From NCBI RefSeq assembly GCF_008017535.1, contig NZ_VRUA01000018.1:1-64000 (forward strand): a stretch of 64,000 nt of DNA. Direction: 5' to 3'. Positions 1 to 64,000 of this stretch are shown in pieces. The notes under the pieces are model-generated. The model did no database searches and was not told the origin of the DNA. It was given only the letters and a program-made list of their open reading frames with translations. The translations under genes and the position numbers were made by a program. Source of the stretch: Ottowia flava (GTDB taxonomy: Bacteria; Pseudomonadota; Gammaproteobacteria; Burkholderiales; Burkholderiaceae_C). Each line of letters starts with the position of its first letter. The first letter of the stretch is position 1.

Positions 1-235
1 CATGGACTGGGCCGCCGCGGTGGGCGGGCATCTGCCCACACGGCGCGAACAGCCCTTGGTGTTTGCCCACTGCAAACAGCACCTGAAGCCCGAGGTGCAC
101 TGGTCCAGCGAGGCACACGAAGACGACGCCTCTTACGCCTGGTACTGCCACTTCAACTACGGCAACCAGCTCAACCTCCACAAGAGCAGTGAGGCCCATG
201 CCGTTGCCGTCCGCTTGATCCCCATCAGCGCTTAG
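1..235 (+). CDS. DGR target (variable) protein 1, 5'-truncated by window edge
   Basis: This is the C-terminal 77 codons of a C-type-lectin/DUF1566-like protein whose variable repeat is rewritten by the DGR. The reading frame begins at base 2 and enters from outside the window; its first Met corresponds to residue 77 of the intact paralogue at 267-722. Bases 1-127 match 494-620 with one difference (AAA versus GAA), so the two genes are a recent tandem duplication with a 493-bp period. The C-terminus (AWYCHFNYGNQ, then AVAVRLIP) has the layout of DUF1566-type ligand-binding ends. Seven substitutions in its VR fall on template adenines of AAC codons. The fold assignment is inferred from sequence pattern. 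Confidence 0.85.
   Translation, partial: MDWAAAVGGHLPTRREQPLVFAHCKQHLKPEVHWSSEAHEDDASYAWYCHFNYGNQLNLHKSSEAHAVAVRLIPISA
128..214 (+). repeat. DGR variable repeat VR1
   Basis: This is a copy of the template repeat at 1288-1374 without gaps. Across the eight AAC template codons it reads TAC, CAC, AAC, TAC, AAC, CTC, AAC, CTC, so seven changes all hit adenines. The invariant TGG, TGC, TTC, GGC and CAG codons are kept. One codon further on, TAT has become AGT, which includes one T-to-A change not expected from adenine mutagenesis. Identity resumes through the GC-rich 3' end, the usual position of the initiation-of-mutagenic-homing segment, and ends at CCGTCCGC. Confidence 0.9.
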
Positions 236-266
236 TTCTTCAATCCTTTTTCATCACCACGCACCC

Positions 267-722
267 ATGACCACCATCACCCTCGAATCCATCGACGCCA
301 AGCAGACCGAGCTGGCTGAAATGATCGCCGCTTTCAAGAACAGTGGCCAGACCATCGCCATCCCAGCCGCCGCCATCGCGCTGCGCCCTGGCGAGCGCTA
401 CGCCGGCCTAGCGCTGGACGACGAAGGCGCGCCCACCCACCACCTGATCCTGTTGCCACCGCGGCCTAACGGCCGCTTGAATTGGCGGGCCGCCATGGAC
501 TGGGCCGCCGCGGTGGGCGGGCATCTGCCCACACGGCGCGAACAGCCCTTGGTGTTTGCCCACTGCGAACAGCACCTGAAGCCCGAGGTGCACTGGTCCA
601 GCGAGGCACACGAAGACGACGCCTCCTACGCCTGGTACTGCGTCTTCTACGGCGGCAGCCAGAACACCACCCACAAGAGCTATGAGGCCCATGCCGTTGC
701 CGTCCGCAGATTGAGCGTTTAG
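267..722 (+). CDS. DGR target (variable) protein 2, DUF1566/C-type-lectin-like
   Basis: A complete 151-residue target protein of the DGR. Residues 1-75 are a conserved N-terminal part including LRPGERYAGLAL and HHLILLPP. Residues 77-118 (MDWAAAVGGHLPTRREQ onward) resemble the front half of phage-borne DUF1566-like domains. Residues 119-148 are the variable repeat, ending AVAVRRLSV. The protein has no signal peptide or membrane segment, so a virion or cytoplasmic role is more likely than an anchored surface receptor; this is inferred. Variation would alter exposed ligand-contacting residues, as in the Mtd-type C-lectin fold. No strong Shine-Dalgarno sequence precedes the ATG. Confidence 0.88.
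   Translation: MTTITLESIDAKQTELAEMIAAFKNSGQTIAIPAAAIALRPGERYAGLALDDEGAPTHHLILLPPRPNGRLNWRAAMDWAAAVGGHLPTRREQPLVFAHCEQHLKPEVHWSSEAHEDDASYAWYCVFYGGSQNTTHKSYEAHAVAVRRLSV
621..710 (+). repeat. DGR variable repeat VR2
   Basis: It aligns without gaps to the template repeat 1288-1377 over 90 bp. The eight AAC template codons read TAC, GTC, TAC, GGC, AGC, AAC, ACC, ACC: nine substitutions, every one at a template adenine. The only other difference is a silent TCT to TCC near the 5' edge. The 3' part from CACAAGAGCTATGAGG to CCGTCCGCAGA is identical to the template. Confidence 0.95.
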
Positions 723-752
723 TCCTTCAGTCCTTTTCTTTGAGCCAGATTC

Positions 753-1115
753 ATGTCCCTCCATTCCGATTTGCCCATCCACCGCACCGGCGTCAAGTTG
801 CTCGCCCTGGCGGTGGCAGCGCAGCCGCACATGCGGCGCGAGCTGAAGCGCGTGCTGGGCGACAAGCTCACCCAGCACTGCGTGGACATTCTGGAATTGA
901 TGGCCATGGCCAACGCCACCCAGCGTGACGTGCGCGCGGCACACCTGCAGGAATTGCTGGTGCGCCACCGCGCCATCACCGTATTGCTCCGCGTCGCGCA
1001 CGACAGCGGCAACTTGTCGCCGCGCCTGTGGGCGCAGTCGATTGAGCTGCTGGGCAGCATTGGCAAGCAGGCCGGCGGCTGGCTCAAATCCGCGAACAAG
1101 GCGCCTGCAGCATGA
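753..1115 (+). CDS. avd: DGR accessory variability determinant (Avd-like four-helix bundle)
   Basis: A 120-residue, almost entirely helical, basic protein placed between the target gene (30 bp downstream of its stop) and the template repeat, the usual position for Avd. In characterised DGRs, Avd forms a pentameric four-helix bundle that binds the RT and the template RNA and is needed for cDNA synthesis. Here the sequence shows long amphipathic helices with Arg/Lys clusters (MRRELKRVLGDKL, RDVRAAHLQELLVRHRAITVLLR, SIELLGSIGKQAGGWLKSA). The assignment rests on size, helix pattern and position. The start is the ATG before SLHSDLPIHRTG. Confidence 0.85.
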   Translation: MSLHSDLPIHRTGVKLLALAVAAQPHMRRELKRVLGDKLTQHCVDILELMAMANATQRDVRAAHLQELLVRHRAITVLLRVAHDSGNLSPRLWAQSIELLGSIGKQAGGWLKSANKAPAA

Positions 1116-1287
1116 CGGTCAAGGCTCTCATGCCCGTGCGCACATGGGATCTGGTCGCGCCGCTGGCCCACAAGGCCACCGCCAGGCACACCACGGAAAC
1201 CGCCGCGCCCGCGCGCGGCACGTCCGGTGCAGTTGCCCCGCTGATCGGCGCAAGCCTTCGGCCGGGTGACGTCGATAGCGCGATGGG

Positions 1288-1377
1288 GCCTCTTACGCCT
1301 GGAACTGCAACTTCAACAACGGCAACCAGAACAACAACCACAAGAGCTATGAGGCCCATGCCGTTGCCGTCCGCAGA
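1288..1377 (+). repeat. DGR template repeat (TR)
   Basis: This is the invariant donor for VR1 and VR2. Read in the target frame it contains eight AAC codons separated by TGC, TTC, GGC and CAG; AAC is the codon that adenine mutagenesis diversifies most widely. Transcription through here should give the template RNA. The 172 bp between avd and the TR has no convincing gene and may be the 5' part of that RNA. The last 20 to 29 bp overlap the beginning of the RT reading frame, so the TR 3' end is also RT coding sequence. Confidence 0.95.
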
Positions 1378-2473
1378 CCCCAACCTGTTCGCCCTGCTGG
1401 TGCAGGCCTACCTCGATTGCCGGCGCCACAAGCGCAACAGCGCCAGCATGCTGGCGTTCGAGGCCCGGGCCGAGCACCACCTTTATGAATTGCATGAAGC
1501 CCTGGCCAGCGGTACGTACCAGCCAGGGCAAAGCATCTGCTTTGTGGTGCGCCACCCCAGGCCGCGTGAGGTGTGGGCCGCCCAGCCGCGCGACCGCATC
1601 GTGCACCACCTGCTGTACAACCACATCGCCGCGCGCTTTCACGCCGCCTTTGTGGCCGACAGCTGCGCCTGCATCCCCGGCCGCGGCACACTGTACGGCG
1701 CCCGCCGGCTGGACCACCAGGTGCGCAGCTGCACCCACAACTGGCAGCGGCCCGCGCATTACCTGAAGCTGGACTTGGCCAACTTCTTCGTCAGCATCGA
1801 CAAGCACGTCCTGCTGGCGCAGCTGCAGCGCCGCATCACCGAGCCCTGGTGGATGGCCCTGGCCGCCACCATCCTCATGCACGACCCACGCACCAACGTG
1901 CAAGTGCGCGGTCGCCCCGACGAGCTGGCGCTGGTGCCGCCGCACAAAAGCCTGTTCAACGCGCCGGCCGACCACGGCCTGCCCATCGGCAACCTCAGCA
2001 GCCAGTTCTTCGCCAACGTGCTGCTGGACGAGCTGGACCAACACATCAAGCACCGCATCCGCTCGCCGCACTACGTGCGCTACGTGGACGACATGGTGCT
2101 GCTGCACCCAAGCCCGCAGTGGCTCAACCACGCGCGCGAGCAGGTGCAAGCCAAGCTGGCCGACCTGCACCTGGCCGTCAACCCGCGCAAGACCATCCTC
2201 CAGTCCGTCGCGCGTGGCGTGGACTTCGTCGGCCAGGTCATCCGCCCATGGCGCCGCACCACGCGCCGACACACCCTGCTCACCGCCCTGCACCGTCTGA
2301 TGGAAATGCCCGCAGCCAACGTCTACGCCGCCGGCAACAGCTACCTGGGCACCGTCCGCCAAGCCACCCACAGCCACGCTGAACGGGCCGCGTTGTGCAA
2401 GGCGCTGCTGCGGCGCGGGCATGCGGTGGAAGGGGCGCGGCTGGAGAAGGCGTTCAGGAGGCGCACCACATGA
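1358..2473 (+). CDS. DGR reverse transcriptase
   Basis: A 371-residue reverse transcriptase that copies the template RNA with adenine-directed errors. Visible motifs: AAQPRDRIVHH (RT motif 1 region), motif A KLDLANFF with Asp139, the IGNLSSQ box at 210-216, and the YVDD catalytic box at 242-245. Group II intron and retron RTs usually have QGxxxSP where this has (I/L/V)GxxxSQ, which is the DGR signature. There is no maturase or HNH tail. The likely start is ATG 1358, with ATG 1349 in frame; both lie inside the TR. The open frame reaches back to 1112, but that part is low-complexity read-through. The stop overlaps the next start (ATGA). Confidence 0.95.
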   Translation: MPLPSADPNLFALLVQAYLDCRRHKRNSASMLAFEARAEHHLYELHEALASGTYQPGQSICFVVRHPRPREVWAAQPRDRIVHHLLYNHIAARFHAAFVADSCACIPGRGTLYGARRLDHQVRSCTHNWQRPAHYLKLDLANFFVSIDKHVLLAQLQRRITEPWWMALAATILMHDPRTNVQVRGRPDELALVPPHKSLFNAPADHGLPIGNLSSQFFANVLLDELDQHIKHRIRSPHYVRYVDDMVLLHPSPQWLNHAREQVQAKLADLHLAVNPRKTILQSVARGVDFVGQVIRPWRRTTRRHTLLTALHRLMEMPAANVYAAGNSYLGTVRQATHSHAERAALCKALLRRGHAVEGARLEKAFRRRTT

Positions 2474-2772
2474 CCACCGCCACCTTCCATGGCACGCTGG
2501 TCGCAAGGCCCGAAGTGCGCTACCTGCCCGCTGGCAAAGACGGCCTCCCCGTACCGGTGTTGTGCCTGCGACTGCGCAACGAGGGCCTGGGCAGCAACCC
2601 CATCACCGTGCAGCAGCACTTCAAGGCTGGCGCCACCCGCCAGTGCGAGGCCGCCGCACGCCGACTCAAGCCAGGCCAACAGCTGACGGTGGAGGCGCCC
2701 CTGACGGCGCTGCAGCTGACGGTGGCCGGCGCAGCGCACATCCATACCGAGAAAAAGAAAGGCAACCCATGA
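2470..2772 (+). CDS. small single-stranded DNA-binding/OB-fold-like protein
   Basis: A 100-residue protein whose ATG overlaps the RT stop by 4 bp, so it is translationally coupled to the DGR polymerase. The opening (TATFHGTLVARPEVRYLPAGKDG) and beta-strand pattern (VPVLCLRLRNE, GQQLTVEAPLT, LQLTVAGAAHI) resemble the OB fold of SSB and PriB. It lacks the acidic C-terminal tip of SSB and ends in a basic run (EKKKGNP). It may belong to the element's replication module, or handle single-stranded cDNA or template; the second idea is speculative. The family call is by pattern only. Confidence 0.55.
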   Translation: MTTATFHGTLVARPEVRYLPAGKDGLPVPVLCLRLRNEGLGSNPITVQQHFKAGATRQCEAAARRLKPGQQLTVEAPLTALQLTVAGAAHIHTEKKKGNP

Positions 2773-4874
2773 CCACCCCCGACTTCCTCCACATCGACCC
2801 GCGCCTGGTGCTGCCCAGCGCCACCAACCCGCGCAAGCACTTCGACCCGGTCAAGCTGCAGGAGCTGGCCGACAGCATTGCGGCCAGCGGCGTGCACCAG
2901 CCGGTGTTGCTGCGCCCGCTGCCGGCGGCGCGCGTGCCGGACACGGTCGGCCTGAAGCCGCGCCCCACGCATGAGATGGTGGCCGGCGAGCGGCGCTTGC
3001 GCGCCAGCCTGAAGGCGGGCGTGGCGACCATTCCGGCGATGGTGCAGGACCTGACCGACGCGCAGGTGCTGGAGATCCAGATCGTGGAGAACCTGCAGCG
3101 CGACGACCTGAGCCCGCTGGAGGAAGCCGAAGGCTACCGGTACCTGATCGACCACACCGGGGTGAACGCGCAAGAGGTGGGCGCCAAGATCGGCAAGAGC
3201 CGCGCCTACGTGTACGGCCGCCTGAAGCTGCTGGACTTGTGCCCCGAGGGCCGCGCGGCGCTGGCCGAGGGCAAGCTGGAAGCCAGCACCGCCCTGCTGG
3301 TGGCGCGCATCCCGGATAGCAAGCTGCAGGCCGAGGCCACGGCCGTACTGACGGAAGTGGACTACACCGGCGACGCGGCGTACAGCCACCGGGCGGCGGC
3401 GGTGTACATCCAAGAGCACTACCAGCTGCGGTTGGAGAGCGCCAAATTCGACCGCGCCAGCGCCACGCTGGTCCCCGCGGCCGGCGCGTGCAGCGCTTGC
3501 CCGCACCGCACCGGGGCCAACCCCGACCTGTTCAGCGACGTGAAGAATGCAGACGTGTGCACGCTGCCATCGTGCTACCACGCGAAAGAACAGGCGCACG
3601 TTGACGCGCAGCTGCAGGCCGCACGCGACAGCGGTGCGGAGATCATCGAAGGGCGCGAAGCCAAGCTGCTGATGCCCCACCGCTGGAGCCGCAAGGTGGA
3701 AGGCCACCTGCGCCTGGACGACGCAGAAGACAGCCCGACCAAAGAGCCGCTGCGCAAGGTGCTGGCGAAGGTGATGGAGGAACAGGGCGTCAAGCCCACC
3801 CTGATCGCCAACCCGCACGTGGACGGCGAGATGATCGCGGTGATCAGCGGCGAACAGGCGACGGCCCTGTTGCACGCCGCCGGACAATTGAACGCCGCCG
3901 AAAAGGTGAAGGGCGACGCAGCGGCGGAGGCGAAGGCGGCCGAGCGCGAGGCCGCGCTGAAGGCCGAGGACAAGGTCGAACAGGGCTGGCGCAACGCCGG
4001 CCTGCAGGCGGTGATCGACAAGGCCGACGCAGCAGGCTCGCAAGACGGCCGGCCAGCGCTGGCACCCACGTTGTCCGAGCTGCTGCGGCACATCGCACGC
4101 CACTACCTGAAGCTGCTGCGGCTGGACCAATGCAAGGCCCTGGCCAGCCGCCTGAACCTGGGCAAGGTGGCGCCCCGCGACGGCATCGAGCATTGGCTGG
4201 GCGACCACGCGCAGCCCGTCGACGCGCTGATCATCCTGGTGGGCGCATCGGACGCGCAGTGGGTGCGGGCGGACGCTGACAAGGTCGGCGCCAACCACGG
4301 CCTGTACCGCGCCGCCGCCGCCATGGGCGTTGACCTGCCCAAGATCGCCATCGCCGCGCGCGATGAGGCGCGCGCCGACGCCGACGCCAAGGCCAAGGCC
4401 GCCCAAAAGCCCAAGCCCGCCGATGTGCCAAAAGGCGATCTACCCCTGGCCCCTGCTGCGCGCCGCAAGCGGGATGCGAGCGCTGACGCTGAAGGCCCCG
4501 CTACGCGGCGCGGGCGGGGTGCGAAAGCCAAGCCCGCGATCGGCGAGGCGCAGGCCCGCGAATCCATCGCCGCGGCGATGCAGGCCCAGGAGCCAGATCC
4601 AGGCGCCGCTGCCGCGGCGCAAAACGACGGTGCGCGGCCGGTGCTGCGCCCGGCCACGCCCAGTGGTGGCGCCGCGCCAGGGCTGGCGATAGGGCAACAG
4701 GTCAAGGTGCTGGCCAACGCGACAGGCGCTGGGCAGAAGCGCTGGGTGGGCAAGACCGGCCAGGTCGTCAGCCAGATGGGCGACAGCGCCTGGGACGTGG
4801 AATTCGCCGCCAAGCGCAAGGGCCTGCCAACGGTGCAGTGTGCGTTTGATGTCAGCGAGCTGGAGGTGGTGTGA
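2769..4874 (+). CDS. ParB/Srx-type nuclease-like partition protein of mobile element
   Basis: A 701-residue protein starting at the ATG that overlaps the previous stop (ATGA). Residues 5-115 are a ParB N-terminal domain: NPRKHFD, LADSIAASGVHQPVLLRP, GERRLRAS and VENLQRDDLSPLEEA. A helix-turn-helix follows (VGAKIGKSRAYVYGRLKLL). Near residue 240 a cysteine cluster (CSACPH, then CTLPSC) could bind zinc. The middle is helical and charged, a low-complexity Ala/Lys/Pro linker runs from about 540 to 640, and the last 55 residues look like a small SH3/KOW-like barrel (GQQVKVLAN, GKTGQVV). Such long ParB-like proteins are typical of ICEs and prophages. DNA binding is likely; the exact role is unknown. 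Confidence 0.8.
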   Translation: MTTPDFLHIDPRLVLPSATNPRKHFDPVKLQELADSIAASGVHQPVLLRPLPAARVPDTVGLKPRPTHEMVAGERRLRASLKAGVATIPAMVQDLTDAQVLEIQIVENLQRDDLSPLEEAEGYRYLIDHTGVNAQEVGAKIGKSRAYVYGRLKLLDLCPEGRAALAEGKLEASTALLVARIPDSKLQAEATAVLTEVDYTGDAAYSHRAAAVYIQEHYQLRLESAKFDRASATLVPAAGACSACPHRTGANPDLFSDVKNADVCTLPSCYHAKEQAHVDAQLQAARDSGAEIIEGREAKLLMPHRWSRKVEGHLRLDDAEDSPTKEPLRKVLAKVMEEQGVKPTLIANPHVDGEMIAVISGEQATALLHAAGQLNAAEKVKGDAAAEAKAAEREAALKAEDKVEQGWRNAGLQAVIDKADAAGSQDGRPALAPTLSELLRHIARHYLKLLRLDQCKALASRLNLGKVAPRDGIEHWLGDHAQPVDALIILVGASDAQWVRADADKVGANHGLYRAAAAMGVDLPKIAIAARDEARADADAKAKAAQKPKPADVPKGDLPLAPAARRKRDASADAEGPATRRGRGAKAKPAIGEAQARESIAAAMQAQEPDPGAAAAAQNDGARPVLRPATPSGGAAPGLAIGQQVKVLANATGAGQKRWVGKTGQVVSQMGDSAWDVEFAAKRKGLPTVQCAFDVSELEVV

Positions 4875-5107
4875 TGGGTGAAGCGCAACGCACCGGGTGC
4901 CCTGCGCCCATCCTTGAACAGGATCGGAGCAAGGCCATCCACGCAGCGGCACTGGAGCTTGCCTGCGCGCTGAACGCCGCATCAAGGCCGGGCCTGAGGT
5001 TTGAGGTCAGGGTCACTTCGCGGAACTATCGAAGGATCGAAGATGTCCTTGACGCCCAGGTCTACAACGTCGAGGTCGACGTCGTGCAAACGACGCGCGT
5101 CATGTGA
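4874..5107 (+). CDS. small hypothetical protein of mobile element
   Basis: 77 residues, beginning at the ATG inside the ParB-like gene's stop (TGATG). I do not recognise the family. It has one helix (SKAIHAAALELACALNAA) followed by beta strands (LRFEVRVTSRNY, VYNVEVDVVQ). There are no membrane segments or metal-binding motifs. The tight overlap with its upstream neighbour supports it being a real member of the same transcript. Confidence 0.5.
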   Translation: MGEAQRTGCPAPILEQDRSKAIHAAALELACALNAASRPGLRFEVRVTSRNYRRIEDVLDAQVYNVEVDVVQTTRVM

Positions 5108-5118
5108 GGGTCGACCGG

Positions 5119-5679
5119 ATGTCGAATCAGACCAACCCGCCGGAAGGCTGCAGCCCCTTCGACCTGGAGGTCGCCCAGCGCGGCGATCGAGCCGCCCGCA
5201 ACGGACCTCGCATCTACCTCAGCGGCCCCATGACCGGCCTGCCGGACCTGAACTTCCCCGCCTTCCACGCCATGTCTGCCCGCCTGCGCGCTGCGGGGCA
5301 TAGCGTGGTCAACCCTGCCGAGCTGAACTCCGACCCCGCGGCCGACTGGAATCAGTGCATGCGCCGCGATATCGCCGCGCTGTGCACTTGCACCACCCTG
5401 GCCTTGATGCCGGGCTGGGAAACAAGCCAGGGCGCCCAGCTGGAGCTGCACATCGCGCACCGGATCGGGTTGGGGATTGTGATGGCGGAGGCGCTGGTCG
5501 ATGGCGAAGGCGTTGCGGTGGCAGCCGCCCGCGCCGACGAGCGCGAGCAATGCGCGCGCATCTGCGACGCGCGGGAAGCCGAGGCCGACGAAAGCTACGA
5601 CTCCGTTGCCGAATCGGTGACGGCCGGCGGCCTGGCAGAAGCCATCCGCGCCCGCGCTAACAAGAAGGAGCCAGGCTGA
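5119..5679 (+). CDS. DUF4406 domain protein (nucleoside 2-deoxyribosyltransferase-like)
   Basis: 186 residues. The motif IYLSGPMTGLPDLNFPAFHA followed by LRAAGHSVVNPAEL and an ALMPGWETSQGAQLELHIA segment is the DUF4406 pattern, a Rossmann-like relative of nucleoside 2-deoxyribosyltransferases common in phages. The C-terminal 60 residues are a charged helical tail (AARADEREQCARICDAREAEADE). The ATG at 5119 has a GAGGG sequence 8 nt upstream; a GTG at 5104 overlapping the previous stop is the alternative. The real substrate is unknown. It may act in nucleotide handling for the element. Confidence 0.8.
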   Translation: MSNQTNPPEGCSPFDLEVAQRGDRAARNGPRIYLSGPMTGLPDLNFPAFHAMSARLRAAGHSVVNPAELNSDPAADWNQCMRRDIAALCTCTTLALMPGWETSQGAQLELHIAHRIGLGIVMAEALVDGEGVAVAAARADEREQCARICDAREAEADESYDSVAESVTAGGLAEAIRARANKKEPG

Positions 5680-5687
5680 TGACCGCC

Positions 5688-5927
5688 CTACTCGTCCAGG
5701 TCGTACCGCAGCTGCATATCGACCACGATGCGCGCGATGTCCTTGCGGTACAGGCGCCGGTCGGTCACCGACCGCACCGTCCAGTTGGGCCCGCCGTCGC
5801 CGGGGTCCATCCAGACCACCGAGCGCGGACGGTCGATATCGGTCTCCTGCCCAGCCAGGTCGGGGATCTCGCGCAGGCGGCCCATGAGCATGAGCCGCAG
5901 TTCATCAGCCGATCGGCGGGGTTTCAT
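5688..5927 (-). CDS. small hypothetical phage-type protein
   Basis: 79 residues on the minus strand, convergent with the DUF4406 gene (9 bp apart) and divergent from the excisionase-like gene. A basic N-terminus (MKPRRSADELRLMLMGRLREI) is followed by a strand-rich middle (SVVWMDPGDGGPNWTVRSV) and a closing helix (YRKDIARIVVDMQLRYD). The plus-strand frame over the same bases is rich in His and Arg and looks like a shadow. The family is not recognised; it is compact and balanced enough to be a real protein. Confidence 0.55.
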   Translation of the reverse strand: MKPRRSADELRLMLMGRLREIPDLAGQETDIDRPRSVVWMDPGDGGPNWTVRSVTDRRLYRKDIARIVVDMQLRYDLDE

Positions 5928-5956
5928 GGCCCGCAGTATGCACGCCAGGAGGCCCC

Positions 5957-6247
5957 TTGAACCGCCCCGCAAACCCATCCGTCGACCTGGCCGGCCAGCC
6001 GATCACCGTGGACCTGGCCGGCGCCGCGGCGATCATGAAGGTGCACAAAGAGACGGTGCTGAAGGACATCCGCGCCGGGCGCTTGCCAGCGGGCCAGAAC
6101 GGGCGCGCCTACGTGATGCTGACACGCGACGTGGTGGCGCTGACCGAGGCGCGCATCGTGGAACAGACGGCTGCACGCATGGGCGTCACCAAAGCCGCTC
6201 CGACAAGACGGAGCCGCGCAAGTTCGCATAACGCGCCAGCATCTTGA
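5957..6247 (+). CDS. excisionase-like helix-turn-helix protein
   Basis: A 96-residue protein with a MerR/Xis-type winged-helix segment: VDLAGAAAIMKVHKETVLKD, then IRAGRLPAGQNGRAYVMLTRDVVAL. This is the layout of small excisionases that bind and bend DNA for recombination. The start is a TTG, supported by a perfect AGGAGG at 5947-5952 with a 4-nt spacer. It converges with the integrase and overlaps its 3' end by 62 bp, so the two could interfere by antisense transcription. Directional control of integration and excision is inferred from neighbours. Confidence 0.7.
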   Translation: MNRPANPSVDLAGQPITVDLAGAAAIMKVHKETVLKDIRAGRLPAGQNGRAYVMLTRDVVALTEARIVEQTAARMGVTKAAPTRRSRASSHNAPAS

Positions 6248-7313
6248 TGTCCTTGTGGCCGGTGATCTTCATGATCTCCATTTCCGACAGACGCGTGCGC
6301 TCAAACAGGCGGCTGGTGGCTTCGTGCCGCAGGTCGTGAAACTTCAGGCCGTCGCAGCCGGCCGCGTCGAAGATGTTGACCCACAGCTTGGACAGGTAGT
6401 CGGTGACCCGGTGGCGCGCGCGCGTACCGTGGTCGCCATCCCACCAGGGGAACAGTTGGTCCGCGGGAAGGCCATCGGGGATCTGGCGCAACGCCAAGTA
6501 GTCCTGCAGCGCCGCCACGGCTACGGTCGATAGCGGCACCTGGCGCTTGTCGCCATTCTTCGTGCGGTCAAGGAACACGGTGCGCCGGTCCAGCGCGACC
6601 TGGTCCACGGTCAGCGTGTACATCTCGGACAGGCGCATGGCGGTCTCGGTCGCCAGCAGGTAGAGGCAGCGCAGCGCCGGCACGTGCGCCAGCTGCAGCG
6701 GGCGCTGCTTGCGCGGCAGAACGCCGGCATCGAGCATGGCCATGATGCGCTCATGCTCGCCGCGCTCCAGGCGCCGATCGCGCGCCACGTCCACACGTTT
6801 TTCACCGGCCAGCTGGGCGTCCAGCTTGGTGTACTGGCTGTAACCGTTGGGCAGCGTGCGGAAGGGGTGGTCGGGCAGTTCGAGCTTTTTTAGCCGCATG
6901 CCCCAGTCGCAACACCTGGCCAGCGCGCCGACCTTGGCACGGATGGTGTCCGGCGCGACCCGGTCCACGCGCTTCAGAACCGAGATCCAATCATCGACCC
7001 AGGCGGCATTGATGGCCGTCAGCGGCGTGGTGCCGCGCGTTTTGTCGACCGTGCGCAGCTCCGCCAGGTCTTTGTGCGAGGGGTGCGCGTCGCGCGTGTA
7101 GTCGGCGATCAGCTGCCCCAGCGTCTGCGTGGTCGCCGTGGGCTGGTACTGCGTGGGGACGATGCCGCTGGCCAGCAGCTTGTCCAGGTTGGCAGCAAAG
7201 GCATCGCCCTCCGCCTCATCGGTGAAGGTGAAATACAGCGGCTTGTCCAGCACGCCCGCCCGCTTGAACACGTACTCAAACGTGCCATTCGCCCGCTTCC
7301 GCTTACCCGCCAT
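6186..7313 (-). CDS. int: tyrosine recombinase (integrase) of the DGR-bearing element
   Basis: 375 residues. The catalytic set is complete: Arg227 (ETAMRLSEM), Lys252 (RTKNGDK), His326 and Arg329 (HDLRHEA), His353 (TGHKD) and nucleophile Tyr362 (ARYANL). An N-terminal arm-binding region (residues 1-60, AP2-like) and a SAM-like core-binding domain (65-165) precede the catalytic domain. The ATG at 7313 was chosen because the 40 codons upstream look non-coding. The gene is about 170 bp from the 3' end of tRNA-Val, the usual layout when the element sits in the tRNA 3' end. It is probably active, since no key residue is missing. Confidence 0.95.
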   Translation of the reverse strand: MAGKRKRANGTFEYVFKRAGVLDKPLYFTFTDEAEGDAFAANLDKLLASGIVPTQYQPTATTQTLGQLIADYTRDAHPSHKDLAELRTVDKTRGTTPLTAINAAWVDDWISVLKRVDRVAPDTIRAKVGALARCCDWGMRLKKLELPDHPFRTLPNGYSQYTKLDAQLAGEKRVDVARDRRLERGEHERIMAMLDAGVLPRKQRPLQLAHVPALRCLYLLATETAMRLSEMYTLTVDQVALDRRTVFLDRTKNGDKRQVPLSTVAVAALQDYLALRQIPDGLPADQLFPWWDGDHGTRARHRVTDYLSKLWVNIFDAAGCDGLKFHDLRHEATSRLFERTRLSEMEIMKITGHKDIKMLARYANLRGSVLSERLW

Positions 7314-7431
7314 GCCACACCCCCACGCCCATCCGGCGGCAGTGTAGCAGCAAGGAGTAGCACGGTTGGCAGAAGCCGTTTCTTGGTTGGCTGTGGCTTT
7401 CCTAGGCGTTGATTGCGGGTGGTCAGCGGCC

Positions 7432-7464
7432 AAAGAAAAAGGGCTCAGATCGCTCTAAGCCCTT
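7432..7464 (-). terminator. Rho-independent terminator after tRNA-Val
   Basis: On the minus strand, 20 nt after the tRNA CCA end, AAGGGCTTAGA can fold back on TCTGAGCCCTT and is followed by a T-rich run (TTTTTCTTT). This fits transcript release after the tRNA. It lies on the element side of the tRNA 3' end, so it may have been brought or duplicated by the element. Confidence 0.65.
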
Positions 7465-7483
7465 GATCTATAAGAAGTTTCTG

Positions 7484-7530
7484 TGGTGGGTGCTGACAGT
7501 CTCGAACTGCCGACCTACTCCGTGTAAAGG
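7484..7530. other. probable attachment site (attR-like) in tRNA-Val 3' half
   Basis: This is inferred from the integrase being next to the 3' end of an intact tRNA, the standard arrangement for tyrosine recombinases that target tRNA genes. The core repeat should match part of the anticodon or T-arm through CCA. The partner copy must lie left of base 1, because no second copy of this tRNA segment is visible in 1-7483. Exact core limits cannot be set from this window. Confidence 0.5.
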
Positions 7531-7559
7531 AGCCGCTCTACCAACTGAGCTAAGCACCC
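7484..7559 (-). tRNA. tRNA-Val (anticodon UAC)
   Basis: A 76-nt cloverleaf on the minus strand starting GGGTGCTTAGCTCAGTTGG. It has a 7-bp acceptor stem GGGTGCT/AGCACCC, a D-arm, the anticodon loop TTTACAC with anticodon TAC, the T-loop TTCGAGA, and an encoded CCA end at 7484-7486. Its 3' half faces the integrase and is the likely integration site of the element to the left. The gene begins 20 bp downstream of the hup stop on the same strand. Confidence 0.97.
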
Positions 7560-7573
7560 CACCGAAAACGGTG
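7560..7573 (-). other. small hairpin between hup and tRNA-Val
   Basis: CACCG-AAAA-CGGTG forms a 5-bp stem with a 4-nt loop between the hup stop codon and the first base of tRNA-Val. No T-run follows, so it is more likely an RNA-processing or mRNA-end structure in a shared transcript than a terminator. Confidence 0.4.
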
Positions 7574-7579
7574 TCTGAA

Positions 7580-7852
7580 TCAGTTCAGCGCGTCTTTCAG
7601 CGCCTTGCCGGGACGGAACTTGGGTACCTTGGCGGCCTTGATTTTAATCGTAGCGCCGGTGCGCGGGTTGCGACCAGAGCGTGCAGCGCGTTTGCCGACC
7701 GCGAAAGTGCCAAAGCCCACCAGCGAAACGGTGCCACCCTTGCGCAGAGTGGTCTTGACCGCACCGATCGTGGCTTCCAGCGCACGGGTGGCAGCAGCCT
7801 TGGAAATGTCGGCGTTTTTGGCGATGTGTTCGATCAGCTCGGTTTTGTTCAC
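7580..7852 (-). CDS. hup: HU-family nucleoid DNA-binding protein
   Basis: 90 residues, the normal HU length. It begins [18 protein letters not shown], contains the beta-arm region ([26 protein letters not shown]) with the conserved RNPRTG loop and Pro that intercalates DNA, and ends [11 protein letters not shown] is a small basic dimer that bends DNA and compacts the nucleoid. The start is GTG, preceded by an AAAGAGGGG Shine-Dalgarno region. It is the first chromosomal gene beyond the integrated element and lies immediately upstream of tRNA-Val on the same strand. Confidence 0.95.
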
Positions 7853-8176
7853 GAAGGTGCCCCTCTTTCAAGAATTATCAAGAATCCGGATAAACGATGT
7901 CGGACCGTTGACAGCCTCGCCAGGCCCGGCTCGTTGGTCGGCAGCAGGGTGACCAAGTCAAGGCAGACCGACCTCACTTGCGGCCGCAGCGTGCTCACGT
8001 CGATCCCTGTCCGGCGAGCGTTGCATTCTAGACCCAATTGCAGGTGTCAAACCTCGTATCTACCCCGCTTGTGCGATGGCGCAACATGCCTCAGGGTTCT
8101 GCGCGGCCGGAGCGTGACGTGGCCCGCGTCTCGCCGCTATGACGTCTAACCCATTTTGAGTTGGCACACCACGTGT
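7853..8176. other. intergenic region upstream of hup
   Basis: 324 bp between hup and the EamA gene, both on the minus strand. It should contain the hup promoter. On the minus strand TTGACA (8045-8050) and TAGAAT (8025-8030) both look sigma-70-like, but they are only 14 nt apart instead of 16-18, so the pair is doubtful. No RNA gene, repeat or plausible small gene is seen here. Confidence 0.35.
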
Positions 8177-9088
8177 CTACCGCACCGGCGCCGACGCCCG
8201 CACCACCAACGCCACACCCAACGCCGTCAGCGCCATGCCGGCCAGCGTGACCACCGTGATCGGCTCGCGAAACAAGCCCCAGGCGATCAGCGCGGTGGTG
8301 GGCGGCACCAGGTACATCAGGCTGGCCACGCTGGCGGCGGCACCGCGCTGGATCAGCAGGAACAGCAGCGAGCTGCCGCCCAGCGTCAGCCCCAGCACCG
8401 ACCAGGCCATGGCGCCGATGACCTGGGCGTTCCACTGGATCGATTCGGGCTCCAGCAGCGCCATCGGCCACAGCACCAGCGCGGCGGCCAGCAACTGCAC
8501 GGCGCTGGCGCTGCGCACGTCACACGGCTGGACGAAGCGCTTCTGGTACAGCGTGCCCGCGGTGATCGCCACCAGCGCCAGCACGGCCCAGCTGAAGTTG
8601 GCCGCCGTGACGTGGTCGCCCGGACTGCCGTCGGTCAGCTTGCGCCACACGACCAGCACCAGGCCGGCAAAACCGAGCACCAGACCGCTCCACTGCCGGC
8701 GCGTGACCTTGCTGGCGCCGGCGCCGGTGGCCGACAGCCAGATGGCGGTCAGCACCGGCTGGATGCCGGCGATCAGCGCCGCGAGGCCTGAGCCCATGCC
8801 GCCCTTGACGGCCGCCCAGACGCCGCCCAGGTAGGCCGCGTGCATCAGCACGCCGGTCACGCCCAGGTGCAGCCACTGCGCGCCCGTCTGCGGCCAGCGC
8901 ACGCGCGCCAGGGTGACCCAGACGACAAAACACACCAGCGACAGCGACATGCGCACCGCCAGAAAGGTGAAGGGCGGCGCGTACGGCATGCCGTAGCGCG
9001 CGACGATGAAGCCGGTGGCCCAGATCAGCACGAACACCGCCGGCATCAGGCGGATCAGCGTGGAGGGGTCGTTGCCGCGCTCGTTCAC
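8177..9088 (-). CDS. EamA/DMT-family inner-membrane transporter
   Basis: 303 residues with about ten hydrophobic segments arranged as two EamA repeats. The first starts with LMPAVFVLIWATGFIVARYGM, the typical opening of drug/metabolite transporters. The second begins near ANFSWAVLALVAITAGTLYQKR and ends with GMALTALGVALVV. Family members export amino acids, metabolites or drugs; the substrate cannot be told from sequence. The neighbouring genes do not suggest a pathway. Monocistronic layout is likely. Confidence 0.88.
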   Translation of the reverse strand: MNERGNDPSTLIRLMPAVFVLIWATGFIVARYGMPYAPPFTFLAVRMSLSLVCFVVWVTLARVRWPQTGAQWLHLGVTGVLMHAAYLGGVWAAVKGGMGSGLAALIAGIQPVLTAIWLSATGAGASKVTRRQWSGLVLGFAGLVLVVWRKLTDGSPGDHVTAANFSWAVLALVAITAGTLYQKRFVQPCDVRSASAVQLLAAALVLWPMALLEPESIQWNAQVIGAMAWSVLGLTLGGSSLLFLLIQRGAAASVASLMYLVPPTTALIAWGLFREPITVVTLAGMALTALGVALVVRASAPVR

Positions 9089-9138
9089 GTCAGATCCGGG
9101 TCAAGCGCGGCGACGAAGGCAGAAACCAGCGTGCCCAC

Positions 9139-9702
9139 TCATTTGGCGTGCGCACGGATGTCCGGCAAGGCCTTCTGCAGGTAATACACCATCGACCACA
9201 CGGTCAGCACCGCCGCCAGCCAGATCAGGATCTGTCCCCAGAAATGCGTGTCGACACCGAACACCACGCCGTCGTACAGCAGGAGGGGAATGGCCACCAT
9301 CTGCACCGTGGTCTTCACCTTGCCCAGCATGTGCACGGCCACGTTCCCGCTGGCGCCGATCTTGGCCATCCATTCCCGCAGGGCCGAGATGGCGATTTCG
9401 CGCCCGATGATGATCAGCGCGACGAACACATCGGTGCGCTGCAGGTGCACCAGCACCAGCAGCGACGCGCACACCAGAAATTTATCGGCCACCGGGTCCA
9501 GGAAGGCGCCGAAGGCCGAGGTCTGGTTCAGCCGCCGGGCCAGAAAGCCGTCCAGCCAGTCGGTCCAGGCGAACACGATGAACATGACCGTGGCCACCAG
9601 ATTGCGCGTGGCGGGCTCCAGCGGCAGGTAAAACACCCCCACGATGAGCGGGATCGCGACGATGCGCGTCCAGGTCATGATCGTGGGCAGGGTGAAGAAC
9701 AT
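9139..9702 (-). CDS. pgsA: CDP-diacylglycerol-glycerol-3-phosphate 3-phosphatidyltransferase
   Basis: 187 residues. The CDP-alcohol phosphotransferase motif D-G-x2-A-R-x8-G-x3-D-x3-D is present as DWLDGFLARRLNQTSAFG then DPVADKF. Several membrane spans surround it (IPLIVGVFY, NLVATVMFIVFAW, VFVALIIIGREI). It makes phosphatidylglycerophosphate, the committed step to phosphatidylglycerol and cardiolipin, in the inner membrane. The start is the ATG before FFTLPTIMTW, since the 19 codons upstream are non-membrane and atypical. It lies 170 bp downstream of uvrC, a common gene pairing in this lineage. Confidence 0.95.
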   Translation of the reverse strand: MFFTLPTIMTWTRIVAIPLIVGVFYLPLEPATRNLVATVMFIVFAWTDWLDGFLARRLNQTSAFGAFLDPVADKFLVCASLLVLVHLQRTDVFVALIIIGREIAISALREWMAKIGASGNVAVHMLGKVKTTVQMVAIPLLLYDGVVFGVDTHFWGQILIWLAAVLTVWSMVYYLQKALPDIRAHAK

Positions 9703-9756
9703 GGCAGCGATTGTGGCACGCCCGTGCGGGCACCGCTCAGGGGCGCTGCAGTGCAC

Positions 9757-9807
9757 CAAAAGCTATTGTTTTGGTAGCTGGTAGCGCAGGTAACTGTATG
9801 GCTACAG
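9757..9807 (-). repeat. dispersed ~40-bp repeat, copy 1
   Basis: Between uvrC and pgsA. On the minus strand it reads CTGTAGCCATACAGTTACCT, then GCGCTACCAGCTACCAAAAC, matching the window-wide consensus (TGTAGCC..ACAG, CTGCGC, CAGCTA, CAAA). The AT-rich patch contrasts with the flanking GC-rich DNA. Confidence 0.6.
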
Positions 9808-9872
9808 ATGGTTTTCTTTGAATTCTTCTCTGGACACGCCGCGCACCCGCGTGGTTGCCACCGCGGCGCCGC

Positions 9873-11810
9873 TCAGTGCAGCGCGCGGTAGATCTCTTCG
9901 GCCAGCGCTTGCGAAATGCCTTCCACCGTCGCCAGGTCCTGCACGCTGGCCGCCTCCACGCCGCGCACGCCGCCAAAGCGCTGCAGTAAGCGCGCGCGCT
10001 TGCGCGGGCCGACGCCCGGAATTTCTTCAATGCGGCTGCCGCCCACCCGCACCTTGGCGCGCGCCGCGCGCATGCCGGTGATGGCGAAGCGGTGCGCCTC
10101 GTCGCGGATCTGGGCGATCAGCATGAGCGCGGCCGAATCCTTGCCGAGGTAGATCTTCTCGCGCCCGTCGGCAAACACCAGCTCTTCCAGGCCCACCTTG
10201 CGACCCTCGCCCTTCTCTACGCCGACGATCAGCGACAAATCCAGCCCCAGCGCCGCAAACACCTCGCGCGCCATGCTGACCTGGCCCTTGCCGCCGTCGA
10301 CCAGCACCAGGTCGGGCATGCGCACCGCGGGGCCATCGCCCTCGGCCGTGGTCTGCAGCGCCTCGGCGATCTTGCTGTAGCGCCGCGTCAGCACCTGGCG
10401 CATGGCGGCGTAGTCGTCGCCGGGCGTGATGCCTTCAATCTTGTAGCGGCGGTATTCGCTGCTGGCCATGCGGTGGTTCTGGAACACCACGCAACTGGCC
10501 TGCGTGGCCTCGCCCGCGGTGTGGCTGATGTCGAAGCATTCGATGCGCAGCTCGGCCAAATCCGGCACGTCCAGCGCCAGCGCGTCGGCCAGCGCACGCG
10601 TGCGCGCCTGCTGCGAACCTTCTTCCGCCAGCAGCCGCGCCAGTTGCAGCCCCGCGTTCTGGCGCGCCATCTCCAGCCACACGCGGCGCTGGCCGCGCGG
10701 CGCATGGGTGGCGCTGATCTTCACCTCTTCTTTGTCGGCCAGCGCCTGCAGCAGCGACTGCGCCACCGGCTCGCTGGTGATCAGCTGCGGCGGCGCCGGC
10801 ACCTGCAGGTAGTGCTGCGCGATGAAGGCGTCCAGCACCTGCGCCTCCAGCGTGGGCAGTTCGGTGTCGGTGTCGTCAAACGCCATCGCCGCGCCATCTT
10901 CCACATGGCTGGGGAAGTACGCGCGATCGCCCAGATGCCGCCCGCCGCGCACCATGGCCAGATTGACGCAGGCACGCCCGCCCTGCACCTTGACGGCCAG
11001 GATGTCCACATCCGCATCGCCCGCCACCTCCACCGCCTGCTGGTGCAGCACCGTGTTCAGCGACGTGATCTGGTTGCGGATGGCGGCCGCCTGTTCGAAC
11101 TCCAGCGCGTCCGAATGCACCATCATGCGGCGCTCCAGCTGGTGCAGCAGGTCCTGCGTTTCGCCGCGCAAAAATTGCTCGGCGTGCGCCACGTCGGCGG
11201 CGTAATCGGCCGCGCTGATCAGCCGCACGCAGGGGCCGGTGCAGCGCTTGATCTGGTACAGCAGACACGGCCGTGTGCGGTTGGCAAATACGGTGTCCTC
11301 GCAGGTGCGCAGGCGAAACACCTTTTGCATCAGCTGGATGGTTTCCTTCACCGCCCAGGCGCCCGGGTACGGGCCAAAGTAGCGGTGGCGCTTGTCGGTC
11401 GCGCCGCGGTAGTACGCCATGCGCGGGTAGGCGCCCGGCACGGGCGGCCCGTCGGCCTTGTCCTGCTCGCGCCCGGTGCCCGTGAGCTTGAGATAGGGGT
11501 AGCTCTTGTCGTCGCGAAAAACGATGTTGTACTTGGGCGCCAGCTGCTTGATCAGGTTGTTTTCCAGGATCAGCGCCTCGGCCTCCGAGCGCACCACCGT
11601 CGTCTCCATGCGCGCGATCTTGCGCACCATGTGCCCGATGCGCGTGCCGCCGTGGTTCTTCTGGAAGTAGCTGGATACGCGCTTCTTCAGGTTGCGCGCC
11701 TTGCCCACGTAGAGCACGTTGCTCGCGTCGTCGAAGTAGCGGTACACGCCCGGCAGACCGGGCAGCGCGGCGACTTGCGCGAGCAGTTCTTCAGAATGCA
11801 TCTCTGACAT
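9873..11810 (-). CDS. uvrC: UvrABC excinuclease subunit C
   Basis: 645 residues, close to the family norm. In order: an N-terminal GIY-YIG nuclease ([24 protein letters not shown]), a Cys-rich segment ([16 protein letters not shown]), the UVR helix pair that binds UvrB ([12 protein letters not shown]), the RNase H-like endonuclease ([16 protein letters not shown]) and a C-terminal double helix-hairpin-helix ([17 protein letters not shown]). It makes the dual incisions in nucleotide excision repair. ATG 11810 is the start used; ATG 11801 (MHSEELL) is possible. It is divergent from the PIN-like gene, with about 60 bp between them. Confidence 0.97.
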
Positions 11811-11871
11811 ATCGACTATTGTTACTTCTCTCGCTCAGCTTACGGCCGCATACCCTAGATGCACGTACAAC

Positions 11872-12699
11872 ATGAAACGAAGCGTCGTACTCGACAAAAA
11901 CTATCTCCAGGCCGAATCCAAGCAGTCAATCCACAGTCTCTGCGACACGTACCGCGTTGTCATGTCGGGAGCGTTGTTTTACGAACTGCTCACAACGGAT
12001 GTCGAGACCCGTCGTCGCTGCTTCTCCAAGTTCCCCGTCCGGGAAAATCCCGTCATCCTCGTAGAGCACGTTGGCGAACTTCTGCGCTACGAGGTACAGC
12101 ATGGCCGGCCGTGCGGCCAGCCTTCAGGGCACCGCATCAATATGAGATGGGTTTTCAACGCGCAGTTGAGAGGTACTGACTATGAATTGCCGCCCGAAGC
12201 TTTAGAAGTCCTGCGAGAAGAATCGATTGCCAACGAAGCTGAAATCACAGGATGGGCCGGCCTCGCGGAATCCATGGTTGCACTTTCCCCGAACCTCCTG
12301 ACTGGTAGCGACGAAAGTCGCGCGAACGTTCGGAGCAAAGTCGAGCGCAATATCTGCAATCCGGAAAGCGCGTTGCAGTTCTTTGAAATAATGAAAAAGG
12401 CAATGCCGAACTCCCCTCTGAGAATTTGGAGTCCACTGGGGAAGTGGGCTCATTTGCGGTGGCTTCAAGTCATGCATCTGTTTGCGCTCGACTTATGTGT
12501 TCGTTACCAAGGAGCCGTCTCGCAAATGCTCGACTACAAAAAGTTTCGAATGAAGTTGGAACACGATCTCCATGACGCACAAATTCTGGCCCTAGCTGTC
12601 CTCGAGGGGAACATTGCCACCAACGAGCGAAAACTCCTGAGATGGTGGCGACTATTGCAGCCGACTATTGCCCCGATCTCCACGTTGAGAAGTCCGTGA
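11872..12699 (+). CDS. PIN-like domain protein of unknown function (lower-GC insertion)
   Basis: 275 residues, not confidently recognised. Features suggest a PIN-type nuclease fold: an early strand ending in Asp (SVVLDKNYL), a Glu in the next helix (SGALFYELL), a late DAQILALAV helix and an IATNERKLLRW segment like the closing PIN motif. The middle third is helical with no known motif. The DNA is visibly richer in A and T than both neighbours and uses rarer codons, which suggests acquisition. Its TGA overlaps the GTG start of earP (GTGA), so earP translation may depend on it. A toxin-like RNase is possible, but no antitoxin partner is seen. Confidence 0.5.
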   Translation: MKRSVVLDKNYLQAESKQSIHSLCDTYRVVMSGALFYELLTTDVETRRRCFSKFPVRENPVILVEHVGELLRYEVQHGRPCGQPSGHRINMRWVFNAQLRGTDYELPPEALEVLREESIANEAEITGWAGLAESMVALSPNLLTGSDESRANVRSKVERNICNPESALQFFEIMKKAMPNSPLRIWSPLGKWAHLRWLQVMHLFALDLCVRYQGAVSQMLDYKKFRMKLEHDLHDAQILALAVLEGNIATNERKLLRWWRLLQPTIAPISTLRSP

Positions 12700-13856
12700 C
12701 CACAGCGCCCAACAAGTTACCGCTGCGCTGGGACCTCTTCTGCCAGGTCATCGACAACCACGGCGACCTCGGTGTGTGCTGGCGGCTGGCGCGCGAATTG
12801 GCGGCGCACGGTCAGCGCGTGCGGCTGTGGGTGGACAACGCGGCGGCGCTGGCGTGGATGGCGCCGGGTGCGACGGACGGGGTGTTTGCGGGGATCGAGG
12901 TGCGGCCGTGGACCACCCCGCTGAACCCCGCCGACCTCGCCACCCTGCCCCCCGCCGATGTGTGGGTCGAGGCGTTTGGCTGCGAAATCCCTCCTGAATT
13001 CATAGCTGCCCGCGCTGGTGGTTCTAGGGATCATTCAAATCCTCCGATCTGGATCAACCTGGAGTACCTGAGCGCCGAAGCCTACGTGGAGCGCACGCAC
13101 ACCCTACCCTCGCCCGTGCTGCAAGGCCCGGCGGCGGGCTGGACCAAGTGGTTCTTCTACCCCGGCTTCACGCCCGCCACCGGCGGCCTGCTGCGCGAGG
13201 TCGACCTGCCCGCGCGCCAGGCTGCGTTCGGCCGCGCCGCGTGGCTGCGCGCGCAGGGCATCGATTGGCGCGGCGAACGGCTGGTGTCGCTGTTCTGCTA
13301 TGAGCCACCCGCGCTGCCGGCGCTGCTGCGCCAGTGGGCCGAAGGCGACGTGCCCACGCGCCTGCTGGTCACCACCGGGCGCGCCACCGCCGCGGTGCGG
13401 CAGGCGATTCATAACGATTCAGGCCTGCAACCCTTGATGGTTCAGCGCGGCCAGCTATCGATTTCATACCTGCCGCACGTCACGCAGACCGCCTACGACG
13501 AACTGCTGTGGGCCTGCGACTGGAACTTTGTGCGGGGCGAGGATTCGCTGGTGCGCGCCCTCTGGGCCTCTGCGCCCCTGGGGCCGCAGCGGGCTGCCCC
13601 GCCCTTCGTCTGGCACATCTACCCCCAACCCGAAGACAACGCGCACCACGCCAAGCTGGATGCTTTCCTCGACTGGCTGGGCGCACCGCCTTCGCTGCGC
13701 GCGTTTCACCACGTCTGGAACGGCATCGCGCCCGGCCCGCTGCCTGCGCCCGACCTCGCCGCGTGGGGCGCCTGCGCGGCGGCCGCGCAGGCCCGGCTGG
13801 TGGCTGCGCCCGGCTTGGCCGAGCAGCTGATCGGCTTTGTGCAGAAAAAACGTTAG
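12696..13856 (+). CDS. earP: EF-P arginine rhamnosyltransferase EarP
   Basis: 386 residues. EarP is a GT-B glycosyltransferase that transfers rhamnose from dTDP-rhamnose to Arg32 of EF-P. The N-terminal signature [20 protein letters not shown] contains the two conserved Asp residues (D20, D24); the C-terminal half holds the donor-site segments [12 protein letters not shown] and PFVWHIYPQ. The GTG at 12696 gives the standard N-terminus and overlaps the upstream stop. It is directly upstream of its substrate gene efp. Two short AT-rich stretches inside the gene (12998-13040 and 13411-13468) are in-frame copies of the dispersed repeat, adding patches such as [12 protein letters not shown]. Confidence 0.95.
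12998..13040. repeat. dispersed ~40-bp repeat, copy inside earP
   Basis: CATAGCTGCCCGCGCTGGTG followed by GTTCTAGGG is translated in frame as part of EarP. Over 29 bp it matches the reverse complement of the intergenic copy at 31114-31149 at about 25 positions, far more than expected for unrelated coding DNA. Confidence 0.6.
13411..13468. repeat. degenerate dispersed repeat inside earP
   Basis: An AT-rich patch with GCAACCCTTGATGG, then CAGCGCGGCCAGCTATCGAT, keeping the GCGC..CAGCTATC core of the family. It is translated as part of EarP ([17 protein letters not shown]). Confidence 0.45.
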
Positions 13857-13992
13857 AATACAAGGCTTTGCGAAATTCGACCGCAGCCGCGCGCTGCCCT
13901 GGTTTCGCCCCACGCCGCAGCGCGCCGCGCGTCAAATCTTTCGGTGCACGAGCGGCCCCACGCTCCCTTCACACACTGGAAGAACACACACC

Positions 13993-14547
13993 ATGAAAAT
14001 CGCACAGGAAATCCGCGCCGGCAACGTCATCATGCACGGCAAGGACCCGATGATCGTCCTGCGGACCGAATACGCCCGCGGTGGCCGCGGCGCTGCCACC
14101 GTGCGCATGAAGCTCAAGGCCCTGCTGAACAACATGGGCACCGAAGTCGTCTTCAAGGCCGACGACAAGATGGACCAGGTCATCCTGGACCACAAGGACT
14201 GCACCTATTCGTACTTTGCCGACCCAATGTACGTCTTCATGGACAGCGAGTACAACCAGTACGAAGTCGAAGCCGAGAACATGGGCGACGCGCTCAACTA
14301 CCTGGAAGACGGCATGACCGTGGAAGTGGTGTTCTACGACGGCAAGGCCATCTCGGTCGAGCTGCCCACCACCGTGGTGCGCGAAATCACCTGGACCGAG
14401 CCGGCCGTCAAGGGCGACACCTCGGGCAAAGTGCTCAAGCCCGCCAAGATCGCCACCGGCTTCGAAGTGGCCGTGCCGCTGTTCGTCGCGCAGGAAGACA
14501 AGATCGAGATCGACACCCGCACCGGCGAATACAAGAAGCGCGTCTGA
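13993..14547 (+). CDS. efp: translation elongation factor P (arginine type)
   Basis: 184 residues in three domains: an N-terminal KOW-like domain with the modification loop ARGGRGAA, then two OB folds ([40 protein letters not shown]). The loop tip is Arg32 rather than Lys34-type, which fits rhamnosylation by the adjacent EarP. EF-P rescues ribosomes stalled at polyproline; this window itself encodes several Pro-rich proteins. The start ATG at 13993 gives the canonical [12 protein letters not shown] strong terminator follows at 14587. Confidence 0.98.
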
Positions 14548-14586
14548 TCGCAGCCAGCGGCGGTGCCGCTGCTGCCTCGCGCTGTT

Positions 14587-14614
14587 AAAAAAGGCTCCTG
14601 CGGGGGCCTTTTTT
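14587..14614 (+). terminator. Rho-independent terminator after efp
   Basis: AAAAAAGGC pairs with GCCTTTTTT (9 bp, with further CC/GG pairs inside) around a short loop, giving a GC-core hairpin directly followed by a T-run. It can work in either direction, but only efp reads into it. Confidence 0.9.
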
Positions 14615-14664
14615 ACTGGCCGGTGTATTCACAGCTGCCAAGCCGCATCCCCTAAACTGCCCCT

Positions 14665-15537
14665 ATGCACACCACCGAGAACATCAAGCAAAGCACCGGC
14701 TCGCCCCTGGCCGACGCCTGGGCCGAGCTGCAGGCGCACGCCGACCGCGGCGAGCCGCTGGAGCCCGCGTCCTACCGCCTGGCCTTTGCCGACCCCGAAT
14801 TCCTGCTGCGGCGCGAAACGCGCGGCGTGCGCTTTCAGCTGGAGCTGCTCAAGCCCGACCTGGCGCTGACCGAAGCCGGCATCGACCACACCATCGTCGT
14901 CTACGGCAGCGCGCGCTTTGTCTCACCCGAAGTGGCCGCCGAAAGCCTGAAGGCCGCGCAGGCATCGGGCGACGCGCACGCCATCGCGCTGGCCGAACGG
15001 GCGCGCCGCACTTCCGCCTACTACGAGCAGGCGCGCGAATTCGCCCAGCTGGTCGCCCGCTTCAGCCTGACCCAGTCGCCCAAAGACCGCCTGTACATCT
15101 GCACCGGCGGCGGCCCGGGCGTGATGGAGGCGGCCAACCGCGGCGCGCAGGAAGCGGGCGCGCCGTCCGTCGGCCTGAACATCACGCTGCCGCACGAGCA
15201 GTCGGGCAACCGCTACATCACACCGGAGCTGTCGTTCAAGTTCCACTACTTCGCGCTGCGCAAGATGCATTTCCTGATGCGGGCGCAGGCGCTGGTGGTC
15301 TTCCCCGGCGGCTTCGGCACGCTCGACGAGCTGTTCGAAGTGCTGACCCTGGTGCAGACCCGCAAGGTGCGCGCCGTGCCGATCGTGCTGGTCGGCCGCG
15401 AATTCTGGGACCGCCTGCTGAACCTCGACGTGATGATCGAAGAAGGCACGATCTCGCCCGATGACTTGAAGCTGTTCCACAAGGTCGACACGCCGCAGCA
15501 GGCCTGGGACATCGTGCGCAACTTCTATGACCTCTGA
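14665..15537 (+). CDS. LOG-family / TIGR00730 nucleotide phosphoribohydrolase
   Basis: 290 residues. The Lonely-Guy signatures are present: YGSARF, GGGPGVMEAANRGA and PGGFGTLDELFE. LOG proteins cleave nucleoside 5'-monophosphates (cytokinin ribotides, or AMP/IMP in bacterial relatives) to base plus ribose 5-phosphate. The N-terminal 70 residues are an extension seen in the longer bacterial class. Its stop overlaps the next gene by 11 bp, so the two are co-translated. The physiological substrate here is unknown. Confidence 0.88.
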   Translation: MHTTENIKQSTGSPLADAWAELQAHADRGEPLEPASYRLAFADPEFLLRRETRGVRFQLELLKPDLALTEAGIDHTIVVYGSARFVSPEVAAESLKAAQASGDAHAIALAERARRTSAYYEQAREFAQLVARFSLTQSPKDRLYICTGGGPGVMEAANRGAQEAGAPSVGLNITLPHEQSGNRYITPELSFKFHYFALRKMHFLMRAQALVVFPGGFGTLDELFEVLTLVQTRKVRAVPIVLVGREFWDRLLNLDVMIEEGTISPDDLKLFHKVDTPQQAWDIVRNFYDL

Positions 15538-16366
15538 GGCGAGCACCGGCCGCGCCCCCAGCGCTGAACAGCTGCTGGCCTGGGCCGACGGCGGCACGCA
15601 TTGGCCGGCCAGCGTGGCCACCCCCGCGTTCGCTGACGTGCCCGCCGCGTACCAAACCGCCCTCGCCCTGCGCGCGCTGCGCCAGGCGCGGGGCGAGCAG
15701 CCGCGCGGCTTCAAGATCGGCTTCACCAACCGCAACATCTGGCCCATCTATCAGGTCTTCGCGCCGATCTGGGGCACGGTGTGGGACAGCACGCTGCGCT
15801 TCACCGACGCGCAAGGCGCCGGCACGCTGAGCCTGCAAGCCACCTGCGAGCCGCGGCTGGAACCCGAGCTGGTCTTCGCCTTCCGCCACACGCCGCCTGC
15901 CGGCGCCAACCTGGCGCAGCTGTTCGACGCGCTGGACTGGCTGGCGCCGGGCGTCGAGATCGTGCAAAGCCACCGCCCGCATTGGCGCTTTGCCGCCGCC
16001 GCCGAAACCGTGGCCGACGGCGCCCTGCACGCCCGCCTGCTGGTCGGCCCGCGCATCGCGGTGCGCGACTTTGCCGGCTCAGCCGCCGAATTGCAGCAAA
16101 AGCTGGCCGAAGCCGAGCTGACCCTGATCGGCCCCAACGGCCAGTCCGCCGAATCCGGCCGCGGCGCCAACGTGCTGGACGACCCGCTGCAGGCCTTGCA
16201 CCACTTCCTGACCGAGCTGCGCCAATGCCCCGGCGCGCCCGACGTGCAGCCCGGCGACGTGGTCACCACCGGCACCTGGACCGACGCGTGGCCAGTGGCG
16301 CCGGGCGAACGCTGGCGGGTGCGCTACAGCGCGCCGTTGGGCCAGCTGGACGTGCGCTTCAGTTGA
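15527..16366 (+). CDS. fumarylacetoacetase-fold hydratase (2-oxopent-4-enoate hydratase-like)
   Basis: 279 residues, overlapping the LOG gene end. The pattern RGFKIGFTNRNIWPIY, then PRLEPELVFAF, EIVQSHRPHW, and a late GDVVTTGTWTDAWPVAPGERW is that of the MhpD-type FAH superfamily, which hydrates 2-oxo-4-pentenoates in aromatic catabolism. The Glu-x-Glu of the metal site is visible as EPELVF. No meta-cleavage pathway genes lie nearby, so the true substrate is uncertain. Confidence 0.8.
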   Translation: MTSEASTGRAPSAEQLLAWADGGTHWPASVATPAFADVPAAYQTALALRALRQARGEQPRGFKIGFTNRNIWPIYQVFAPIWGTVWDSTLRFTDAQGAGTLSLQATCEPRLEPELVFAFRHTPPAGANLAQLFDALDWLAPGVEIVQSHRPHWRFAAAAETVADGALHARLLVGPRIAVRDFAGSAAELQQKLAEAELTLIGPNGQSAESGRGANVLDDPLQALHHFLTELRQCPGAPDVQPGDVVTTGTWTDAWPVAPGERWRVRYSAPLGQLDVRFS

Positions 16367-16431
16367 AGCAGCGCGCTGCCCGTGCCCCCGCGGGTGGGGC
16401 ACGGTGCGCATGGAAATTTACATCAAATGTG

Positions 16432-16475
16432 CCTGTAGCCCGCTCCTAGAAAGCGTAACCAGCTATCAAATTGAT
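16432..16475 (+). repeat. dispersed ~40-bp repeat, copy 2
   Basis: In the convergent gap after the hydratase gene: CCTGTAGCCCGCTCCTAGAA, then AGCGTAACCAGCTATCAAAT. It keeps CTGTAGCC at the left and CAGCTATCAAATT at the right of the consensus, with a diverged middle. Confidence 0.6.
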
Positions 16476-16518
16476 AATTGGACAAGCGGTGACGCACTGG
16501 CGCCACGTTCGCCCCCGC

Positions 16519-18081
16519 TCAGCGTTGCGCCCGCTGCACCAGCCCGCACCCTTCAGGGTCGTACAGTTCCAGCCACAGCGTGCCGGCCTGTAGGTCGAAG
16601 CGCGCCAGCGACAGGCTGCCTTCCATTGCGAAACCGTCGGGTGCGGCAAAGACGAAATCGTCGTCCGTCCAATGGTGCAGCTCCTGCGTGACGCGGCGCG
16701 GCCCCAGCGTCAGGTGCAGCGCCCTGCCGCCGGCGCGCACCTGCACCGGGCCCAGAAAATCGTTGGCGTAGCGCCCGGCATAGCGCGCCAGCGGCTGCGC
16801 CGGCGCCGGGTGCGTGGGCATCGGCAGGCCCACCAGCTGACCGCTGGGACCGAGCATGCTGCGCAGCGCCGCGCTGTAGCGGCCCCACCAGTCCTGCGAG
16901 ACCTCGCCCATCTCAGCCAGGTCGATGAACTGGCTGCACAGCGACTCGACCACGCCGATCGGCAGCGCGTTGCTCAGCACCACCACGCCCAGGTCCAGTT
17001 GCGGCACCAAGCGGATCACCGTGCCCGCCCCGGTTTCGAAAGCGCCCGAATGGTCGAAGAAGGGCACACCACCGGCGGTCTGCCCGCCGATGTTGAAGCC
17101 GAAGCCGTAATGCCCGCCAGGCGCCTGCGGCGAAAGCGCGGCCTGCAAGGCAGCGCTTCCCACCAGCGGGCGGTCCTGCCAGCGGCCCTGGGCCAGCAGC
17201 ATCGTCAGCCAGCGCGCCATGTCGTTGGCGCTGCTGCTGGCGCCGCCGGCGGCAGCCTGCACGTCGGCGTTGCGCATCGGCACCGGCCGCCACCCGCCCG
17301 GCCCCTTGATGTGGCCCTGGGCGCGGTTGGGTGTGCGCATGAATTCGGCAAAGCGCGAGGTGGTGCGCGTCATCCCCAGTGGGCCGTAGATGGCGCGCTG
17401 GCTCAGCGTCGCCCAGTCGGTGCTCGACGCCCCAGCCACGCCGATGGCCGCCGCCGTCAGGCCGAGGTTGGTGTACCCATAGGCGCTGCGCAGCGGCTTG
17501 ACCGGCACGTAACGCAGGCGGGTCATGGCCTCGCGCTGGTCGTAGCCCAACAGCTCCAGGTTGTCGCCCGCGTGGTCGGGCAGACCGCTGCGGTGGGCGT
17601 ACAGGTCGCCCACCGTCAGCGCCGCCGTGCTGGCCGCGTCGCTGAGCGCAAACCACGGCAGCAGCTCGCGCATCGGGGTGTCCCACGCGACGCGGCCCTC
17701 GCCCACCTCGCGCGCCACCACCGTGGCGCCCAGCGGCTTGGACACCGACGCCAGCTGGAACACCGTGTCGGCGTCGACCCGCCCCGGTCCGCCGACCCGC
17801 CGCACGCCAAAGCCATCGGCAAACACCGTGCGCCCGCCGTGCACCACCGCCATGGCGATGCCCGGCACGCTGGTCGTGCGCTGCAGCCGGCGGACCAGAT
17901 CGGGCAGCGCGGCCAGCGCCGCCTGCAGCCGCGCCGGGTCGAGCGATGGGGCTGGCGCGGCGGCGCGGGCCTGGCCGCTCAGGCCGACAAGGGCCGCACC
18001 GGCCGCGCCCAAAGCGCCTGTGCGCGCCATCATCTGGCGCCGCGTCAGCGCGCTTCGTTGCAATGCAAAGTGGATCGTCAT
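16519..18081 (-). CDS. class C beta-lactamase-like serine hydrolase with Tat-type signal
   Basis: 520 residues. A twin-arginine leader (LTRRQMMARTGALGAAG, cut near QARA-AA) points to periplasmic export. The catalytic triad motifs are SVSK (Ser112, Lys115), Tyr203-Thr-Asn205 (YTN) and His344-Ser-Gly346. This matches the AmpC/esterase/D-aminopeptidase superfamily. The C-terminal 110 residues form a separate beta-rich domain found in larger members. AGGAGGC precedes the ATG, which overlaps the upstream gene's stop. It could be an esterase or peptidase rather than an antibiotic-resistance enzyme. Confidence 0.85.
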   Translation of the reverse strand: MTIHFALQRSALTRRQMMARTGALGAAGAALVGLSGQARAAAPAPSLDPARLQAALAALPDLVRRLQRTTSVPGIAMAVVHGGRTVFADGFGVRRVGGPGRVDADTVFQLASVSKPLGATVVAREVGEGRVAWDTPMRELLPWFALSDAASTAALTVGDLYAHRSGLPDHAGDNLELLGYDQREAMTRLRYVPVKPLRSAYGYTNLGLTAAAIGVAGASSTDWATLSQRAIYGPLGMTRTTSRFAEFMRTPNRAQGHIKGPGGWRPVPMRNADVQAAAGGASSSANDMARWLTMLLAQGRWQDRPLVGSAALQAALSPQAPGGHYGFGFNIGGQTAGGVPFFDHSGAFETGAGTVIRLVPQLDLGVVVLSNALPIGVVESLCSQFIDLAEMGEVSQDWWGRYSAALRSMLGPSGQLVGLPMPTHPAPAQPLARYAGRYANDFLGPVQVRAGGRALHLTLGPRRVTQELHHWTDDDFVFAAPDGFAMEGSLSLARFDLQAGTLWLELYDPEGCGLVQRAQR

Positions 18082-19019
18082 GGTGCCTCCTGCGATGAAA
18101 CGGTGATCGGCGCGCCCTCGCGCGAAGTGGCCGGCGCTGCCGCCTGGCGCGCGGCCTGCGCGCGCATCTGCGGCGTGGTCAGGCTGGAGCCGTCGGCGCT
18201 CCAGCCGGGCGGCGCAAACAGCGTGCCCAGCACCTCGCGCAGGCTGCGGGCGCGGCGCAGGTCGCGGCCAATGCCCGCCCATTCGTGGAAGGCGATGCGC
18301 AGCGGGTTGTCGGTGGTCAGCGGGTGCGTCAGGCCGTAGTGGGGCGTAGCGCCTTCGGGGTAGAAGCTGCCGAACAGCTTGTCCCACACGATCAGCGTGC
18401 CGGCGTAGTTGCGGTCGAGGTACTCGAAGTCGCTGCCGTGGTGCACGCGGTGGTGCGACGGGGTGTTGAACACCGCCTCGAACCAGCGCGGCAGGCGGTC
18501 GATGGCCTCGGTGTGAATCCAGAACTGATAGATCAGGCTGACCGACTGCATGAACAGCACCATGGCCGGGTGAAAGCCCACCAGCGGCATCCACGCCCAG
18601 AACAGGAAGCTGCCCGTCGGCACGCCCGTCCAGGTCTGGCGCAGCGACACGCTGAAGTTGTACTTGTCCGACGAGTGGTGCACCGAGTGCGACGCCCAGA
18701 ACCAGCGCGATTCATGGCTCACTCGGTGAAACCAGTAATAGGTGAAGTCGTCGGCAAAAAAGCACAGCACCCACACCCACCAGGCCCCCGTTGGCAGCGT
18801 GAACAGCCGGTGCTGGTACAGCCAGCTCATCACCAGCAGCACCAGCCCGCCCAGCAGTGTGGCAATCAGCATGTTGCCCAGCCCCAGCGTGACGTTGGCC
18901 AGCGCGTCGGGCGTGCGGTACAGCCCGCGCCCGCGGCGGGCACTGTAGAACGCCTCCACCACGATGAGCAGGGCGAAGGCGGGCAAGGCCGCCAGCATGA
19001 TGTTGGGCAGATCCGTCAT
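18078..19019 (-). CDS. sterol desaturase / fatty acid hydroxylase-family membrane protein
   Basis: 313 residues with four or more membrane segments near the N-terminus. The di-iron histidine boxes are present: HRVSH, HSVHH and HHRVHH. Members hydroxylate or desaturate lipids, including carotenoids, sphingoid bases and ornithine lipids, using O2. Its stop overlaps the start of the serine hydrolase (ATGA), forming a two-gene operon. A joint role in modifying and then hydrolysing a lipid or ester is a guess. Confidence 0.88.
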   Translation of the reverse strand: MTDLPNIMLAALPAFALLIVVEAFYSARRGRGLYRTPDALANVTLGLGNMLIATLLGGLVLLVMSWLYQHRLFTLPTGAWWVWVLCFFADDFTYYWFHRVSHESRWFWASHSVHHSSDKYNFSVSLRQTWTGVPTGSFLFWAWMPLVGFHPAMVLFMQSVSLIYQFWIHTEAIDRLPRWFEAVFNTPSHHRVHHGSDFEYLDRNYAGTLIVWDKLFGSFYPEGATPHYGLTHPLTTDNPLRIAFHEWAGIGRDLRRARSLREVLGTLFAPPGWSADGSSLTTPQMRAQAARQAAAPATSREGAPITVSSQEAP

Positions 19020-19072
19020 GGCAAGTCCTCGAAGTGAAGGGTGAACTGCAAGGTCAACCGGTTCGCCGCGCC

Positions 19073-19687
19073 CTACAGCACCCGGCAGGCGGTGGCGAAC
19101 GGCAGGCGTGGGTTGCGCGGGTACACCGACGCCGGGTCGCCGTACCCCAGGTTCACCAGGAAGTTGGCACGCCAGCGGCCGTCGGGAAAGAACTCGGCGT
19201 TGACCGCGTCGGCGTCAAACCCGCTCATCGGCCCGCAGTCCAGCCCCAGCGAGCGCGCGGCCAGCATCAGGTAGGCGCCGCCCAGCGTGCTGCTGCGCGC
19301 GGCCATCGCCTCGCACAGCGCTGGGTCGGCCGCCAGGCTGTCGCGCGCGCTGGCGTCGTGCCAGATCTCCGGTATGTGCTCGTAAAAACGCGAGTCGGTC
19401 GCCACGATCACGCACACCGGCGCGGCCACCGTCTTGGCGCGGTTGCCCGGCATCAGCAGGGGCTCCAGCCGCTCGCGCGCCGCGCGCGTGGTCAGCATCA
19501 CGAAGCGCGCCGGCTGGCAGTTCATCGAGGTGGGCCCCATGCACGCCAGCGCATACACCTGCTCCAGCAGCGCCTGCGGCACCGGCTCGTCCAGAAAGCC
19601 GTTGACCGTGCGCGCATCCAAGAACAGCTGCCGCAAGGCGGCGTCGGACAGCGGAAAGCGCGGCGCGGTGGGTGAGGTCATGTCCAT
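19073..19687 (-). CDS. nitroreductase-family flavoprotein, RutE-like
   Basis: 204 residues. The order of motifs LFLDARTVNGFLDEPV, GPTSMNCQPARFVML, APVCVIVATDSRFYEH and LGLDCGPMSGFD follows the RutE/HadB branch of FMN nitroreductases, which reduce malonic semialdehyde to 3-hydroxypropionate in pyrimidine breakdown. No other rut genes are nearby, so a different enal or nitro substrate is possible. ATG 19687 is used; ATG 19681 also fits. Confidence 0.82.
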   Translation of the reverse strand: MDMTSPTAPRFPLSDAALRQLFLDARTVNGFLDEPVPQALLEQVYALACMGPTSMNCQPARFVMLTTRAARERLEPLLMPGNRAKTVAAPVCVIVATDSRFYEHIPEIWHDASARDSLAADPALCEAMAARSSTLGGAYLMLAARSLGLDCGPMSGFDADAVNAEFFPDGRWRANFLVNLGYGDPASVYPRNPRLPFATACRVL

Positions 19688-19711
19688 GTCGGCGCTCCCA
19701 GGTTGATGAAG

Positions 19712-19758
19712 AAATTGGCTTCTTGCCCGCCTGCACATTGCGCTGGCAGCTATGGTTA
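19712..19758 (-). repeat. dispersed ~40-bp repeat, copy 3
   Basis: Upstream of the nitroreductase: GAAATTGGCTTCTTGCCCGC, then ATTGCGCTGGCAGCTATGGT. The GCGC..GGCAGCTAT core is kept; the outer parts are diverged. Confidence 0.45.
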
Positions 19759-19767
19759 AGTGAGCAA

Positions 19768-21351
19768 TCAAACATCCCGCGCACGCCGCAGCCCGCGCCC
19801 GCCCAGGCCCGCGGCCAGCAGGCCCAGCAGCATCAGCCCCCATTGGCCCAGCGTAGGCACGGCCACGGGCATAGCGGCAAACGTGGCGGTGACGAAGCGC
19901 GGCATGTCCATAGTGACGGTGCAGGTGGGCTCCGTGTCGCTGCAATCACCGTTCCAGCCGGTGAAGGTTTGACCCGCCGGCGCGGTGGCTGTGAGGGTGA
20001 CGGCTGCTGCTGCGCCGATGCTGTAGCCAGCCTGGCAGGCCACACCGCCTGCGTTGCTGCAGGCGGTGATGCCACCCGTTACCGCTGCCGGCCCTGAGGT
20101 GGCAGACACACTGCCTGTGCCCGACACCTGCGCAGTGAGTGCGAAGCTGGTGGCTGTCGTGGCGCTACTGGTCTGAAACACATCGTTTTCCGGGGTCGGA
20201 ATGCTGCTGCCGCCGCCCGCCCCACCGCTGGCGCCCTGGTTGTCACGGAAGACCACGCTTGGCCCCTGGTACAGCGTGCCCGCGTTCCATAGCGCACCCA
20301 CGCCTTGACCACCGTCGCCTGCGACCCCACCGCCGCCCGCACCCAGGTTGCCCAGCAGGCTGGTGCTGCTCATCAGCACCAGCGTGGCGCCACCGGCGTT
20401 GAAAATGCCGCCGCTGGCCTGGCCTCCAGAAAGACTCCATATAAAACCGCCACCGCCACCGCCACCGCTGGCGGACGGCGCGTCGTCGGCGCTGCCGGCC
20501 CATCCACCGCCACCGCCGCCTTTGGTGGGCGCGCCGGCGCCGGCGTTCACGTCGCCAGAGCCTCCACTTGACGTGCTCTGGCCCCCGCCGGCCCCGCCGT
20601 GAGATCCATTGCCAATGTGGCCGCCGCCGCCACCGCCGCCCCCGAATCCACCACCACCACCACCACCACTGAACGTGTCGTTGTCGGCACCACCCGCGCC
20701 GCCAAGAGGCCCAATTGCGTCGGGTCCACCGCGACCTCCCGCCGAGCCTCCACCTCCTGCGCTGCCCGCTTGACCACCTGCACCGCCGCCGATGAAGCCT
20801 CCTGTGCCTCCTGTGCCAGACACGAACTGGCCAGCAGTGTTTTTGCCGGCAAATGCGCCTCCGCCGCCCGACGAGTCCCCTGCGCCCCCACCCCCCGCAG
20901 TGTTGGCCGTCACACTCACGTCCTTCAAGGTCAGGTGCCCGTTGTTGTATACGCCCGCGCCGTCGGCAGCGCCGCCGACCTGGCCATAGCCACCGTTGCC
21001 CGCCACAGCCCCGCCCGTGACGGTCAGCCCTTCCAGTCGCACCTGGCTGCCTACGGCAATGCGCAGCACCCGGCTGCGGTAACCCGCGTCGATGGTCACG
21101 CCCGCGCCTTGCACGGTCAGGGCGCGGTCGACGACCAACTCGGTCCCGGCCAGTTGCACCGTGGTGACGCTTGGCGCAAAAACGATGGTGTCGCCGGCCT
21201 GGGCGCTGGCCAGCGTGGCGCGCAAGCTGCCAGCGCCGCTGTCGTTGCCGTTGGTCACCGTGCGGGTGGCTGCTTGCGCGCCTAGGGCGAGCAGGGCGAC
21301 GATGAGCATGGGGCTGCGGCCCATGGCGGGTAGGCAGGCGCGAATTGACAT
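19768..21351 (-). CDS. IPTL-CTERM surface protein with long glycine-rich cassette
   Basis: 527 residues. A signal peptide (residues 1-28, LIVALLALGAQA) is followed by a choice-of-anchor/right-handed-helix-like start (TRTVTNGNDSGAGSLRATLA), then about 230 residues very rich in glycine runs. Next comes an InlB-like repeat (TATAPAGQTFTGWNGDCS, ending VTATFA) and a C-terminal sorting signal VPTLGQWGLMLLGLLAAGL plus a basic tail (GLRRARD). The IPTL motif is the substrate tag of an exosortase system, so the protein is probably processed and displayed outside the cell. ATG 21351 has GGAG 8 nt upstream. A 20-bp palindrome lies about 150 bp upstream. Confidence 0.9.
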   Translation of the reverse strand: MSIRACLPAMGRSPMLIVALLALGAQAATRTVTNGNDSGAGSLRATLASAQAGDTIVFAPSVTTVQLAGTELVVDRALTVQGAGVTIDAGYRSRVLRIAVGSQVRLEGLTVTGGAVAGNGGYGQVGGAADGAGVYNNGHLTLKDVSVTANTAGGGGAGDSSGGGGAFAGKNTAGQFVSGTGGTGGFIGGGAGGQAGSAGGGGSAGGRGGPDAIGPLGGAGGADNDTFSGGGGGGGFGGGGGGGGHIGNGSHGGAGGGQSTSSGGSGDVNAGAGAPTKGGGGGGWAGSADDAPSASGGGGGGGFIWSLSGGQASGGIFNAGGATLVLMSSTSLLGNLGAGGGGVAGDGGQGVGALWNAGTLYQGPSVVFRDNQGASGGAGGGSSIPTPENDVFQTSSATTATSFALTAQVSGTGSVSATSGPAAVTGGITACSNAGGVACQAGYSIGAAAAVTLTATAPAGQTFTGWNGDCSDTEPTCTVTMDMPRFVTATFAAMPVAVPTLGQWGLMLLGLLAAGLGGRGLRRARDV

Positions 21352-21502
21352 GATCAACTCCATCGTAAAAATCTGCAGAAACATCCGGCAGCGCAGTCTG
21401 GTCATTCGCGGGCAGCTATCAAAAGTGATGTCGCCGGGCGGCACAGACGCGCGCGCGATGCGTCAAAACGCAAGCAGATTACGGAATTGGTCAAGATTTG
21501 TA

Positions 21503-21522
21503 TGTCGCCCGTTTGGGCGACA
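21503..21522. promoter_or_regulatory. 20-bp perfect palindrome, operator candidate (site 1)
   Basis: TGTCGCCC-GTTT-GGGCGACA is an 8-bp inverted repeat with a 4-nt spacer, 152 bp upstream of the IPTL gene start. The same 20 bases occur exactly at 22793-22812 ahead of the LuxR-type response regulator and, as far as I can see, nowhere else in the window. The dyad size suits a dimeric LuxR-type regulator. Confidence 0.6.
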
Positions 21523-21607
21523 CGGGATGTTGGCCATGGCGGTCAACTCGCAAATTCAGTGACCGTCAGGTTCACCCCTGCGGCGTGGTTCAAATTGGCC
21601 GTTTTCC

Positions 21608-21640
21608 CATAGCTGATTTACGCAGACAGCTATCGTTTAT
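21608..21640 (+). repeat. dispersed ~40-bp repeat, copy 4
   Basis: CATAGCTGATTTACGCAGAC, then AGCTATCGTTTATG: two oppositely oriented AGCT arms around CGCAGAC, matching the consensus right half CGCAGACAGCTATC. Confidence 0.6.
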
Positions 21641-21968
21641 GCAGCAAGATACCGATTTCTAGCCGGCCGGAATCAGGCCGGCGCACGCTACGACGCCGGT
21701 ATTGATTTTTTTGAACAAATCCTCCAGGGCAATAGTCAAAACCCGAGAACGAGCAGGTGGGTGTGGCTTGCGCAGCGACACGGCGGCCACCGGGGGCCGA
21801 AAGTGCGGCTCAGGCTCCGCAGCCAGGGCGGCCCAGAGGGCGCGCCTCAGGAGGCGTTGGTCGGTGGCGGTTGAATCTGTGTCAATATGGCCGCCACCCC
21901 ATACTCCCTATACGCTGGCAGCTCCTGAAAAATGAGCGAATCTGATGGGTGCAGAAGCACGCCGCCGC

Positions 21969-22574
21969 TCAACCCGGCTCGTTGACGCCGATCTGGTACA
22001 GGCCCCAGGGGCAGAGGGCGAAGCGTTCGGCCAGCGGCTTGGCAGCCAGGTCGGGCACGCGGTCGGCGTCGACCACGGCCCACAGCGGTCCGAGGCCACC
22101 GATCGCCAACGGCTGGCCGTCGAGGTGGGTGGCGACGATCATGCCCAGGCGCTGTGCCTCGGCCAGCGTCAGCGAGGGCGCATAGCCGTCGATGCCCCGC
22201 AGCAGGAGCGCGGTGTCGGGCGCGGTGGGGGCGCCGGCGGCGCCCAGCACGTCGCTGAGCAATGGCCCGCGCAGACGGTGCGGCTGGGCGTCATATTCAA
22301 CCGTGGGCCGAATCTGGCGCGCGGGCAGGCGGTGCAGCGCGGCCAGGTCGAAGCTGCGTGCGCGGTCGAACTTCAGCTGGAACTTGGCCATCAGCTGGTC
22401 CAGCGCCGGGGTCAACGGGCAGCGGTTCGGCCGGCCGACCTGGCCACTGACGGTGAGCACGACCGGGCTGGTCGGCGCGGCGCCACCAGTGGTTGGCGCC
22501 GCAACGACGTCGGCCCCGAAGGCTAGGGCACCGCTGGCCAGGGCGCTTTGAAGAAAGAGTCGTTTGCTGGGCAT
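21969..22574 (-). CDS. small molybdopterin-binding-fold (Oxidored_molyb-like) exported protein
   Basis: 201 residues. A signal-like N-terminus (KRLFLQSALASGALAFGADVVAA) is followed by a single domain with VVLTVSGQVGRP, the HRLRGPLLSDVLGAAG segment, LLLRGIDGYAPSLTLAEA and GPLWAVVDADR. This resembles the short proteins built on the sulfite-oxidase molybdopterin-binding fold. It lacks a clear Mo-ligating Cys in the usual place, so it may bind a ligand without redox catalysis. It is divergent from the two-component system, with the palindrome at 22793 between them. The start was chosen at the ATG before PSKRLF. Confidence 0.65.
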   Translation of the reverse strand: MPSKRLFLQSALASGALAFGADVVAAPTTGGAAPTSPVVLTVSGQVGRPNRCPLTPALDQLMAKFQLKFDRARSFDLAALHRLPARQIRPTVEYDAQPHRLRGPLLSDVLGAAGAPTAPDTALLLRGIDGYAPSLTLAEAQRLGMIVATHLDGQPLAIGGLGPLWAVVDADRVPDLAAKPLAERFALCPWGLYQIGVNEPG

Positions 22575-22792
22575 GTCGGTCGGCACGGGGTGGGTGGCAG
22601 ATGCCGACGCGCGCTGCGGTCGGCCGGTGGAAGAGCGCCTTACACGGCAGGCGCGTGCCGAATCGTGCACCGGCCGCGAGCGCCGTGCAAGCCGACCATA
22701 AACCCCACGGAGCGGCTGGCAACGCGGCTTTGTCTGAATTGCCATGGCGCGCGCCTCTTTCGCACATGGAACGCCATTTCTTCACTCTTGTC

Positions 22793-22812
22793 TGTCGCCC
22801 GTTTGGGCGACA
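22793..22812. promoter_or_regulatory. 20-bp perfect palindrome, operator candidate (site 2)
   Basis: An exact copy of TGTCGCCC-GTTT-GGGCGACA, in the 273-bp gap between the divergent molybdopterin-fold gene and the response regulator, 36 bp before the regulator's GTG. Flanks also share TTGT at the left. It could serve autoregulation and control of the divergent gene. Confidence 0.6.
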
Positions 22813-22847
22813 TGATTTCTTGCCGCGGATGTCGCAAGATAGCGGGT

Positions 22848-23558
22848 GTGATCGAACCCATTCCACCCCCACCCCAACCGGACCAATTGCGCGTCGCCAT
22901 CGTCGAAGACGACCTGGCCTGCCGCATCGCGCTGGTCGACGCCATCAATGCCACGCCGGACATGCGCCTGTCGTGGGCAGTGGCCACGCGCGACGAAGCG
23001 CTGGCCGAGCTAGAGCGGGCGGGCGGCGCGCCGGCCGACGTGCTGCTGGTCGATTTGGGCCTGCCGGACGGATCGGGTCTGGACGTCATAAGCGCCGCGC
23101 GCCGGCTCTGGCCCGACGCAGCGGCGATGGTCAGCACGATCTTTGGCGACGAGGACCACGTGCTGCGCGCCATTCAGGCCGGCGCGATGGGCTACCTGCT
23201 CAAGGACGTGAACGCGGCCCAGGTGCTGGAGGAAATCCGCCTGGTCGCCGCGGGCGGCAGCCCGATCAGCCCGATGGTGGCGCGCAAGCTGCTGCTGCGA
23301 CACGCAACGCCGCTGACGGCCGCGCCATCGCCCACCGCCGCGCGGAATTCGGAAGGCGCCGACGACACCGCCCTGTCGACGCGCGAAGTGGAGGTGCTGC
23401 GCCTGGTCTCGCGCGGCCACACACTGGAAGAGGTGGCGCGCGCGCTGTCGCTGTCGCGCCACACGGTACGCACCTTCGTGCGGCGCCTGTACGCCAAGCT
23501 GCAGGTCAACACACGCGCGCAGGCGGTGCGTGAGGGCGAGCGGCAAGGGCTGCTGTAA
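22848..23558 (+). CDS. LuxR/NarL-family response regulator
   Basis: 236 residues. The receiver domain has the acidic pair (EDD at 20-22), phospho-acceptor Asp69 in LLVDLGLPDG and Lys119 in LLKDVN. A linker of about 40 residues leads to a LuxR helix-turn-helix (LSTREVEVLRLVSRGHT to TVRTFVRRLYAKLQVNTRAQ). The GTG at 22848 gives a normal N-terminus; an in-frame ATG at 22812 overlaps the palindrome and is less likely. The sensor kinase gene follows 10 bp downstream. It probably binds the palindromes at 22793 and 21503. Confidence 0.92.
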   Translation: MIEPIPPPPQPDQLRVAIVEDDLACRIALVDAINATPDMRLSWAVATRDEALAELERAGGAPADVLLVDLGLPDGSGLDVISAARRLWPDAAAMVSTIFGDEDHVLRAIQAGAMGYLLKDVNAAQVLEEIRLVAAGGSPISPMVARKLLLRHATPLTAAPSPTAARNSEGADDTALSTREVEVLRLVSRGHTLEEVARALSLSRHTVRTFVRRLYAKLQVNTRAQAVREGERQGLL

Positions 23559-23568
23559 GAAAGCACGC

Positions 23569-25539
23569 GTGACGAGCGCGCACCCCGCACCCCAACGAGC
23601 GTCGCCCTGGTGGTTGGCACGACTGGCGCTGGTCGCCCTGGCGCTGCTGGGCCTGATCGCCTGCGCGAGTGAGCCGGTCGGCCCGGCGCCTGCTCACCTG
23701 ACCCAGGCCGAGATCTGGCCATCGCCCTCCACCGCCTGGGCTCCGCCCGACCGGCTAAGCGACGCGGACGACGCAGTGCTGGGCGCGGCCACGCCTTGGC
23801 AGGAGGTGAAATTGCCGCACGCCCGCCCGCGCGGACTGGCACGCAGCGGCGACGCTTCGCTGGAGCCGCCGGACGTGCTCTGGTACCGCATGACGCTGCC
23901 GGCCGCCGCGCTGACGCCCACGCCGCAGGGCTCGCGCCTGTACATCCCGCGCTGGCACACGCTGGGCACAGTAGCGATCTACGTGGACGGGGTCGTGGCG
24001 TGGCAGGCGCGCGGCAGCCGGGTGTGGAACGGCTTCAACATCCCGGTGTGGATTGATCTGGCGGGCAGGTATCCGCCTGGTACCAGCCCGGTGGTGCATG
24101 TGCGCATGGCCAGTGAGCGGGGCATCGGCGGTGCGCTGTCCACGGTCTGGGCGGGCAATGCCGAAGCGCTGACACCCGGTTGGCGCATGCGCCACCTGCT
24201 GCAGCGCTACCTGATGGCGGTGGCCCGCGGCGCTTACCTGGTGCTGGGCGTCGGTGCGCTCGTGGTATGGCTGATGCTGGGCCGGCGGCGGGCCGATGCC
24301 ATGTACCTGCTGTTCTTTCTGATGTCGGTCTGCCACATGCTGGGCACGCTGCAGTACCTGGTGGGCGACGAAACAACCGGCGTCGCGGACGAATGGTTCT
24401 CGTGGCTGACGCTGGCGGGCACTTTGGGGTCCACGCTGTGCTCGTTCTACTTTCTGTCGCGCATCCAGCGTCGCCCGCGCCCGCGCCTGGGCTGGGCACT
24501 GGCGGCGTACGTGAGCGTGATCTGCCTGGTCGCGCTGCCGATATGGGGCCTCAGCCAGGAAGGCATCTTTCCGCTGGTGCGCATGGGGTTGATCCCGCCG
24601 TCGATGCTGGTGCTGTTCGTGGCGGTGCAGGGCGCGTGGCGCCAGCGCGACTGGCCGAGCATGCTGCTGGCCATCTGGATCGTGCTGTCCTTCCCGATCG
24701 GCTTTCACGACCTGGGGATGCAGCGCTACGAAAACCTTGAGCACATCTACCTCTCGCCCTACGTGTACCTCGGCCTTTTCACGATGTTCCTGTGGATCGC
24801 GATGACCCGCTACCACACCGCGCTGAACGTGGCCGAGCGCGCCAACACCACGCTGATCGACCGCCTGGCCGAGCAGGAAGAGATCCTGGCCGAAACCCAC
24901 GCGCGCCTGCGCAGCGTGGAGCGCGAGCAGACCTTGCTGCAGGAGCGCCAGCGCCTGATGCGCGACATGCACGACGGCGTGGGTTCGTCCCTGATGAGCG
25001 CGCTGCGCGTGGTCGAACACGGCGATACCGACCGGGTTGACCTGGCGCAGGTGCTCAAGGAATGCATTGACGATCTGAAGATCTCGATCGATTCACTGGA
25101 GCCCGTGGACGCCGATCTGCTGACCCTGCTGGCCAACCTGCGCTTTCGCATGGGTCCGCGGCTGGAAGGCGCCGGCCTGGCGCTGGACTGGCAGGTGAAC
25201 GAGCTGCCCCTGCTGCCTTGGCTGGATTCGGCCAGCGCGCTGCACATTCTGCGCATCATTCAGGAGGTGCTGACCAACGTGATCAAACACAGCGGCGCCA
25301 CGCGCATCACCGTCGCCACCGCCGAAGCGGAGGACGCCGGCACGCCGGGCGTGGAAGTGGCGATCACCGACAACGGCCGCCCCTTCCAGCCGCCCTCACC
25401 TGCCGAGACGCCGCCCGCGCGGCGCGGCCTGTCCAACGTGCGCAGCCGCGCGCACGCGCTGGGCGCGCACATCGACTGGGTGCACACGCCCGAGGGCGGC
25501 ACACGCTTTCGCATGTGGTTGCCGCTGGTGCACGGCTGA
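23569..25539 (+). CDS. 7TM-type sensor histidine kinase (HisKA_3/HATPase)
   Basis: 656 residues. It opens with a signal or lipobox-like stretch (LALLGLIACASE), then a periplasmic jelly-roll-like domain (residues 60-215, WYRMTLPAA and LYIPRWHTLGTVAIYVDG), about seven membrane helices (220-415), a coiled coil (LAEQEEILAETHARLRSVEREQ), and a dimerisation domain with His468 in MRDMHDGVGSS. The ATPase domain shows IQEVLTNVIKHSGA, TDNGRPF and RGLSNVRSRAHALG. The layout is that of 7TMR-DISM kinases that sense extracellular carbohydrates or related ligands. It pairs with the regulator upstream. Confidence 0.9.
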   Translation: MTSAHPAPQRASPWWLARLALVALALLGLIACASEPVGPAPAHLTQAEIWPSPSTAWAPPDRLSDADDAVLGAATPWQEVKLPHARPRGLARSGDASLEPPDVLWYRMTLPAAALTPTPQGSRLYIPRWHTLGTVAIYVDGVVAWQARGSRVWNGFNIPVWIDLAGRYPPGTSPVVHVRMASERGIGGALSTVWAGNAEALTPGWRMRHLLQRYLMAVARGAYLVLGVGALVVWLMLGRRRADAMYLLFFLMSVCHMLGTLQYLVGDETTGVADEWFSWLTLAGTLGSTLCSFYFLSRIQRRPRPRLGWALAAYVSVICLVALPIWGLSQEGIFPLVRMGLIPPSMLVLFVAVQGAWRQRDWPSMLLAIWIVLSFPIGFHDLGMQRYENLEHIYLSPYVYLGLFTMFLWIAMTRYHTALNVAERANTTLIDRLAEQEEILAETHARLRSVEREQTLLQERQRLMRDMHDGVGSSLMSALRVVEHGDTDRVDLAQVLKECIDDLKISIDSLEPVDADLLTLLANLRFRMGPRLEGAGLALDWQVNELPLLPWLDSASALHILRIIQEVLTNVIKHSGATRITVATAEAEDAGTPGVEVAITDNGRPFQPPSPAETPPARRGLSNVRSRAHALGAHIDWVHTPEGGTRFRMWLPLVHG

Positions 25540-25577
25540 CGCGGCGCTCTGGGTGCGCAGGTATTCGCTACCTTTTT

Positions 25578-25608
25578 GCTAGCTGTCTGCGCAAGTGGCT
25601 GTAGGGCC
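25578..25608 (-). repeat. dispersed ~40-bp repeat, copy 5
   Basis: GCTAGCTGTCTGCGCAAGTG, then GCTGTAGGGC, after the kinase gene. It is close to the exact reverse complement of the copy at 31114-31149. Confidence 0.75.
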
Positions 25609-25623
25609 AGCGTCCGATTTCTT

Positions 25624-26475
25624 CTAAATATCGGGCTTCACCGCCGGCAGCGCCCGCAAACGCGGCAGCGCCGCCAGCGCGTTGGCCGTGGTCGTCGCCA
25701 GCCAGTCGGCCAGCGGCACACCGCGCAGCTCGGCGATGCCTTGCGCGATGCGCGGCAGCTCGCCCGGCTCGTTACGGCCCTGGGCCTGACCGGCGGCGCG
25801 CGCCTCGGCCGTGGCGTACAGCCAGTGCGGCGGGATGTCGGGCGCGTCGGTTTCCATGACGATGGCTTCGGGCGGCAGCTCGGCCGCCAGCGCGCGCAGG
25901 CGCGTGGCGCGCTCGTAGGTGCTGGCGCCGCCAAAGCCGAGCTTGAAGCCCATGCCGACCAGGATGTCCGCCTGCTGCCGGCTGCCGTTGAAGGCGTGGG
26001 CGATGCCGCCGGGCACTTCGATCTCGCGCAGGCCCTTCAGGATCTGGTCGACCGAGCGGCGCACGTGCAGGATCACCGGCAAGCCGTGCTTTCGCGCCAG
26101 GCGCAGCTGTGCGCGGTAGAAGGCGTCCTGCCGTTCGCGCAGCGGCCCCTGCGTCAGCTCCGGCACGAAGTAGTCCAGGCCGATCTCGCCCACCGCGACC
26201 AGGTGCGGGTCGCCGGCATGGTCGGTCAAGGCCTGGTCGAGCTGGTCGATGGCGTCGTCGGGCGCCCGCGCCACGTACAGCGGGTGGGTGCCCAGCGCGT
26301 AGGCGTCGCCCAGGCGCTGCGCCAGGGCCCGCGCGCCGTCAAACGCCGACACTTCCACCGCCGGAATGACGCACAGGCCCACGCCTTCGCGCGCGGCGCG
26401 GGCACGCACCGCGTCGACGTCCGTGGCGAATTCGGGTGCGTCGAGGTGGCAATGGGTGTCGATCCAGCCGGACAT
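25624..26475 (-). CDS. tatD: TatD-family metal-dependent hydrolase
   Basis: 283 residues. It starts MSGWIDTHCHLD (metal-binding HxH). Further metal ligands appear in VGEIGLDYFV, LPVILHVRRS, GGIAHAFNGS and VMETDAPDIPP. This TIM-barrel family includes 3'-5' DNA/RNA exonucleases and D-aminoacyl-tRNA deacylases. Its neighbours are not related in function. It is convergent with the sensor kinase gene. Confidence 0.92.
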   Translation of the reverse strand: MSGWIDTHCHLDAPEFATDVDAVRARAAREGVGLCVIPAVEVSAFDGARALAQRLGDAYALGTHPLYVARAPDDAIDQLDQALTDHAGDPHLVAVGEIGLDYFVPELTQGPLRERQDAFYRAQLRLARKHGLPVILHVRRSVDQILKGLREIEVPGGIAHAFNGSRQQADILVGMGFKLGFGGASTYERATRLRALAAELPPEAIVMETDAPDIPPHWLYATAEARAAGQAQGRNEPGELPRIAQGIAELRGVPLADWLATTTANALAALPRLRALPAVKPDI

Positions 26476-26579
26476 GGCCCCATCATGCCCGAGCCATGTC
26501 GAAGGGTTTTACGGGCGCGCAATGGGCGCAAGCGTGCTACTGTGTGGCTGTCCACGTTTCCCGAAGTCAGGGTGTGCCC

Positions 26580-27539
26580 ATGCGTCGACCTGCGCTCTAC
26601 AGCCGCTCCCCCACCCGTCCGGCCGCCGATGAAGCGGCCAGTCAGCCAGTGGCCGACGCAGCCGGTGCAGCGCCCGGACCAGCGCCGCAGGTCAGTGACG
26701 CCCCTGCGCTTGCCGCGCCGACCCGCCGCGCCCGCCTCATCCGTGCGCTGGCCCATCCGTCGCTGCTGTGGGCGGCCATCGCGCTGCTGGGCGCGGCGTT
26801 GCTGTGGCAGGTCATGCCCTGGGGCAAGACCGCGCCGCGCAAGCTGACGCAGGACGACATCAACGCCGCCGTGATGCACACCTTGACCCACAAGGTGCTG
26901 CCTTCGCAGGCCGCGCGCGCGGCCGCTTCGGTGGGTCCGTCCCTGGTGCGCGTTGAGGGCATGCTGCCCGGCCGCAAGGACCGCAAGGGCCATACCGAGA
27001 TGGGCCGGGGCATCGGCACCGGCGTGGTCATCATCGACAACGGCACGATCCTGACCAACCTGCACGTGGTGCAGGGCGCAGAGAACATCACCGTCACCTT
27101 CGCCGACGGGCTGGAAAGCCCGGCCGGCATCGTCAACATCCAGCCCGAGAACGATCTGGCCGTGCTGCGCGCGCAGAAGCTGCCGGACGACCTGCAGGCC
27201 GCGACCATGCGTTCCACGTCCGATCTGGTGCCGGGCGACGAGGTGGTGGCGATCGGCTTTCCGTTCGGCATCGGGCCGTCGGTGTCGGCGGGCGTGGTGT
27301 CGGGCCTGAAGCGCGCCTTCCGCTCGCCCGAAGGCGGCCAGCAGATGAGCAACCTGATCCAGTTCGACGCCGCAGCGAACCCCGGCAATTCCGGTGGCCC
27401 GCTGGTCACCATGGATGGCCAGGTCGTCGGCATCGTGACCGCCATCCTCAATCCCACGTCGGCGCGGACGTTTCTGGGGATCGGTTTTGCCGTGCCCATT
27501 GAAAACGCGGCCGCGGCCGCGGGCCAACCGCCTTTTTAA
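26580..27539 (+). CDS. membrane-anchored S1C trypsin-like protease without PDZ domain
   Basis: 319 residues. A 55-residue Ala/Pro-rich, presumably cytoplasmic, N-terminus precedes one membrane helix (SLLWAAIALLGAALLWQVM, 61-79). The protease domain has His162 (TNLHVVQG), Asp192 (ENDLAVL) and Ser271 (NPGNSGGPL), as in HtrA/DegS. It ends 48 residues after the serine (IENAAAAAGQPPF), so the PDZ domain of DegP and DegS is missing. It is likely a periplasm-facing quality-control or signalling protease. A repeat-rich spacer and the MoxR gene follow. Confidence 0.88.
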   Translation: MRRPALYSRSPTRPAADEAASQPVADAAGAAPGPAPQVSDAPALAAPTRRARLIRALAHPSLLWAAIALLGAALLWQVMPWGKTAPRKLTQDDINAAVMHTLTHKVLPSQAARAAASVGPSLVRVEGMLPGRKDRKGHTEMGRGIGTGVVIIDNGTILTNLHVVQGAENITVTFADGLESPAGIVNIQPENDLAVLRAQKLPDDLQAATMRSTSDLVPGDEVVAIGFPFGIGPSVSAGVVSGLKRAFRSPEGGQQMSNLIQFDAAANPGNSGGPLVTMDGQVVGIVTAILNPTSARTFLGIGFAVPIENAAAAAGQPPF

Positions 27540-27561
27540 AAATGCACCCCTCTGAGTCGCT

Positions 27562-27649
27562 GCGCGCCTTTTCCCCTCTCCTGCGGGAGGGAAGACAACG
27601 CCGACGCCCGGCACAGGTCCGGACGTGGCGTTTGCTGGGCGGTGCGCAC
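27562..27649 (+). repeat. 88-bp intergenic repeat, copy A
   Basis: A spacer before the MoxR gene that is about three-quarters identical to 28777-28865 before the DUF58 gene. Shared blocks include CCCCTCTCC, GGGAGGG, CCGGC.CAGGTCCGG and TTTGCTGG. The CCTCTCC/GGGAGGG part can form a hairpin. Confidence 0.6.
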
Positions 27650-27729
27650 ATGCAAGCGCAGGGTTTGGATTGGACGACGGAAGCATCGCTCACCTCTCTA
27701 TTCACTCCTTTTTTCGGAGCTGCCTGCGC

Positions 27730-28749
27730 ATGACCAGCAACGATGACAGCCGCTTTTCTCTCAACCCCGGCACGGCCGAGCTGATGGAGCAGATCCTCTA
27801 CGAAGTCAAGCGCGTGGTGGTCGGGCAAGACCGGTTCCTTGAACGCGTGATGGTCGCGCTGCTGGCGGGCGGGCACCTGCTGGTCGAAGGCGTGCCGGGC
27901 CTAGCCAAGACGCTGACGGTGAAAACGCTGGCGCAGGTGCTGCAGGGGCAGTTCCGGCGTGTGCAGTTCACGCCCGATCTGGTGCCGGCCGACCTGGTGG
28001 GCACGCGCATCTACAACCAGAAGACGGGCGACTTCAGCACCGCGCTCGGCCCGGTGTTCACCCACCTGCTGCTGGCCGACGAAATCAACCGCGCGCCGGC
28101 CAAGGTGCAAAGTGCGTTGCTGGAAGTGATGCAGGAGCGCCAGGTGACCATTGCCGGGCAGACGCATTTCGTGCCCGAACCCTTCCTGGTGATGGCCACA
28201 CAGAACCCGATCGAGACCGAAGGCACCTACCCGCTGCCCGAGGCGCAGGTCGACCGCTTCATGATGAAGGTGCTGGTCGATTACCCCACGGACGAAGAGG
28301 AGTTTGTCATCGCCCAGCGCGTGACCGGCCCGCGCATCGACGTGGGCGCGGTGGCCAGCATGGACCAGTTGGCCAGCCTGCAGCGCCAGTGCGAGCAGGT
28401 GTATGTCGACCCGTCGCTGGTGCAGTACGCGGTGAAGTTGGTGTCTGCCACGCGCTCCCCGGCCAGCATCGGTCTGAAGGAGCTGGCACCGTTGCTCAGC
28501 TACGGCGCCAGCCCGCGCGCCACGATCGGCCTGATCCAGGGTGCGAAGGCGCTCGCCATGATGCGCGGACGCACCTACGCCCTGCCCGAAGACATGAGCG
28601 ACCTGGTGCCCGACGTGCTGCGCCATCGCCTGGTGCTGTCGTACGAGGCGTTGTCCGAAGGCCTGTCGGCCGACCACGCCGTGCTGCGCATCATGGCCAA
28701 GGTGCCGCCACCGCCCAAACCGCTGGCGCACGAGAAGATGGCGGCGTGA
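27730..28749 (+). CDS. MoxR-family AAA+ ATPase
   Basis: 339 residues. Walker A is GVPGLAKT, Walker B is LLLADEIN, sensor 1 is ATQNPIE, and the arginine-rich lid RSPASIGLKEL to ATIGLIQGAKALA completes a MoxR ATPase. Such proteins act as chaperones that assemble VWA-domain proteins. The next two genes encode exactly such partners (DUF58 and VWA). ATG 27730 gives the usual N-terminus. Confidence 0.95.
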   Translation: MTSNDDSRFSLNPGTAELMEQILYEVKRVVVGQDRFLERVMVALLAGGHLLVEGVPGLAKTLTVKTLAQVLQGQFRRVQFTPDLVPADLVGTRIYNQKTGDFSTALGPVFTHLLLADEINRAPAKVQSALLEVMQERQVTIAGQTHFVPEPFLVMATQNPIETEGTYPLPEAQVDRFMMKVLVDYPTDEEEFVIAQRVTGPRIDVGAVASMDQLASLQRQCEQVYVDPSLVQYAVKLVSATRSPASIGLKELAPLLSYGASPRATIGLIQGAKALAMMRGRTYALPEDMSDLVPDVLRHRLVLSYEALSEGLSADHAVLRIMAKVPPPPKPLAHEKMAA

Positions 28750-28776
28750 ACAGGAAGCTCCCCCTGTGGCGCCTGC

Positions 28777-28865
28777 GGCGCCTTCCCCCTCTCCGATGGG
28801 AGGGGGACAAGGCCAGTGGCCGGCGCAGGTCCGGCCACGGCCTTTGCTGGCGGGGGTTGCGCGCC
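28777..28865 (+). repeat. 89-bp intergenic repeat, copy B
   Basis: The second copy of the spacer repeat at 27562-27649, between the MoxR and DUF58 genes. CCCCCTCTCC-GAT-GGGAGGGGG forms a strong hairpin. It may be an mRNA-stability or termination element shared by the cluster. Confidence 0.6.
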
Positions 28866-28909
28866 TCACGGCCGTCCTGTGGGTGCCCAGGCGCGGGGGA
28901 GCGCTGACC

Positions 28910-29956
28910 ATGGCCTGGTTCCGCCGCCATCCTCCAGCCCCGGCGCCACACGCGGTGCCTAACCCGTCGCGCGAGGGCGCCGTCGCCGCGCCGGTGCACG
29001 GTCAGGCCGAGCGCGTGCTGCGGCGGCTGGAATGGACGGTGCTCAAGCGGCTGGACGGCCTGCTGATGGGCGACTACCGCACGCTGATGCGCGGCGCGGG
29101 CTTGGACCTGGCCGACCTGCGCGAGTACCAGTTGCACGACGACGTGCGCCACATCGACTGGAACGTGACGGCGCGCATGCAGTCGCCCCACGTGCGCGTC
29201 TTCACGGAAGACCGCGAGATGGCGGCGTGGTTCTTGCTGGATTTGAGCCCTTCGGTCGATTTCGGCTCTGGCCAGCAGCGCAAGCGCCATGTGTCGGCCG
29301 AGTTCGTGGCGGTGCTGGCGCGCCTGTTCACGCGCCGGGGCAACCGGGTCGGCGCGCTGCTGTACGGCGCGGGCGTGGACCGCCTGCTGCCCGCACGCAG
29401 CGGGCGCCAGCACGTGCTGCACCTGCTGCACAGCATCCAGAACCGCCCTGCCACCGCCGAGGGCGCCGGGTCCACGCGCCTGGCCGATTTGCTGCTGGCG
29501 GGGGCCAACAGCATCCGGCGTCGCTCGACCGTGTTCGTGGTGTCCGATTTCATCAGCGAACCCGGCTGGGAAAAGCCGCTGGCGCAGCTGGCGCTGCGGC
29601 ACGAGGTGGTCGCCGTGCGCCTGACCGACCCGCTGGAGCTGGCGCTGCCCGACCTGGGTCTCATCACCCTGCGCGACGCTGAAACCGGCGAAGCCATGCT
29701 GGTGGACACGCACGACCCGGCCTTCCGACGCCGCTTTGCCGCCATCGCCGCCGAGCGCGAGGACGCGCTGCGCGCCGCACTGGCGCAGGCGGGCGTCGAC
29801 ACGCTCGAGCTGTCCACCGAAGACGACCTGACCAACGCCGTGATGCGCTTTGCCGAACTGCGCCGCCAGCGCACCCGATCATCGGCCGGGGGCGGCCTGC
29901 CGCAGCACCTGCACACGGCGCGGCGAACGCGCGACAATGCGGCCACGAGGCATTGA
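28910..29956 (+). CDS. DUF58 domain protein
   Basis: 348 residues. DUF58 signatures are GDYRTLMRGAGLDLADLREYQ and DDVRHIDWNVTARM, followed by a VWA-like region (WFLLDLSPSVDFG, STVFVVSDF). These proteins work with MoxR and membrane VWA proteins in envelope functions. The N-terminal 50 residues are a variable Pro-rich leader. The VWA gene starts 3 bp after the stop. Confidence 0.92.
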   Translation: MAWFRRHPPAPAPHAVPNPSREGAVAAPVHGQAERVLRRLEWTVLKRLDGLLMGDYRTLMRGAGLDLADLREYQLHDDVRHIDWNVTARMQSPHVRVFTEDREMAAWFLLDLSPSVDFGSGQQRKRHVSAEFVAVLARLFTRRGNRVGALLYGAGVDRLLPARSGRQHVLHLLHSIQNRPATAEGAGSTRLADLLLAGANSIRRRSTVFVVSDFISEPGWEKPLAQLALRHEVVAVRLTDPLELALPDLGLITLRDAETGEAMLVDTHDPAFRRRFAAIAAEREDALRAALAQAGVDTLELSTEDDLTNAVMRFAELRRQRTRSSAGGGLPQHLHTARRTRDNAATRH

Positions 29957-29959
29957 CCC

Positions 29960-31048
29960 ATGAAGTTGACGTGGCCCGCCCAACTCACCTGGCCTGCCGG
30001 TCTGCCGCAGCCCAACTTCCTGTGGCCGCAATTTCTGTGGCTGCTGCTGTTGCTGCCGCTGCTGGTGCTGCTGTATGTGTGGCTGCAGCGGCGTAAGAAG
30101 AAGCTGGCGGTGCGATACGCCAGCCTGGCCATCGTCAAGGAAGCCGCCGGGCGCCCGGGCTGGCGCCGCCATGTGCCGCCCTTGCTGATGCTGGCCGCGC
30201 TCACCGCGCTGATCCTCGCCAGCGCGCGGCCCGTGGCCGTGGTGGCCCTGCCCTCCAACCAGCAGACCATCATCCTGGCCATGGACGTGTCCGGCAGCAT
30301 GCGCGCCACCGACGTGGAGCCCAACCGTCTGGTCGCTGCACAAAACGCCGCGAAGGCGTTTCTGAAAGACCTGCCGCGCGACGTGAAGGTGGGCGTGGTC
30401 GCCTTCGCGGGCTCGGCCCAGGTGGCCCAGTTGCCCACGCTGAACCGCGACGACCTGGTCACCGCCATCGACCGCTTTCAGCTGCAGCGCGCCACGGCCA
30501 CGGGCAACGCCATCGTCATCTCGCTGGCCACGCTGTTCCCCAACGCGGGGATCGAGCTGCAGCAGCTCAGCTTCGACCGCGCACGCGCGATGGGCCGCTC
30601 GCTCGACCAGGCACCGCCCACAGCCAAGGAATTCATCCCGGTGCCGCCCGGCTCCTTCACGTCCGCCGCGATCATCATGCTGACCGACGGACAGCGCACC
30701 ACCGGCGTCGACCCCGTCGAAGCCGCCAAGATGGCGGCGGACCGCGGCGTGAAGGTCTACACGGTGGGCATCGGCACGGTGGACGGAGAAACCATCGGCT
30801 TTGAAGGCTGGTCGATGCGTGTGCGGCTGGACGAGGAAACGCTCAAGGCCATCGCCCAGAAAACCGCCGCCGAGTACTACTACGCGGGCACGGCGCAGGA
30901 CCTGCAGAAGGTCTACCAGAACCTGTCGAGCCGGCTGACGCTCGAGAAGAAGGAAACCGAGGTTTCGGCGCTGTTCGCCCTGGCGGGCGCTTTGCTGGCG
31001 CTGCTGGCGGGCGGGCTGTCGATGTGGTGGTTCAACCGGGTGCTGTGA
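29960..31048 (+). CDS. membrane VWA-domain protein (BatA-like)
   Basis: 362 residues: two N-terminal membrane helices (FLWLLLLLPLLVLLYVWL; PLLMLAALTALILASA), a von Willebrand A domain with a complete metal site (MDVSGSM, TATGN, MLTDG), and a C-terminal helix (LFALAGALLALLAGGL). This is the BatA layout, with the VWA domain in the periplasm. The cluster MoxR-DUF58-VWA is a shortened Bat operon lacking the TPR and second VWA genes. Confidence 0.92.
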   Translation: MKLTWPAQLTWPAGLPQPNFLWPQFLWLLLLLPLLVLLYVWLQRRKKKLAVRYASLAIVKEAAGRPGWRRHVPPLLMLAALTALILASARPVAVVALPSNQQTIILAMDVSGSMRATDVEPNRLVAAQNAAKAFLKDLPRDVKVGVVAFAGSAQVAQLPTLNRDDLVTAIDRFQLQRATATGNAIVISLATLFPNAGIELQQLSFDRARAMGRSLDQAPPTAKEFIPVPPGSFTSAAIIMLTDGQRTTGVDPVEAAKMAADRGVKVYTVGIGTVDGETIGFEGWSMRVRLDEETLKAIAQKTAAEYYYAGTAQDLQKVYQNLSSRLTLEKKETEVSALFALAGALLALLAGGLSMWWFNRVL

Positions 31049-31113
31049 AGCGGCGATGGCCGCGTACCCGGCGGTGTGTGGCACCGTGGGTGGTTTGACG
31101 TCTTATCTGGCTT

Positions 31114-31149
31114 CAGCCCTACAACCACCTGCGCAGACAGCTATCAACT
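31114..31149 (+). repeat. dispersed ~40-bp repeat, copy 6 (best preserved)
   Basis: CAGCCCTACAACCACCTGCG, then CAGACAGCTATCAACTTC, in the convergent gap after the BatA-like gene. It is used here as the reference copy for the family. Confidence 0.75.
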
Positions 31150-31209
31150 TCGCAGCGACTGAATCGACCAGCGCGAGCACAGCGCCCGTCACCGCCGCTC
31201 AGCCGCGCG

Positions 31210-31662
31210 CTACTTCGCCCGCTCCCACACCAGCTGCATCTGATCGCGCGGCGGCAGCGGCGCGGGGCAGCGACGGTCGCCCTTGCCGGTGATGCCGCCC
31301 GAAGGCGCGCACTGGGCATAGCCCGCGGCGTCGTGCAAGGTGTTCATGCGGTCGCAGCAGCCTTCAACCACGTAGAAGGCGCGCTTGCCCTCGTAGTTCA
31401 GCGTGTAGATCTGCTGCGGCTGCAGGCGCAGCGCCGACTGCGTGCGCTTGTGCAGCAAGGGCGGCAGCGGCACGGGGACCAGGATGGGCGCAGGCTGGGC
31501 CACGGGCGGCGGCGCTGGCGCCAGGATGACCGGTGCGGGCGGCGCGGGCGCGGGCGAGGCGGGTGGTGCGCTGGGCGGCTTGGACGGGCCGGTCGTGCAT
31601 GCCGCCAGTGTCAGCGCGAACAACAGCGCGATAGCGGTGTGGAAAGTTGGGCGTGGTGCCAT
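31210..31662 (-). CDS. proline-rich lipoprotein
   Basis: 150 residues. A lipoprotein signal (IALLFALTLAAC) gives a mature protein that begins CTTGPSKPP. It then has 45 residues dominated by Pro and Ala and a C-terminal domain with YTLNYEGKRAFYVVEGCCDRMNTL and several Cys (CCD, QCAPSG, RRCPAP). The family is not recognised. GGAAG precedes the ATG. It is probably tethered to the outer membrane with a long Pro/Ala spacer. Confidence 0.7.
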   Translation of the reverse strand: MAPRPTFHTAIALLFALTLAACTTGPSKPPSAPPASPAPAPPAPVILAPAPPPVAQPAPILVPVPLPPLLHKRTQSALRLQPQQIYTLNYEGKRAFYVVEGCCDRMNTLHDAAGYAQCAPSGGITGKGDRRCPAPLPPRDQMQLVWERAK

Positions 31663-31691
31663 CTGGGCTTCCTTGATAGGGACCGGGTGAG

Positions 31692-31946
31692 TCACCCGGC
31701 GGTGCTGACGGCGCAGCCTTGCGGCTTGAACACGCGCTCGGTCGACGCCGGAAAGCGCGCCAGTTTGTCCGCCGGGCGGCGCGGGCGCGCCACCAGCTCG
31801 CCGCCGCAGTTGGGACAACGGCCGTTCAGCCGGCTTCCCGCGCAGTCGGCGCAGAACGTGCATTCAAACGAGCAGATGCGCGCGTCGGCCGATTCGGGCG
31901 GCAGGTCGCGGTTGCAGCATTCGCAGTTGGGGCGCAGTTGAAGCAT
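31692..31946 (-). CDS. DUF1272 zinc-ribbon-like protein
   Basis: 84 residues. It begins MLQLRPNCECCNRDLPPES, with further Cys pairs in CSFECTFCADCA and CPNCGGE. This is the DUF1272 layout of a small multi-zinc protein. Function is unknown across the family. It is 29 bp upstream of the lipoprotein gene and on the same strand. Confidence 0.88.
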   Translation of the reverse strand: MLQLRPNCECCNRDLPPESADARICSFECTFCADCAGSRLNGRCPNCGGELVARPRRPADKLARFPASTERVFKPQGCAVSTAG

Positions 31947-32051
31947 GGGTGTCCTCGCGGGCAGGTCACGGGGGCCGTCAGGCGGTCCTGGCATTGTCAC
32001 CAAGTTTCACCGCAGCGTGGTCACCTCGGTGCAGCGACCGGCGGGCGGCGC

Positions 32052-32784
<733 letters not shown>

Positions 32785-32792
<8 letters not shown>

Positions 32793-34053
32793 AACGCAGT
32801 GCCTCGGCGGGGTTCACCCGGCTGGCGCGCCAGCTCGGGTACAGCGTGGCGACGAAGGACAGCAGCAGCGAGATGATGGCGATCGGCACGATGTCGCCGG
32901 CCTGCGGGTCGCTGGGCATCTTGTTGATCAGATAGACCTCTTTGGGCAGGAAGCTGGCGTGGAACAGCTTTTCCAGCGCGGGCACGATCACGTCGATGTT
33001 GAAGGCGATCAACAGGCCCAGCGCCAGCCCGCCCAGCGTGCCGATCACGCCGACCAGCGCGCCCTGCACCACGAAGATCTTCATGATGCTGCCCGGGCTG
33101 GCGCCCAGCGTGCGCAGGATGGCGATGTCGGCGCGCTTGTCCTGCACCGTCATCACCAGCGTGCTGACCAGGTTAAAGGCCGCCACCGCCACGATCAGCG
33201 TGAGGATGATGAACATCATGCGTTTTTCCAGCTGCACGGCGGCGAACCAGGTGCGGTTCTGGCGCGTCCAGTCCAGCAGCAGCAGGTGCCCGCTCAGGCT
33301 GCCGGCCAGCTGTTGGGCCACCTCGCGCGCCTGGTTCAGATCGCGCAGCTTGATGCGGATGCCGGTCGGCCCTTCCAGGCGGAAGATGCGCGCCGCATCT
33401 TGAACGTGCAGCATGGCCAGGGCCGAGTCGTATTCGTAGTGCCCGCTGCTGAAGGTGCCGACCACCGTCATCTGCTTGAGGCGCGGCACCACCCCGGCTG
33501 GCGTGACCTGGCCGCTGGGCGCAATCAGCGTGACCTGATCGCCCGTCATCACGCCCAGCTTGCGCGCCAGATCGCTGCCCAGCAGGATGCCGAACTGCCC
33601 CGGCACCAATGCTTTAAGCGCCGTGTCCTTCAGCTGCGCGGCCACGTCGGTCACGGCGGGCTCCAGCGCCGGGTCGATGCCGCGCACGATCGCGCCCTGC
33701 ATGTTTTCACCGCGCGCCAGCAGGCCCTGCGCACCGATGAAGGGGGCGGCGCCCACCACCTCGGAGTTGGCGCGCACCTCGTTCAGCGTGCGCTGCGGGT
33801 CGGGCAGCGCGCCGCCGTCGGGCGAAAACACTTCGACGTGCGAAATCACGCTCAGCATGCGGCCGGTGACGTCCTTGCGAAAGCCGTTCATCACGCTCAG
33901 CACGACGATCAGCGCGGCCACGCCCAGCGCAATGCCCAGCATGGACGCGGCAGAGATGAAGGAGATGAAACCGTTGCGCCGGGTGGCGCGACCGGCGCGG
34001 GTGTAGCGCCAGCCAAGGCGCATTTCGTAGGGCAGGCCTGAGGATGAAGACAT
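32785..34053 (-). CDS. lolC: lipoprotein-releasing ABC permease LolC/LolE
   Basis: 422 residues. It begins with the cytoplasmic motif [16 protein letters not shown], then the first membrane helix ([20 protein letters not shown]), a periplasmic domain of about 230 residues, and three C-terminal helices ([55 protein letters not shown]). It ends [12 protein letters not shown] single LolC/E gene with LolD, without a second permease, is common in betaproteobacteria, where one permease probably forms a homodimer. Confidence 0.93.
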
Positions 34054-34128
34054 CAGGGGCGCAGTGGATTCGACAGCTGCCCCTCGGGGCGAAGCACGCA
34101 TTGTGGCATCTTGGACAATACGCTCGTG

Positions 34129-35109
34129 ATGTCTGCTTACTCACCCGACTCCCAGGCGGCACCCGCCCCGCTGCGGCATCTGCTGATCGCCGATGCGGCG
34201 CCGCTGCCCCAGCTTGCGGACGCCGACGCGCCGCCCCTGCCACCGCTGCCCAACCTGGACGCGCTGCTGGCGCGCCTGCGCCCGACCCACACCCTGACCT
34301 GCGACGAAGGCAGCCCGGAAACGCCGCACGCCCTGGCGGTCGCCCGCGCCAACGGCCTGCCCGGCGAGCCCGGCCGCCTGCCCTGGGCCGCGTTTGAAAG
34401 CGGCACGGTGGGCACGCCCTGCGCCTGGTTGCGCCCGGCCCACCTGCAGATGGGCATGGACGACGTGCAGCTGATCGGGCTGGACCAGCTGGAGCTGAGC
34501 GCCGAAGAATCCGAGCAGTTGATGGCCGCGGTCGCGCCGCTGCTGACCGACGACGGCCTGACGCTGCGCCACGCCTTCCCCGGCGCCTGGCTGGCCCAAG
34601 GCGAACTGCTGCGCCACCTGTTCGCCCCCGCCCCCGAACGCGCCGCCGGCCGCCTGCTGACCCGCACCGAACTGGCGCGCGCCGACGACCCGGCGCAGCA
34701 ACGCCAGCTGGCCCGGCTGCTGAGCGAGCTTGAAATGGTGCTGGCCACCCACCCCGTCAGCCAGGTGCGCGAAGCGGCACGGCGCTGGCCGATCAACGCC
34801 GTCTGGGTGCACGGCGCGGGCGCGCTGGACGCGCCGCTGCCACCCGCGCCCGGCGTGCGCGTGGCACCGCAGCTGTCGCAAGGCGCTGCCGCGCAGGACC
34901 CCGCCACCCAAGCCGCCGCCTGGCAGGCGATCGACCGGGGCGAGGCGGCCGAGCTGCTGGCCTCGCTGCGCGCCGGGGTGCCGGTGCAGCTGACGCTGAG
35001 CGGGCCCGAACGCGCCGTGACGCTCGCCCCGTCCGGCAGCGGCCTCTGGTCCAGAGTTTCAAGCCTTTTCGGCCGCCCGACCTTGATGGAATTGCGCAAG
35101 CAGCTATGA
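34129..35109 (+). CDS. conserved protein of unknown function, recJ-linked
   Basis: 326 residues with no recognised catalytic motif. It has a Pro-rich start, then TPCAWLRPAHLQMGMDDVQLIG, LTLRHAFPGAWLAQGELL, LLSELEMVLATHPVSQVREA and a WPINAVWVHGAGAL segment. Homologues beside recJ in Burkholderiales have at times been labelled as related to phosphoglycerate mutase regulators; I cannot confirm that here. Its TGA overlaps the recJ ATG, so the two are co-translated. It is divergent from lolC. Confidence 0.7.
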   Translation: MSAYSPDSQAAPAPLRHLLIADAAPLPQLADADAPPLPPLPNLDALLARLRPTHTLTCDEGSPETPHALAVARANGLPGEPGRLPWAAFESGTVGTPCAWLRPAHLQMGMDDVQLIGLDQLELSAEESEQLMAAVAPLLTDDGLTLRHAFPGAWLAQGELLRHLFAPAPERAAGRLLTRTELARADDPAQQRQLARLLSELEMVLATHPVSQVREAARRWPINAVWVHGAGALDAPLPPAPGVRVAPQLSQGAAAQDPATQAAAWQAIDRGEAAELLASLRAGVPVQLTLSGPERAVTLAPSGSGLWSRVSSLFGRPTLMELRKQL

Positions 35110-36815
35110 AAATTGAAGTACGTGAAGTACCGCCACGCGCCGCCTGGGCGCTGGAGCAGGCGGGCGTGCACCCGCTGCTGGCGCGCCTGTTCGCCGCGCG
35201 CGGCGTGAGCACGCAGGACGATCTGGACGAGGGCCTGGCGCGCCTGCTGCCGCCCACCGGCCTGAAGGGCGCACACGAAGCCGCCGTGCTGCTGGCCGAC
35301 GCCATCGCCGCGGGCGAGCGCATCTGCATCGTGGCCGACTACGACTGCGACGGCGCCACCGCCTGCGCCGTGGGCCTGCGCGGGCTGGCGCTGCTGGGCG
35401 CTGACAACGTCGGCTATCTGGTGCCCGACCGCGTGGTGGATGGCTACGGCCTCACGCCGCCGATCGCCGAGCGCGTGGCCGCCACCGGCGCGCAGGTGCT
35501 GGTCACCGTCGACAACGGCATCGCCAGCGTGGCCGGCGTGGCGCGCGCGCAGGCGCTGGGCCTGAAAGTGCTGGTGACCGACCACCACCTGCCGGGCGAA
35601 GAACTGCCCAGCGCCGACGTCATCGTCAACCCCAACCAGCCGGGTTGCGGTTTCGACAGCAAGTCGCTGGCCGGTGTGGGCGTGATGTTCTACGTGCTCA
35701 TGGCGCTGCGGGCCGAGCTGCGGGCGCGGGGCGTATGGCCAGACGGTCAGCAACCGAAGCTTGATACCTTGCTGCCCCTGGTCGCCCTGGGCACCGTCGC
35801 CGACGTCGTGCGGCTGGACGCCAACAACCGCCGCCTGGTCGCGCAAGGGCTGAAGCGCATCCGCGGCGGGCAGCTGCCGGCGGGCATGAATGCTCTGTTT
35901 TCGGTAGCTGGCCGCGCTTATCCCAAGGCCACCACCTTCGATTTTGGCTTTGCACTGGGCCCGCGCATCAACGCCGCCGGGCGCCTGGCCGACATGACGC
36001 TGGGCATCGAGCTGCTGCGCACCGACGACGCCGCGCGCGCTGACGAACTGGCGCGCCAGCTGGACGCCATCAACCGCGAACGCCGCGAGATCGAAGGCGG
36101 CATGCGCGACCAGGCGATGGAGATCGCCGAAGGCCTGTTCGACGACAGCGAAGCACCGCCGTCCGCCCTGGCGGTCTACGACCCGGACTTCCACGAAGGC
36201 GTCGTCGGCATCGTGGCCGCGCGCCTGAAGGACAAGCTGCACCGCCCGACCTTCGTGTTCGCCGCCAGTGCCGCGCCGGGGCACGAGCATGAACTGAAGG
36301 GCTCGGGCCGCTCGATCGCCGGCTTTCATCTGCGCGACGCGCTGGACCTGGTGGCCAAGCGCCACCCCGGCGTGCTGCTGAAGTTTGGCGGCCATGCCAT
36401 GGCGGCCGGCTGCACCATCGCCGAAGAGCACTTCGACACCTTCGATCAGGCCCTGCAGCAGGTCGCCGCCGAATGGCTGGACGAAGCGACGCTGACGCGC
36501 CGCATCGAAACCGATGGGCCACTGCCGCCCGAATACCGCCGCGCCGACGTGGTGGATACGCTGCACCAGGCCGTCTGGGGCCAGGGCTTTGCGCCGCCGG
36601 TGTTCAGCGAGGAAGTCGAGATCATTAGCCAACGCCTTGTGGGCGAGCGCCACCTGGCGCTGAAGCTGCGCCACCAGGGCCAGCCCGTCGACGGCATCTG
36701 GTTTGGTCACACCGAGCCGCTGCCACCGCGCGCGCACCTAGCCTTTCGGCTGGAGACGGATGAATGGCAGGGCGTGCGGCGGGTGAGGCTGCTGGTGGAA
36801 GGCGCCGCGGGCTGA
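35106..36815 (+). CDS. recJ: single-strand-specific 5'-3' exonuclease RecJ
   Basis: 569 residues. DHH-family motifs are in order: VADYDCDGATA, TVDNGI, VTDHHLPGE (the DHH), and VALGTVADVV. DHHA1 and OB domains follow, including SGRSIAGFHLRDAL and KFGGHAMAAGCTI. RecJ degrades single-stranded DNA in mismatch, base-excision and RecF-pathway repair. The ATG overlaps the upstream stop. A short AT-rich patch at 35891-35927 is a degenerate copy of the dispersed repeat, translated as ALFSVAGRAYPKA. Confidence 0.97.
   Translation: MKIEVREVPPRAAWALEQAGVHPLLARLFAARGVSTQDDLDEGLARLLPPTGLKGAHEAAVLLADAIAAGERICIVADYDCDGATACAVGLRGLALLGADNVGYLVPDRVVDGYGLTPPIAERVAATGAQVLVTVDNGIASVAGVARAQALGLKVLVTDHHLPGEELPSADVIVNPNQPGCGFDSKSLAGVGVMFYVLMALRAELRARGVWPDGQQPKLDTLLPLVALGTVADVVRLDANNRRLVAQGLKRIRGGQLPAGMNALFSVAGRAYPKATTFDFGFALGPRINAAGRLADMTLGIELLRTDDAARADELARQLDAINRERREIEGGMRDQAMEIAEGLFDDSEAPPSALAVYDPDFHEGVVGIVAARLKDKLHRPTFVFAASAAPGHEHELKGSGRSIAGFHLRDALDLVAKRHPGVLLKFGGHAMAAGCTIAEEHFDTFDQALQQVAAEWLDEATLTRRIETDGPLPPEYRRADVVDTLHQAVWGQGFAPPVFSEEVEIISQRLVGERHLALKLRHQGQPVDGIWFGHTEPLPPRAHLAFRLETDEWQGVRRVRLLVEGAAG
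35891..35927. repeat. degenerate dispersed repeat inside recJ
   Basis: TGCTCTGTTTTCGGTAGCTG, then GCCGCGCTTATCCC, keeping the GGTAGCTGGCCGCGC half of the family. It is read in frame within RecJ. Confidence 0.4.
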
Positions 36816-36951
36816 ACCGCTGCCCCGGCGGCGCGACGCCGCTTATCGCGACAGCGCATATGCATAGAGCGCAAGCATCTATGTTGCAGTGCGACAATAG
36901 CTGTTTCCCCCTGGATGAACCCGCCCGCCGCCGCGCGGGCATGCAACGACC

Positions 36952-37725
36952 ATGGCCGCTTTCGACGAAGAAGAAGTCCTCACCGTCCACCACTGGACCG
37001 ACCGCCTGTTCTCGTTCACGACGACACGCAGCACCAGCCTGCGCTTTTCGAACGGCCACTTCACCATGATCGGCCTGCGGGTGGACGGCAAGCCGCTGCT
37101 GCGGGCGTACTCCATTGCCAGCGCCAACTACGAAGAAACGCTGGAATTCCTCAGCATCAAGGTGCCCGATGGCCCGCTGACCAGCCGCCTGCAGAGCATC
37201 CAGCCGGGCGACAAGGTGATCGTGGGCCACAAGCCGACGGGCACACTGCTGATCGACTACCTGCTGCCAGGCAAGCGCCTGTACATGTTCGGCACCGGCA
37301 CGGGTCTGGCGCCTTTCATGAGCATCATCCGCGACCCGGACACCTACGAGAAATTCGAGGAAGTGATCCTGGTGCACGGCTGCCGCCTGGTGAGCGAGCT
37401 GGCCTACCGCGACTACATCACGCAGGAATTGCCCGAGCACGAATTCCTGGGCGAGATGGTCAGGCAGCAGCTGAAGTACTACCCCACGGTGACGCGCCAG
37501 CAGTTTCCGACGCAGGGCCGCATTCCCGACCTGATCGAAAACGGCCAGATGGCGCGCGACCTCGGTCTGCCGGAACTGAACCCGACGACCGACCGCGTCA
37601 TGCTGTGCGGCAGCCCGCAGATGCTCAAGTCGATCAAGGAAGTGCTGGAAAAGCGCGGCTTCAACGAAGGCAACACCACGACGCCGGGCGACTATGTGGT
37701 CGAACGCGCCTTCGTCGACCAGTAA
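36952..37725 (+). CDS. fpr: ferredoxin/flavodoxin-NADP+ reductase
   Basis: 257 residues. The FAD-binding motif is RAYSIASANY, the NADP-binding motif is GTGTGLAPFMS, and the end (GDYVVERAFVDQ) is that of bacterial subclass-I Fpr enzymes. It moves electrons between NADPH and ferredoxin or flavodoxin, supporting oxidative-stress defence and iron-sulfur enzymes. In this window possible partners are RnfB and the KorABC ferredoxin-linked system. It is monocistronic, with a gap of about 136 bp upstream. Confidence 0.95.
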   Translation: MAAFDEEEVLTVHHWTDRLFSFTTTRSTSLRFSNGHFTMIGLRVDGKPLLRAYSIASANYEETLEFLSIKVPDGPLTSRLQSIQPGDKVIVGHKPTGTLLIDYLLPGKRLYMFGTGTGLAPFMSIIRDPDTYEKFEEVILVHGCRLVSELAYRDYITQELPEHEFLGEMVRQQLKYYPTVTRQQFPTQGRIPDLIENGQMARDLGLPELNPTTDRVMLCGSPQMLKSIKEVLEKRGFNEGNTTTPGDYVVERAFVDQ

Positions 37726-37768
37726 GCCGGGCGCTGGTGCGTGCAGCCTGTTTTTTAAGAGAAACGGT

Positions 37769-37820
37769 TTGTAGCCTTACAGCCACTTGCGCCGCAAGCT
37801 ACTCAAACCATAGCAAAATT
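37769..37820 (+). repeat. dispersed ~40-bp repeat, copy after fpr
   Basis: TTTGTAGCCTTACAGCCACT, then TGCGCCGCAAGCTACTCAAA, in the convergent gap between fpr and the lipoprotein gene. It closely matches the consensus TGTAGCCCTACARCCACYTGCGC. Confidence 0.7.
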
Positions 37821-38512
37821 CAGCGCTTCGGCGCTGGCGGCTGCACCAGATCCATGCGGCGCTTGACGCGCTCGGCCTCCTGGAGGTCGCCGCGCGCCTC
37901 GGCCAGACGCGCCTGCACCCCCAGCCAAGCCAGCAATGGACGGCGCCAGCCCTGCGCCGATGCGGTGTCGACCGCCGCGGCCACCACGTCGGGCGTGGCC
38001 TGGCTGCGGCGCATCAGCACGCCGGCGGCAATCAAGCGGCCGAACGGGTCGTCCTCAGGCGGAAGCGCGGCTGTATTCGCGCCGGCCACCCCGCGGTGCT
38101 GTTCGGGCAGCAGCGCGACCTGTGCGGCGCTGAGCGGCTGGCCGTCCAGGTAGGCGGCGTAGGCCAGTTCCGGCGCAGCCGCGTCGGCACGCAGCGGCTC
38201 GAAGCCGGAGCAAGGGTCGAAGTCCAGGCTGGCCACGTGCGCGGCGCAGCGGTTCAACTCGATGCGCGCCACCAGCTCCGGCCGACCCGTGCGCGCGGTC
38301 TCGCTGCGCGCCAGCTCGAATTCACGCGCCTCGACGCGCGCGTCGCCCTTCAGATAGGCTTCGGTGAAGCGTTCGACATGGCCGATGGAGTTGACCTTCC
38401 AGTCAGGCACTTTCGGGCCGCTGGCGCAGGCTGCAACTGCGCAGGCAGCTGCGATAACCATAGCAATCGACCACCGCGTCGGCGGTACCAGCGAAGCGGC
38501 ATTGCGGCTCAT
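37820..38512 (-). CDS. lipoprotein of the MCE/permease operon
   Basis: 230 residues. A lipobox (AAACAVAACAS) leads into a mainly helical protein with DWKVNSIGHVERFTEAYLKGD, LARIELNRCAAHVASL and a C-terminal helix EARGDLQEAERVKRRMD. The family is not named here; similar small lipoproteins accompany MlaD-like genes in this lineage. Its ATG overlaps the MCE gene stop (ATGA). The signal-peptide codons contain a degenerate repeat-like patch (CAACTGCGCAGGCAGCTGCG). Confidence 0.65.
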   Translation of the reverse strand: MSRNAASLVPPTRWSIAMVIAAACAVAACASGPKVPDWKVNSIGHVERFTEAYLKGDARVEAREFELARSETARTGRPELVARIELNRCAAHVASLDFDPCSGFEPLRADAAAPELAYAAYLDGQPLSAAQVALLPEQHRGVAGANTAALPPEDDPFGRLIAAGVLMRRSQATPDVVAAAVDTASAQGWRRPLLAWLGVQARLAEARGDLQEAERVKRRMDLVQPPAPKR

Positions 38513-39603
38513 GGCAGCTTCACCTCCTTGTCCTTGGGCGCAAACGGCCATTTGCGGTTCAGGTCGGTGATCAGCGCGTCGATCTTGCGCAGGCTGGCTT
38601 CGACATCGCTGCGCAAGTCGCCCAGGTTGTCGGTGGCCTCCCGCGCGTTGCCGGCCACGCCCTGCACTTCCTTGAGCACCGCGTCGACCTTGACCACGGT
38701 CTGGCGCGCGTCCTGCAGCAGCTTGTTCAATTCGCGCACGGCGACCTGCGCGTCGGTGACCAGCCCGTCCTTGCCCAGCACCTGCTGGTCGGCCTTGCGC
38801 ACCACGCCATCGACGCGAACGGCCACGCCGTCGAGGTTCTTGACCAGCTGGTTGGTGCGCGACAGCAGCTCGGCGACCTGCTTCGCGTCGGCCTCGTTGC
38901 CGGTCATGGCAGCAACCAGTCCGCCCTTGTTGCTGTTCAGGCGCTGGGTGAAGGTGCGCAACTCGTTGAGCGAGCCGTACAGCGCCGATTCGGCCGAGGT
39001 GAGCTGGTTGACGTTCTGCAGCACATCGCGCGCATCGGCCACCATCTTGGGGATTTCGGCCGACACGTCGCCGCGCAGCACCACGCGCTCGGCGTCCACG
39101 GGCAGGGGCGGGTCGTCCAGGATGCCGGTAAAGGCGCGCAGCCGCGCCGCACCGACGATGCCTTTTTCGAGCGTGTAGACACTGGAAACGCGCAACCAGT
39201 GCGCCGACTTGACCGGCACTTCCACGTGGATGCGTACCTGGCCCTGGTCGGCCAGCTCTATCCGGCTGACGCGCCCGACCGGGAAGCCCGAGAACGTCAT
39301 GTCCATGCCGACGACCACGCCCTCCGAATCGTCGGTGGTCAGGTACAGCTTCTGGGTGGCCTCGAACGCGCCGCGCACCCAGAGCAGGTAGAACACCGAG
39401 CCGGCCACCAGCAGCACCATCAAAAGCAGCAGCAGGCCAGCGCGCACTTCCAGCCGGCGCACCGACCAGCGGCTGGCCGGCGGCACCGGGGCGGCGTGGG
39501 CCAGTTCCTCAGCGGCGGCGGACAGGCGCGGCGCCTTCGGCTCAGGCAGGCTGGGCGGATTGGCGGGCTCGTCCGGTGGCGGGGGTCGGGGGGTATCGAT
39601 CAT
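38509..39603 (-). CDS. MlaD/MCE-domain lipid-transport protein
   Basis: 364 residues. A Pro-rich cytoplasmic start is followed by one membrane helix (LLLLLMVLLVAGSVFYLLWV), the MCE domain (LTTDDSEGVVVGMDMTFSGFPVGRVSRIEL) and a long coiled-coil region (LNKLLQDARQTVVKVDAVLKE). MCE proteins form periplasmic rings or tubes that carry lipids between membranes. It lies 7 bp downstream of the permease gene. Confidence 0.92.
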   Translation of the reverse strand: MIDTPRPPPPDEPANPPSLPEPKAPRLSAAAEELAHAAPVPPASRWSVRRLEVRAGLLLLLMVLLVAGSVFYLLWVRGAFEATQKLYLTTDDSEGVVVGMDMTFSGFPVGRVSRIELADQGQVRIHVEVPVKSAHWLRVSSVYTLEKGIVGAARLRAFTGILDDPPLPVDAERVVLRGDVSAEIPKMVADARDVLQNVNQLTSAESALYGSLNELRTFTQRLNSNKGGLVAAMTGNEADAKQVAELLSRTNQLVKNLDGVAVRVDGVVRKADQQVLGKDGLVTDAQVAVRELNKLLQDARQTVVKVDAVLKEVQGVAGNAREATDNLGDLRSDVEASLRKIDALITDLNRKWPFAPKDKEVKLP

Positions 39604-39610
39604 CGCGCGC

Positions 39611-40414
39611 TCAATAGTAGTTGCCCACGAGCGAGGCGATCTCGATCACCAGCATCAGCACGAACATCTGCACCAGGCCCTGCAGCTCCACGCTGGTGCG
39701 GGACGGGCGGCGCGGCATGTCGCGCAGGGCGTTGGCGACCGGCAGCAGAGACACGGCCACGGCGAAAGCCAGCGTCTTCATCGTAAAGATCATCGACACC
39801 ACCGGGTTGAAGATGTTGCCCACCGCGTGGTTGTAGGAAGCCACGCCTGCGCTGGTGAAGCCATGCACCGCCACGTAGGCCAGCAGCAGCGACAGCAGGC
39901 AGCTGAGCAGCGCCAGCAGCAGCACCGCGAAGATGCCCGCCAGCACGCGCGGCAGCACTTCGCGGCTGAGCGGGTCGATGCCCCGCGTGCGCATGGCCTC
40001 CAGCTCGCCGCTGCGGCGCAGCTTGTACAGCTCGGAGCCGCCGGGAATGGTGTATTCGACGGCCACGAACAGCGCGGCGATCAGCGGGATCAGCTCGAGA
40101 ATCAGCACGCGCACCACGGCATCCAGCGCGTACTGCGTGAGGCCGTAGGCAAACGCCGTGACGACCAGAATGCGGATCAGCACCACGTTGAACAGCGCCA
40201 TCAGCGTGGTGAAACCGGGCAAACCCGGTCCGGCTGCGTAGTAAAGCTGGCGCATCACCACGCCGCGCGACTCGCGCCGGTAGCTGGACGGCGAAAACGC
40301 CAGCACCGCCAGTTGCGCGCCGATGAACACCACGATCCACCAGCCCAGCACCCAGCGCAACAGCCCGCGCCCGAGGCCCATCAGCCAGTCGTACAGCGAG
40401 AAGCCGGAGGTCAT
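39611..40414 (-). CDS. MlaE-family ABC permease
   Basis: 267 residues with five or six membrane helices. The MlaE signature region is LFVAVEYTIPGGSELYKLRRSGELEAMRTRGIDPL, with the conserved E-x(n)-G-x-E-L and RT.GI.P pattern. It should be the inner-membrane partner of the MCE protein. An ATPase (MlaF-like) normally accompanies this pair but none is in the operon or elsewhere in the window. Confidence 0.9.
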   Translation of the reverse strand: MTSGFSLYDWLMGLGRGLLRWVLGWWIVVFIGAQLAVLAFSPSSYRRESRGVVMRQLYYAAGPGLPGFTTLMALFNVVLIRILVVTAFAYGLTQYALDAVVRVLILELIPLIAALFVAVEYTIPGGSELYKLRRSGELEAMRTRGIDPLSREVLPRVLAGIFAVLLLALLSCLLSLLLAYVAVHGFTSAGVASYNHAVGNIFNPVVSMIFTMKTLAFAVAVSLLPVANALRDMPRRPSRTSVELQGLVQMFVLMLVIEIASLVGNYY

Positions 40415-40655
40415 GGGCGGGCATGATACCCGTGAGGGCGTGAGGCAACGCGTGCCGACCGCGGCCAGACAACCGCTGTCCTGTGCCCAGAAAGCCACGC
40501 GTTCGCGAGCCTTTGTCCCCCGAACCTGTGAACTTTTCACTCCATCTGTGCGCGATCGCTCCTACGCGCAATTAGTGGTTACAACCAACTGCATTTCTAC
40601 CGAAGCTGAGCTATATTGCGTTGCAACAAATTGCCTTGCGTTTTCTCAATTGCCC
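40415..40655 (+). promoter_or_regulatory. phaZ upstream region with TTGC/GCAA dyad
   Basis: An AT-richer 241-bp gap between the divergent MlaE and phaZ genes. A dyad TTGC-GTT-GCAA at 40616-40626, overlapped by GCAA-CAAA-TTGC, lies 30 bp before the phaZ ATG and next to a TATATT that could be a -10. Such a site would suit a PHB-responsive repressor (PhaR type); this is inference only. Confidence 0.35.
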
Positions 40656-42296
40656 ATGCTCTATCAAATCTACGAAGCGCAACGCTCGCTGCTCGAGCCG
40701 TTCGCGGGAATGGCGGAAGCCGCCTCCAAGCTGTTCGGCAACTCGCACTCCATGGTCGGCCAGACGCCTCTGGCCCAGCGCATATCGGCAGCCTATTCGC
40801 TGTTTTACCGGCTGGCCAAGGACTACGAAAAGCCCGAGTTCGGCATTCGCAAGGTTCCGGTCGATGGTGTGGAAGTCGCCATTGACGAGCGCGTCGAGAT
40901 CGACAAGCCGTTCTGCGAACTGCGCCGCTTCAAGCGCTTTTCGGACGATCCGCCGACGCTGGAAAAGCTCAAGGGCCAGCCGCCCGTGCTGGTGGTGGCG
41001 CCCTTGTCGGGCCACTACGCCACGCTGCTGCGCGACACCGTGCGCACCATGCTGGAAGGCCACAAGGTCTACATCACCGACTGGAAGAACGCCTGCATGG
41101 TGCCGATGTCCGAAGGGGAATTCCACCTGGACGACTACGTGAACTACGTGCAGGAATTCATCCGCCACCTGCAGAGCAAATACGGCAACTGCCATGTGAT
41201 CAGCGTGTGCCAACCCACGGTACCGGTGCTGGCCGCCGTATCGCTGATGGCCTCGCGCGGCGAAAAAACCCCGATCACGATGACCATGATGGGCGGCCCG
41301 ATCGACGCGCGCAAGTCGCCCACCGCGGTGAACGATCTGGCCGTACAGCGCAGCTTCGAATGGTTCGAGAACAACGTGATCTACCGCGTGCCGCCGAACT
41401 ACCCCGGCGCCGGCCGCCGCGTTTACCCGGGCTTCCTGCAGCACGCGGGCTTCATCGCGATGAACCCCGACCGCCACACCAGCAGCCACTACGACTACTT
41501 CCGCGACCTGATCAAGGGCGACCAGTCGAGCGCCGAGACGCACCGCAAGTTCTACGATGAGTACAACGCCGTGCTCGACATGGACGCCGACTATTACCTG
41601 GAGACCATCAAGACGGTGTTTCAGGACTTCAACCTTGTGCACGGCACCTGGGACGTTCGCTCCCCTGCGGGTGAGGTCGAACGCGTGCGCCCGCAGGACA
41701 TCACGACGACCGCCCTGCTGACGGTCGAAGGCGAACTGGACGACATCTCCGGCGCTGGCCAGACGCGCGCGGCGCACAACCTGTGCAAGAAGATCGAGCG
41801 CCGCGAGGGTGATCACCTCGAGGTCAAGGGCGCAGGCCACTACGGCATCTTCAGCGGCCGGCGCTGGCGCACCGTGGTCTACCCACAGATCAAGGCTTTC
41901 ATCGCCGACTTCCACGCCCGCGCTGCCGCCGAAGAAGACATTGCCACGCCCGAGCGGGTCGCTGCGCAGCGCGCAGTGGTGGCCGAGCGCGAATCGGATG
42001 ACCGCCACTTGCACGTCGATCCGGTGGAAGGACCGCCGGAAGCCGAATCGGCAGATGCGCTGGTGCTGGCAGCTCCGTTGCTGGCACCGGTGGTGGTCGA
42101 CATCGACCTGGTGCCCCCCGCGCCTCGCGCGGCGCGTCCCCGCCGCGCCGCGCCGAAGGCCACGGTGACCGCCAACGCCACCCGCCAGTTGGCACGCGCG
42201 ACCCGCGATACCCGCGCCGCACGCCCCGCCGCCAAGGTGGAGGCCAAGGCCGCCCCCAAGCCTGCCGCCAAGCGCAGTCGCACTACCGCCCGCTGA
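40656..42296 (+). CDS. phaZ: intracellular PHB depolymerase with long Ala/Lys/Arg-rich tail
   Basis: 546 residues. The PhaZ core (about 1-427) has the family opening MLYQIYEAQRSLLEPF, the catalytic-Cys region VISVCQPTVPVLAA, MNPDRHTSSHYDYFRDLIKGD and GAGHYGIFSGRRWR with the catalytic His. It cleaves stored poly-3-hydroxybutyrate to oligomers in the cytoplasm. About 119 residues follow beyond the usual end near 420: an acidic stretch, then a basic Ala/Pro/Lys/Arg tail (PRRAAPKATVTANAT, KAAPKPAAKRSR) like those of DNA-binding PHA proteins. Confidence 0.93.
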   Translation: MLYQIYEAQRSLLEPFAGMAEAASKLFGNSHSMVGQTPLAQRISAAYSLFYRLAKDYEKPEFGIRKVPVDGVEVAIDERVEIDKPFCELRRFKRFSDDPPTLEKLKGQPPVLVVAPLSGHYATLLRDTVRTMLEGHKVYITDWKNACMVPMSEGEFHLDDYVNYVQEFIRHLQSKYGNCHVISVCQPTVPVLAAVSLMASRGEKTPITMTMMGGPIDARKSPTAVNDLAVQRSFEWFENNVIYRVPPNYPGAGRRVYPGFLQHAGFIAMNPDRHTSSHYDYFRDLIKGDQSSAETHRKFYDEYNAVLDMDADYYLETIKTVFQDFNLVHGTWDVRSPAGEVERVRPQDITTTALLTVEGELDDISGAGQTRAAHNLCKKIERREGDHLEVKGAGHYGIFSGRRWRTVVYPQIKAFIADFHARAAAEEDIATPERVAAQRAVVAERESDDRHLHVDPVEGPPEAESADALVLAAPLLAPVVVDIDLVPPAPRAARPRRAAPKATVTANATRQLARATRDTRAARPAAKVEAKAAPKPAAKRSRTTAR

Positions 42297-42302
42297 CAGC
42301 GG

Positions 42303-42337
42303 CGCTTGGGTGAACGCCTGCCCGGTGCGCACCCAAG
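42303..42337. terminator. hairpin after phaZ
   Basis: GCTTGGGTG pairs with CACCCAAGC (9 bp) across a 17-nt loop, 6 bp after the phaZ stop. There is no T-run, so it may act with the hairpin at 42351 rather than alone. Confidence 0.5.
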
Positions 42338-42350
42338 CCGAACATGACAA

Positions 42351-42374
42351 TCAACGCCCGCTCAAGCGGGCGTT
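42351..42374 (+). terminator. GC-rich hairpin between phaZ and rnfB
   Basis: CAACGCCCGC-TCAA-GCGGGCGTTG is a perfect 10-bp stem with a 4-nt loop, followed by CCTTTGCC. The T-tract is weak, but the stem is strong. It is a likely terminator for phaZ ahead of rnfB. Confidence 0.65.
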
Positions 42375-42395
42375 GCCTTTGCCTCGCGCGTACCG

Positions 42396-43073
42396 ATGAC
42401 TTCCGCACCCGATGACATGCCCGCGTTGGCAAAGCGCGTACTGGCCGTGCTGCCGCAAACGCAATGCACGCGCTGCGGCTACCCGGATTGCGCGGCCTAC
42501 GCCGAGGCCATCGCTTCGGGCGGCGCGGGCATCAACCAATGCCCGCCTGGCGGCGCCGAAGGCGTGCGGCGCCTAGCCGAAATCACCGGGCAGCCAGAAC
42601 GCCCGATCGACCCGGCATGCGGCGCCGAAGGGCCGCGACACGTCGCCTGGATCGACGAGGCCTGGTGTATCGGTTGCACGCTGTGCATCAAGGCCTGCCC
42701 GGTCGATTGCATCGTTGGCGGCAACAAGCGCATGCACACGGTCATCGAGGCGCAATGCACCGGCTGCGAGTTGTGCCTGCCGGTCTGCCCCGTGGATTGC
42801 ATCGCGCTGGAGAACGTCACTGGCGAGCGTACCGGCTGGCAGGCCTGGCGCCAGGACCAGGCCGACGACGCACGCCGTCGCTATGAAATGACGAGCAGCC
42901 GCCGCTTGCGCAGTGAGCGTGAGCAGTCAGAAAGACTTGAAGCCAAGGCCAAGGACAAGCTGGCCCGTCTGCCCGAACTGGTCAAGGGTACCCCTGCCGA
43001 ACTCGACCGCAAGCGCGCCACCATCGAAGCCGCGCTCGCTCGGGCGCGGGCCAAGCGGCCGCCTGCAGGCTGA
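42396..43073 (+). CDS. rnfB: RnfB/RsxB-type iron-sulfur electron transfer protein
   Basis: 225 residues. It starts with the Fe-S domain [16 protein letters not shown], followed by two ferredoxin clusters, [15 protein letters not shown] and [15 protein letters not shown], and a charged helical C-terminus ([22 protein letters not shown]). Unlike RnfB of complete Rnf complexes it lacks an N-terminal membrane helix, which is usual for the stand-alone betaproteobacterial form. No other rnf genes are nearby. Confidence 0.93.
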
Positions 43074-43092
43074 CGGCGACCAGCCGAGCCCC

Positions 43093-44649
43093 TCAGTGCG
43101 CGCCTGCCGCATCGGCCGAGGCACCGCCCTTGGGGCGACCCGCCAGCCACACCACGGCGACCAGGCCGAGGAACAGCACGGCCGAGCCGTAGAACACTTC
43201 CTGCGTTGACAGCATGAAGGCCTGCTGCGTCAGCAGGTTGTTGACGACGCCCAGCGCCTGCTGGTGGCTCATGCCACCGGCTTCCAGCTGACGCAGCGTT
43301 TCCACGGCCACCGGGCTGCCGTTGTTGATGGCCTCCGCCAGCTGTGCATGGTGCATGGCGGCGCGGTCTTCCCACACGGTGGTGGCGATCGACGTCCCCA
43401 TGGCACCGGCGGTGATGCGGGTGAAGTTGGACAAGCCTGAGGCCGCCGGGATGCGCGAGGGCTCAATCCCCGACAGCGTGATCGTCACCAGCGGGATAAA
43501 GAAGCCTGCCATGGCGATACCCTGGATGATGGTGGGCACCATGATGGTGGCGAAGTCGGTCTGGGTCGTGAAATGAGAGCGCATCCACAGCACCAGAGCA
43601 AACACAACGAACGACAGGCTGGCGTAGATGCGCGGGTCGACCCGGCTGATGGTTAGGCCGATGATCGGCGACAGCACGATGGCCAGCAAGCCCACCGGCG
43701 CCATCACCATGCCCGCCTGCGTCGCCGTGTACCCCATGAACTGCTGCAGCCACAGCGGCAGCAGCACCACGTTGCCAAAGAACAGCCCGTAGCCCACCGA
43801 CAAGGCGAGCGAGCCCGCCCAGAAATTGCGCCGTTTGAAGAGCGACAGGTCCACCACCGGGTGTTCGTCGGTCAGCTCCCACACCAGGAAAAAGGCCAAG
43901 CCGACGACGGCGACCACGGCGAAACCGATGATCAGCGGCGAGTGGAACCAGTCCAGCTCCTTGCCCTTGTCCAGCATCAGCTGGAGCGAGCCGACCCAGA
44001 TCACCAGCAGTGCCAGGCCCACGGTGTCGATCGGCAGCTTGCGCGTGGCGGTCTCGCGTTCGCGGTAGATCATCCAAGTGGCGCCCGCGGCGATGATGCC
44101 CACCGGCACGTTGATGTAGAAGATCCAGGGCCAGCTGATGTTGTCGGTGATCCAGCCGCCCAGTAGCGGCCCCATGATCGGCGCGACCAGGGTGGTGATC
44201 GACCACATCGCCATCGCCAGCCCGGCTTTGGCCGGCGGGTAGCTCGACAGCAGCAGCGTCTGCGACAGCGGAATCATCGGACCGGCGACAAAGCCCTGCA
44301 GCGCGCGGAAGGCGATCAGCAGGGTCATGTTGGGCGCCATCCCGCACAGCCAGGACGCCAGCACGAACAGCAGCACGCTGCCGATGAACAGCCGCACCTG
44401 GCCCAGGCGCTGGGTCAGCCAGCCCGTGAGGGGCACCGAGATCGCGTTGGCCACGGCAAAACTGGTGATGACCCAGGTGCCCTGCACCGTGCTGACGCCC
44501 AGGTCGCCCGAGATCGCGGGCAGCGACACGTTGGCGATGGACGAATCCAGCACGTTCATGAACGTGGCCGCCGACAGCGCCAACGTACCGAGCACGCGCG
44601 TGCTGCCCGTCAGCGGCGGATGGGCCATCGGAGCCTGAGGAGCGGCCAT
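43093..44649 (-). CDS. emrB: DHA2-family multidrug MFS transporter (EmrB-like)
   Basis: 518 residues, 14 predicted membrane helices. Motif C-like and antiporter segments are seen (LSAATFMNVLDSSIANVSLP; GWLTQRLGQVRLFI; RALQGFVAGPMIPLSQ). It exports hydrophobic drugs across the inner membrane with EmrA and the outer-membrane NodT protein of the same operon. The operon order is marR-nodT-emrA-emrB. A copy of the dispersed repeat lies in the 77-bp gap to emrA. Confidence 0.93.
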   Translation of the reverse strand: MAAPQAPMAHPPLTGSTRVLGTLALSAATFMNVLDSSIANVSLPAISGDLGVSTVQGTWVITSFAVANAISVPLTGWLTQRLGQVRLFIGSVLLFVLASWLCGMAPNMTLLIAFRALQGFVAGPMIPLSQTLLLSSYPPAKAGLAMAMWSITTLVAPIMGPLLGGWITDNISWPWIFYINVPVGIIAAGATWMIYRERETATRKLPIDTVGLALLVIWVGSLQLMLDKGKELDWFHSPLIIGFAVVAVVGLAFFLVWELTDEHPVVDLSLFKRRNFWAGSLALSVGYGLFFGNVVLLPLWLQQFMGYTATQAGMVMAPVGLLAIVLSPIIGLTISRVDPRIYASLSFVVFALVLWMRSHFTTQTDFATIMVPTIIQGIAMAGFFIPLVTITLSGIEPSRIPAASGLSNFTRITAGAMGTSIATTVWEDRAAMHHAQLAEAINNGSPVAVETLRQLEAGGMSHQQALGVVNNLLTQQAFMLSTQEVFYGSAVLFLGLVAVVWLAGRPKGGASADAAGAH

Positions 44650-44675
44650 GGGACTAAATCCGTTTCAAACGCAGA

Positions 44676-44706
44676 CCTGATCAGCGCAGGCAGCTATCAA
44701 ATTAGA
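44676..44706 (+). repeat. dispersed ~40-bp repeat, copy between emrA and emrB
   Basis: ACCTGATCAGCGCAGGCAGC, then TATCAAATTAG: the right half of the consensus (GCGCAGGCAGCTATCAAATT) is perfect. It lies inside the operon. Confidence 0.7.
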
Positions 44707-44726
44707 AGCGTGTTCGCAGACAACTC

Positions 44727-46121
44727 TCAGCCATCGCGACCAGTGCGCGCCTGACCCGCGTGGCGCTCGGCCGCTGCACGGTGGGCGCTGACCGGGCCCG
44801 CGGGCGCAGCAGCCGACGCAGCGCCGCTGGCCGCTGTGGGCTGCTCTGGTGACAGCGTGCGGCCCATGTTCTGCGCAATGATGGTGTGCACGCGCTCGTC
44901 TGCACCCCTGTCGGCTTCAGCAAAGACTTGCGTGCGGGCGGCGTCGCCCGTGCGCGCTGCAGACGCCAGATCGGCCCCGCTCTGGTCGGCGATGTCGACC
45001 TTGGCTTCCATCGACAGGCCGACGCGCAGCGGGTGCGACTTCAGCTGAGCCGGGTCCAGCGTGACGCGCACCGGCACGCGCTGCACCACCTTGATCCAGT
45101 TGCCGGTGGCGTTCTGCGCCGGCAGCAGCGCCGACGCTGCGCCGGTCGCGATACCCAAGCCCGCGACCTTGCCGTCGTACACGACCTTGCTGCCATAGGC
45201 GTCGGCCACCAGCTTGACGGGCTGGCCCACGCGCAGGTTGCGCAGCTGGTTTTCCTTGAAGTTGGCATCGACCCACAGCGCGTCCAGCGGTACCACCGCC
45301 ATCAGCGGCGCGCCCGGCGCCACGCGCTGGCCCAGCTGCACGTTGCGCTTGCTGACGTAGCCGGACACGGGCGCCGGCAGCGTCATGCGGTGCGCGGCGA
45401 TCCAGGCTTCGCGCACCTTGGCAGCGGCGGCCTGCACGCTGGGGTGCTGCTCGATCGGTGTGCCATCGGTGAGCGCGCGGTTGCTGCTGAGTTGTTCGCG
45501 CGCGGCCACCACGGCGGCCTGAGCGGCCTCCACCGCCGTCTGGGCGCTGGTGACCTGCGCACGCGCATGCGCTAGTTCTTCGCCCGACACAGCGCCGCCC
45601 TGCGTCAACGCCTGGCGCCGGCCCAGGTCCTGCTGCGCGGTCGCCAGCTGGCTGCGGGCCTTGGCAACGTCGGCCTCGCGCAGGCGCACCTGCGCGGCCA
45701 GACCCGCGTTGTTGACGTACAGCGTGCGCACCTGGCGCACCGCCTGGCCCAGCGCGGCCTCGGCCTGCGACAAGGCGACGTTGGCGTCGGCCGCGTCCAG
45801 CTTGACCAGCGGTTGGCCGGCTTCAACGCGGTCGGTCTCGTCGGCCATGATCGCCGTCACCGTGCCGCCGACCTGCGGCGTGATCTGAATGACGTTGCCC
45901 TGCACGTAGGCGTTGTCGGTGTCCTCGAAATGGCTGAGCACCAGCCAGTCGTACACGCCCCAGGCCAGACCGCCCAGCACGACCACCGTGGTCAGCAGCA
46001 GCAACGCGCGCTTGCGCTTGGGGTTCATACCGCGCGAGCGGGGGGTTTCGTCGACCTGAACTGCTGCGCTTTCAGGAGCTGGTTGCGCAGGTGTGACAGG
46101 CGTTTGGTCGATGTTTGACAT
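44727..46121 (-). CDS. emrA: EmrA/HlyD-family membrane fusion protein
   Basis: 464 residues: one membrane helix (ALLLLTTVVVLGGLAWGVYDWL), a biotinyl-lipoyl hairpin domain (DTDNAYVQGNVIQITPQVGGTV), a long coiled coil (SQAEAALGQAVRQ to AAVVAAREQLSSN), and the beta-barrel VDANFKENQLRNLRVGQPV. It links EmrB to the outer-membrane channel. The C-terminal 60 residues are an unusual Ala-rich extension (AASGAASAAAPAGPVSAHRA). Confidence 0.92.
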   Translation of the reverse strand: MSNIDQTPVTPAQPAPESAAVQVDETPRSRGMNPKRKRALLLLTTVVVLGGLAWGVYDWLVLSHFEDTDNAYVQGNVIQITPQVGGTVTAIMADETDRVEAGQPLVKLDAADANVALSQAEAALGQAVRQVRTLYVNNAGLAAQVRLREADVAKARSQLATAQQDLGRRQALTQGGAVSGEELAHARAQVTSAQTAVEAAQAAVVAAREQLSSNRALTDGTPIEQHPSVQAAAAKVREAWIAAHRMTLPAPVSGYVSKRNVQLGQRVAPGAPLMAVVPLDALWVDANFKENQLRNLRVGQPVKLVADAYGSKVVYDGKVAGLGIATGAASALLPAQNATGNWIKVVQRVPVRVTLDPAQLKSHPLRVGLSMEAKVDIADQSGADLASAARTGDAARTQVFAEADRGADERVHTIIAQNMGRTLSPEQPTAASGAASAAAPAGPVSAHRAAAERHAGQARTGRDG

Positions 46122-46171
46122 GGTTTTTGGAGGAGACGAATTCGGTTCGGAACGGCGGCGCATGCGTTGCG

Positions 46172-47629
46172 TCAGGGTTGCGCGCTGGCCGTCTGCGCCA
46201 TCGGCGGCGTCAGCTCGGGCGACGGCTGCCAGCCCCCACCCATGGCCTGCGCCAGGCCGATCTGCGCGTCGAACGCGCGGGCTTCCAGGTCGACGCGGGC
46301 GCGGCGCTGGGCCAGCACAGCGGTTTCGGCCGTCAGCACGTCCAGGTACGTGCCGAGGCCGCCCTTGTAACGGCGCAGTGCGATGTCGTAGGCGCCTTCG
46401 GCCGAGCGCAGCGCCACGGCCTGTTCGCTGCGCTGGCGATCGACGGCGCGCACGGCCTGCGACTGGTCGGCGGCGTCGCGCATGGCGTCGATCACGGTGG
46501 CGTTGTAGGTTTCGATGGCGGCATCGACGTCGGCAGTCTTGGCGCTCAGGTTGGCGCGCAGCCGGCCAGCCTCGAAGATCGGCAGGCGGATCGCCGGACC
46601 CACGCCCCACTGGAAGCTGTCGCCCTTGAGCAGGTTGCCCAGGCCGATGCTTTGAAAGCCGATGAAGGCCGCCAGGTTGATGTTGGGATAGAACTGCGAC
46701 TTGGCCACCTGCACTTCACCGCGCGCCGCCTCCACGCGCCAGCGCGCGGCGACGATGTCCGCGCGGCGCGCCAGCCAGTTGGCATCCATCTGCTGCGGCA
46801 CGGCCAGGGTCTTGAATTGCGACAGGCGCGGCGGCTGCACGGCCGCGTCCAGGTACGGCTGGCCCAGCAGCGCGGCCAGCGCGTTGCGGGCGGCGTCTTG
46901 CTGCTGCTCGTACGCGCTCATCTGGGTGCGCGAATCGGCGCGCCCGGTCTCGTTCTGGCGCATCTGCAGCTGGTTGTCCAGACCGGCGCGCACGCGGTCT
47001 TCGACCAGCTTGAGCATTTCCTGCCGTTGGGACAACGCCCGCCCGGCCACCGTGTACTGGTCGTTCAGCGCCGCCCATTTGACGTAGGCGCGCACCACGT
47101 TGGTCGCCAGCAGCACACGCGCGGCATCGGCCTCGGCCTCGGCCGCGTGCAACTGGCCGATGGCCGAGTTCAGGCTGCCCTCGTGCTTGCCGAAGAAGTC
47201 GATCTCCCAACCGCCGTTGATCTGCAGGTTGCCCAGCGTCTGGGTCGACCCGCCCAGCGGCGGCGGGTAGATGTAGTTGCTGGAAAAGCTCTGGCGGTTG
47301 ATGTCGACGGCGCCGTTGACTTGCGGCGCGTAGGCCGATTCGGCGATCGCCTGCGCTGCGCGCGCCTTGGTCACACGCGCCGCGGCCACACGCAAGTTGG
47401 GGTTGCCGGCCAGCGCCTCGCCCACCACGCGGTCCAGCTGCGGGTCGCCCAGCGCGGTCCACCAATCCGGCGCGGGGCTGAGCGCTTCGACCGGCGCGGC
47501 CAGGCCGAGCGTGGATGCGTCGCGCAGTTGCGCCGTGGTGTCGATGCCCTGCATGTTGGCGCAACCGGCCAGCAGCAGCGCCGCCAGTGCGGCCGCTGTC
47601 GAGAGGTGCATTGCTGGACGAGAATTCAT
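46172..47629 (-). CDS. NodT/OprM-family outer-membrane efflux lipoprotein
   Basis: 485 residues. A lipobox (LAALLLAGCAN) is followed by WWTALGDPQLDRVVGEAL and two copies of the outer-membrane efflux repeat (INGGWEIDFFGKHEGSL; PIRLPIFEAGRLRANL). It forms the trimeric outer-membrane duct for EmrAB. Its start overlaps the marR stop (ATGA). Confidence 0.93.
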   Translation of the reverse strand: MNSRPAMHLSTAAALAALLLAGCANMQGIDTTAQLRDASTLGLAAPVEALSPAPDWWTALGDPQLDRVVGEALAGNPNLRVAAARVTKARAAQAIAESAYAPQVNGAVDINRQSFSSNYIYPPPLGGSTQTLGNLQINGGWEIDFFGKHEGSLNSAIGQLHAAEAEADAARVLLATNVVRAYVKWAALNDQYTVAGRALSQRQEMLKLVEDRVRAGLDNQLQMRQNETGRADSRTQMSAYEQQQDAARNALAALLGQPYLDAAVQPPRLSQFKTLAVPQQMDANWLARRADIVAARWRVEAARGEVQVAKSQFYPNINLAAFIGFQSIGLGNLLKGDSFQWGVGPAIRLPIFEAGRLRANLSAKTADVDAAIETYNATVIDAMRDAADQSQAVRAVDRQRSEQAVALRSAEGAYDIALRRYKGGLGTYLDVLTAETAVLAQRRARVDLEARAFDAQIGLAQAMGGGWQPSPELTPPMAQTASAQP

Positions 47630-48135
47630 GGCGTCTCCTGGTTCGGCGCCTGCTCGGCGTTGGTGCGCAGCCGGCGCAGGAAGTCCTGCAATTGGTGCCA
47701 TTCGTCATGGGTAAAGTCGCGCAGCGCGGCGTTGTAGACGCGGCTCAACACCGCCGGCACGCTGCGCGCGACTTCTTCGCCCTCAGGCGTCAGCTCGATG
47801 TGGACAACACGCCGGTCGGTTTCGGACCGCACGCGGCGGCACAACCCCTTGTTTTCCAGCCGGTCGAGCAAGCGGGTCATCGACCCCGCATCGACGGTGC
47901 ACTTGCGCGCCAAATCCGCCACCGTATTGGCCTGGCCGCAGTGGACCTTGTGCAGCGGTAACCACTGCGGAATGGTGGAGCCGCCCAGCGCCGTTTCGTC
48001 CGCCACGCGCTGGGCGATGGCCAGTTGCGCATGGCGCAGCAACAGCAGCAAACCGTCTTCCGGTCGGCATTCGCCGGCAACGTAGTAGGTTTTGGCCACG
48101 GGTGATGACCCGTCTTTGGGAACACGCGAATCCAT
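47626..48135 (-). CDS. MarR-family repressor of the emrAB-nodT operon
   Basis: 169 residues. The winged helix is visible as KCTVDAGSMTRLLDRLENKGLCRRVRSETDRRVVHIELTPEG in three adjoining stretches, with DRR at the wing tip. It probably represses its own operon and is released by phenolic or hydrophobic drugs. The operator at 48186-48199 sits in its promoter. The ATG before DSRVPKDG is taken, because codons upstream overlap the promoter. Confidence 0.92.
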   Translation of the reverse strand: MDSRVPKDGSSPVAKTYYVAGECRPEDGLLLLLRHAQLAIAQRVADETALGGSTIPQWLPLHKVHCGQANTVADLARKCTVDAGSMTRLLDRLENKGLCRRVRSETDRRVVHIELTPEGEEVARSVPAVLSRVYNAALRDFTHDEWHQLQDFLRRLRTNAEQAPNQETP

Positions 48136-48635
48136 GGTGGCAGGAATACCAGAACTGGAGTGGGCAATTGAGGGGCGCGATTTTATTTGCCTAGGCAAAC
48201 ATTGACCAAGCGAAATCTGCGTAGGCACGCTGAAATCAGGGTTTTCAGCTATGTGACAACCGACCGATAGCGTGCGCCCCAGACCGCGCCGCGTTCCCAC
48301 GACGCGCGGACATGCAGTCACACAGAGGTGCGCTTGGCCCGCGGATCGTCCGGCGCAGCGTGGTGGCGGAGGCCGTCCGGGCTGACGGCCTGGCCGTGTT
48401 CGCCGGCGTTTGCTCTCAATAAAGGAGCGCCTCGCATTGACTAATGTAGGGCTATCGCCTCATTTGCTTCAAATCCAGGCCACCGCGAGCCAAGCTGGTG
48501 GCCGCCAGCGCCTCAGCGCGAGCGCGGTGAGCGCAGACAGGTCGGCATGCGCCTCCCGCAGCGGCAAGCCGTGCGCTCGCCCGTCAGCGCACGGGTTTAA
48601 GCCGGTCGGTCCGCGCCGCCGGCGGTCGGCGAAGC
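48136..48635. other. 500-bp intergenic region between marR and korB
   Basis: The left part carries the marR promoter and operator. From about 48220 to 48635 I see no plausible gene. There is an AT-richer segment near 48410-48475 with an isolated TTGACT, but no matching -10 or RNA structure that I can support. It also contains the downstream end of the kor operon without an obvious terminator. Confidence 0.4.
48180..48209 (-). promoter_or_regulatory. marR-emrAB promoter with palindromic operator
   Basis: On the minus strand, TTGGTC (48209-48204) and TAAAAT (48185-48180) are separated by 18 nt. The spacer contains the perfect palindrome TTTGCCTAGGCAAA (48186-48199). A dimer of MarR bound there would cover both promoter boxes, so autorepression is the natural reading. 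Confidence 0.75.
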
Positions 48636-49691
48636 TCAGCGAAAGCTGGCGTTCAACTGGTCCAGCGCGGCGGTGCCAGGGCACAGGTCGGTGCGACCCA
48701 GGCTGTTCAGGGGCCGGCTGCTGGTGTTTTGCGCCGTGTGCAGGTCGCCCGCCTCGTCTTCGACGTACAGCAGGCCGGTGACGAGCTCACCCTCGGCCGC
48801 GCGAGCGTGCATGTAGCTCATGGCCGCGACGCGGTCGGTCGGGTCGTAGTCGGTGTGCAGCTTGCGCAGGCGCAGTACGGTGCCATCGTGTTGTTCGACA
48901 TCCACCACGGCGCCCGGGGCGATGGTGGCCGTGATTTCATCGCGCGGGCTGATGAAGTCGATGCCGCTGACGGCCTCGTTGTGCTCGCGCACCCAGTCGT
49001 AGCTGCGGGTGGAACCTGCGTGGTTGTTGAAGGTCACGCAGGGACTGATGATGTCGATGAAGGCCGCGCCGCCGTGGCCCATGGCCGCCTTGATCAGCGG
49101 CACCATCTGCTCCTTGTCGCCCGAGAAGCTGCGCGCGACGAAGCTGGCGCCCAGCTGCATCGCCAGCCCCACCAGATCAACCGGGCTGTCGGCGTTGACC
49201 ACGCCTTTCTTGCTTTGGCTCCCCTTGTCGGCGGTGGCCGAGAACTGGCCCTTGGTCAGGCCGTACACACCGTTGTTCTCGACGATGTAGACCATGTTGA
49301 CGTTGCGCCGCATGGCGTGCGCGAACTGGCCCAGGCCAATGGAAGCCGAATCGCCGTCGCCCGACACACCCAGGTACAGCAGGTCGCGGTTGGCCAGGTT
49401 GGCGCCCGTCAGCACGCTGGGCATGCGCCCGTGCACGGTGTTGAAGCCGTGGCTGGCGCCCAAAAAGTAGTCGGGCGTCTTGGACGAGCAGCCGATGCCC
49501 GAGAGCTTGGCCACGCGGTGCGGCTCGATGTCCATCTCCCAGCAGGCCTGGATGATGGCGGCCGAGATCGAGTCGTGCCCGCAGCCGGCGCACAGCGTGG
49601 ACACCTTGCCTTCGTAGTCGCGCCGCGTGTAGCCGACCTTGTTCTTGCCCAGCGACGGGTGGTGCAGGCGGGGTTTGGCGATGTAGGTCAT
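48636..49691 (-). CDS. korB: 2-oxoacid:acceptor oxidoreductase beta subunit
   Basis: 351 residues. The TPP-binding beta subunit: LCAGCGHDSISAAI, GIGCSSKTPDYFL, and the GDGDSASIGLGQFAHAMRRN...VENNGVYGLTKGQ diphosphate/Mg motif. With KorA it decarboxylates a 2-oxoacid, probably 2-oxoglutarate, to the acyl-CoA. The gene starts 7 bp after korA. Confidence 0.93.
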   Translation of the reverse strand: MTYIAKPRLHHPSLGKNKVGYTRRDYEGKVSTLCAGCGHDSISAAIIQACWEMDIEPHRVAKLSGIGCSSKTPDYFLGASHGFNTVHGRMPSVLTGANLANRDLLYLGVSGDGDSASIGLGQFAHAMRRNVNMVYIVENNGVYGLTKGQFSATADKGSQSKKGVVNADSPVDLVGLAMQLGASFVARSFSGDKEQMVPLIKAAMGHGGAAFIDIISPCVTFNNHAGSTRSYDWVREHNEAVSGIDFISPRDEITATIAPGAVVDVEQHDGTVLRLRKLHTDYDPTDRVAAMSYMHARAAEGELVTGLLYVEDEAGDLHTAQNTSSRPLNSLGRTDLCPGTAALDQLNASFR

Positions 49692-49698
49692 GACGGCC

Positions 49699-51528
49699 TC
49701 AGAACTTGCTGTCGACCGGCGCCACGACGGCTTCGTGCACGTGGTCGGTGATGAATTGCGTGATGAAGCGCGCGGTGATCGGCGTGCCATCGTAATGCAG
49801 CACCTTGCACAGCTTGGCGGGGTTGATTTCCAACTCGTTCACCAGCAGGCTGCGCAATTGCGCGTCGCGATTCTGCTCGACCACGAACACGGTTTCGTGC
49901 GCGTCGATGAACTCCTTGACGCTGTCGGGGAACGGAAACGCGCACAGGCGCAATGCATCGACATGAATGCCGTGGCCCGACAGTACATCCAGCGCCTCGT
50001 GCATGGCTGGGCTGGTGGAGCCATAAAAAATCACGCCCAACCGCGTGCGCTTGGCCGCCGGGCGCGGCACCGGCTGCGGCACCAGCGCGGCGGCGGTGGC
50101 GAACTTGGCCAACAGGCGCTGCACGTTGTAGACGTAATCCGGCCCGCGCTCGGAATAGCGGGCATAGGCATCGCGCGTGGTGCCGCGCGTGAAGTAGCTG
50201 CCGCGCGTGGGGTGCGTGCCGGGCAGCGTGCGCCAGGGAATGCCGTCGCCGTCCACGTCCTTGTAGCGGCCGAAGTCCTTGTGCTCCAGGTCTTCGGCGG
50301 TCATGACCTTGCCGCGGTCGTAGTCGCGCGCGTCGTCCCACGTGAAAGGCTCGCACAGGCGCTGGTTCATGCCGATGTCGAGGTCGGTCATGACGAACAC
50401 GGGCGTCTGCAGGCGGTCGGCCAGGTCCAACGCGGTGGCCGTGTGCTCGAAGCATTCGCGCGGGTCTTCAGGGAACAGCAAGACGTGCTTGGTGTCACCG
50501 TGCGACGCGTAGGCGCAGGCCAGCACGTCGGCCTGCTGGGTGCGCGTCGGCATGCCGGTGGACGGGCCGCCGCGCTGCACGTTCACCAGCGTGATGGGGA
50601 TCTCGGCAAAGTAGGCCAGCCCGATGAATTCGGTCATCAGCGAGATGCCGGGGCCGGACGTCGCCGTGAAAGCGCGCGAGCCGTTCCAGCCCGCGCCAAC
50701 GACGATGCCAATCGAAGCGAGCTCATCCTCGCCCTGCACGATGGCGTAGTTGTGGCGCCCCTCGGCGTCGACGCGGAACTCGGCGCAGTACTCCATGAAC
50801 GCCTCGGCCACCGACGTGGACGGCGTGATCGGGTACCACGCGCATACCGTGGCACCGCCGTACACGGCGCCCAAGCCCGCCGCGGTATTGCCATCCACGA
50901 AGATGCGTTGACCCACCCGATGGGCGCGCTGTACGCGGATCGGCAGGGGAAAGCTCAGGTGCTCGGTGGCGAAGTCCCGGCCAAGCTTGAGCGCCTGCAC
51001 GTTCGAGGCAATCAGCTTTTCCTTGCCCTTGAACTGCTCGGCCAGCAGCGCTTCGACGACCTGCGCGTCCATGTCGAGCAGCACCGACAGCGCGCCCACA
51101 TACACGATGTTCTTGAACAGCTGGCGCTGGCGCGGGTCGGAATAGACGGCGTTGCAGATTTCGGTCAGTGGCATGCCGATGACGGTGATGTCGTCGCGCA
51201 ACTCCGACGGCAGACGCGGGCGCGTGCTGTCGTAGAACAGGTAGCCGCCGGGTTCAATCTCCTCCAGGTCGGCCGCCCAGGTCTGCGGGTTCATCGCCAC
51301 CATCAGGTCGATGCCGCCGCGCCGGCCCAGGTAGCCCTTCTCGCTGACGCGCACTTCGTACCAGGTGGGCAGCCCCTGGATGTTGCTCGGGAAGATGTTG
51401 CGCGGGCTGACCGGCACGCCCATGCGCAGGATCGCCTTGGCGAACAGTTCGTTGGCACTGGCCGAGCCCGAACCGTTGACGTTGGCAAACTTGACAACGA
51501 AGTCGTTGATGCCTTCAATCTGCTTCAT
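49699..51528 (-). CDS. korA: 2-oxoacid:acceptor oxidoreductase gamma-alpha fusion subunit
   Basis: 609 residues. Residues 1-180 are the gamma domain (GSGSASANELFAKAILRMG, GLPTWYEVRVSEKG), followed by the alpha pyrimidine-binding domain (AVYGGATVCAWYPITPSTS, QGEDELASIGIVVGAGWNG). This fusion is typical of KorA of the 2-oxoglutarate type. Its ATG overlaps the korC stop (ATGA). Confidence 0.93.
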   Translation of the reverse strand: MKQIEGINDFVVKFANVNGSGSASANELFAKAILRMGVPVSPRNIFPSNIQGLPTWYEVRVSEKGYLGRRGGIDLMVAMNPQTWAADLEEIEPGGYLFYDSTRPRLPSELRDDITVIGMPLTEICNAVYSDPRQRQLFKNIVYVGALSVLLDMDAQVVEALLAEQFKGKEKLIASNVQALKLGRDFATEHLSFPLPIRVQRAHRVGQRIFVDGNTAAGLGAVYGGATVCAWYPITPSTSVAEAFMEYCAEFRVDAEGRHNYAIVQGEDELASIGIVVGAGWNGSRAFTATSGPGISLMTEFIGLAYFAEIPITLVNVQRGGPSTGMPTRTQQADVLACAYASHGDTKHVLLFPEDPRECFEHTATALDLADRLQTPVFVMTDLDIGMNQRLCEPFTWDDARDYDRGKVMTAEDLEHKDFGRYKDVDGDGIPWRTLPGTHPTRGSYFTRGTTRDAYARYSERGPDYVYNVQRLLAKFATAAALVPQPVPRPAAKRTRLGVIFYGSTSPAMHEALDVLSGHGIHVDALRLCAFPFPDSVKEFIDAHETVFVVEQNRDAQLRSLLVNELEINPAKLCKVLHYDGTPITARFITQFITDHVHEAVVAPVDSKF

Positions 51529-53354
51529 ATCGGCGTCCTATCAGCGCAACCAGCTACCGAATTGGTAGCGCCCCCGGCCTTTGCCGTCCACAGCAGAAAC
51601 TTCTGCATGTCCCACGCGCCGGTCGGGCAGCGCTCGGCGCACAGGCCGCAGTGCAGACACACGTCTTCGTCCTTGACCAGCACGCGTCCGGTCTTCAATT
51701 CGGGCGACACGTACAGCGCCTGCTCGGTGTTTTCGGCGGGCGCATTCAGCTCTTTGCGCAGGGTGGCCTCGTCCGCATTGGCGGTGAAGGTGATGCAATC
51801 CATCGGGCAGATGTCCACGCAGCCATCGCACTCGATGCACAGCTTGGGCGCGAACACGGTCTGCACGTCGCAGTTCAGGCAGCGGCCGGCCTCCTTGAGT
51901 GCGGTGCGCGCGTCAAAGCCCAGTTCCACCTCCACTTTGATGCTGGCCAGTGCCTTCTCGGCGTTGGCCCACGGCACGGCGTAGCGCAGGTCGTTCGAGG
52001 GGTCGTTGTCGTAGGCCCATTCGTGGATGCCCATCTTTTCCGACACCAGGTTGGTGCGCGGCCCGGGCCGCTCGGCGACGTTCTGGCCGGTGAGGAAGAG
52101 GTCGATGGACACCGCCGCCTCGTGGCCGTGCGCCACGGCGGTGATGATGTTCTTGGGGCCAAAGGCCGCGTCGCCACCGAAGAAGACGTTGGGCAGCGAC
52201 GACTGGAAGGTGTCGGCGCCCAGCACGGGCAGCCCCCAATCGTCGAACTCGATACCGGCATCGCGCTCGATCCAGGGGAAGGCGTTTTCCTGGCCAACGG
52301 CGACCAGCACGTCGTCGCACGGGAAGAAGGCGTCCGGCTCACCGGTGGGCACCAGCTTGCGCTTGCCCTTGGCGTCGTACTCGGCGCGCACCACTTCAAA
52401 CATCATGCCCGTCAGGCGATCGCCCTCGTGGACGAACGCCTTGGGCACATGCATGTTGATGATGGGGATGCCTTCGTGCTGGGCGTCTTCTTTTTCCCAG
52501 GGCGAGGCCTTCATCTCGTCAAAGCCCGAGCGCACGATGACCTTGACGTCTTCGCCGCCCAGACGGCGCGCCGAACGGCAGCAGTCCATCGCCGTGTTGC
52601 CGCCGCCCAGCACGATGACGCGCTTGCCGATCGACGTGACGTGGCCGAACGAGACCGACGCCAGCCAGTCGATGCCGATGTGGATGTGGCTGGCCGCCTC
52701 CTGCCGGCCGGGCAGATCCAGGTCGCGCCCGCGCGGCGCGCCGCAGCCGACAAACACGGCGTCGTAGCCTTCAGCGAGCAATGCCTTCATCGACCCGATG
52801 CGCTCGCCCGCCCGGAACTGCGGGCCCAGTGCGAAGACGTAGCCGGTTTCTTCGTCGATCACGCTTTCGGGCAGGCGAAAGCGCGGAATCTGCTGGTGCA
52901 TGAACCCACCGGCCTTGCGCTCGCCATCGAACACCGTGACCTCGTAGCCCAGCGGCGCCAGATCGCGCGCAACCGTCAACGCCGAGGGGCCCGCGCCCAC
53001 GCACGCGATGCGCTTGCCGTTGGACGGCGCCGACCGCGGCATGCGCGGAACGACGTCCTCCTTGAAATCGGCCGCCACACGCTTGAGACGGCAGATTGCC
53101 ACCGGTTCGGGCTTGGCGGCGTTCTCTTCCTCCACGCGCCCGCGTCGGCAGGCGGGCTCGCACGGGCGGTCGCACGTACGGCCCAGGATGCCGGGAAAGA
53201 CGTTGGACACCCAGTTGACCATGTACGCATCGCCGTAACGGCCTTGCGCGATCAAGCGGATGTATTCGGGAACGGGGGTGTGGGCGGGGCACGCCCATTG
53301 GCAATCCACGACCTTGTGGAAATAGGTCGGATCAGCAGTATTCGTCGGCTGCAA
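51525..53354 (-). CDS. korC: FAD/Fe-S NAD(P)H oxidoreductase subunit of the Kor complex
   Basis: 609 residues. A GltD-like N-terminus with cysteines (CQWACPAHTPVPEY, CDRPCEPACRRG), FAD-binding (VGAGPSALTVARDLAPLGYEV) and NAD(P)-binding (VLGGGNTAMDCCRSARRLG) Rossmann folds, and two C-terminal 4Fe-4S motifs (CIECDGCVDICPMDC; CLHCGLCAERCPTGA). The order korC-korA-korB matches the 2-oxoglutarate:NADP+ oxidoreductase described from Azoarcus evansii, where KorC passes electrons between ferredoxin-type clusters and NADP. The last residues (NSVAGCADRTPI) are encoded by a copy of the dispersed repeat. Confidence 0.85.
   Translation of the reverse strand: MQPTNTADPTYFHKVVDCQWACPAHTPVPEYIRLIAQGRYGDAYMVNWVSNVFPGILGRTCDRPCEPACRRGRVEEENAAKPEPVAICRLKRVAADFKEDVVPRMPRSAPSNGKRIACVGAGPSALTVARDLAPLGYEVTVFDGERKAGGFMHQQIPRFRLPESVIDEETGYVFALGPQFRAGERIGSMKALLAEGYDAVFVGCGAPRGRDLDLPGRQEAASHIHIGIDWLASVSFGHVTSIGKRVIVLGGGNTAMDCCRSARRLGGEDVKVIVRSGFDEMKASPWEKEDAQHEGIPIINMHVPKAFVHEGDRLTGMMFEVVRAEYDAKGKRKLVPTGEPDAFFPCDDVLVAVGQENAFPWIERDAGIEFDDWGLPVLGADTFQSSLPNVFFGGDAAFGPKNIITAVAHGHEAAVSIDLFLTGQNVAERPGPRTNLVSEKMGIHEWAYDNDPSNDLRYAVPWANAEKALASIKVEVELGFDARTALKEAGRCLNCDVQTVFAPKLCIECDGCVDICPMDCITFTANADEATLRKELNAPAENTEQALYVSPELKTGRVLVKDEDVCLHCGLCAERCPTGAWDMQKFLLWTAKAGGATNSVAGCADRTPI
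51541..51570 (+). repeat. dispersed repeat at korC 3' end
   Basis: TCAGCGCAACCAGCTACCGA, then ATTGGTAGCG, forming the last codons of korC. It keeps GCGCA..CAGCTA.C of the consensus and forms a small dyad of its own. Confidence 0.5.
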
Positions 53355-53601
53355 TGCGTGTCTCCTAGCGCCCCGCCGCGCCCGGGCTGTGGTCTTCTGG
53401 CTGGGGCGACCGCTAGTCTACGCCCAGCAGAAGCGCCGCGGCCTGCACCTGCGACGCGCGAGCGACACGTTCCGCGACCAAGCCTATCGACTCGGCGCGC
53501 GCGCAGGCTTGCCCTTTCTGGCTTCACCGATGCGTACGCCAGCCTTCGCCCGGAGGCGCGTCACCGTCACGCCGCCGTCTGGCGCGGCGCCGCGCCCCGG
53601 T

Positions 53602-53802
53602 TCAGTGCTTCGGGCCGTGCAACGGACAGCTGTTGAGGCCCAGCAGCGAATACGCCGGGCAGACACGGAACAGCCCGGTCGCCAGCGGGATCACGCCCAG
53701 CCAACCCCACCAGCCCACGGTGCCGGTGGCGGCCAGTCCGATCAGCACGAGGCCGACGACGATGCGAAGAATGCGGTCGATACCACCTACGTTCAATTTC
53801 AT
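53602..53802 (-). CDS. DUF2892 (YgaP-like transmembrane) protein
   Basis: 66 residues. It opens MKLNVGGIDRILRIVVGL and has two membrane helices (IVVGLVLIGLAATG; WLGVIPLATGLFRVC), then CPAYSLLGLNSCPLHG. This is the DUF2892 domain, also found as the membrane part of YgaP rhodanese. It is the last gene of the sqr-RND cluster. The cysteines could bind persulfide, but this is not shown. Confidence 0.88.
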   Translation of the reverse strand: MKLNVGGIDRILRIVVGLVLIGLAATGTVGWWGWLGVIPLATGLFRVCPAYSLLGLNSCPLHGPKH

Positions 53803-53893
53803 GGTGCTTCCTTTCGTGAAAAACTCTGCTGGCAAATGGGCTGCATTCGCTCGACATGGCGACACACACCCGTGGAAAAAAGTGCCGCGCTGC

Positions 53894-55381
53894 TCATTGA
53901 GCACCTCTGCGCGTTCGAGAAGCCGTTGGCGACACCAAGTCCCGGGATCGCGTGGCTCCACGATCTTCGGCGGCACCGCTCGCGATGGATTTGTCTGACA
54001 TCAGACTCGCGTTGGCTTCGGCCATCACGCCGTCGTCAAGGCGATCGGCGAGCGCAGCCAGTCTCAACCGGTTCAACACCTGGCCCACGCGCGCCTCGGC
54101 CAGCACCAAGGCGGCGGCGGCGTGATCGTTCTCGGCCTGGAACACGTCCATCAGCGTGCGATCGCCCACCGCGCGCCCGACACGCGTGGCGTCCAGGCGG
54201 GCGGCACTCGCCTTCAAGCCGTCCTGAAGCGCCAACAAGCGGGCCTCGCCTGCCTGCCAGCCCAGCCAGGACGCGCGCACCTGCTCTGCAACCTGCTCGC
54301 GCGCCAGCTCCAGCTGTGCGTGCGCCTTTTCAATACGGCGCGCGCTCTCGCTCGCCTGCGCACCGGCCATGCCACCGTCGTAGATGGGGATGTTGACCTG
54401 CACGCCGACCATCGCACCGTGGCTGCGGCTGGTCGCGGCGTGGCCGCCCGTGCCGCCGACGCGGTCGAACGACGCCTGTCCGACAAGATCCACCGTCACG
54501 CCGCTGGCGGCTCGGCGTTTTCGTGCTTCGTGCTCGGCCAGCGCGACGCCCTGCTCAGCCAGCCTGACCCGCAGGTTCTGCGCCATCGCCGCGTCAAGCC
54601 AGTCTTGCAACGAGCCCGCCGCGGCGGCTATCTGCCCCGGCAGCTGCGCGCGCGGCGTTGCCAGGCCCGTGCCGTCGGCCAACGCCTGGCGAGCCAACGC
54701 CTGTTGCAGCCGGGCTGCCTCCAACTGCGCACGCACACTGGCAAGCGCCGCGTCGGCCTCATGCGTATCGGTGACGGGCACATCGCCCAACTCGAAGCGC
54801 TCATGCGCCTCGGTACGCGAACGGGCGACCGCTTCGGCCTGCCGTTCGCCCAAACGTACACGTTCGTCCGCCAGCGCCAGGTTGAAATAGCCGTCGGCCG
54901 TGCGCAGCACCTGCTGTTGACGGGCCTCGCGCCAGGTGCTGTTGGCCACCTCGGCACCCAGCTCCAGCTGCGCACGGGCCGCGTCGCGGCTGCGGTTGAA
55001 GATGGGCTGGCGCGCCTCCAGCGCAGCGCGCGTGGCCAGACCCGAATGCATGTCCAGGCCAAAATCGACCCCGTTGGCCGCGCCCATGCCCGGCGCCGAG
55101 AAATGCGCGCCCTCCATGCGCGTGTGCTGTGCCCCAGCGCCCGCGCCCAAGCCGAGCGATACGGTGGGGCGCCACAGCGCCGCGGCCTGCTCGCGCAAGG
55201 TCTGCCCGGCTGTGTGCTCGGCGCGCGCCACGTTCAGCGCCCGGTCATGCTGCGCAGCCGCCTGCCAGACCGTGAGCAGGTTTTCGGCCATGGCCACTGC
55301 GGGCAACGCCGCCAGGGCGAGCAGCATGGCGCGGACCAGCGGGCGCGCGGAACGGCACCGCGCCGAGGCGTCGAACGTCAT
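53894..55381 (-). CDS. TolC-family outer-membrane efflux protein
   Basis: 495 residues. A signal peptide (LLALAALPAVAMAEN) is followed by LTVWQAAAQHDRALNVARAEH and two duct repeats (PVSLGLG-type and VGVQVNIPIYDGGMAGAQ, with WLGWQAGEARLLALQDG). It has no lipobox, unlike the NodT protein above. It should complete the RND pump upstream. The last 45 residues are Ser/Arg-rich. Its start overlaps the AhpD-like gene's stop. Confidence 0.92.
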   Translation of the reverse strand: MTFDASARCRSARPLVRAMLLALAALPAVAMAENLLTVWQAAAQHDRALNVARAEHTAGQTLREQAAALWRPTVSLGLGAGAGAQHTRMEGAHFSAPGMGAANGVDFGLDMHSGLATRAALEARQPIFNRSRDAARAQLELGAEVANSTWREARQQQVLRTADGYFNLALADERVRLGERQAEAVARSRTEAHERFELGDVPVTDTHEADAALASVRAQLEAARLQQALARQALADGTGLATPRAQLPGQIAAAAGSLQDWLDAAMAQNLRVRLAEQGVALAEHEARKRRAASGVTVDLVGQASFDRVGGTGGHAATSRSHGAMVGVQVNIPIYDGGMAGAQASESARRIEKAHAQLELAREQVAEQVRASWLGWQAGEARLLALQDGLKASAARLDATRVGRAVGDRTLMDVFQAENDHAAAALVLAEARVGQVLNRLRLAALADRLDDGVMAEANASLMSDKSIASGAAEDRGATRSRDLVSPTASRTRRGAQ

Positions 55382-55731
55382 GCCGGTTTCTCGCCCCCGA
55401 ATTCTTCGTAGGCGCCCAGCGCAGCGGCGGCGTACATCAGCGATGGGCCACCGCCCATGTAGATGCACATCCCGAGCACGTCTTCCAGCTCGGCGCGCGT
55501 GGCGCCCAGGCGAACCAGCGCCTTGGCGTGGTAGCCGATGCAGGGATCGCAGCGCGCCGCGACCGACAGCGCCGTGGCGATCAGCTCCTTGGTCTTCTCG
55601 TCCAGCGCGCCGGCCTTGCCCGCAGCGCCCGAGAGCGCGTAGAAGCCCTGCATGACATCGGGAATGTCCTTGCGCAGCTTGCCCACATTGGCAGTGGTCT
55701 CGGCGATGATGGCCTGATAGCTCTTGGTCAT
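55378..55731 (-). CDS. carboxymuconolactone decarboxylase/AhpD-like protein
   Basis: 117 residues. The CMD fold has CDPCIGYHAKALVRLGATRAELEDVL, with the AhpD-like CxxC plus downstream His. Such proteins use the cysteine pair as peroxidase or disulfide reductase. Beside sulfide:quinone oxidoreductase, a thiol or persulfide role is plausible. ATG 55731 follows TGAGGAG at good spacing; a GTG 6 nt upstream is an alternative. Confidence 0.88.
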   Translation of the reverse strand: MTKSYQAIIAETTANVGKLRKDIPDVMQGFYALSGAAGKAGALDEKTKELIATALSVAARCDPCIGYHAKALVRLGATRAELEDVLGMCIYMGGGPSLMYAAAALGAYEEFGGEKPA

Positions 55732-55740
55732 CGGCACTCC

Positions 55741-55950
55741 TCAGGCACCGGCCTTCAGGCCGAGCTTGCGCATGATCGTCTCGAGCATGCACCACTTCGT
55801 GAGGCCGCTTTGCATGATGTTGGCGCCGACGAACACGGTGAACCACAACCAGTTGGACGATTGGTAGATCGGGCTGCCCTGAACGCCCAGCGCGAGCGAG
55901 AGCAGGATGAAGGCGCCACCGATGGTGCGCACGGCTTGCCAGGATGTCAT
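55741..55950 (-). CDS. DUF2892 transmembrane protein
   Basis: 69 residues, two membrane helices: RTIGGAFILLSLALGVQGS and WLWFTVFVGANIMQSGLT, then KWCMLETIMRKLGLKAG. This is the second type of DUF2892 protein, a frequent neighbour of sulfide:quinone oxidoreductase and rhodanese genes. It could be a small membrane anchor or partner. Confidence 0.85.
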   Translation of the reverse strand: MTSWQAVRTIGGAFILLSLALGVQGSPIYQSSNWLWFTVFVGANIMQSGLTKWCMLETIMRKLGLKAGA

Positions 55951-55980
55951 GTCAATTCTCCTAAGTAAAAAGTGGTTCCA

Positions 55981-57323
<1,343 letters not shown>

Positions 57324-60300
57324 TTACTGCGCCTCGGACCGTGCGCCGACCTGATCGCCCGGACCGGATGCCTGTGGGCTGGCGTACTGCTTTCGGTACG
57401 CCATGTAGTAAAGCGTGGGGATCACCACCAGGGTGAGCACGGTGGACACCAGAATGCCGAAGATCAGCGCAATGGCCAGGCCGTTGAAGATGGGATCGCC
57501 CAGAATGAAGAGCGCACCGATCATGGCCGCGAGGCCCGTCAGCAGAATGGGTTGGGCGCGTGTGATGGCGCTCTGCACGATGGCCTCTTCCAGCCGCACG
57601 CCCTGTGCGAGCTGAAGGTTGATGAAGTCCACCAACAGGATCGAGTTGCGCACGATGATCCCCGCCAGCGCAATCATCCCGATCATGCTGGTGGCCGTGA
57701 ACTGCGCCCGCAGCAAGGCATGTCCGGGCATCACGCCAATCACGGTAAGCGGAATGGGCGCCATGATGATCAGCGGCATCAGGTACGAGCCGAACTGCGC
57801 CACCACCAGCAGGTAGATGAGGATCAGGCCAACGGCGTACGCCGCACCCATGTCGCGGAAGGTCTCGTAAGTGATCTGCCATTCGCCATCCCACTTGAGC
57901 GCGTAGCCCCGGTACGGGTCGGACGGCTGACGGATGAAGTACTCGCCCAGTTGGCCGCCATCGGGCATCTTCAGTTCGGCCAGCGCAGTGCGCATCTTGA
58001 ACATGCCGTAGAGCGGGCTGTCCAGGTCGCCGGCCTTGGCGCCACCCATGTCGCCCATGACCATCGCCATGGGAAGCAGGTCCTTGTGGAACTGAGGCTG
58101 CTCGCGCACCGTGTCGGTCACCGTGACCAACTCGCGGATGGGCACCAGCGCCCCCGTGGCCCCGCGCACCTGAAGCTGCAGCAGCGCGTCGAGGTCGCCA
58201 TGAAGTTCGTCCGGCAGCTGAATCAGCGCTGGCACGGGGTAGCGACTCTGGTCGTGCAGGTAGGTTGCAGCGTCGCCCGACAGGCCCATGCGCAGTGTTT
58301 GCGCAACGGCTTGTTGGCTGACGCCCCGCTGCGCTGCCTTGCGCCGATCCACCAGCAGCAGGGTGCGGGGTGCATCCACCAACGTGGTGTCGTGCACGTC
58401 CACCACGCCTGGCGTTGCCTCGAACACGCGGCGCACGGCGTGCACGACGTCGCGCCGACCGGCTTCGTCAGGACCGTAGATCTCGGCGACGATGGGCGCC
58501 ATGACCGGCGGCCCGGGTGGCACCTCCACGACCTGCACGCTGGCGCCATGGCGCTGCCCGATGGCCGCGAGCGCGGGCCGCACCCGCAGTGCAATGGCGT
58601 GGCTCTTCTCGTGGCGTTGCGACTTGTCGACCAGGTTGACCTGCACATCGCCCATGTCACCGCCCGCGCGCAGGTAGTACTGGCGCACGAGGCCGTTGAA
58701 ATTGATCGGGCTCGCGGTACCCACGTAAGCCTGGTAGTGAGTGACCTCCGGCACGGTGGTCAGATGGGCGCCGATCTCGCGCAAGACCGCCGCCGTCGCT
58801 TCGAGCGGGCTGCCGGCGGGCATGTCGACCACCACCTGGAATTCGCTCTTGTTGTCAAAGGGCAGCATCTTCAGCACGACCAGCCCCACGACTGGCAGCA
58901 GCACGGACACAGCAATGAGCCCCGCCGTCGTCAGCCCCAGCAGACCTCGGTTCAGCCGCCCCCGCCGCGTATCCAGCAGCGCGCCGAAGATGCGCCGGAA
59001 GACCGGCGCCAGCCAGCGCGTCAGGCCATGGCCGGCCACATGCCCGTCGCTGTGCACCTTGGCTGCTTTCATCCACAGGCGAGCGAGCCAAGGCGTCACC
59101 ATGAAGGCGATCAAGAGCGACAACAACATGCCCATGCTGGCATTGATGGGGATTGGGCTCATGTAAGGGCCCATCAAGCCGCTGACGAACGCCATCGGCA
59201 GCAGCGCGGCGATCACCGTGAGCGTGGCCAGAATGGTCGGACCGCCGACCTCGTCGACCGCTCCGGGGATCAGTTCGCGCAGCGGCCTGCCGGGCTCGAG
59301 CAATTGGTGGCGGTGGATGTTTTCGATGACGACGATGGCGTCGTCCACCAGGATGCCGATGGAGAAAATGAGCGCGAACAGCGATACGCGGTTGAGCGTG
59401 AAGCCCCAGGCCCACGACGCAAACAGCGTCGCTGTGAGCGTGAGGATCACCGCCGTGCCAACGATCACCGCCTCGCGCCGGCCCAGCGCAAAGAACACCA
59501 GCGCGACCACGGACAGCGTCGCGAACAACAGCTTGCGAATCAGCGTCTGCGCCTTGTCGCTGGCGGTTTCGCCATAGTTGCGGGTGGTGGTGACCTCCAC
59601 ATCGGCTGGGAGCACCGTGTTGCGCAATTCATCCACGCGCGCCATCAAGCCGCTGGCGACGTCAATGGCGTTCTCGCCAGGCTTCTTGGTGATGGCCAGT
59701 GTGACCGCCGGATGTTCAACGGTCTGCCGTTCGCCATTCACCGTGCGGATCTCACCGTGCCAGACGTAGCGCGCTGCGGTAGGCGTGCCGTCGCGCACTT
59801 CGGCCACCTCGCGCAGGTAAACCGGCTTTTCACCACGCGTGGCGACGACCAGGTTGGCGACGTCGCGCGCGTTGCGCAAATGGTCGCCTGTTTCAAGCGC
59901 GATGGCGCGATTGCCGGCAGTCAGGTCACCCAACGGCAAGCCCAGGTTGGCGGACGCCAGCGCCGCGTGCAGTTCGGGCAGCGTGACGCCCGCGCCGGCC
60001 AGCCGTGCCGGATCAACGTCCACGCGTACCGCGCGCCCCGGCCCGCTCACCGTCACGACCTCACGGGTTCCGGCGACGCGTTTGAGTTCAATCTCCACAC
60101 TGTGCGCGATGCGCTCCAGGTCGCTTGCCCCTGTGTCTTCGCGCGTGCTGTGCAAGGTGAGCGTGACGATGGGCACGTCGTCCACGCCCTTGGGTTTCAC
60201 GATGGGCGGCATCACGCCCAGCCCTTGCGGCAGCCAGTCGGCATGTGCAGCCACGGCGTCGTGCAGGCGCACCACGGCCGTCTCGCGCGGCACGCCCACC

Positions 60301-60623
60301 TTGAACTGCACCGTGAGCACCGCCACACCCGAGCGCGATACGCTCATCACGTGTTCGGCGCCGCTCATCTGCGAGAGCACCTGCTCGGCGGGCGTGGCGA
60401 CCATCGCCTCGACATCGCGTGCGCTGGCGCCCGGCCACGGCACGATGACGTTGGCCATGGTCACATCAATCTGCGGCTCTTCCTCACGCGGCGTCACCAT
60501 CACCGCGAACAGGCCCAGCAGAAAGGCCACGAGCGCCAGCAAAGGGGTGATCTGCGCCGACTGGAAATACGCCGCCAGCCGACCAGAAATGCCCAGGCGT
60601 GCGGAAGAAGGTGAAGCCGACAT
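57324..60623 (-). CDS. RND-superfamily efflux permease (AcrB/MMPL-type)
   Basis: 1099 residues. It has 12 membrane helices in the RND arrangement with two large periplasmic loops. Signatures: GVMPPIVKPKGVDDVPIVTL, FALIFSIGILVDDAIVVIENIHRH (helix 4 with proton-relay Asp pair) and GIIVRNSILLVDFINLQL (helix 10-11). It resembles the MexB-like branch with short first helices (ITPLLALVAFLLGLFAVMVTPREEEP). The substrate is unknown; the operon suggests sulfur or stress-related compounds. Confidence 0.92.
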   Translation of the reverse strand: MSASPSSARLGISGRLAAYFQSAQITPLLALVAFLLGLFAVMVTPREEEPQIDVTMANVIVPWPGASARDVEAMVATPAEQVLSQMSGAEHVMSVSRSGVAVLTVQFKVGVPRETAVVRLHDAVAAHADWLPQGLGVMPPIVKPKGVDDVPIVTLTLHSTREDTGASDLERIAHSVEIELKRVAGTREVVTVSGPGRAVRVDVDPARLAGAGVTLPELHAALASANLGLPLGDLTAGNRAIALETGDHLRNARDVANLVVATRGEKPVYLREVAEVRDGTPTAARYVWHGEIRTVNGERQTVEHPAVTLAITKKPGENAIDVASGLMARVDELRNTVLPADVEVTTTRNYGETASDKAQTLIRKLLFATLSVVALVFFALGRREAVIVGTAVILTLTATLFASWAWGFTLNRVSLFALIFSIGILVDDAIVVIENIHRHQLLEPGRPLRELIPGAVDEVGGPTILATLTVIAALLPMAFVSGLMGPYMSPIPINASMGMLLSLLIAFMVTPWLARLWMKAAKVHSDGHVAGHGLTRWLAPVFRRIFGALLDTRRGRLNRGLLGLTTAGLIAVSVLLPVVGLVVLKMLPFDNKSEFQVVVDMPAGSPLEATAAVLREIGAHLTTVPEVTHYQAYVGTASPINFNGLVRQYYLRAGGDMGDVQVNLVDKSQRHEKSHAIALRVRPALAAIGQRHGASVQVVEVPPGPPVMAPIVAEIYGPDEAGRRDVVHAVRRVFEATPGVVDVHDTTLVDAPRTLLLVDRRKAAQRGVSQQAVAQTLRMGLSGDAATYLHDQSRYPVPALIQLPDELHGDLDALLQLQVRGATGALVPIRELVTVTDTVREQPQFHKDLLPMAMVMGDMGGAKAGDLDSPLYGMFKMRTALAELKMPDGGQLGEYFIRQPSDPYRGYALKWDGEWQITYETFRDMGAAYAVGLILIYLLVVAQFGSYLMPLIIMAPIPLTVIGVMPGHALLRAQFTATSMIGMIALAGIIVRNSILLVDFINLQLAQGVRLEEAIVQSAITRAQPILLTGLAAMIGALFILGDPIFNGLAIALIFGILVSTVLTLVVIPTLYYMAYRKQYASPQASGPGDQVGARSEAQ

Positions 60624-60636
60624 CGATCTGGCCCCT

Positions 60637-61722
60637 TCAGCGGCCCGCAGGCGCCTTGGCCTGCGCCGTGCGCGGCTCGGCCACGACACGTTCGCCGGGT
60701 GCGAGCCCGCTCAGCACCTCGACTTGCGCGCCCTGCACCGGCCCGAGCCGCACTTGGCGCAGCACAGGTCGGTCCTGCCCGCTCAGCACCATCACGGCCA
60801 CGAGTTCTGCGCGACGAATCACCGCGCTCGTCGGGATGAACACCCTCGCAGGCGCTGACGACACCGCCGCCGCGCCGGGCAGCACGATGCGCGCAAACTG
60901 GCCGGGCACGATACCGCTCAGGCCAGCGGGCAAGTCTGCACGAACCTGTTGCGTGAGCGTGGCCGGGTCGATCGTCGGCAGTACCTGCACGCGGACCGGC
61001 GCCACGGCTTCTTCGCGGCCCGATAGGCGCAGCTGCGCGCCCTTGGCGTGGGCCGTCAAAGCGGCGGCGGGCACGGCTGCCGTCACGCGCAGCGACGACG
61101 GGTCGAACACCGTCATCAGCGGGCGGCCCGGCATGGCCATGTCGCCCTGCTCTACCTGCACGGAAGCGATCACGCCATCGAACGGCGCGCGTACCACATG
61201 AAACCCGGTTTGCGCCTGTGCGGCCTGGGTCTGCGCGAGCTGTGCGGCGTGCTGGGCCTGCGCTGCGCGAAACTGCCCTTCAGCCGCTTCGAGGGCCGCC
61301 TTGGCGATGTACTGGCGCGCGTACAGGGCCCGCTTGCGCTCCAGCTCCTGTCGCGCCACGTCGAGCGACGCCCGCGCCGCGCTCGCCTGAGCAGCGCTGG
61401 CCGCAGCGCCCTGCTCGGCCGCTCGCGCGTCGATACGCGCCACCACCTGTCCTGCACGCACGTGATCGCCTGCCTTGACCTGAAGCTGCACCACGGTGCC
61501 CGGCACCTGCGCCGCCAGCACGGCTTGTCGAACGGCTTCGACGGTGCCCTCGAAGGTGGCTGCGTCCGACGTCTGCACCGAGGCGACCGCCACGCTGGCG
61601 ATCGGTTGGGCGGCGGCGCCTACCCCCGGCACGGCAAGCAAGGCGGCCATCGCCCACCGCCAGGCCACCGACGGGACAGTTGGTTGGGTACAGGCGGAAC
61701 GGGGTTGGCAGAGGCGGCGCAT
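60637..61722 (-). CDS. RND periplasmic adaptor (membrane fusion) protein
   Basis: 361 residues. An export signal (WRWAMAALLAVPGVGAAAQ) is followed by the lipoyl half-motifs (VVQLQVKAGDHVRAGQVVARID; FHVVRAPFDGVIASVQVEQGD), a short coiled coil (RASLDVARQELERKRALY) and a beta-barrel (VLPTIDPATLTQQVRADLP). It is the first gene of the sqr-RND operon. Its ATG is 3 bp from the outer arm of the dyad at 61725-61762. Confidence 0.92.
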   Translation of the reverse strand: MRRLCQPRSACTQPTVPSVAWRWAMAALLAVPGVGAAAQPIASVAVASVQTSDAATFEGTVEAVRQAVLAAQVPGTVVQLQVKAGDHVRAGQVVARIDARAAEQGAAASAAQASAARASLDVARQELERKRALYARQYIAKAALEAAEGQFRAAQAQHAAQLAQTQAAQAQTGFHVVRAPFDGVIASVQVEQGDMAMPGRPLMTVFDPSSLRVTAAVPAAALTAHAKGAQLRLSGREEAVAPVRVQVLPTIDPATLTQQVRADLPAGLSGIVPGQFARIVLPGAAAVSSAPARVFIPTSAVIRRAELVAVMVLSGQDRPVLRQVRLGPVQGAQVEVLSGLAPGERVVAEPRTAQAKAPAGR

Positions 61723-61724
61723 TT

Positions 61725-61762
61725 CGATATTATTTGCGCATTAACGCAAATACGCAATATCG
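61725..61762. promoter_or_regulatory. ArsR-type operator between divergent genes
   Basis: ATTTGCG-CATTAA-CGCAAAT (61732-61751) is a perfect 7-bp inverted repeat, set inside outer arms CGATAT and ATATCG. It lies in the 98-bp AT-rich gap between the arsR-like gene and the RND adaptor, 58 to 96 bp before the former and right beside the latter's ATG. This is the size and place expected for an ArsR-family operator. Confidence 0.75.
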
Positions 61763-61820
61763 TGAATAAACAACGCGACAAGCCCGCGTTAGACTCCCCC
61801 ATGCATAGCGACCTTCACTG

Positions 61821-62210
61821 GTGAACCCTGTGGCCTCGATGAAGCAACTGCCACCCGATGCCCTGGAGCATGTGGCCAACTATTTCCGCACGCTTTCGGA
61901 AACCACGCGCCTTCGCATCCTCAACGTGCTGGGCACTGGCGAGTTGAGCGTGGGCGAGATTGCACAGGAAGTGCAGTCGAGCGTGGCGAACGTGTCACGC
62001 CATCTGGCGCAGATGGCGCAGTACGGCCTGGTGACGCGGGAAAGCCGTGGCAATGCGGCCTATTACCGCATCGCCGACCCCGCCGTTCATGAACTGTGCG
62101 ATCTGGTCTGCGGTAGCCTCGTTCGCCGTTTCGATCAGGTGGCAAGCGACCACGCTGCATTTCTGGCGTCGGCGCCTTCAACCGCTAAGCGCACACGCCG
62201 ATCGGGGTGA
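61821..62210 (+). CDS. ArsR-family repressor of the sqr-RND operon
   Basis: 129 residues from the GTG (123 from the ATG at 61839). The winged helix is LSETTRLRILNVLGTGELSVGEIAQ, then SSVANVSRHLAQMAQYGLVTRESRG. Cys93 and Cys97 (ELCDLVCGS) lie in the last helix. The sulfide sensors SqrR and BigR use one cysteine in helix 2 and one in helix 5; the helix 2 cysteine is missing here, so sensing would have to differ. It is divergent from the operon it probably controls. Confidence 0.88.
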   Translation: MNPVASMKQLPPDALEHVANYFRTLSETTRLRILNVLGTGELSVGEIAQEVQSSVANVSRHLAQMAQYGLVTRESRGNAAYYRIADPAVHELCDLVCGSLVRRFDQVASDHAAFLASAPSTAKRTRRSG

Positions 62211-62230
62211 TCGGCGGGCCGAAGCAGAGC

Positions 62231-62266
62231 AAATAGCTATCGTAAAAATAGCTGCCTGCGCAAGCG
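62231..62266 (-). repeat. dispersed ~40-bp repeat, copy after arsR
   Basis: AAATAGCTATCGTAAAAATA, then GCTGCCTGCGCAAGCG, between arsR and the usp gene. Core AGCTGCCTGCGCAAG. Confidence 0.65.
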
Positions 62267-62308
62267 GCACCTGCGCCGGCGCCGCATTTCTCGGTTGAAT
62301 TCGCCCAA

Positions 62309-62752
62309 TCAGCTGGCGTCGCGCACCACCAGCGTGGTGAGCTTGGTGTGTGACAGCACGCTCTGGGTCACGCTGCCCAGCACCAGCTTCTCCAGCCCGC
62401 GGCGACCGTGCGAGCCCATGACGACCAGATCGGCCCCAACCGCTTCCGATGCCTCCAGAATGCCGCGCCACACGGCGTGCGACTCGACCACACGCGTGTC
62501 CACAGGAATCCCTGCTTCAGCCAGACGTGCTGACACCGCGTCGATGGCGGCACTGGCCTCGGCCTTGGCCGCGCTCAGGTACTGATCCTGACCGTAGGCA
62601 AAGTCGGCACCTACCCCGGTGAAGGGATAGGGATCGATCACGTAGATCGCAGTCACGGTGCTGCCGAAGCTCTTGGACAATCCGATCGCCTTGTCGATCG
62701 CGGCCAGCGAAGTCGGCGATCCGTCCACCGGAACCAATATGTGCTTGAACAT
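62309..62752 (-). CDS. universal stress protein (UspA family)
   Basis: 147 residues. It begins MFKHILVPVDGSPTS and has the ATP-binding pattern GSHGRRGLEKLVLGSVTQSVL (G-x2-G-x9-G-S). Usp proteins bind ATP and help survival under stress; the exact role is not known. It is convergent with the arsR-like gene. Confidence 0.93.
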   Translation of the reverse strand: MFKHILVPVDGSPTSLAAIDKAIGLSKSFGSTVTAIYVIDPYPFTGVGADFAYGQDQYLSAAKAEASAAIDAVSARLAEAGIPVDTRVVESHAVWRGILEASEAVGADLVVMGSHGRRGLEKLVLGSVTQSVLSHTKLTTLVVRDAS

Positions 62753-62819
62753 GGTGTTCTCCTCGGTTAGGGTGCAGCCCCCATTGTGACGTCCCGGACC
62801 GATATAGGCTTGATATCCG

Positions 62820-63563
62820 TCAACGGGGTGGGGCCAGAAAACCGCCTCTGCGCAATGTCACGACAAGGGTGTCCCGATGTCCCGGCTGCCCAGGATCGGC
62901 GGACTGAATCGGCGTCGTTTCATGAATCACACGCGTATCGTCCATCAGCAACACCGACCAAGGCTCGGCCAGCGTAAAGCGCTGACCCTGCGGACCATCC
63001 AGCGCGAACACGCGCGTTTCGCCGCCCTTGATCGCCTCGCGGGCCACCAGGAACACCGCCACGAGGTCCACTCCGTCGCGGTGGGCGCCTTCCGGGGTCG
63101 GGCGGCCAATGCCATCGGCCGTGTCGATCCGAAACGCATGGACCTCGGCATACCAAGGCTGCGGGCCGTGCACTTGGTCAGCCACGTGCGCCAGCCAACG
63201 CAGCAGCGCGAGCAAGGCCGGCGCTGCCATGGCCGCTTGGGTCATGGGGGCGAACCAGCGTTCAATGCCGCCGTGCAGCGCGTTGTAGTCCAGGGGCTGC
63301 CAGTGCGCGCGGGCGGGCTGCACCATCACCACCTTCTGTTCGACCACCGCACTGGCATGCCGCCGGTGCCGATAACGTCCGCCATCGCGCAGGTACTCGT
63401 CCGGCGCCAGCGCCTGCCACTCCGCGGACAAGGCCTCCAGTTCCGTCGTGTCGATGCCCGCCAGCTGGCGTACGGCGCCGGCATCGAGCACCGCGTGACC
63501 GTGCCTGCGCAGAGCATCCAGGTAGGCAGCAGGAGCGACAGTGGGAGGTGAAAAAGTGGACAC
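62820..63563 (-). CDS. 2-oxoglutarate-Fe(II) dioxygenase-like protein
   Basis: 247 residues from a GTG start; an ATG at 63599 adds 12 residues and is an alternative. The DSBH iron ligands are seen as GAHRDGVDLV (HxD) and RVIHETTPI (distal His). RDTLVVTLRR near the end supplies the 2OG-binding Arg. The fold matches the 2OG-Fe_Oxy_2 family, which includes amino-acid hydroxylases. The substrate is not known. Confidence 0.82.
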   Translation of the reverse strand: MSTFSPPTVAPAAYLDALRRHGHAVLDAGAVRQLAGIDTTELEALSAEWQALAPDEYLRDGGRYRHRRHASAVVEQKVVMVQPARAHWQPLDYNALHGGIERWFAPMTQAAMAAPALLALLRWLAHVADQVHGPQPWYAEVHAFRIDTADGIGRPTPEGAHRDGVDLVAVFLVAREAIKGGETRVFALDGPQGQRFTLAEPWSVLLMDDTRVIHETTPIQSADPGQPGHRDTLVVTLRRGGFLAPPR

Positions 63564-63729
63564 GGCGAACGCGCAGCAGCAAAGGCGGCCCGCCAGCATA
63601 ACGGCGCACCTTACCCTCGCCAGCATGTCGCTTCCGAAAGCCCATGACACAGGCATGATCTGCATCAATGTGGGGTCCTGTGGCCGGGACTAGGCTCGCC
63701 GAAATCCCCTGCCTGCTTTGGAGACTTCT

Positions 63730-64000
63730 GTGCCTACCCTCACTTGGTCCGACGATCTGCTGCTGGGCGTGGCGGCGATGGATGCGACCCACGTCGAATT
63801 CGTGGAGTTGCTGGCACACACCGAAGCCGCCAGCGACGCGGCTCTGCTCGACCGCTGGCGCCGCCTGATCGCGCACACACAGTGCCATTTCGACAGCGAG
63901 GACAGCTACATGGCGGCCACGCGGTTTGCGGCGTCCAACTGCCACACCACCCAGCACCGCATGGTGCTTGAGGTGATGCGACAGGGCTTGTCCATGGGAG
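63730..64000 (+). CDS. bacteriohemerythrin-like protein, 3'-truncated by window edge
   Basis: The first 90 codons of an oxygen-binding hemerythrin domain; the frame stays open to the end of the window. Motifs: TWSDDLLLGVAAMDATHVEF (first His), HTQCHFDSEDSYM (H-x3-H-x3-E) and HTTQH (H-x3-H), the usual di-iron set. Start is GTG 63730. It could serve as an oxygen or iron sensor or store. Confidence 0.88.
   Translation, partial: MPTLTWSDDLLLGVAAMDATHVEFVELLAHTEAASDAALLDRWRRLIAHTQCHFDSEDSYMAATRFAASNCHTTQHRMVLEVMRQGLSMG

Follow-up and report, generated by a model that had tools for sequence, protein, structure and literature searches.

The window, a 64,000-nucleotide stretch of Ottowia flava DNA that begins at the first base of contig C10, opens with a diversity-generating retroelement (DGR) arranged in the order target, avd, TR and RT. 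An earlier sequence-only reading had called this element complete, and both the claim and the gene order are confirmed. The TR (1288-1377, + strand) is 90 nt long with 27 adenines and is matched by VR1 (128-217) and VR2 (621-710), pairs that were first found without adenine weighting. Compared with the TR, VR1 has 12 mismatches, 10 of them at TR adenines (hypergeometric p 6e-5), VR2 has 10 with 9 at adenines (hypergeometric p 5e-5), and VR0, located in a target on contig C7, has 15 with 14 at adenines (p 3e-8). The last three mismatches of VR1 (TTG for AGA) are flank past the end of homology, which leaves VR1 proper at 128-214. The adenine bias described from the letters alone holds in this alignment, as do the counts of changes at AAC codons (7 in VR1 and 9 in VR2); VR1 and VR2 encode different residues at seven of the eight AAC sites, not at six as had been stated.

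The avd gene (accessory variability determinant; 753-1115, + strand) is recognized by Pfam bAvd (E 2e-10) and by the PHROG family 'Avd protein of DGR' (6e-22), and it scores 37.5 bits with the NCBIfam Avd model, under the cut-off of 80. The RT ORF (1112-2473, + strand) matches RVT_1 (E 5e-18) and PHROG reverse transcriptase (3.5e-104), with BPP-1 brt and other DGR RTs among its matches. These profile searches bear out the Avd-like gene and the RT that had been recognized earlier, and the IGNLSSQ and YVDD boxes are present in the sequence; the DGR-type RT motif has been given as (L/I/V)GxxxSQ (PMC3521204). RT-like sequence begins at about 1385, and the true start is unsettled among several candidates, namely the ATGA overlap with avd at 1112 and the ATGs within the TR at 1349 and 1358. 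A DGR-type RT motif with YxDD, adenine-biased TR/VR pairs, Avd and a lectin-fold target with a C-terminal VR are all found, and the DGR in the window is real: it has a TR, Avd and RT, and its VRs depart from the TR almost exclusively at adenines.

Turning to the targets, T1 (2-235, + strand) contains VR1 and is cut short to its 3' part because window base 1 is the start of the contig. T2 (267-722, + strand) encodes 151 amino acids with a C-type-lectin-like fold and carries VR2. Its AlphaFold2 model has a pLDDT of 94.4 and the Lcl C-terminal domain 8q4e as best PDB match (E 1.6e-4); the match of T2 to Pfam Lcl_C (E 1.9e-4) lies under the cut-off of that family, and an NCBIfam scan of the two targets gave no match. 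The body of T1 shows 1 difference in 127 from T2, and its last 48 nt are identical to the tail of T0, a third target that carries VR0 and sits at the end of contig C7. Since the window starts at a contig boundary and T0 ends contig C7, the DGR has at least three targets. No further VR-like match (at most 12 non-adenine mismatches) was found in the window or in C7:45001-94765. The two tandem targets of the sequence-only reading are present, but T0 was overlooked. Nor is a two-target form unusual, as had been proposed: among 113 lineage loci with a TR and VR in range, a tally that includes some mutual duplicates, 91 have two VRs, 15 have three, one has four and six have one. With two VRs as the rule in the lineage, two targets are an ordinary feature and were dropped as the novelty. 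Multi-VR DGRs are already in print, and two multi-VR cassette types are enriched in Proteobacteria (PMC3521204, PMC6642488).

The carrier of the DGR is a tailed temperate prophage of about 41.5 kb in a tRNA-Val gene, complete with an integrase, flanking attachment repeats, a repressor, and terminase, portal, capsid and tail genes. One attachment repeat (7482-7535, unstranded) overlaps the tRNA-Val gene (7484-7559, - strand) and is identical at 54 of 54 positions to its partner at C7:60855-60908. Profile matches identify the tyrosine integrase (6186-7433, - strand) and a ParB-like gene of 701 amino acids (2769-4874, + strand). A weak single-strand-binding-protein-like gene of the same prophage (2473-2772, + strand) reaches Pfam SSB at E 0.0012, under the cut-off. 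The integrase and partition genes that had been seen beside the DGR are indeed there, but as the early or lysogeny end of the prophage.

Activity had been deduced from VR1 and VR2 having different codons, for which the window by itself is insufficient; a comparison of relatives shows VR change mostly at TR adenines. Between L004/L005 and L006, the RT, the TR and the 300 nt upstream of each VR are identical, while 14 sites differ in the proximal VR (13 at TR adenines) and 1 in the distal VR. Judged by these sequences, recent VR change occurs in the relatives, and what supports mutagenic retrohoming is such differences between near-identical relatives. Across the lineage, adenines account for 2,972 of the 3,047 VR mismatches, a share inflated by a TR/VR finder that penalizes adenine mismatches less than others. 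A decaying element whose diversification is over is very unlikely. It does sit at a broken assembly, yet its ORFs are intact with a catalytic YVDD, the structural module and attachment repeats are present, and the VR changes fall almost only at adenines.

The sequence-only reading overlooked a structured RNA between avd and the TR. The avd-TR spacer is a full-length member of the RT-15 RNA family (Rfam RF03018; 1099-1290, + strand; 160.7 bits, gathering score 82), which is the predicted 5' module of the template RNA. In a scan of 399 genomes of the order, nine hits pass the cut-off (the window and eight others), and all nine abut a DGR TR. The eight others all occur with a lineage RT (57-64% identity) and have a TR that starts -4 to +1 nt from the RT-15 end, while three sub-cut-off hits have neither a lineage RT nor a TR at the RT-15 end. 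RT-15 was found in 13 of the 14 lineage loci scanned (L117 is without it, and L160 was itself discovered through RT-15), and the TR starts -4 to 0 nt from the RT-15 end in all 13. The same scan of nine loci with more distant RTs, BPP-1 included, found none. Ordinary folding of the GC-rich region 1099-1400 gave no excess stability (z 0.18). A candidate RT-14 in Vibrio phage VP58.5 scored under the RT-14 gathering score and was rejected. In the literature listings and passages covered, no statement linking RT-15 to DGRs, or giving RT-15 a function, was found; the link may already be in print.

Within RT-15, a conserved strand termed a1 (1145-1153, + strand) is predicted to pair with a2 (1374-1382, + strand) at the 3' edge of the TR, with 8 of 9 pairs formed in the window. 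Pairing was assessed in 97 loci. Of an initial 120 loci, the avd/TR comparison took in 113; the RT was long enough in 112, and filtering out RTs at least 95% identical left 94. Five loci with a separated TR were then added and L117 and L077 taken away. The tree holds only loci in the RT alignment, and 34 of 114 viral-contig relatives were left out of the locus set. In these 97 loci, 802 cells are paired versus 215-380 when the strands are slid. Because the anchors favor pairs 1 to 4 or 5, together with the G that follows a1, it is pairs 5-9 that carry the pairing test. Over pairs 4-9, 491 of 582 cells are paired against a shuffle mean of 425 and a maximum of 444, and none of 2,000 shuffles, a test that ignores kinship among loci, reaches the observed value. 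Mapped on the tree, 20 two-sided compensated changes stand against 58 one-sided and 2 two-sided breaking changes. With one-sided breaks so common, the helix evidently tolerates mismatches; A.C occurs at pair 6 in 22 of the 97 loci. Eleven further loci form 7-9 of 9 pairs each, seven of them with previously unseen sequence pairs. L115 fits the pattern poorly, L180 has no detectable TR, and in L178 an additional anchor on the opposite strand (4 of 9 pairs) was discarded as spurious.

When compared with about 300 nearby positions, a2 scores best or ties for best in 82 of 97 loci and is the sole best site in 53. The TR flanks also pair with a1 better than the VR flanks do (5.06 versus 3.30 of 6; TR higher in 142 of 193 comparisons, equal in 36 and lower in 15), and in 181 of 193 VRs the homology with the TR stops 1-7 nt inside a2. 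The complete complement of a1 is mostly missing from the VR flanks, a difference that would identify the TR as donor. It could be argued that no helix exists and that the match arises secondarily from a conserved mutagenic-homing site or from RT coding, since CAG is also kept in the VR flanks (149 of 193) and, where TR and RT adjoin, a2 is also part of the RT coding frame. However, this is hardly credible given the two-sided compensated changes, shuffles that never reach the observed pairing, pairing retained where the RT is elsewhere and previously unseen pairs among the held-out loci. On this comparative evidence, a single template RNA closed by the a1-a2 helix is well supported.

In six loci the TR and RT are about 1-2 kb apart, and RT-15 still abuts the TR in all five of those scanned. 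RT-15 could be a cis-regulatory leader, with a1-a2 spanning the start region of the RT and regulating its translation instead of organizing cDNA synthesis. RT-15 overlaps the avd stop, the RT ORF begins in or near RT-15, and a2 adjoins candidate RT starts. Against this, L026, L063, L082, L090 and L091 have a TR-RT gap of about 1-2 kb, yet a1-a2 by the TR forms 7-9 of 9 pairs, and RT-15 goes with the TR and not with the RT in separated loci, making a leader of this kind quite improbable. It is also unlikely that RT translation begins at the ATGA overlapping avd and runs on through the TR, which would then encode an N-terminal extension of the RT as well. Between avd and the RT, the RT frame stays open in 55 of 84 non-redundant loci and the other frames in 0 and 4; conserved RT-15 motifs, which introduce stops into those other frames, confound the contrast. 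Start-stop overlaps fall in the RT frame in 46 of 55 cases. However, the frame is closed in 29 of the 84 loci, and separated-RT loci have their own RT start. A TR nested in the RT gene was rejected as a novelty, given the confounded open frame, its being unnecessary in separated-RT loci and a TR/RT overlap class already in print (PMC3521204). The avd-TR 'extension' was likewise rejected as conserved amino acids, since much of the variation sits in stems of the Rfam RNA structure.

Taken as a sequence-based model, it is highly probable that the window holds a prophage DGR of an RT-15 lineage in which RT-15 is the 5' half of the template RNA, the a1-a2 helix closes the template, and cDNA replaces the VRs of T0-T2. 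Three parts of the model are established as far as sequence comparison goes: RT-15 abuts the TR, the putative helix covaries, and the homology between TR and VR stops within a2. An RNA reading from the end of avd across the TR would fold with RT-15 forming its 5' half, and long-range pairing of a1 with a2 would close it. From general DGR knowledge, RT and Avd would start cDNA at the helix, the TR would be copied with errors at adenines, copying would end at the RT-15/TR border, and the three targets T0, T1 and T2, all small lectin-fold proteins, would have their VRs replaced by the cDNA.

Priming could instead depend on a functional spacer 3' of the TR inside the RT coding sequence, with RT-15 only ending reverse transcription or stabilizing the RNA. 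The structured spacer of BPP-1 does lie 3' of its TR (PMC12875486), and several of RT codons 8-21 show raised synonymous identity. However, the raised identity is patchy and equalled by other stretches, and no Rfam DGR RNA was found 3' of the TR in the window at E up to 1; RF03022, which BPP-1 itself matches, has no match in window 1-7600 at the same limit. Since it would also leave the a1-a2 covariation unexplained, priming from such a spacer appears doubtful. Returning to a template closed by a1-a2, we infer, tentatively, that RT-15-lineage DGRs may make cDNA in the retron way, with an msr-like 5' scaffold, the a1-a2 helix presenting the TR 3' edge, and G1154 (+ strand) as putative primer, possibly through its 2'-OH. 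The nucleotide after a1 is G in 97 of 97 loci, this letter forming part of the a1 anchor pattern used to pick sites. If retron-like priming holds, there would be two RNA architectures within DGRs, with the scaffold 5' or 3' of the template, and RT-15 would gain a function. To our knowledge, BPP-1 is essentially the only element for which DGR priming is understood in molecular detail. Should a large phage lineage use a 5' scaffold with a template-closing helix, the DGR priming rule would not be universal, and an RNA logic would be common to DGRs and retrons. The helix gives exact predictions (base swaps and the priming base) for one assay, and it may give targeted mutagenesis tools a template module that is compact and separable.

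In the DGR of Bordetella phage BPP-1, the small gene is bbp7, which we take to be avd. The two systems share the order of target, small gene, TR and RT and adenine mutagenesis (PMC12875486), as well as a phage carrier with a tRNA-derived attachment site. BPP-1 relies on a spacer 3' of the template to recruit and prime its RT (PMC12875486); its small gene abuts the TR, and a structured RNA (2310-2442, RF03022 Phage_DGR RNA) fills the TR-brt gap. The window, by contrast, has its structured RNA on the 5' side of the TR, that RNA belongs to a different Rfam family, and the TR adjoins or overlaps the RT ORF. RT identity between the window and BPP-1 is about 30% over 78%. The RTs of Burkholderia phage Magia and Pseudomonas phage Haboob are 58-59% identical to the window RT, and both phages carry RT-15 RNA (165.5 and 155.6 bits) abutting the TR. 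Magia, described as a likely myophage, has small lectin-fold targets annotated as well (PMC7883833), but its annotated RT begins inside RT-15 and its feature table has no RNA gene there. The Rfam consensus of RT-15 itself stops at the TR border, with a1 unpaired and the helix partner outside the family. DiGReF group 3 and multi-VR DGRs share a TR that overlaps the RT ORF end and several paralogous targets, but in the available text they are arrangement classes without an RNA explanation (PMC3521204). Retron msr-msd RNA has a structured 5' part followed by a template and then the RT, with 5' and 3' ends that hybridize and a conserved priming G at or beside the end of the 5' strand (PMC6868368). 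The window system is alike in this order, in a predicted terminal helix that joins the 5' RNA to the 3' end of the template, and in the G at the end of the 5' strand. Unlike a retron, it would give targeted mutagenesis and not satellite DNA, its RT is DGR-type with Avd, and branched linkage in its RNA is only putative; with NCBIfam retron_St85, the only retron model among those listed, the window RT scores 52.2 bits, far under the cut-off of 235 for a retron-type RT. Set against the 3' spacer of the BPP-1 type, the RT-15 5' layout of the window appears to resemble retrons more than the textbook DGR.

The window opens with a genuine diversity-generating retroelement (DGR), as the sequence-only reading had proposed. 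A repeat search without adenine weighting recovered a 90-nt family made up of the template repeat (TR, 1288-1377) and two variable repeats, VR2 (621-710) and VR1 (128-217). When these were aligned with the TR, 10 of 12 mismatches in VR1 and 9 of 10 in VR2 fell at TR adenines, and profile-library searches confirmed the identities of the accessory protein Avd and the reverse transcriptase (RT). Among 94 non-redundant RTs, synonymous identity is raised at a number of RT codons in the range 8-21 (window 1406-1447). The genome assembly consists of 53 contigs, with the window corresponding to C10:1-64000, and the 5' part of target T1 is missing because C10 starts there. A further target, T0, lies at the end of contig C7; its VR0 has 15 differences from the TR, of which 14 are at adenines. 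The last 48 nt of T0 are identical to the T1 tail, and the T1 and T2 bodies show one difference in 127 positions. The simplest reading would be the order T0-T1-T2 with the start of T1 lost from the assembly, and the target repeat would explain the break between C7 and C10. With its T2-like body and T0-like tail (C7 end; L003 9326-9766), T1 (window 1-262) resembles a product of inter-target recombination, or may be an assembly artefact. The structure model of T2 (pLDDT 94.4) has an N-terminal helix and finds its best PDB match in the Lcl C-terminal domain (E 1.6e-4); by this model, the targets are small lectin-fold proteins.

The carrier is a prophage. A 54-nt exact repeat, mostly the 3' part of tRNA-Val, is shared by window 7482-7535 and C7:60855-60908, and the two copies enclose about 41.4 kb plus a gap. 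Genes for terminase, portal, protease, capsid, major tail protein, tape measure and a tail-fibre-like protein are found on C7, while repressor, primase/helicase, ParB and integrase genes surround the DGR. The DGR occupies the early/lysogeny end, at least about 19 kb from the tail genes found, a distance that would fit a virion position of the targets as well as action in the lysogen. In L003, a 353-aa ORF of lower GC with a signal-peptide-like start, judged by eye, lies between repressor and DGR (6095-7156).

RT searches yielded 80 viral-contig loci (80 of 114) and 39 genome loci, or 120 with the window. TR and VR were found inside the searched range in 113, and six more have a TR farther from the RT; none was found in L025, which is cut by the contig start. 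Two VRs occur in 91 of the 113 loci, three in 15, four in one and one in six, with the window entered as two, remote VRs possibly missed in short loci and some elements counted twice. The two-target form, earlier called unusual, is therefore common in this lineage, and the reported element is an ordinary multi-target phage DGR. Two identical elements from different metagenomes, L004/L005 and L006, show 14 differences in the proximal VR, of which 13 are at adenines, and 0/300 differences upstream of it. The remote third targets of relatives are also small: among 17 ORFs counted, 15 do not exceed 220 aa, some ORF calls being doubtful. Burkholderia phage Magia (L134) has a third VR at 8251-8341, within a gene annotated hypothetical (46) or at its end, with 11 mismatches, all at adenines; the Magia paper names two targets (PMC7883833). 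Two Pandoraea loci (L022, L089) carry a stop inside the TR near 9974, in the RT frame, which is absent from close relatives, and an Ideonella plasmid (L166, 1846-5245) carries tandem avd-RT pairs (n=2).

The RNA organisation of this DGR is a new variant, worth testing. The avd-TR spacer is the Rfam RNA RT-15 (RF03018; window 1099-1290, 160.7 bits). RT-15 was present in 8 of the 9 lineage loci scanned first and in all five further loci (L016, L090, L133, L134 and L160, the last originally found through RT-15); in each of these 13, the RT is of the lineage and the TR begins -4 to 0 nt from the point where RT-15 ends. It was not found in nine loci with more distant RTs, BPP-1 among them. L117 has a DGR without RT-15 and an RT just 46% identical, possibly at the lineage edge. 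Scanning 399 genomes of the order gave 12 matches, nine above cut-off. The window's own has its TR at the RT-15 end and a lineage RT; the other eight, two on contigs already among the RT-search genome loci, also have an RT of the lineage, and their TRs begin -4 to +1 nt from that end. The three weak matches have neither. Across the phylum (398 genomes), three matches exceeded the cut-off, two the same as in the order scan. By their translations, a DNA methyltransferase-like ORF (L026, L063, L091) or another, enzyme-like ORF (L082) separates TR from RT. RT-15 still adjoins the TR in these four loci and therefore belongs with the TR, not the RT. Vibrio phage VP58.5, a distant relative, has a sub-threshold RT-14 match just before the RT domain (L164, 2358-2477); other RT-n families may be DGR RNAs too.

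One conserved strand of RT-15, uUgAAUCUG, has no pairing partner in the Rfam consensus; its complement, CAGAUUCAA, is found at the 3' edge of the TR. These strands, a1 (1145-1153) and a2 (1374-1382), were compared in 97 of 99 loci, leaving out L117 and L077. The paired fractions at positions 1-9 are 0.99, 1.00, 0.96, 0.88, 0.87, 0.71, 0.96, 0.91 and 0.74, against 0.26 at the tenth, and 802 cells pair in register versus 215-380 when slid. At pairs 4-9, 491 of 582 cells pair, compared with 425 (sd 5.4, maximum 444) after partner shuffling, which ignores kinship. Taking kinship in, the RT tree gives 20 two-sided changes from one paired state to another, affecting pairs 2, 5, 6, 7, 8 and 9, and 58 one-sided plus two two-sided breaking changes. 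Eleven further loci, seven with new sequences and two already among the RT-search genome loci, pair at 7-9 of nine positions. Four more include two at 9/9, apparently L096 and L119 again, and two at 7/9, in one of which no TR was detectable. Among about 300 positions, a2 ranks first or shares first place in 82 of the 97 loci and is the single best in 53. VR flanks pair with a1 less well than TR flanks. For 181 of 193 VRs, the homology to the TR runs 1-7 nt into a2 before it stops. A G directly follows a1 in 97/97 loci.

RT-15 may act as a scaffold for RT-Avd, and the a1-a2 helix would fix the cDNA start site; priming at G1154, the nucleotide after a1, would be the bold step of this proposal. 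In BPP-1 this role is filled by the 3' spacer (PMC12875486). The Rfam match in BPP-1 is to a different family, RF03022, and lies 3' of its TR. The closer likeness is to retrons, in which the 5' end of the msr is base-paired with the 3' end of the msd, the priming G lying inside the msr strand or just after it (PMC6868368). The same three elements, in the same order, surround the DGR template here.
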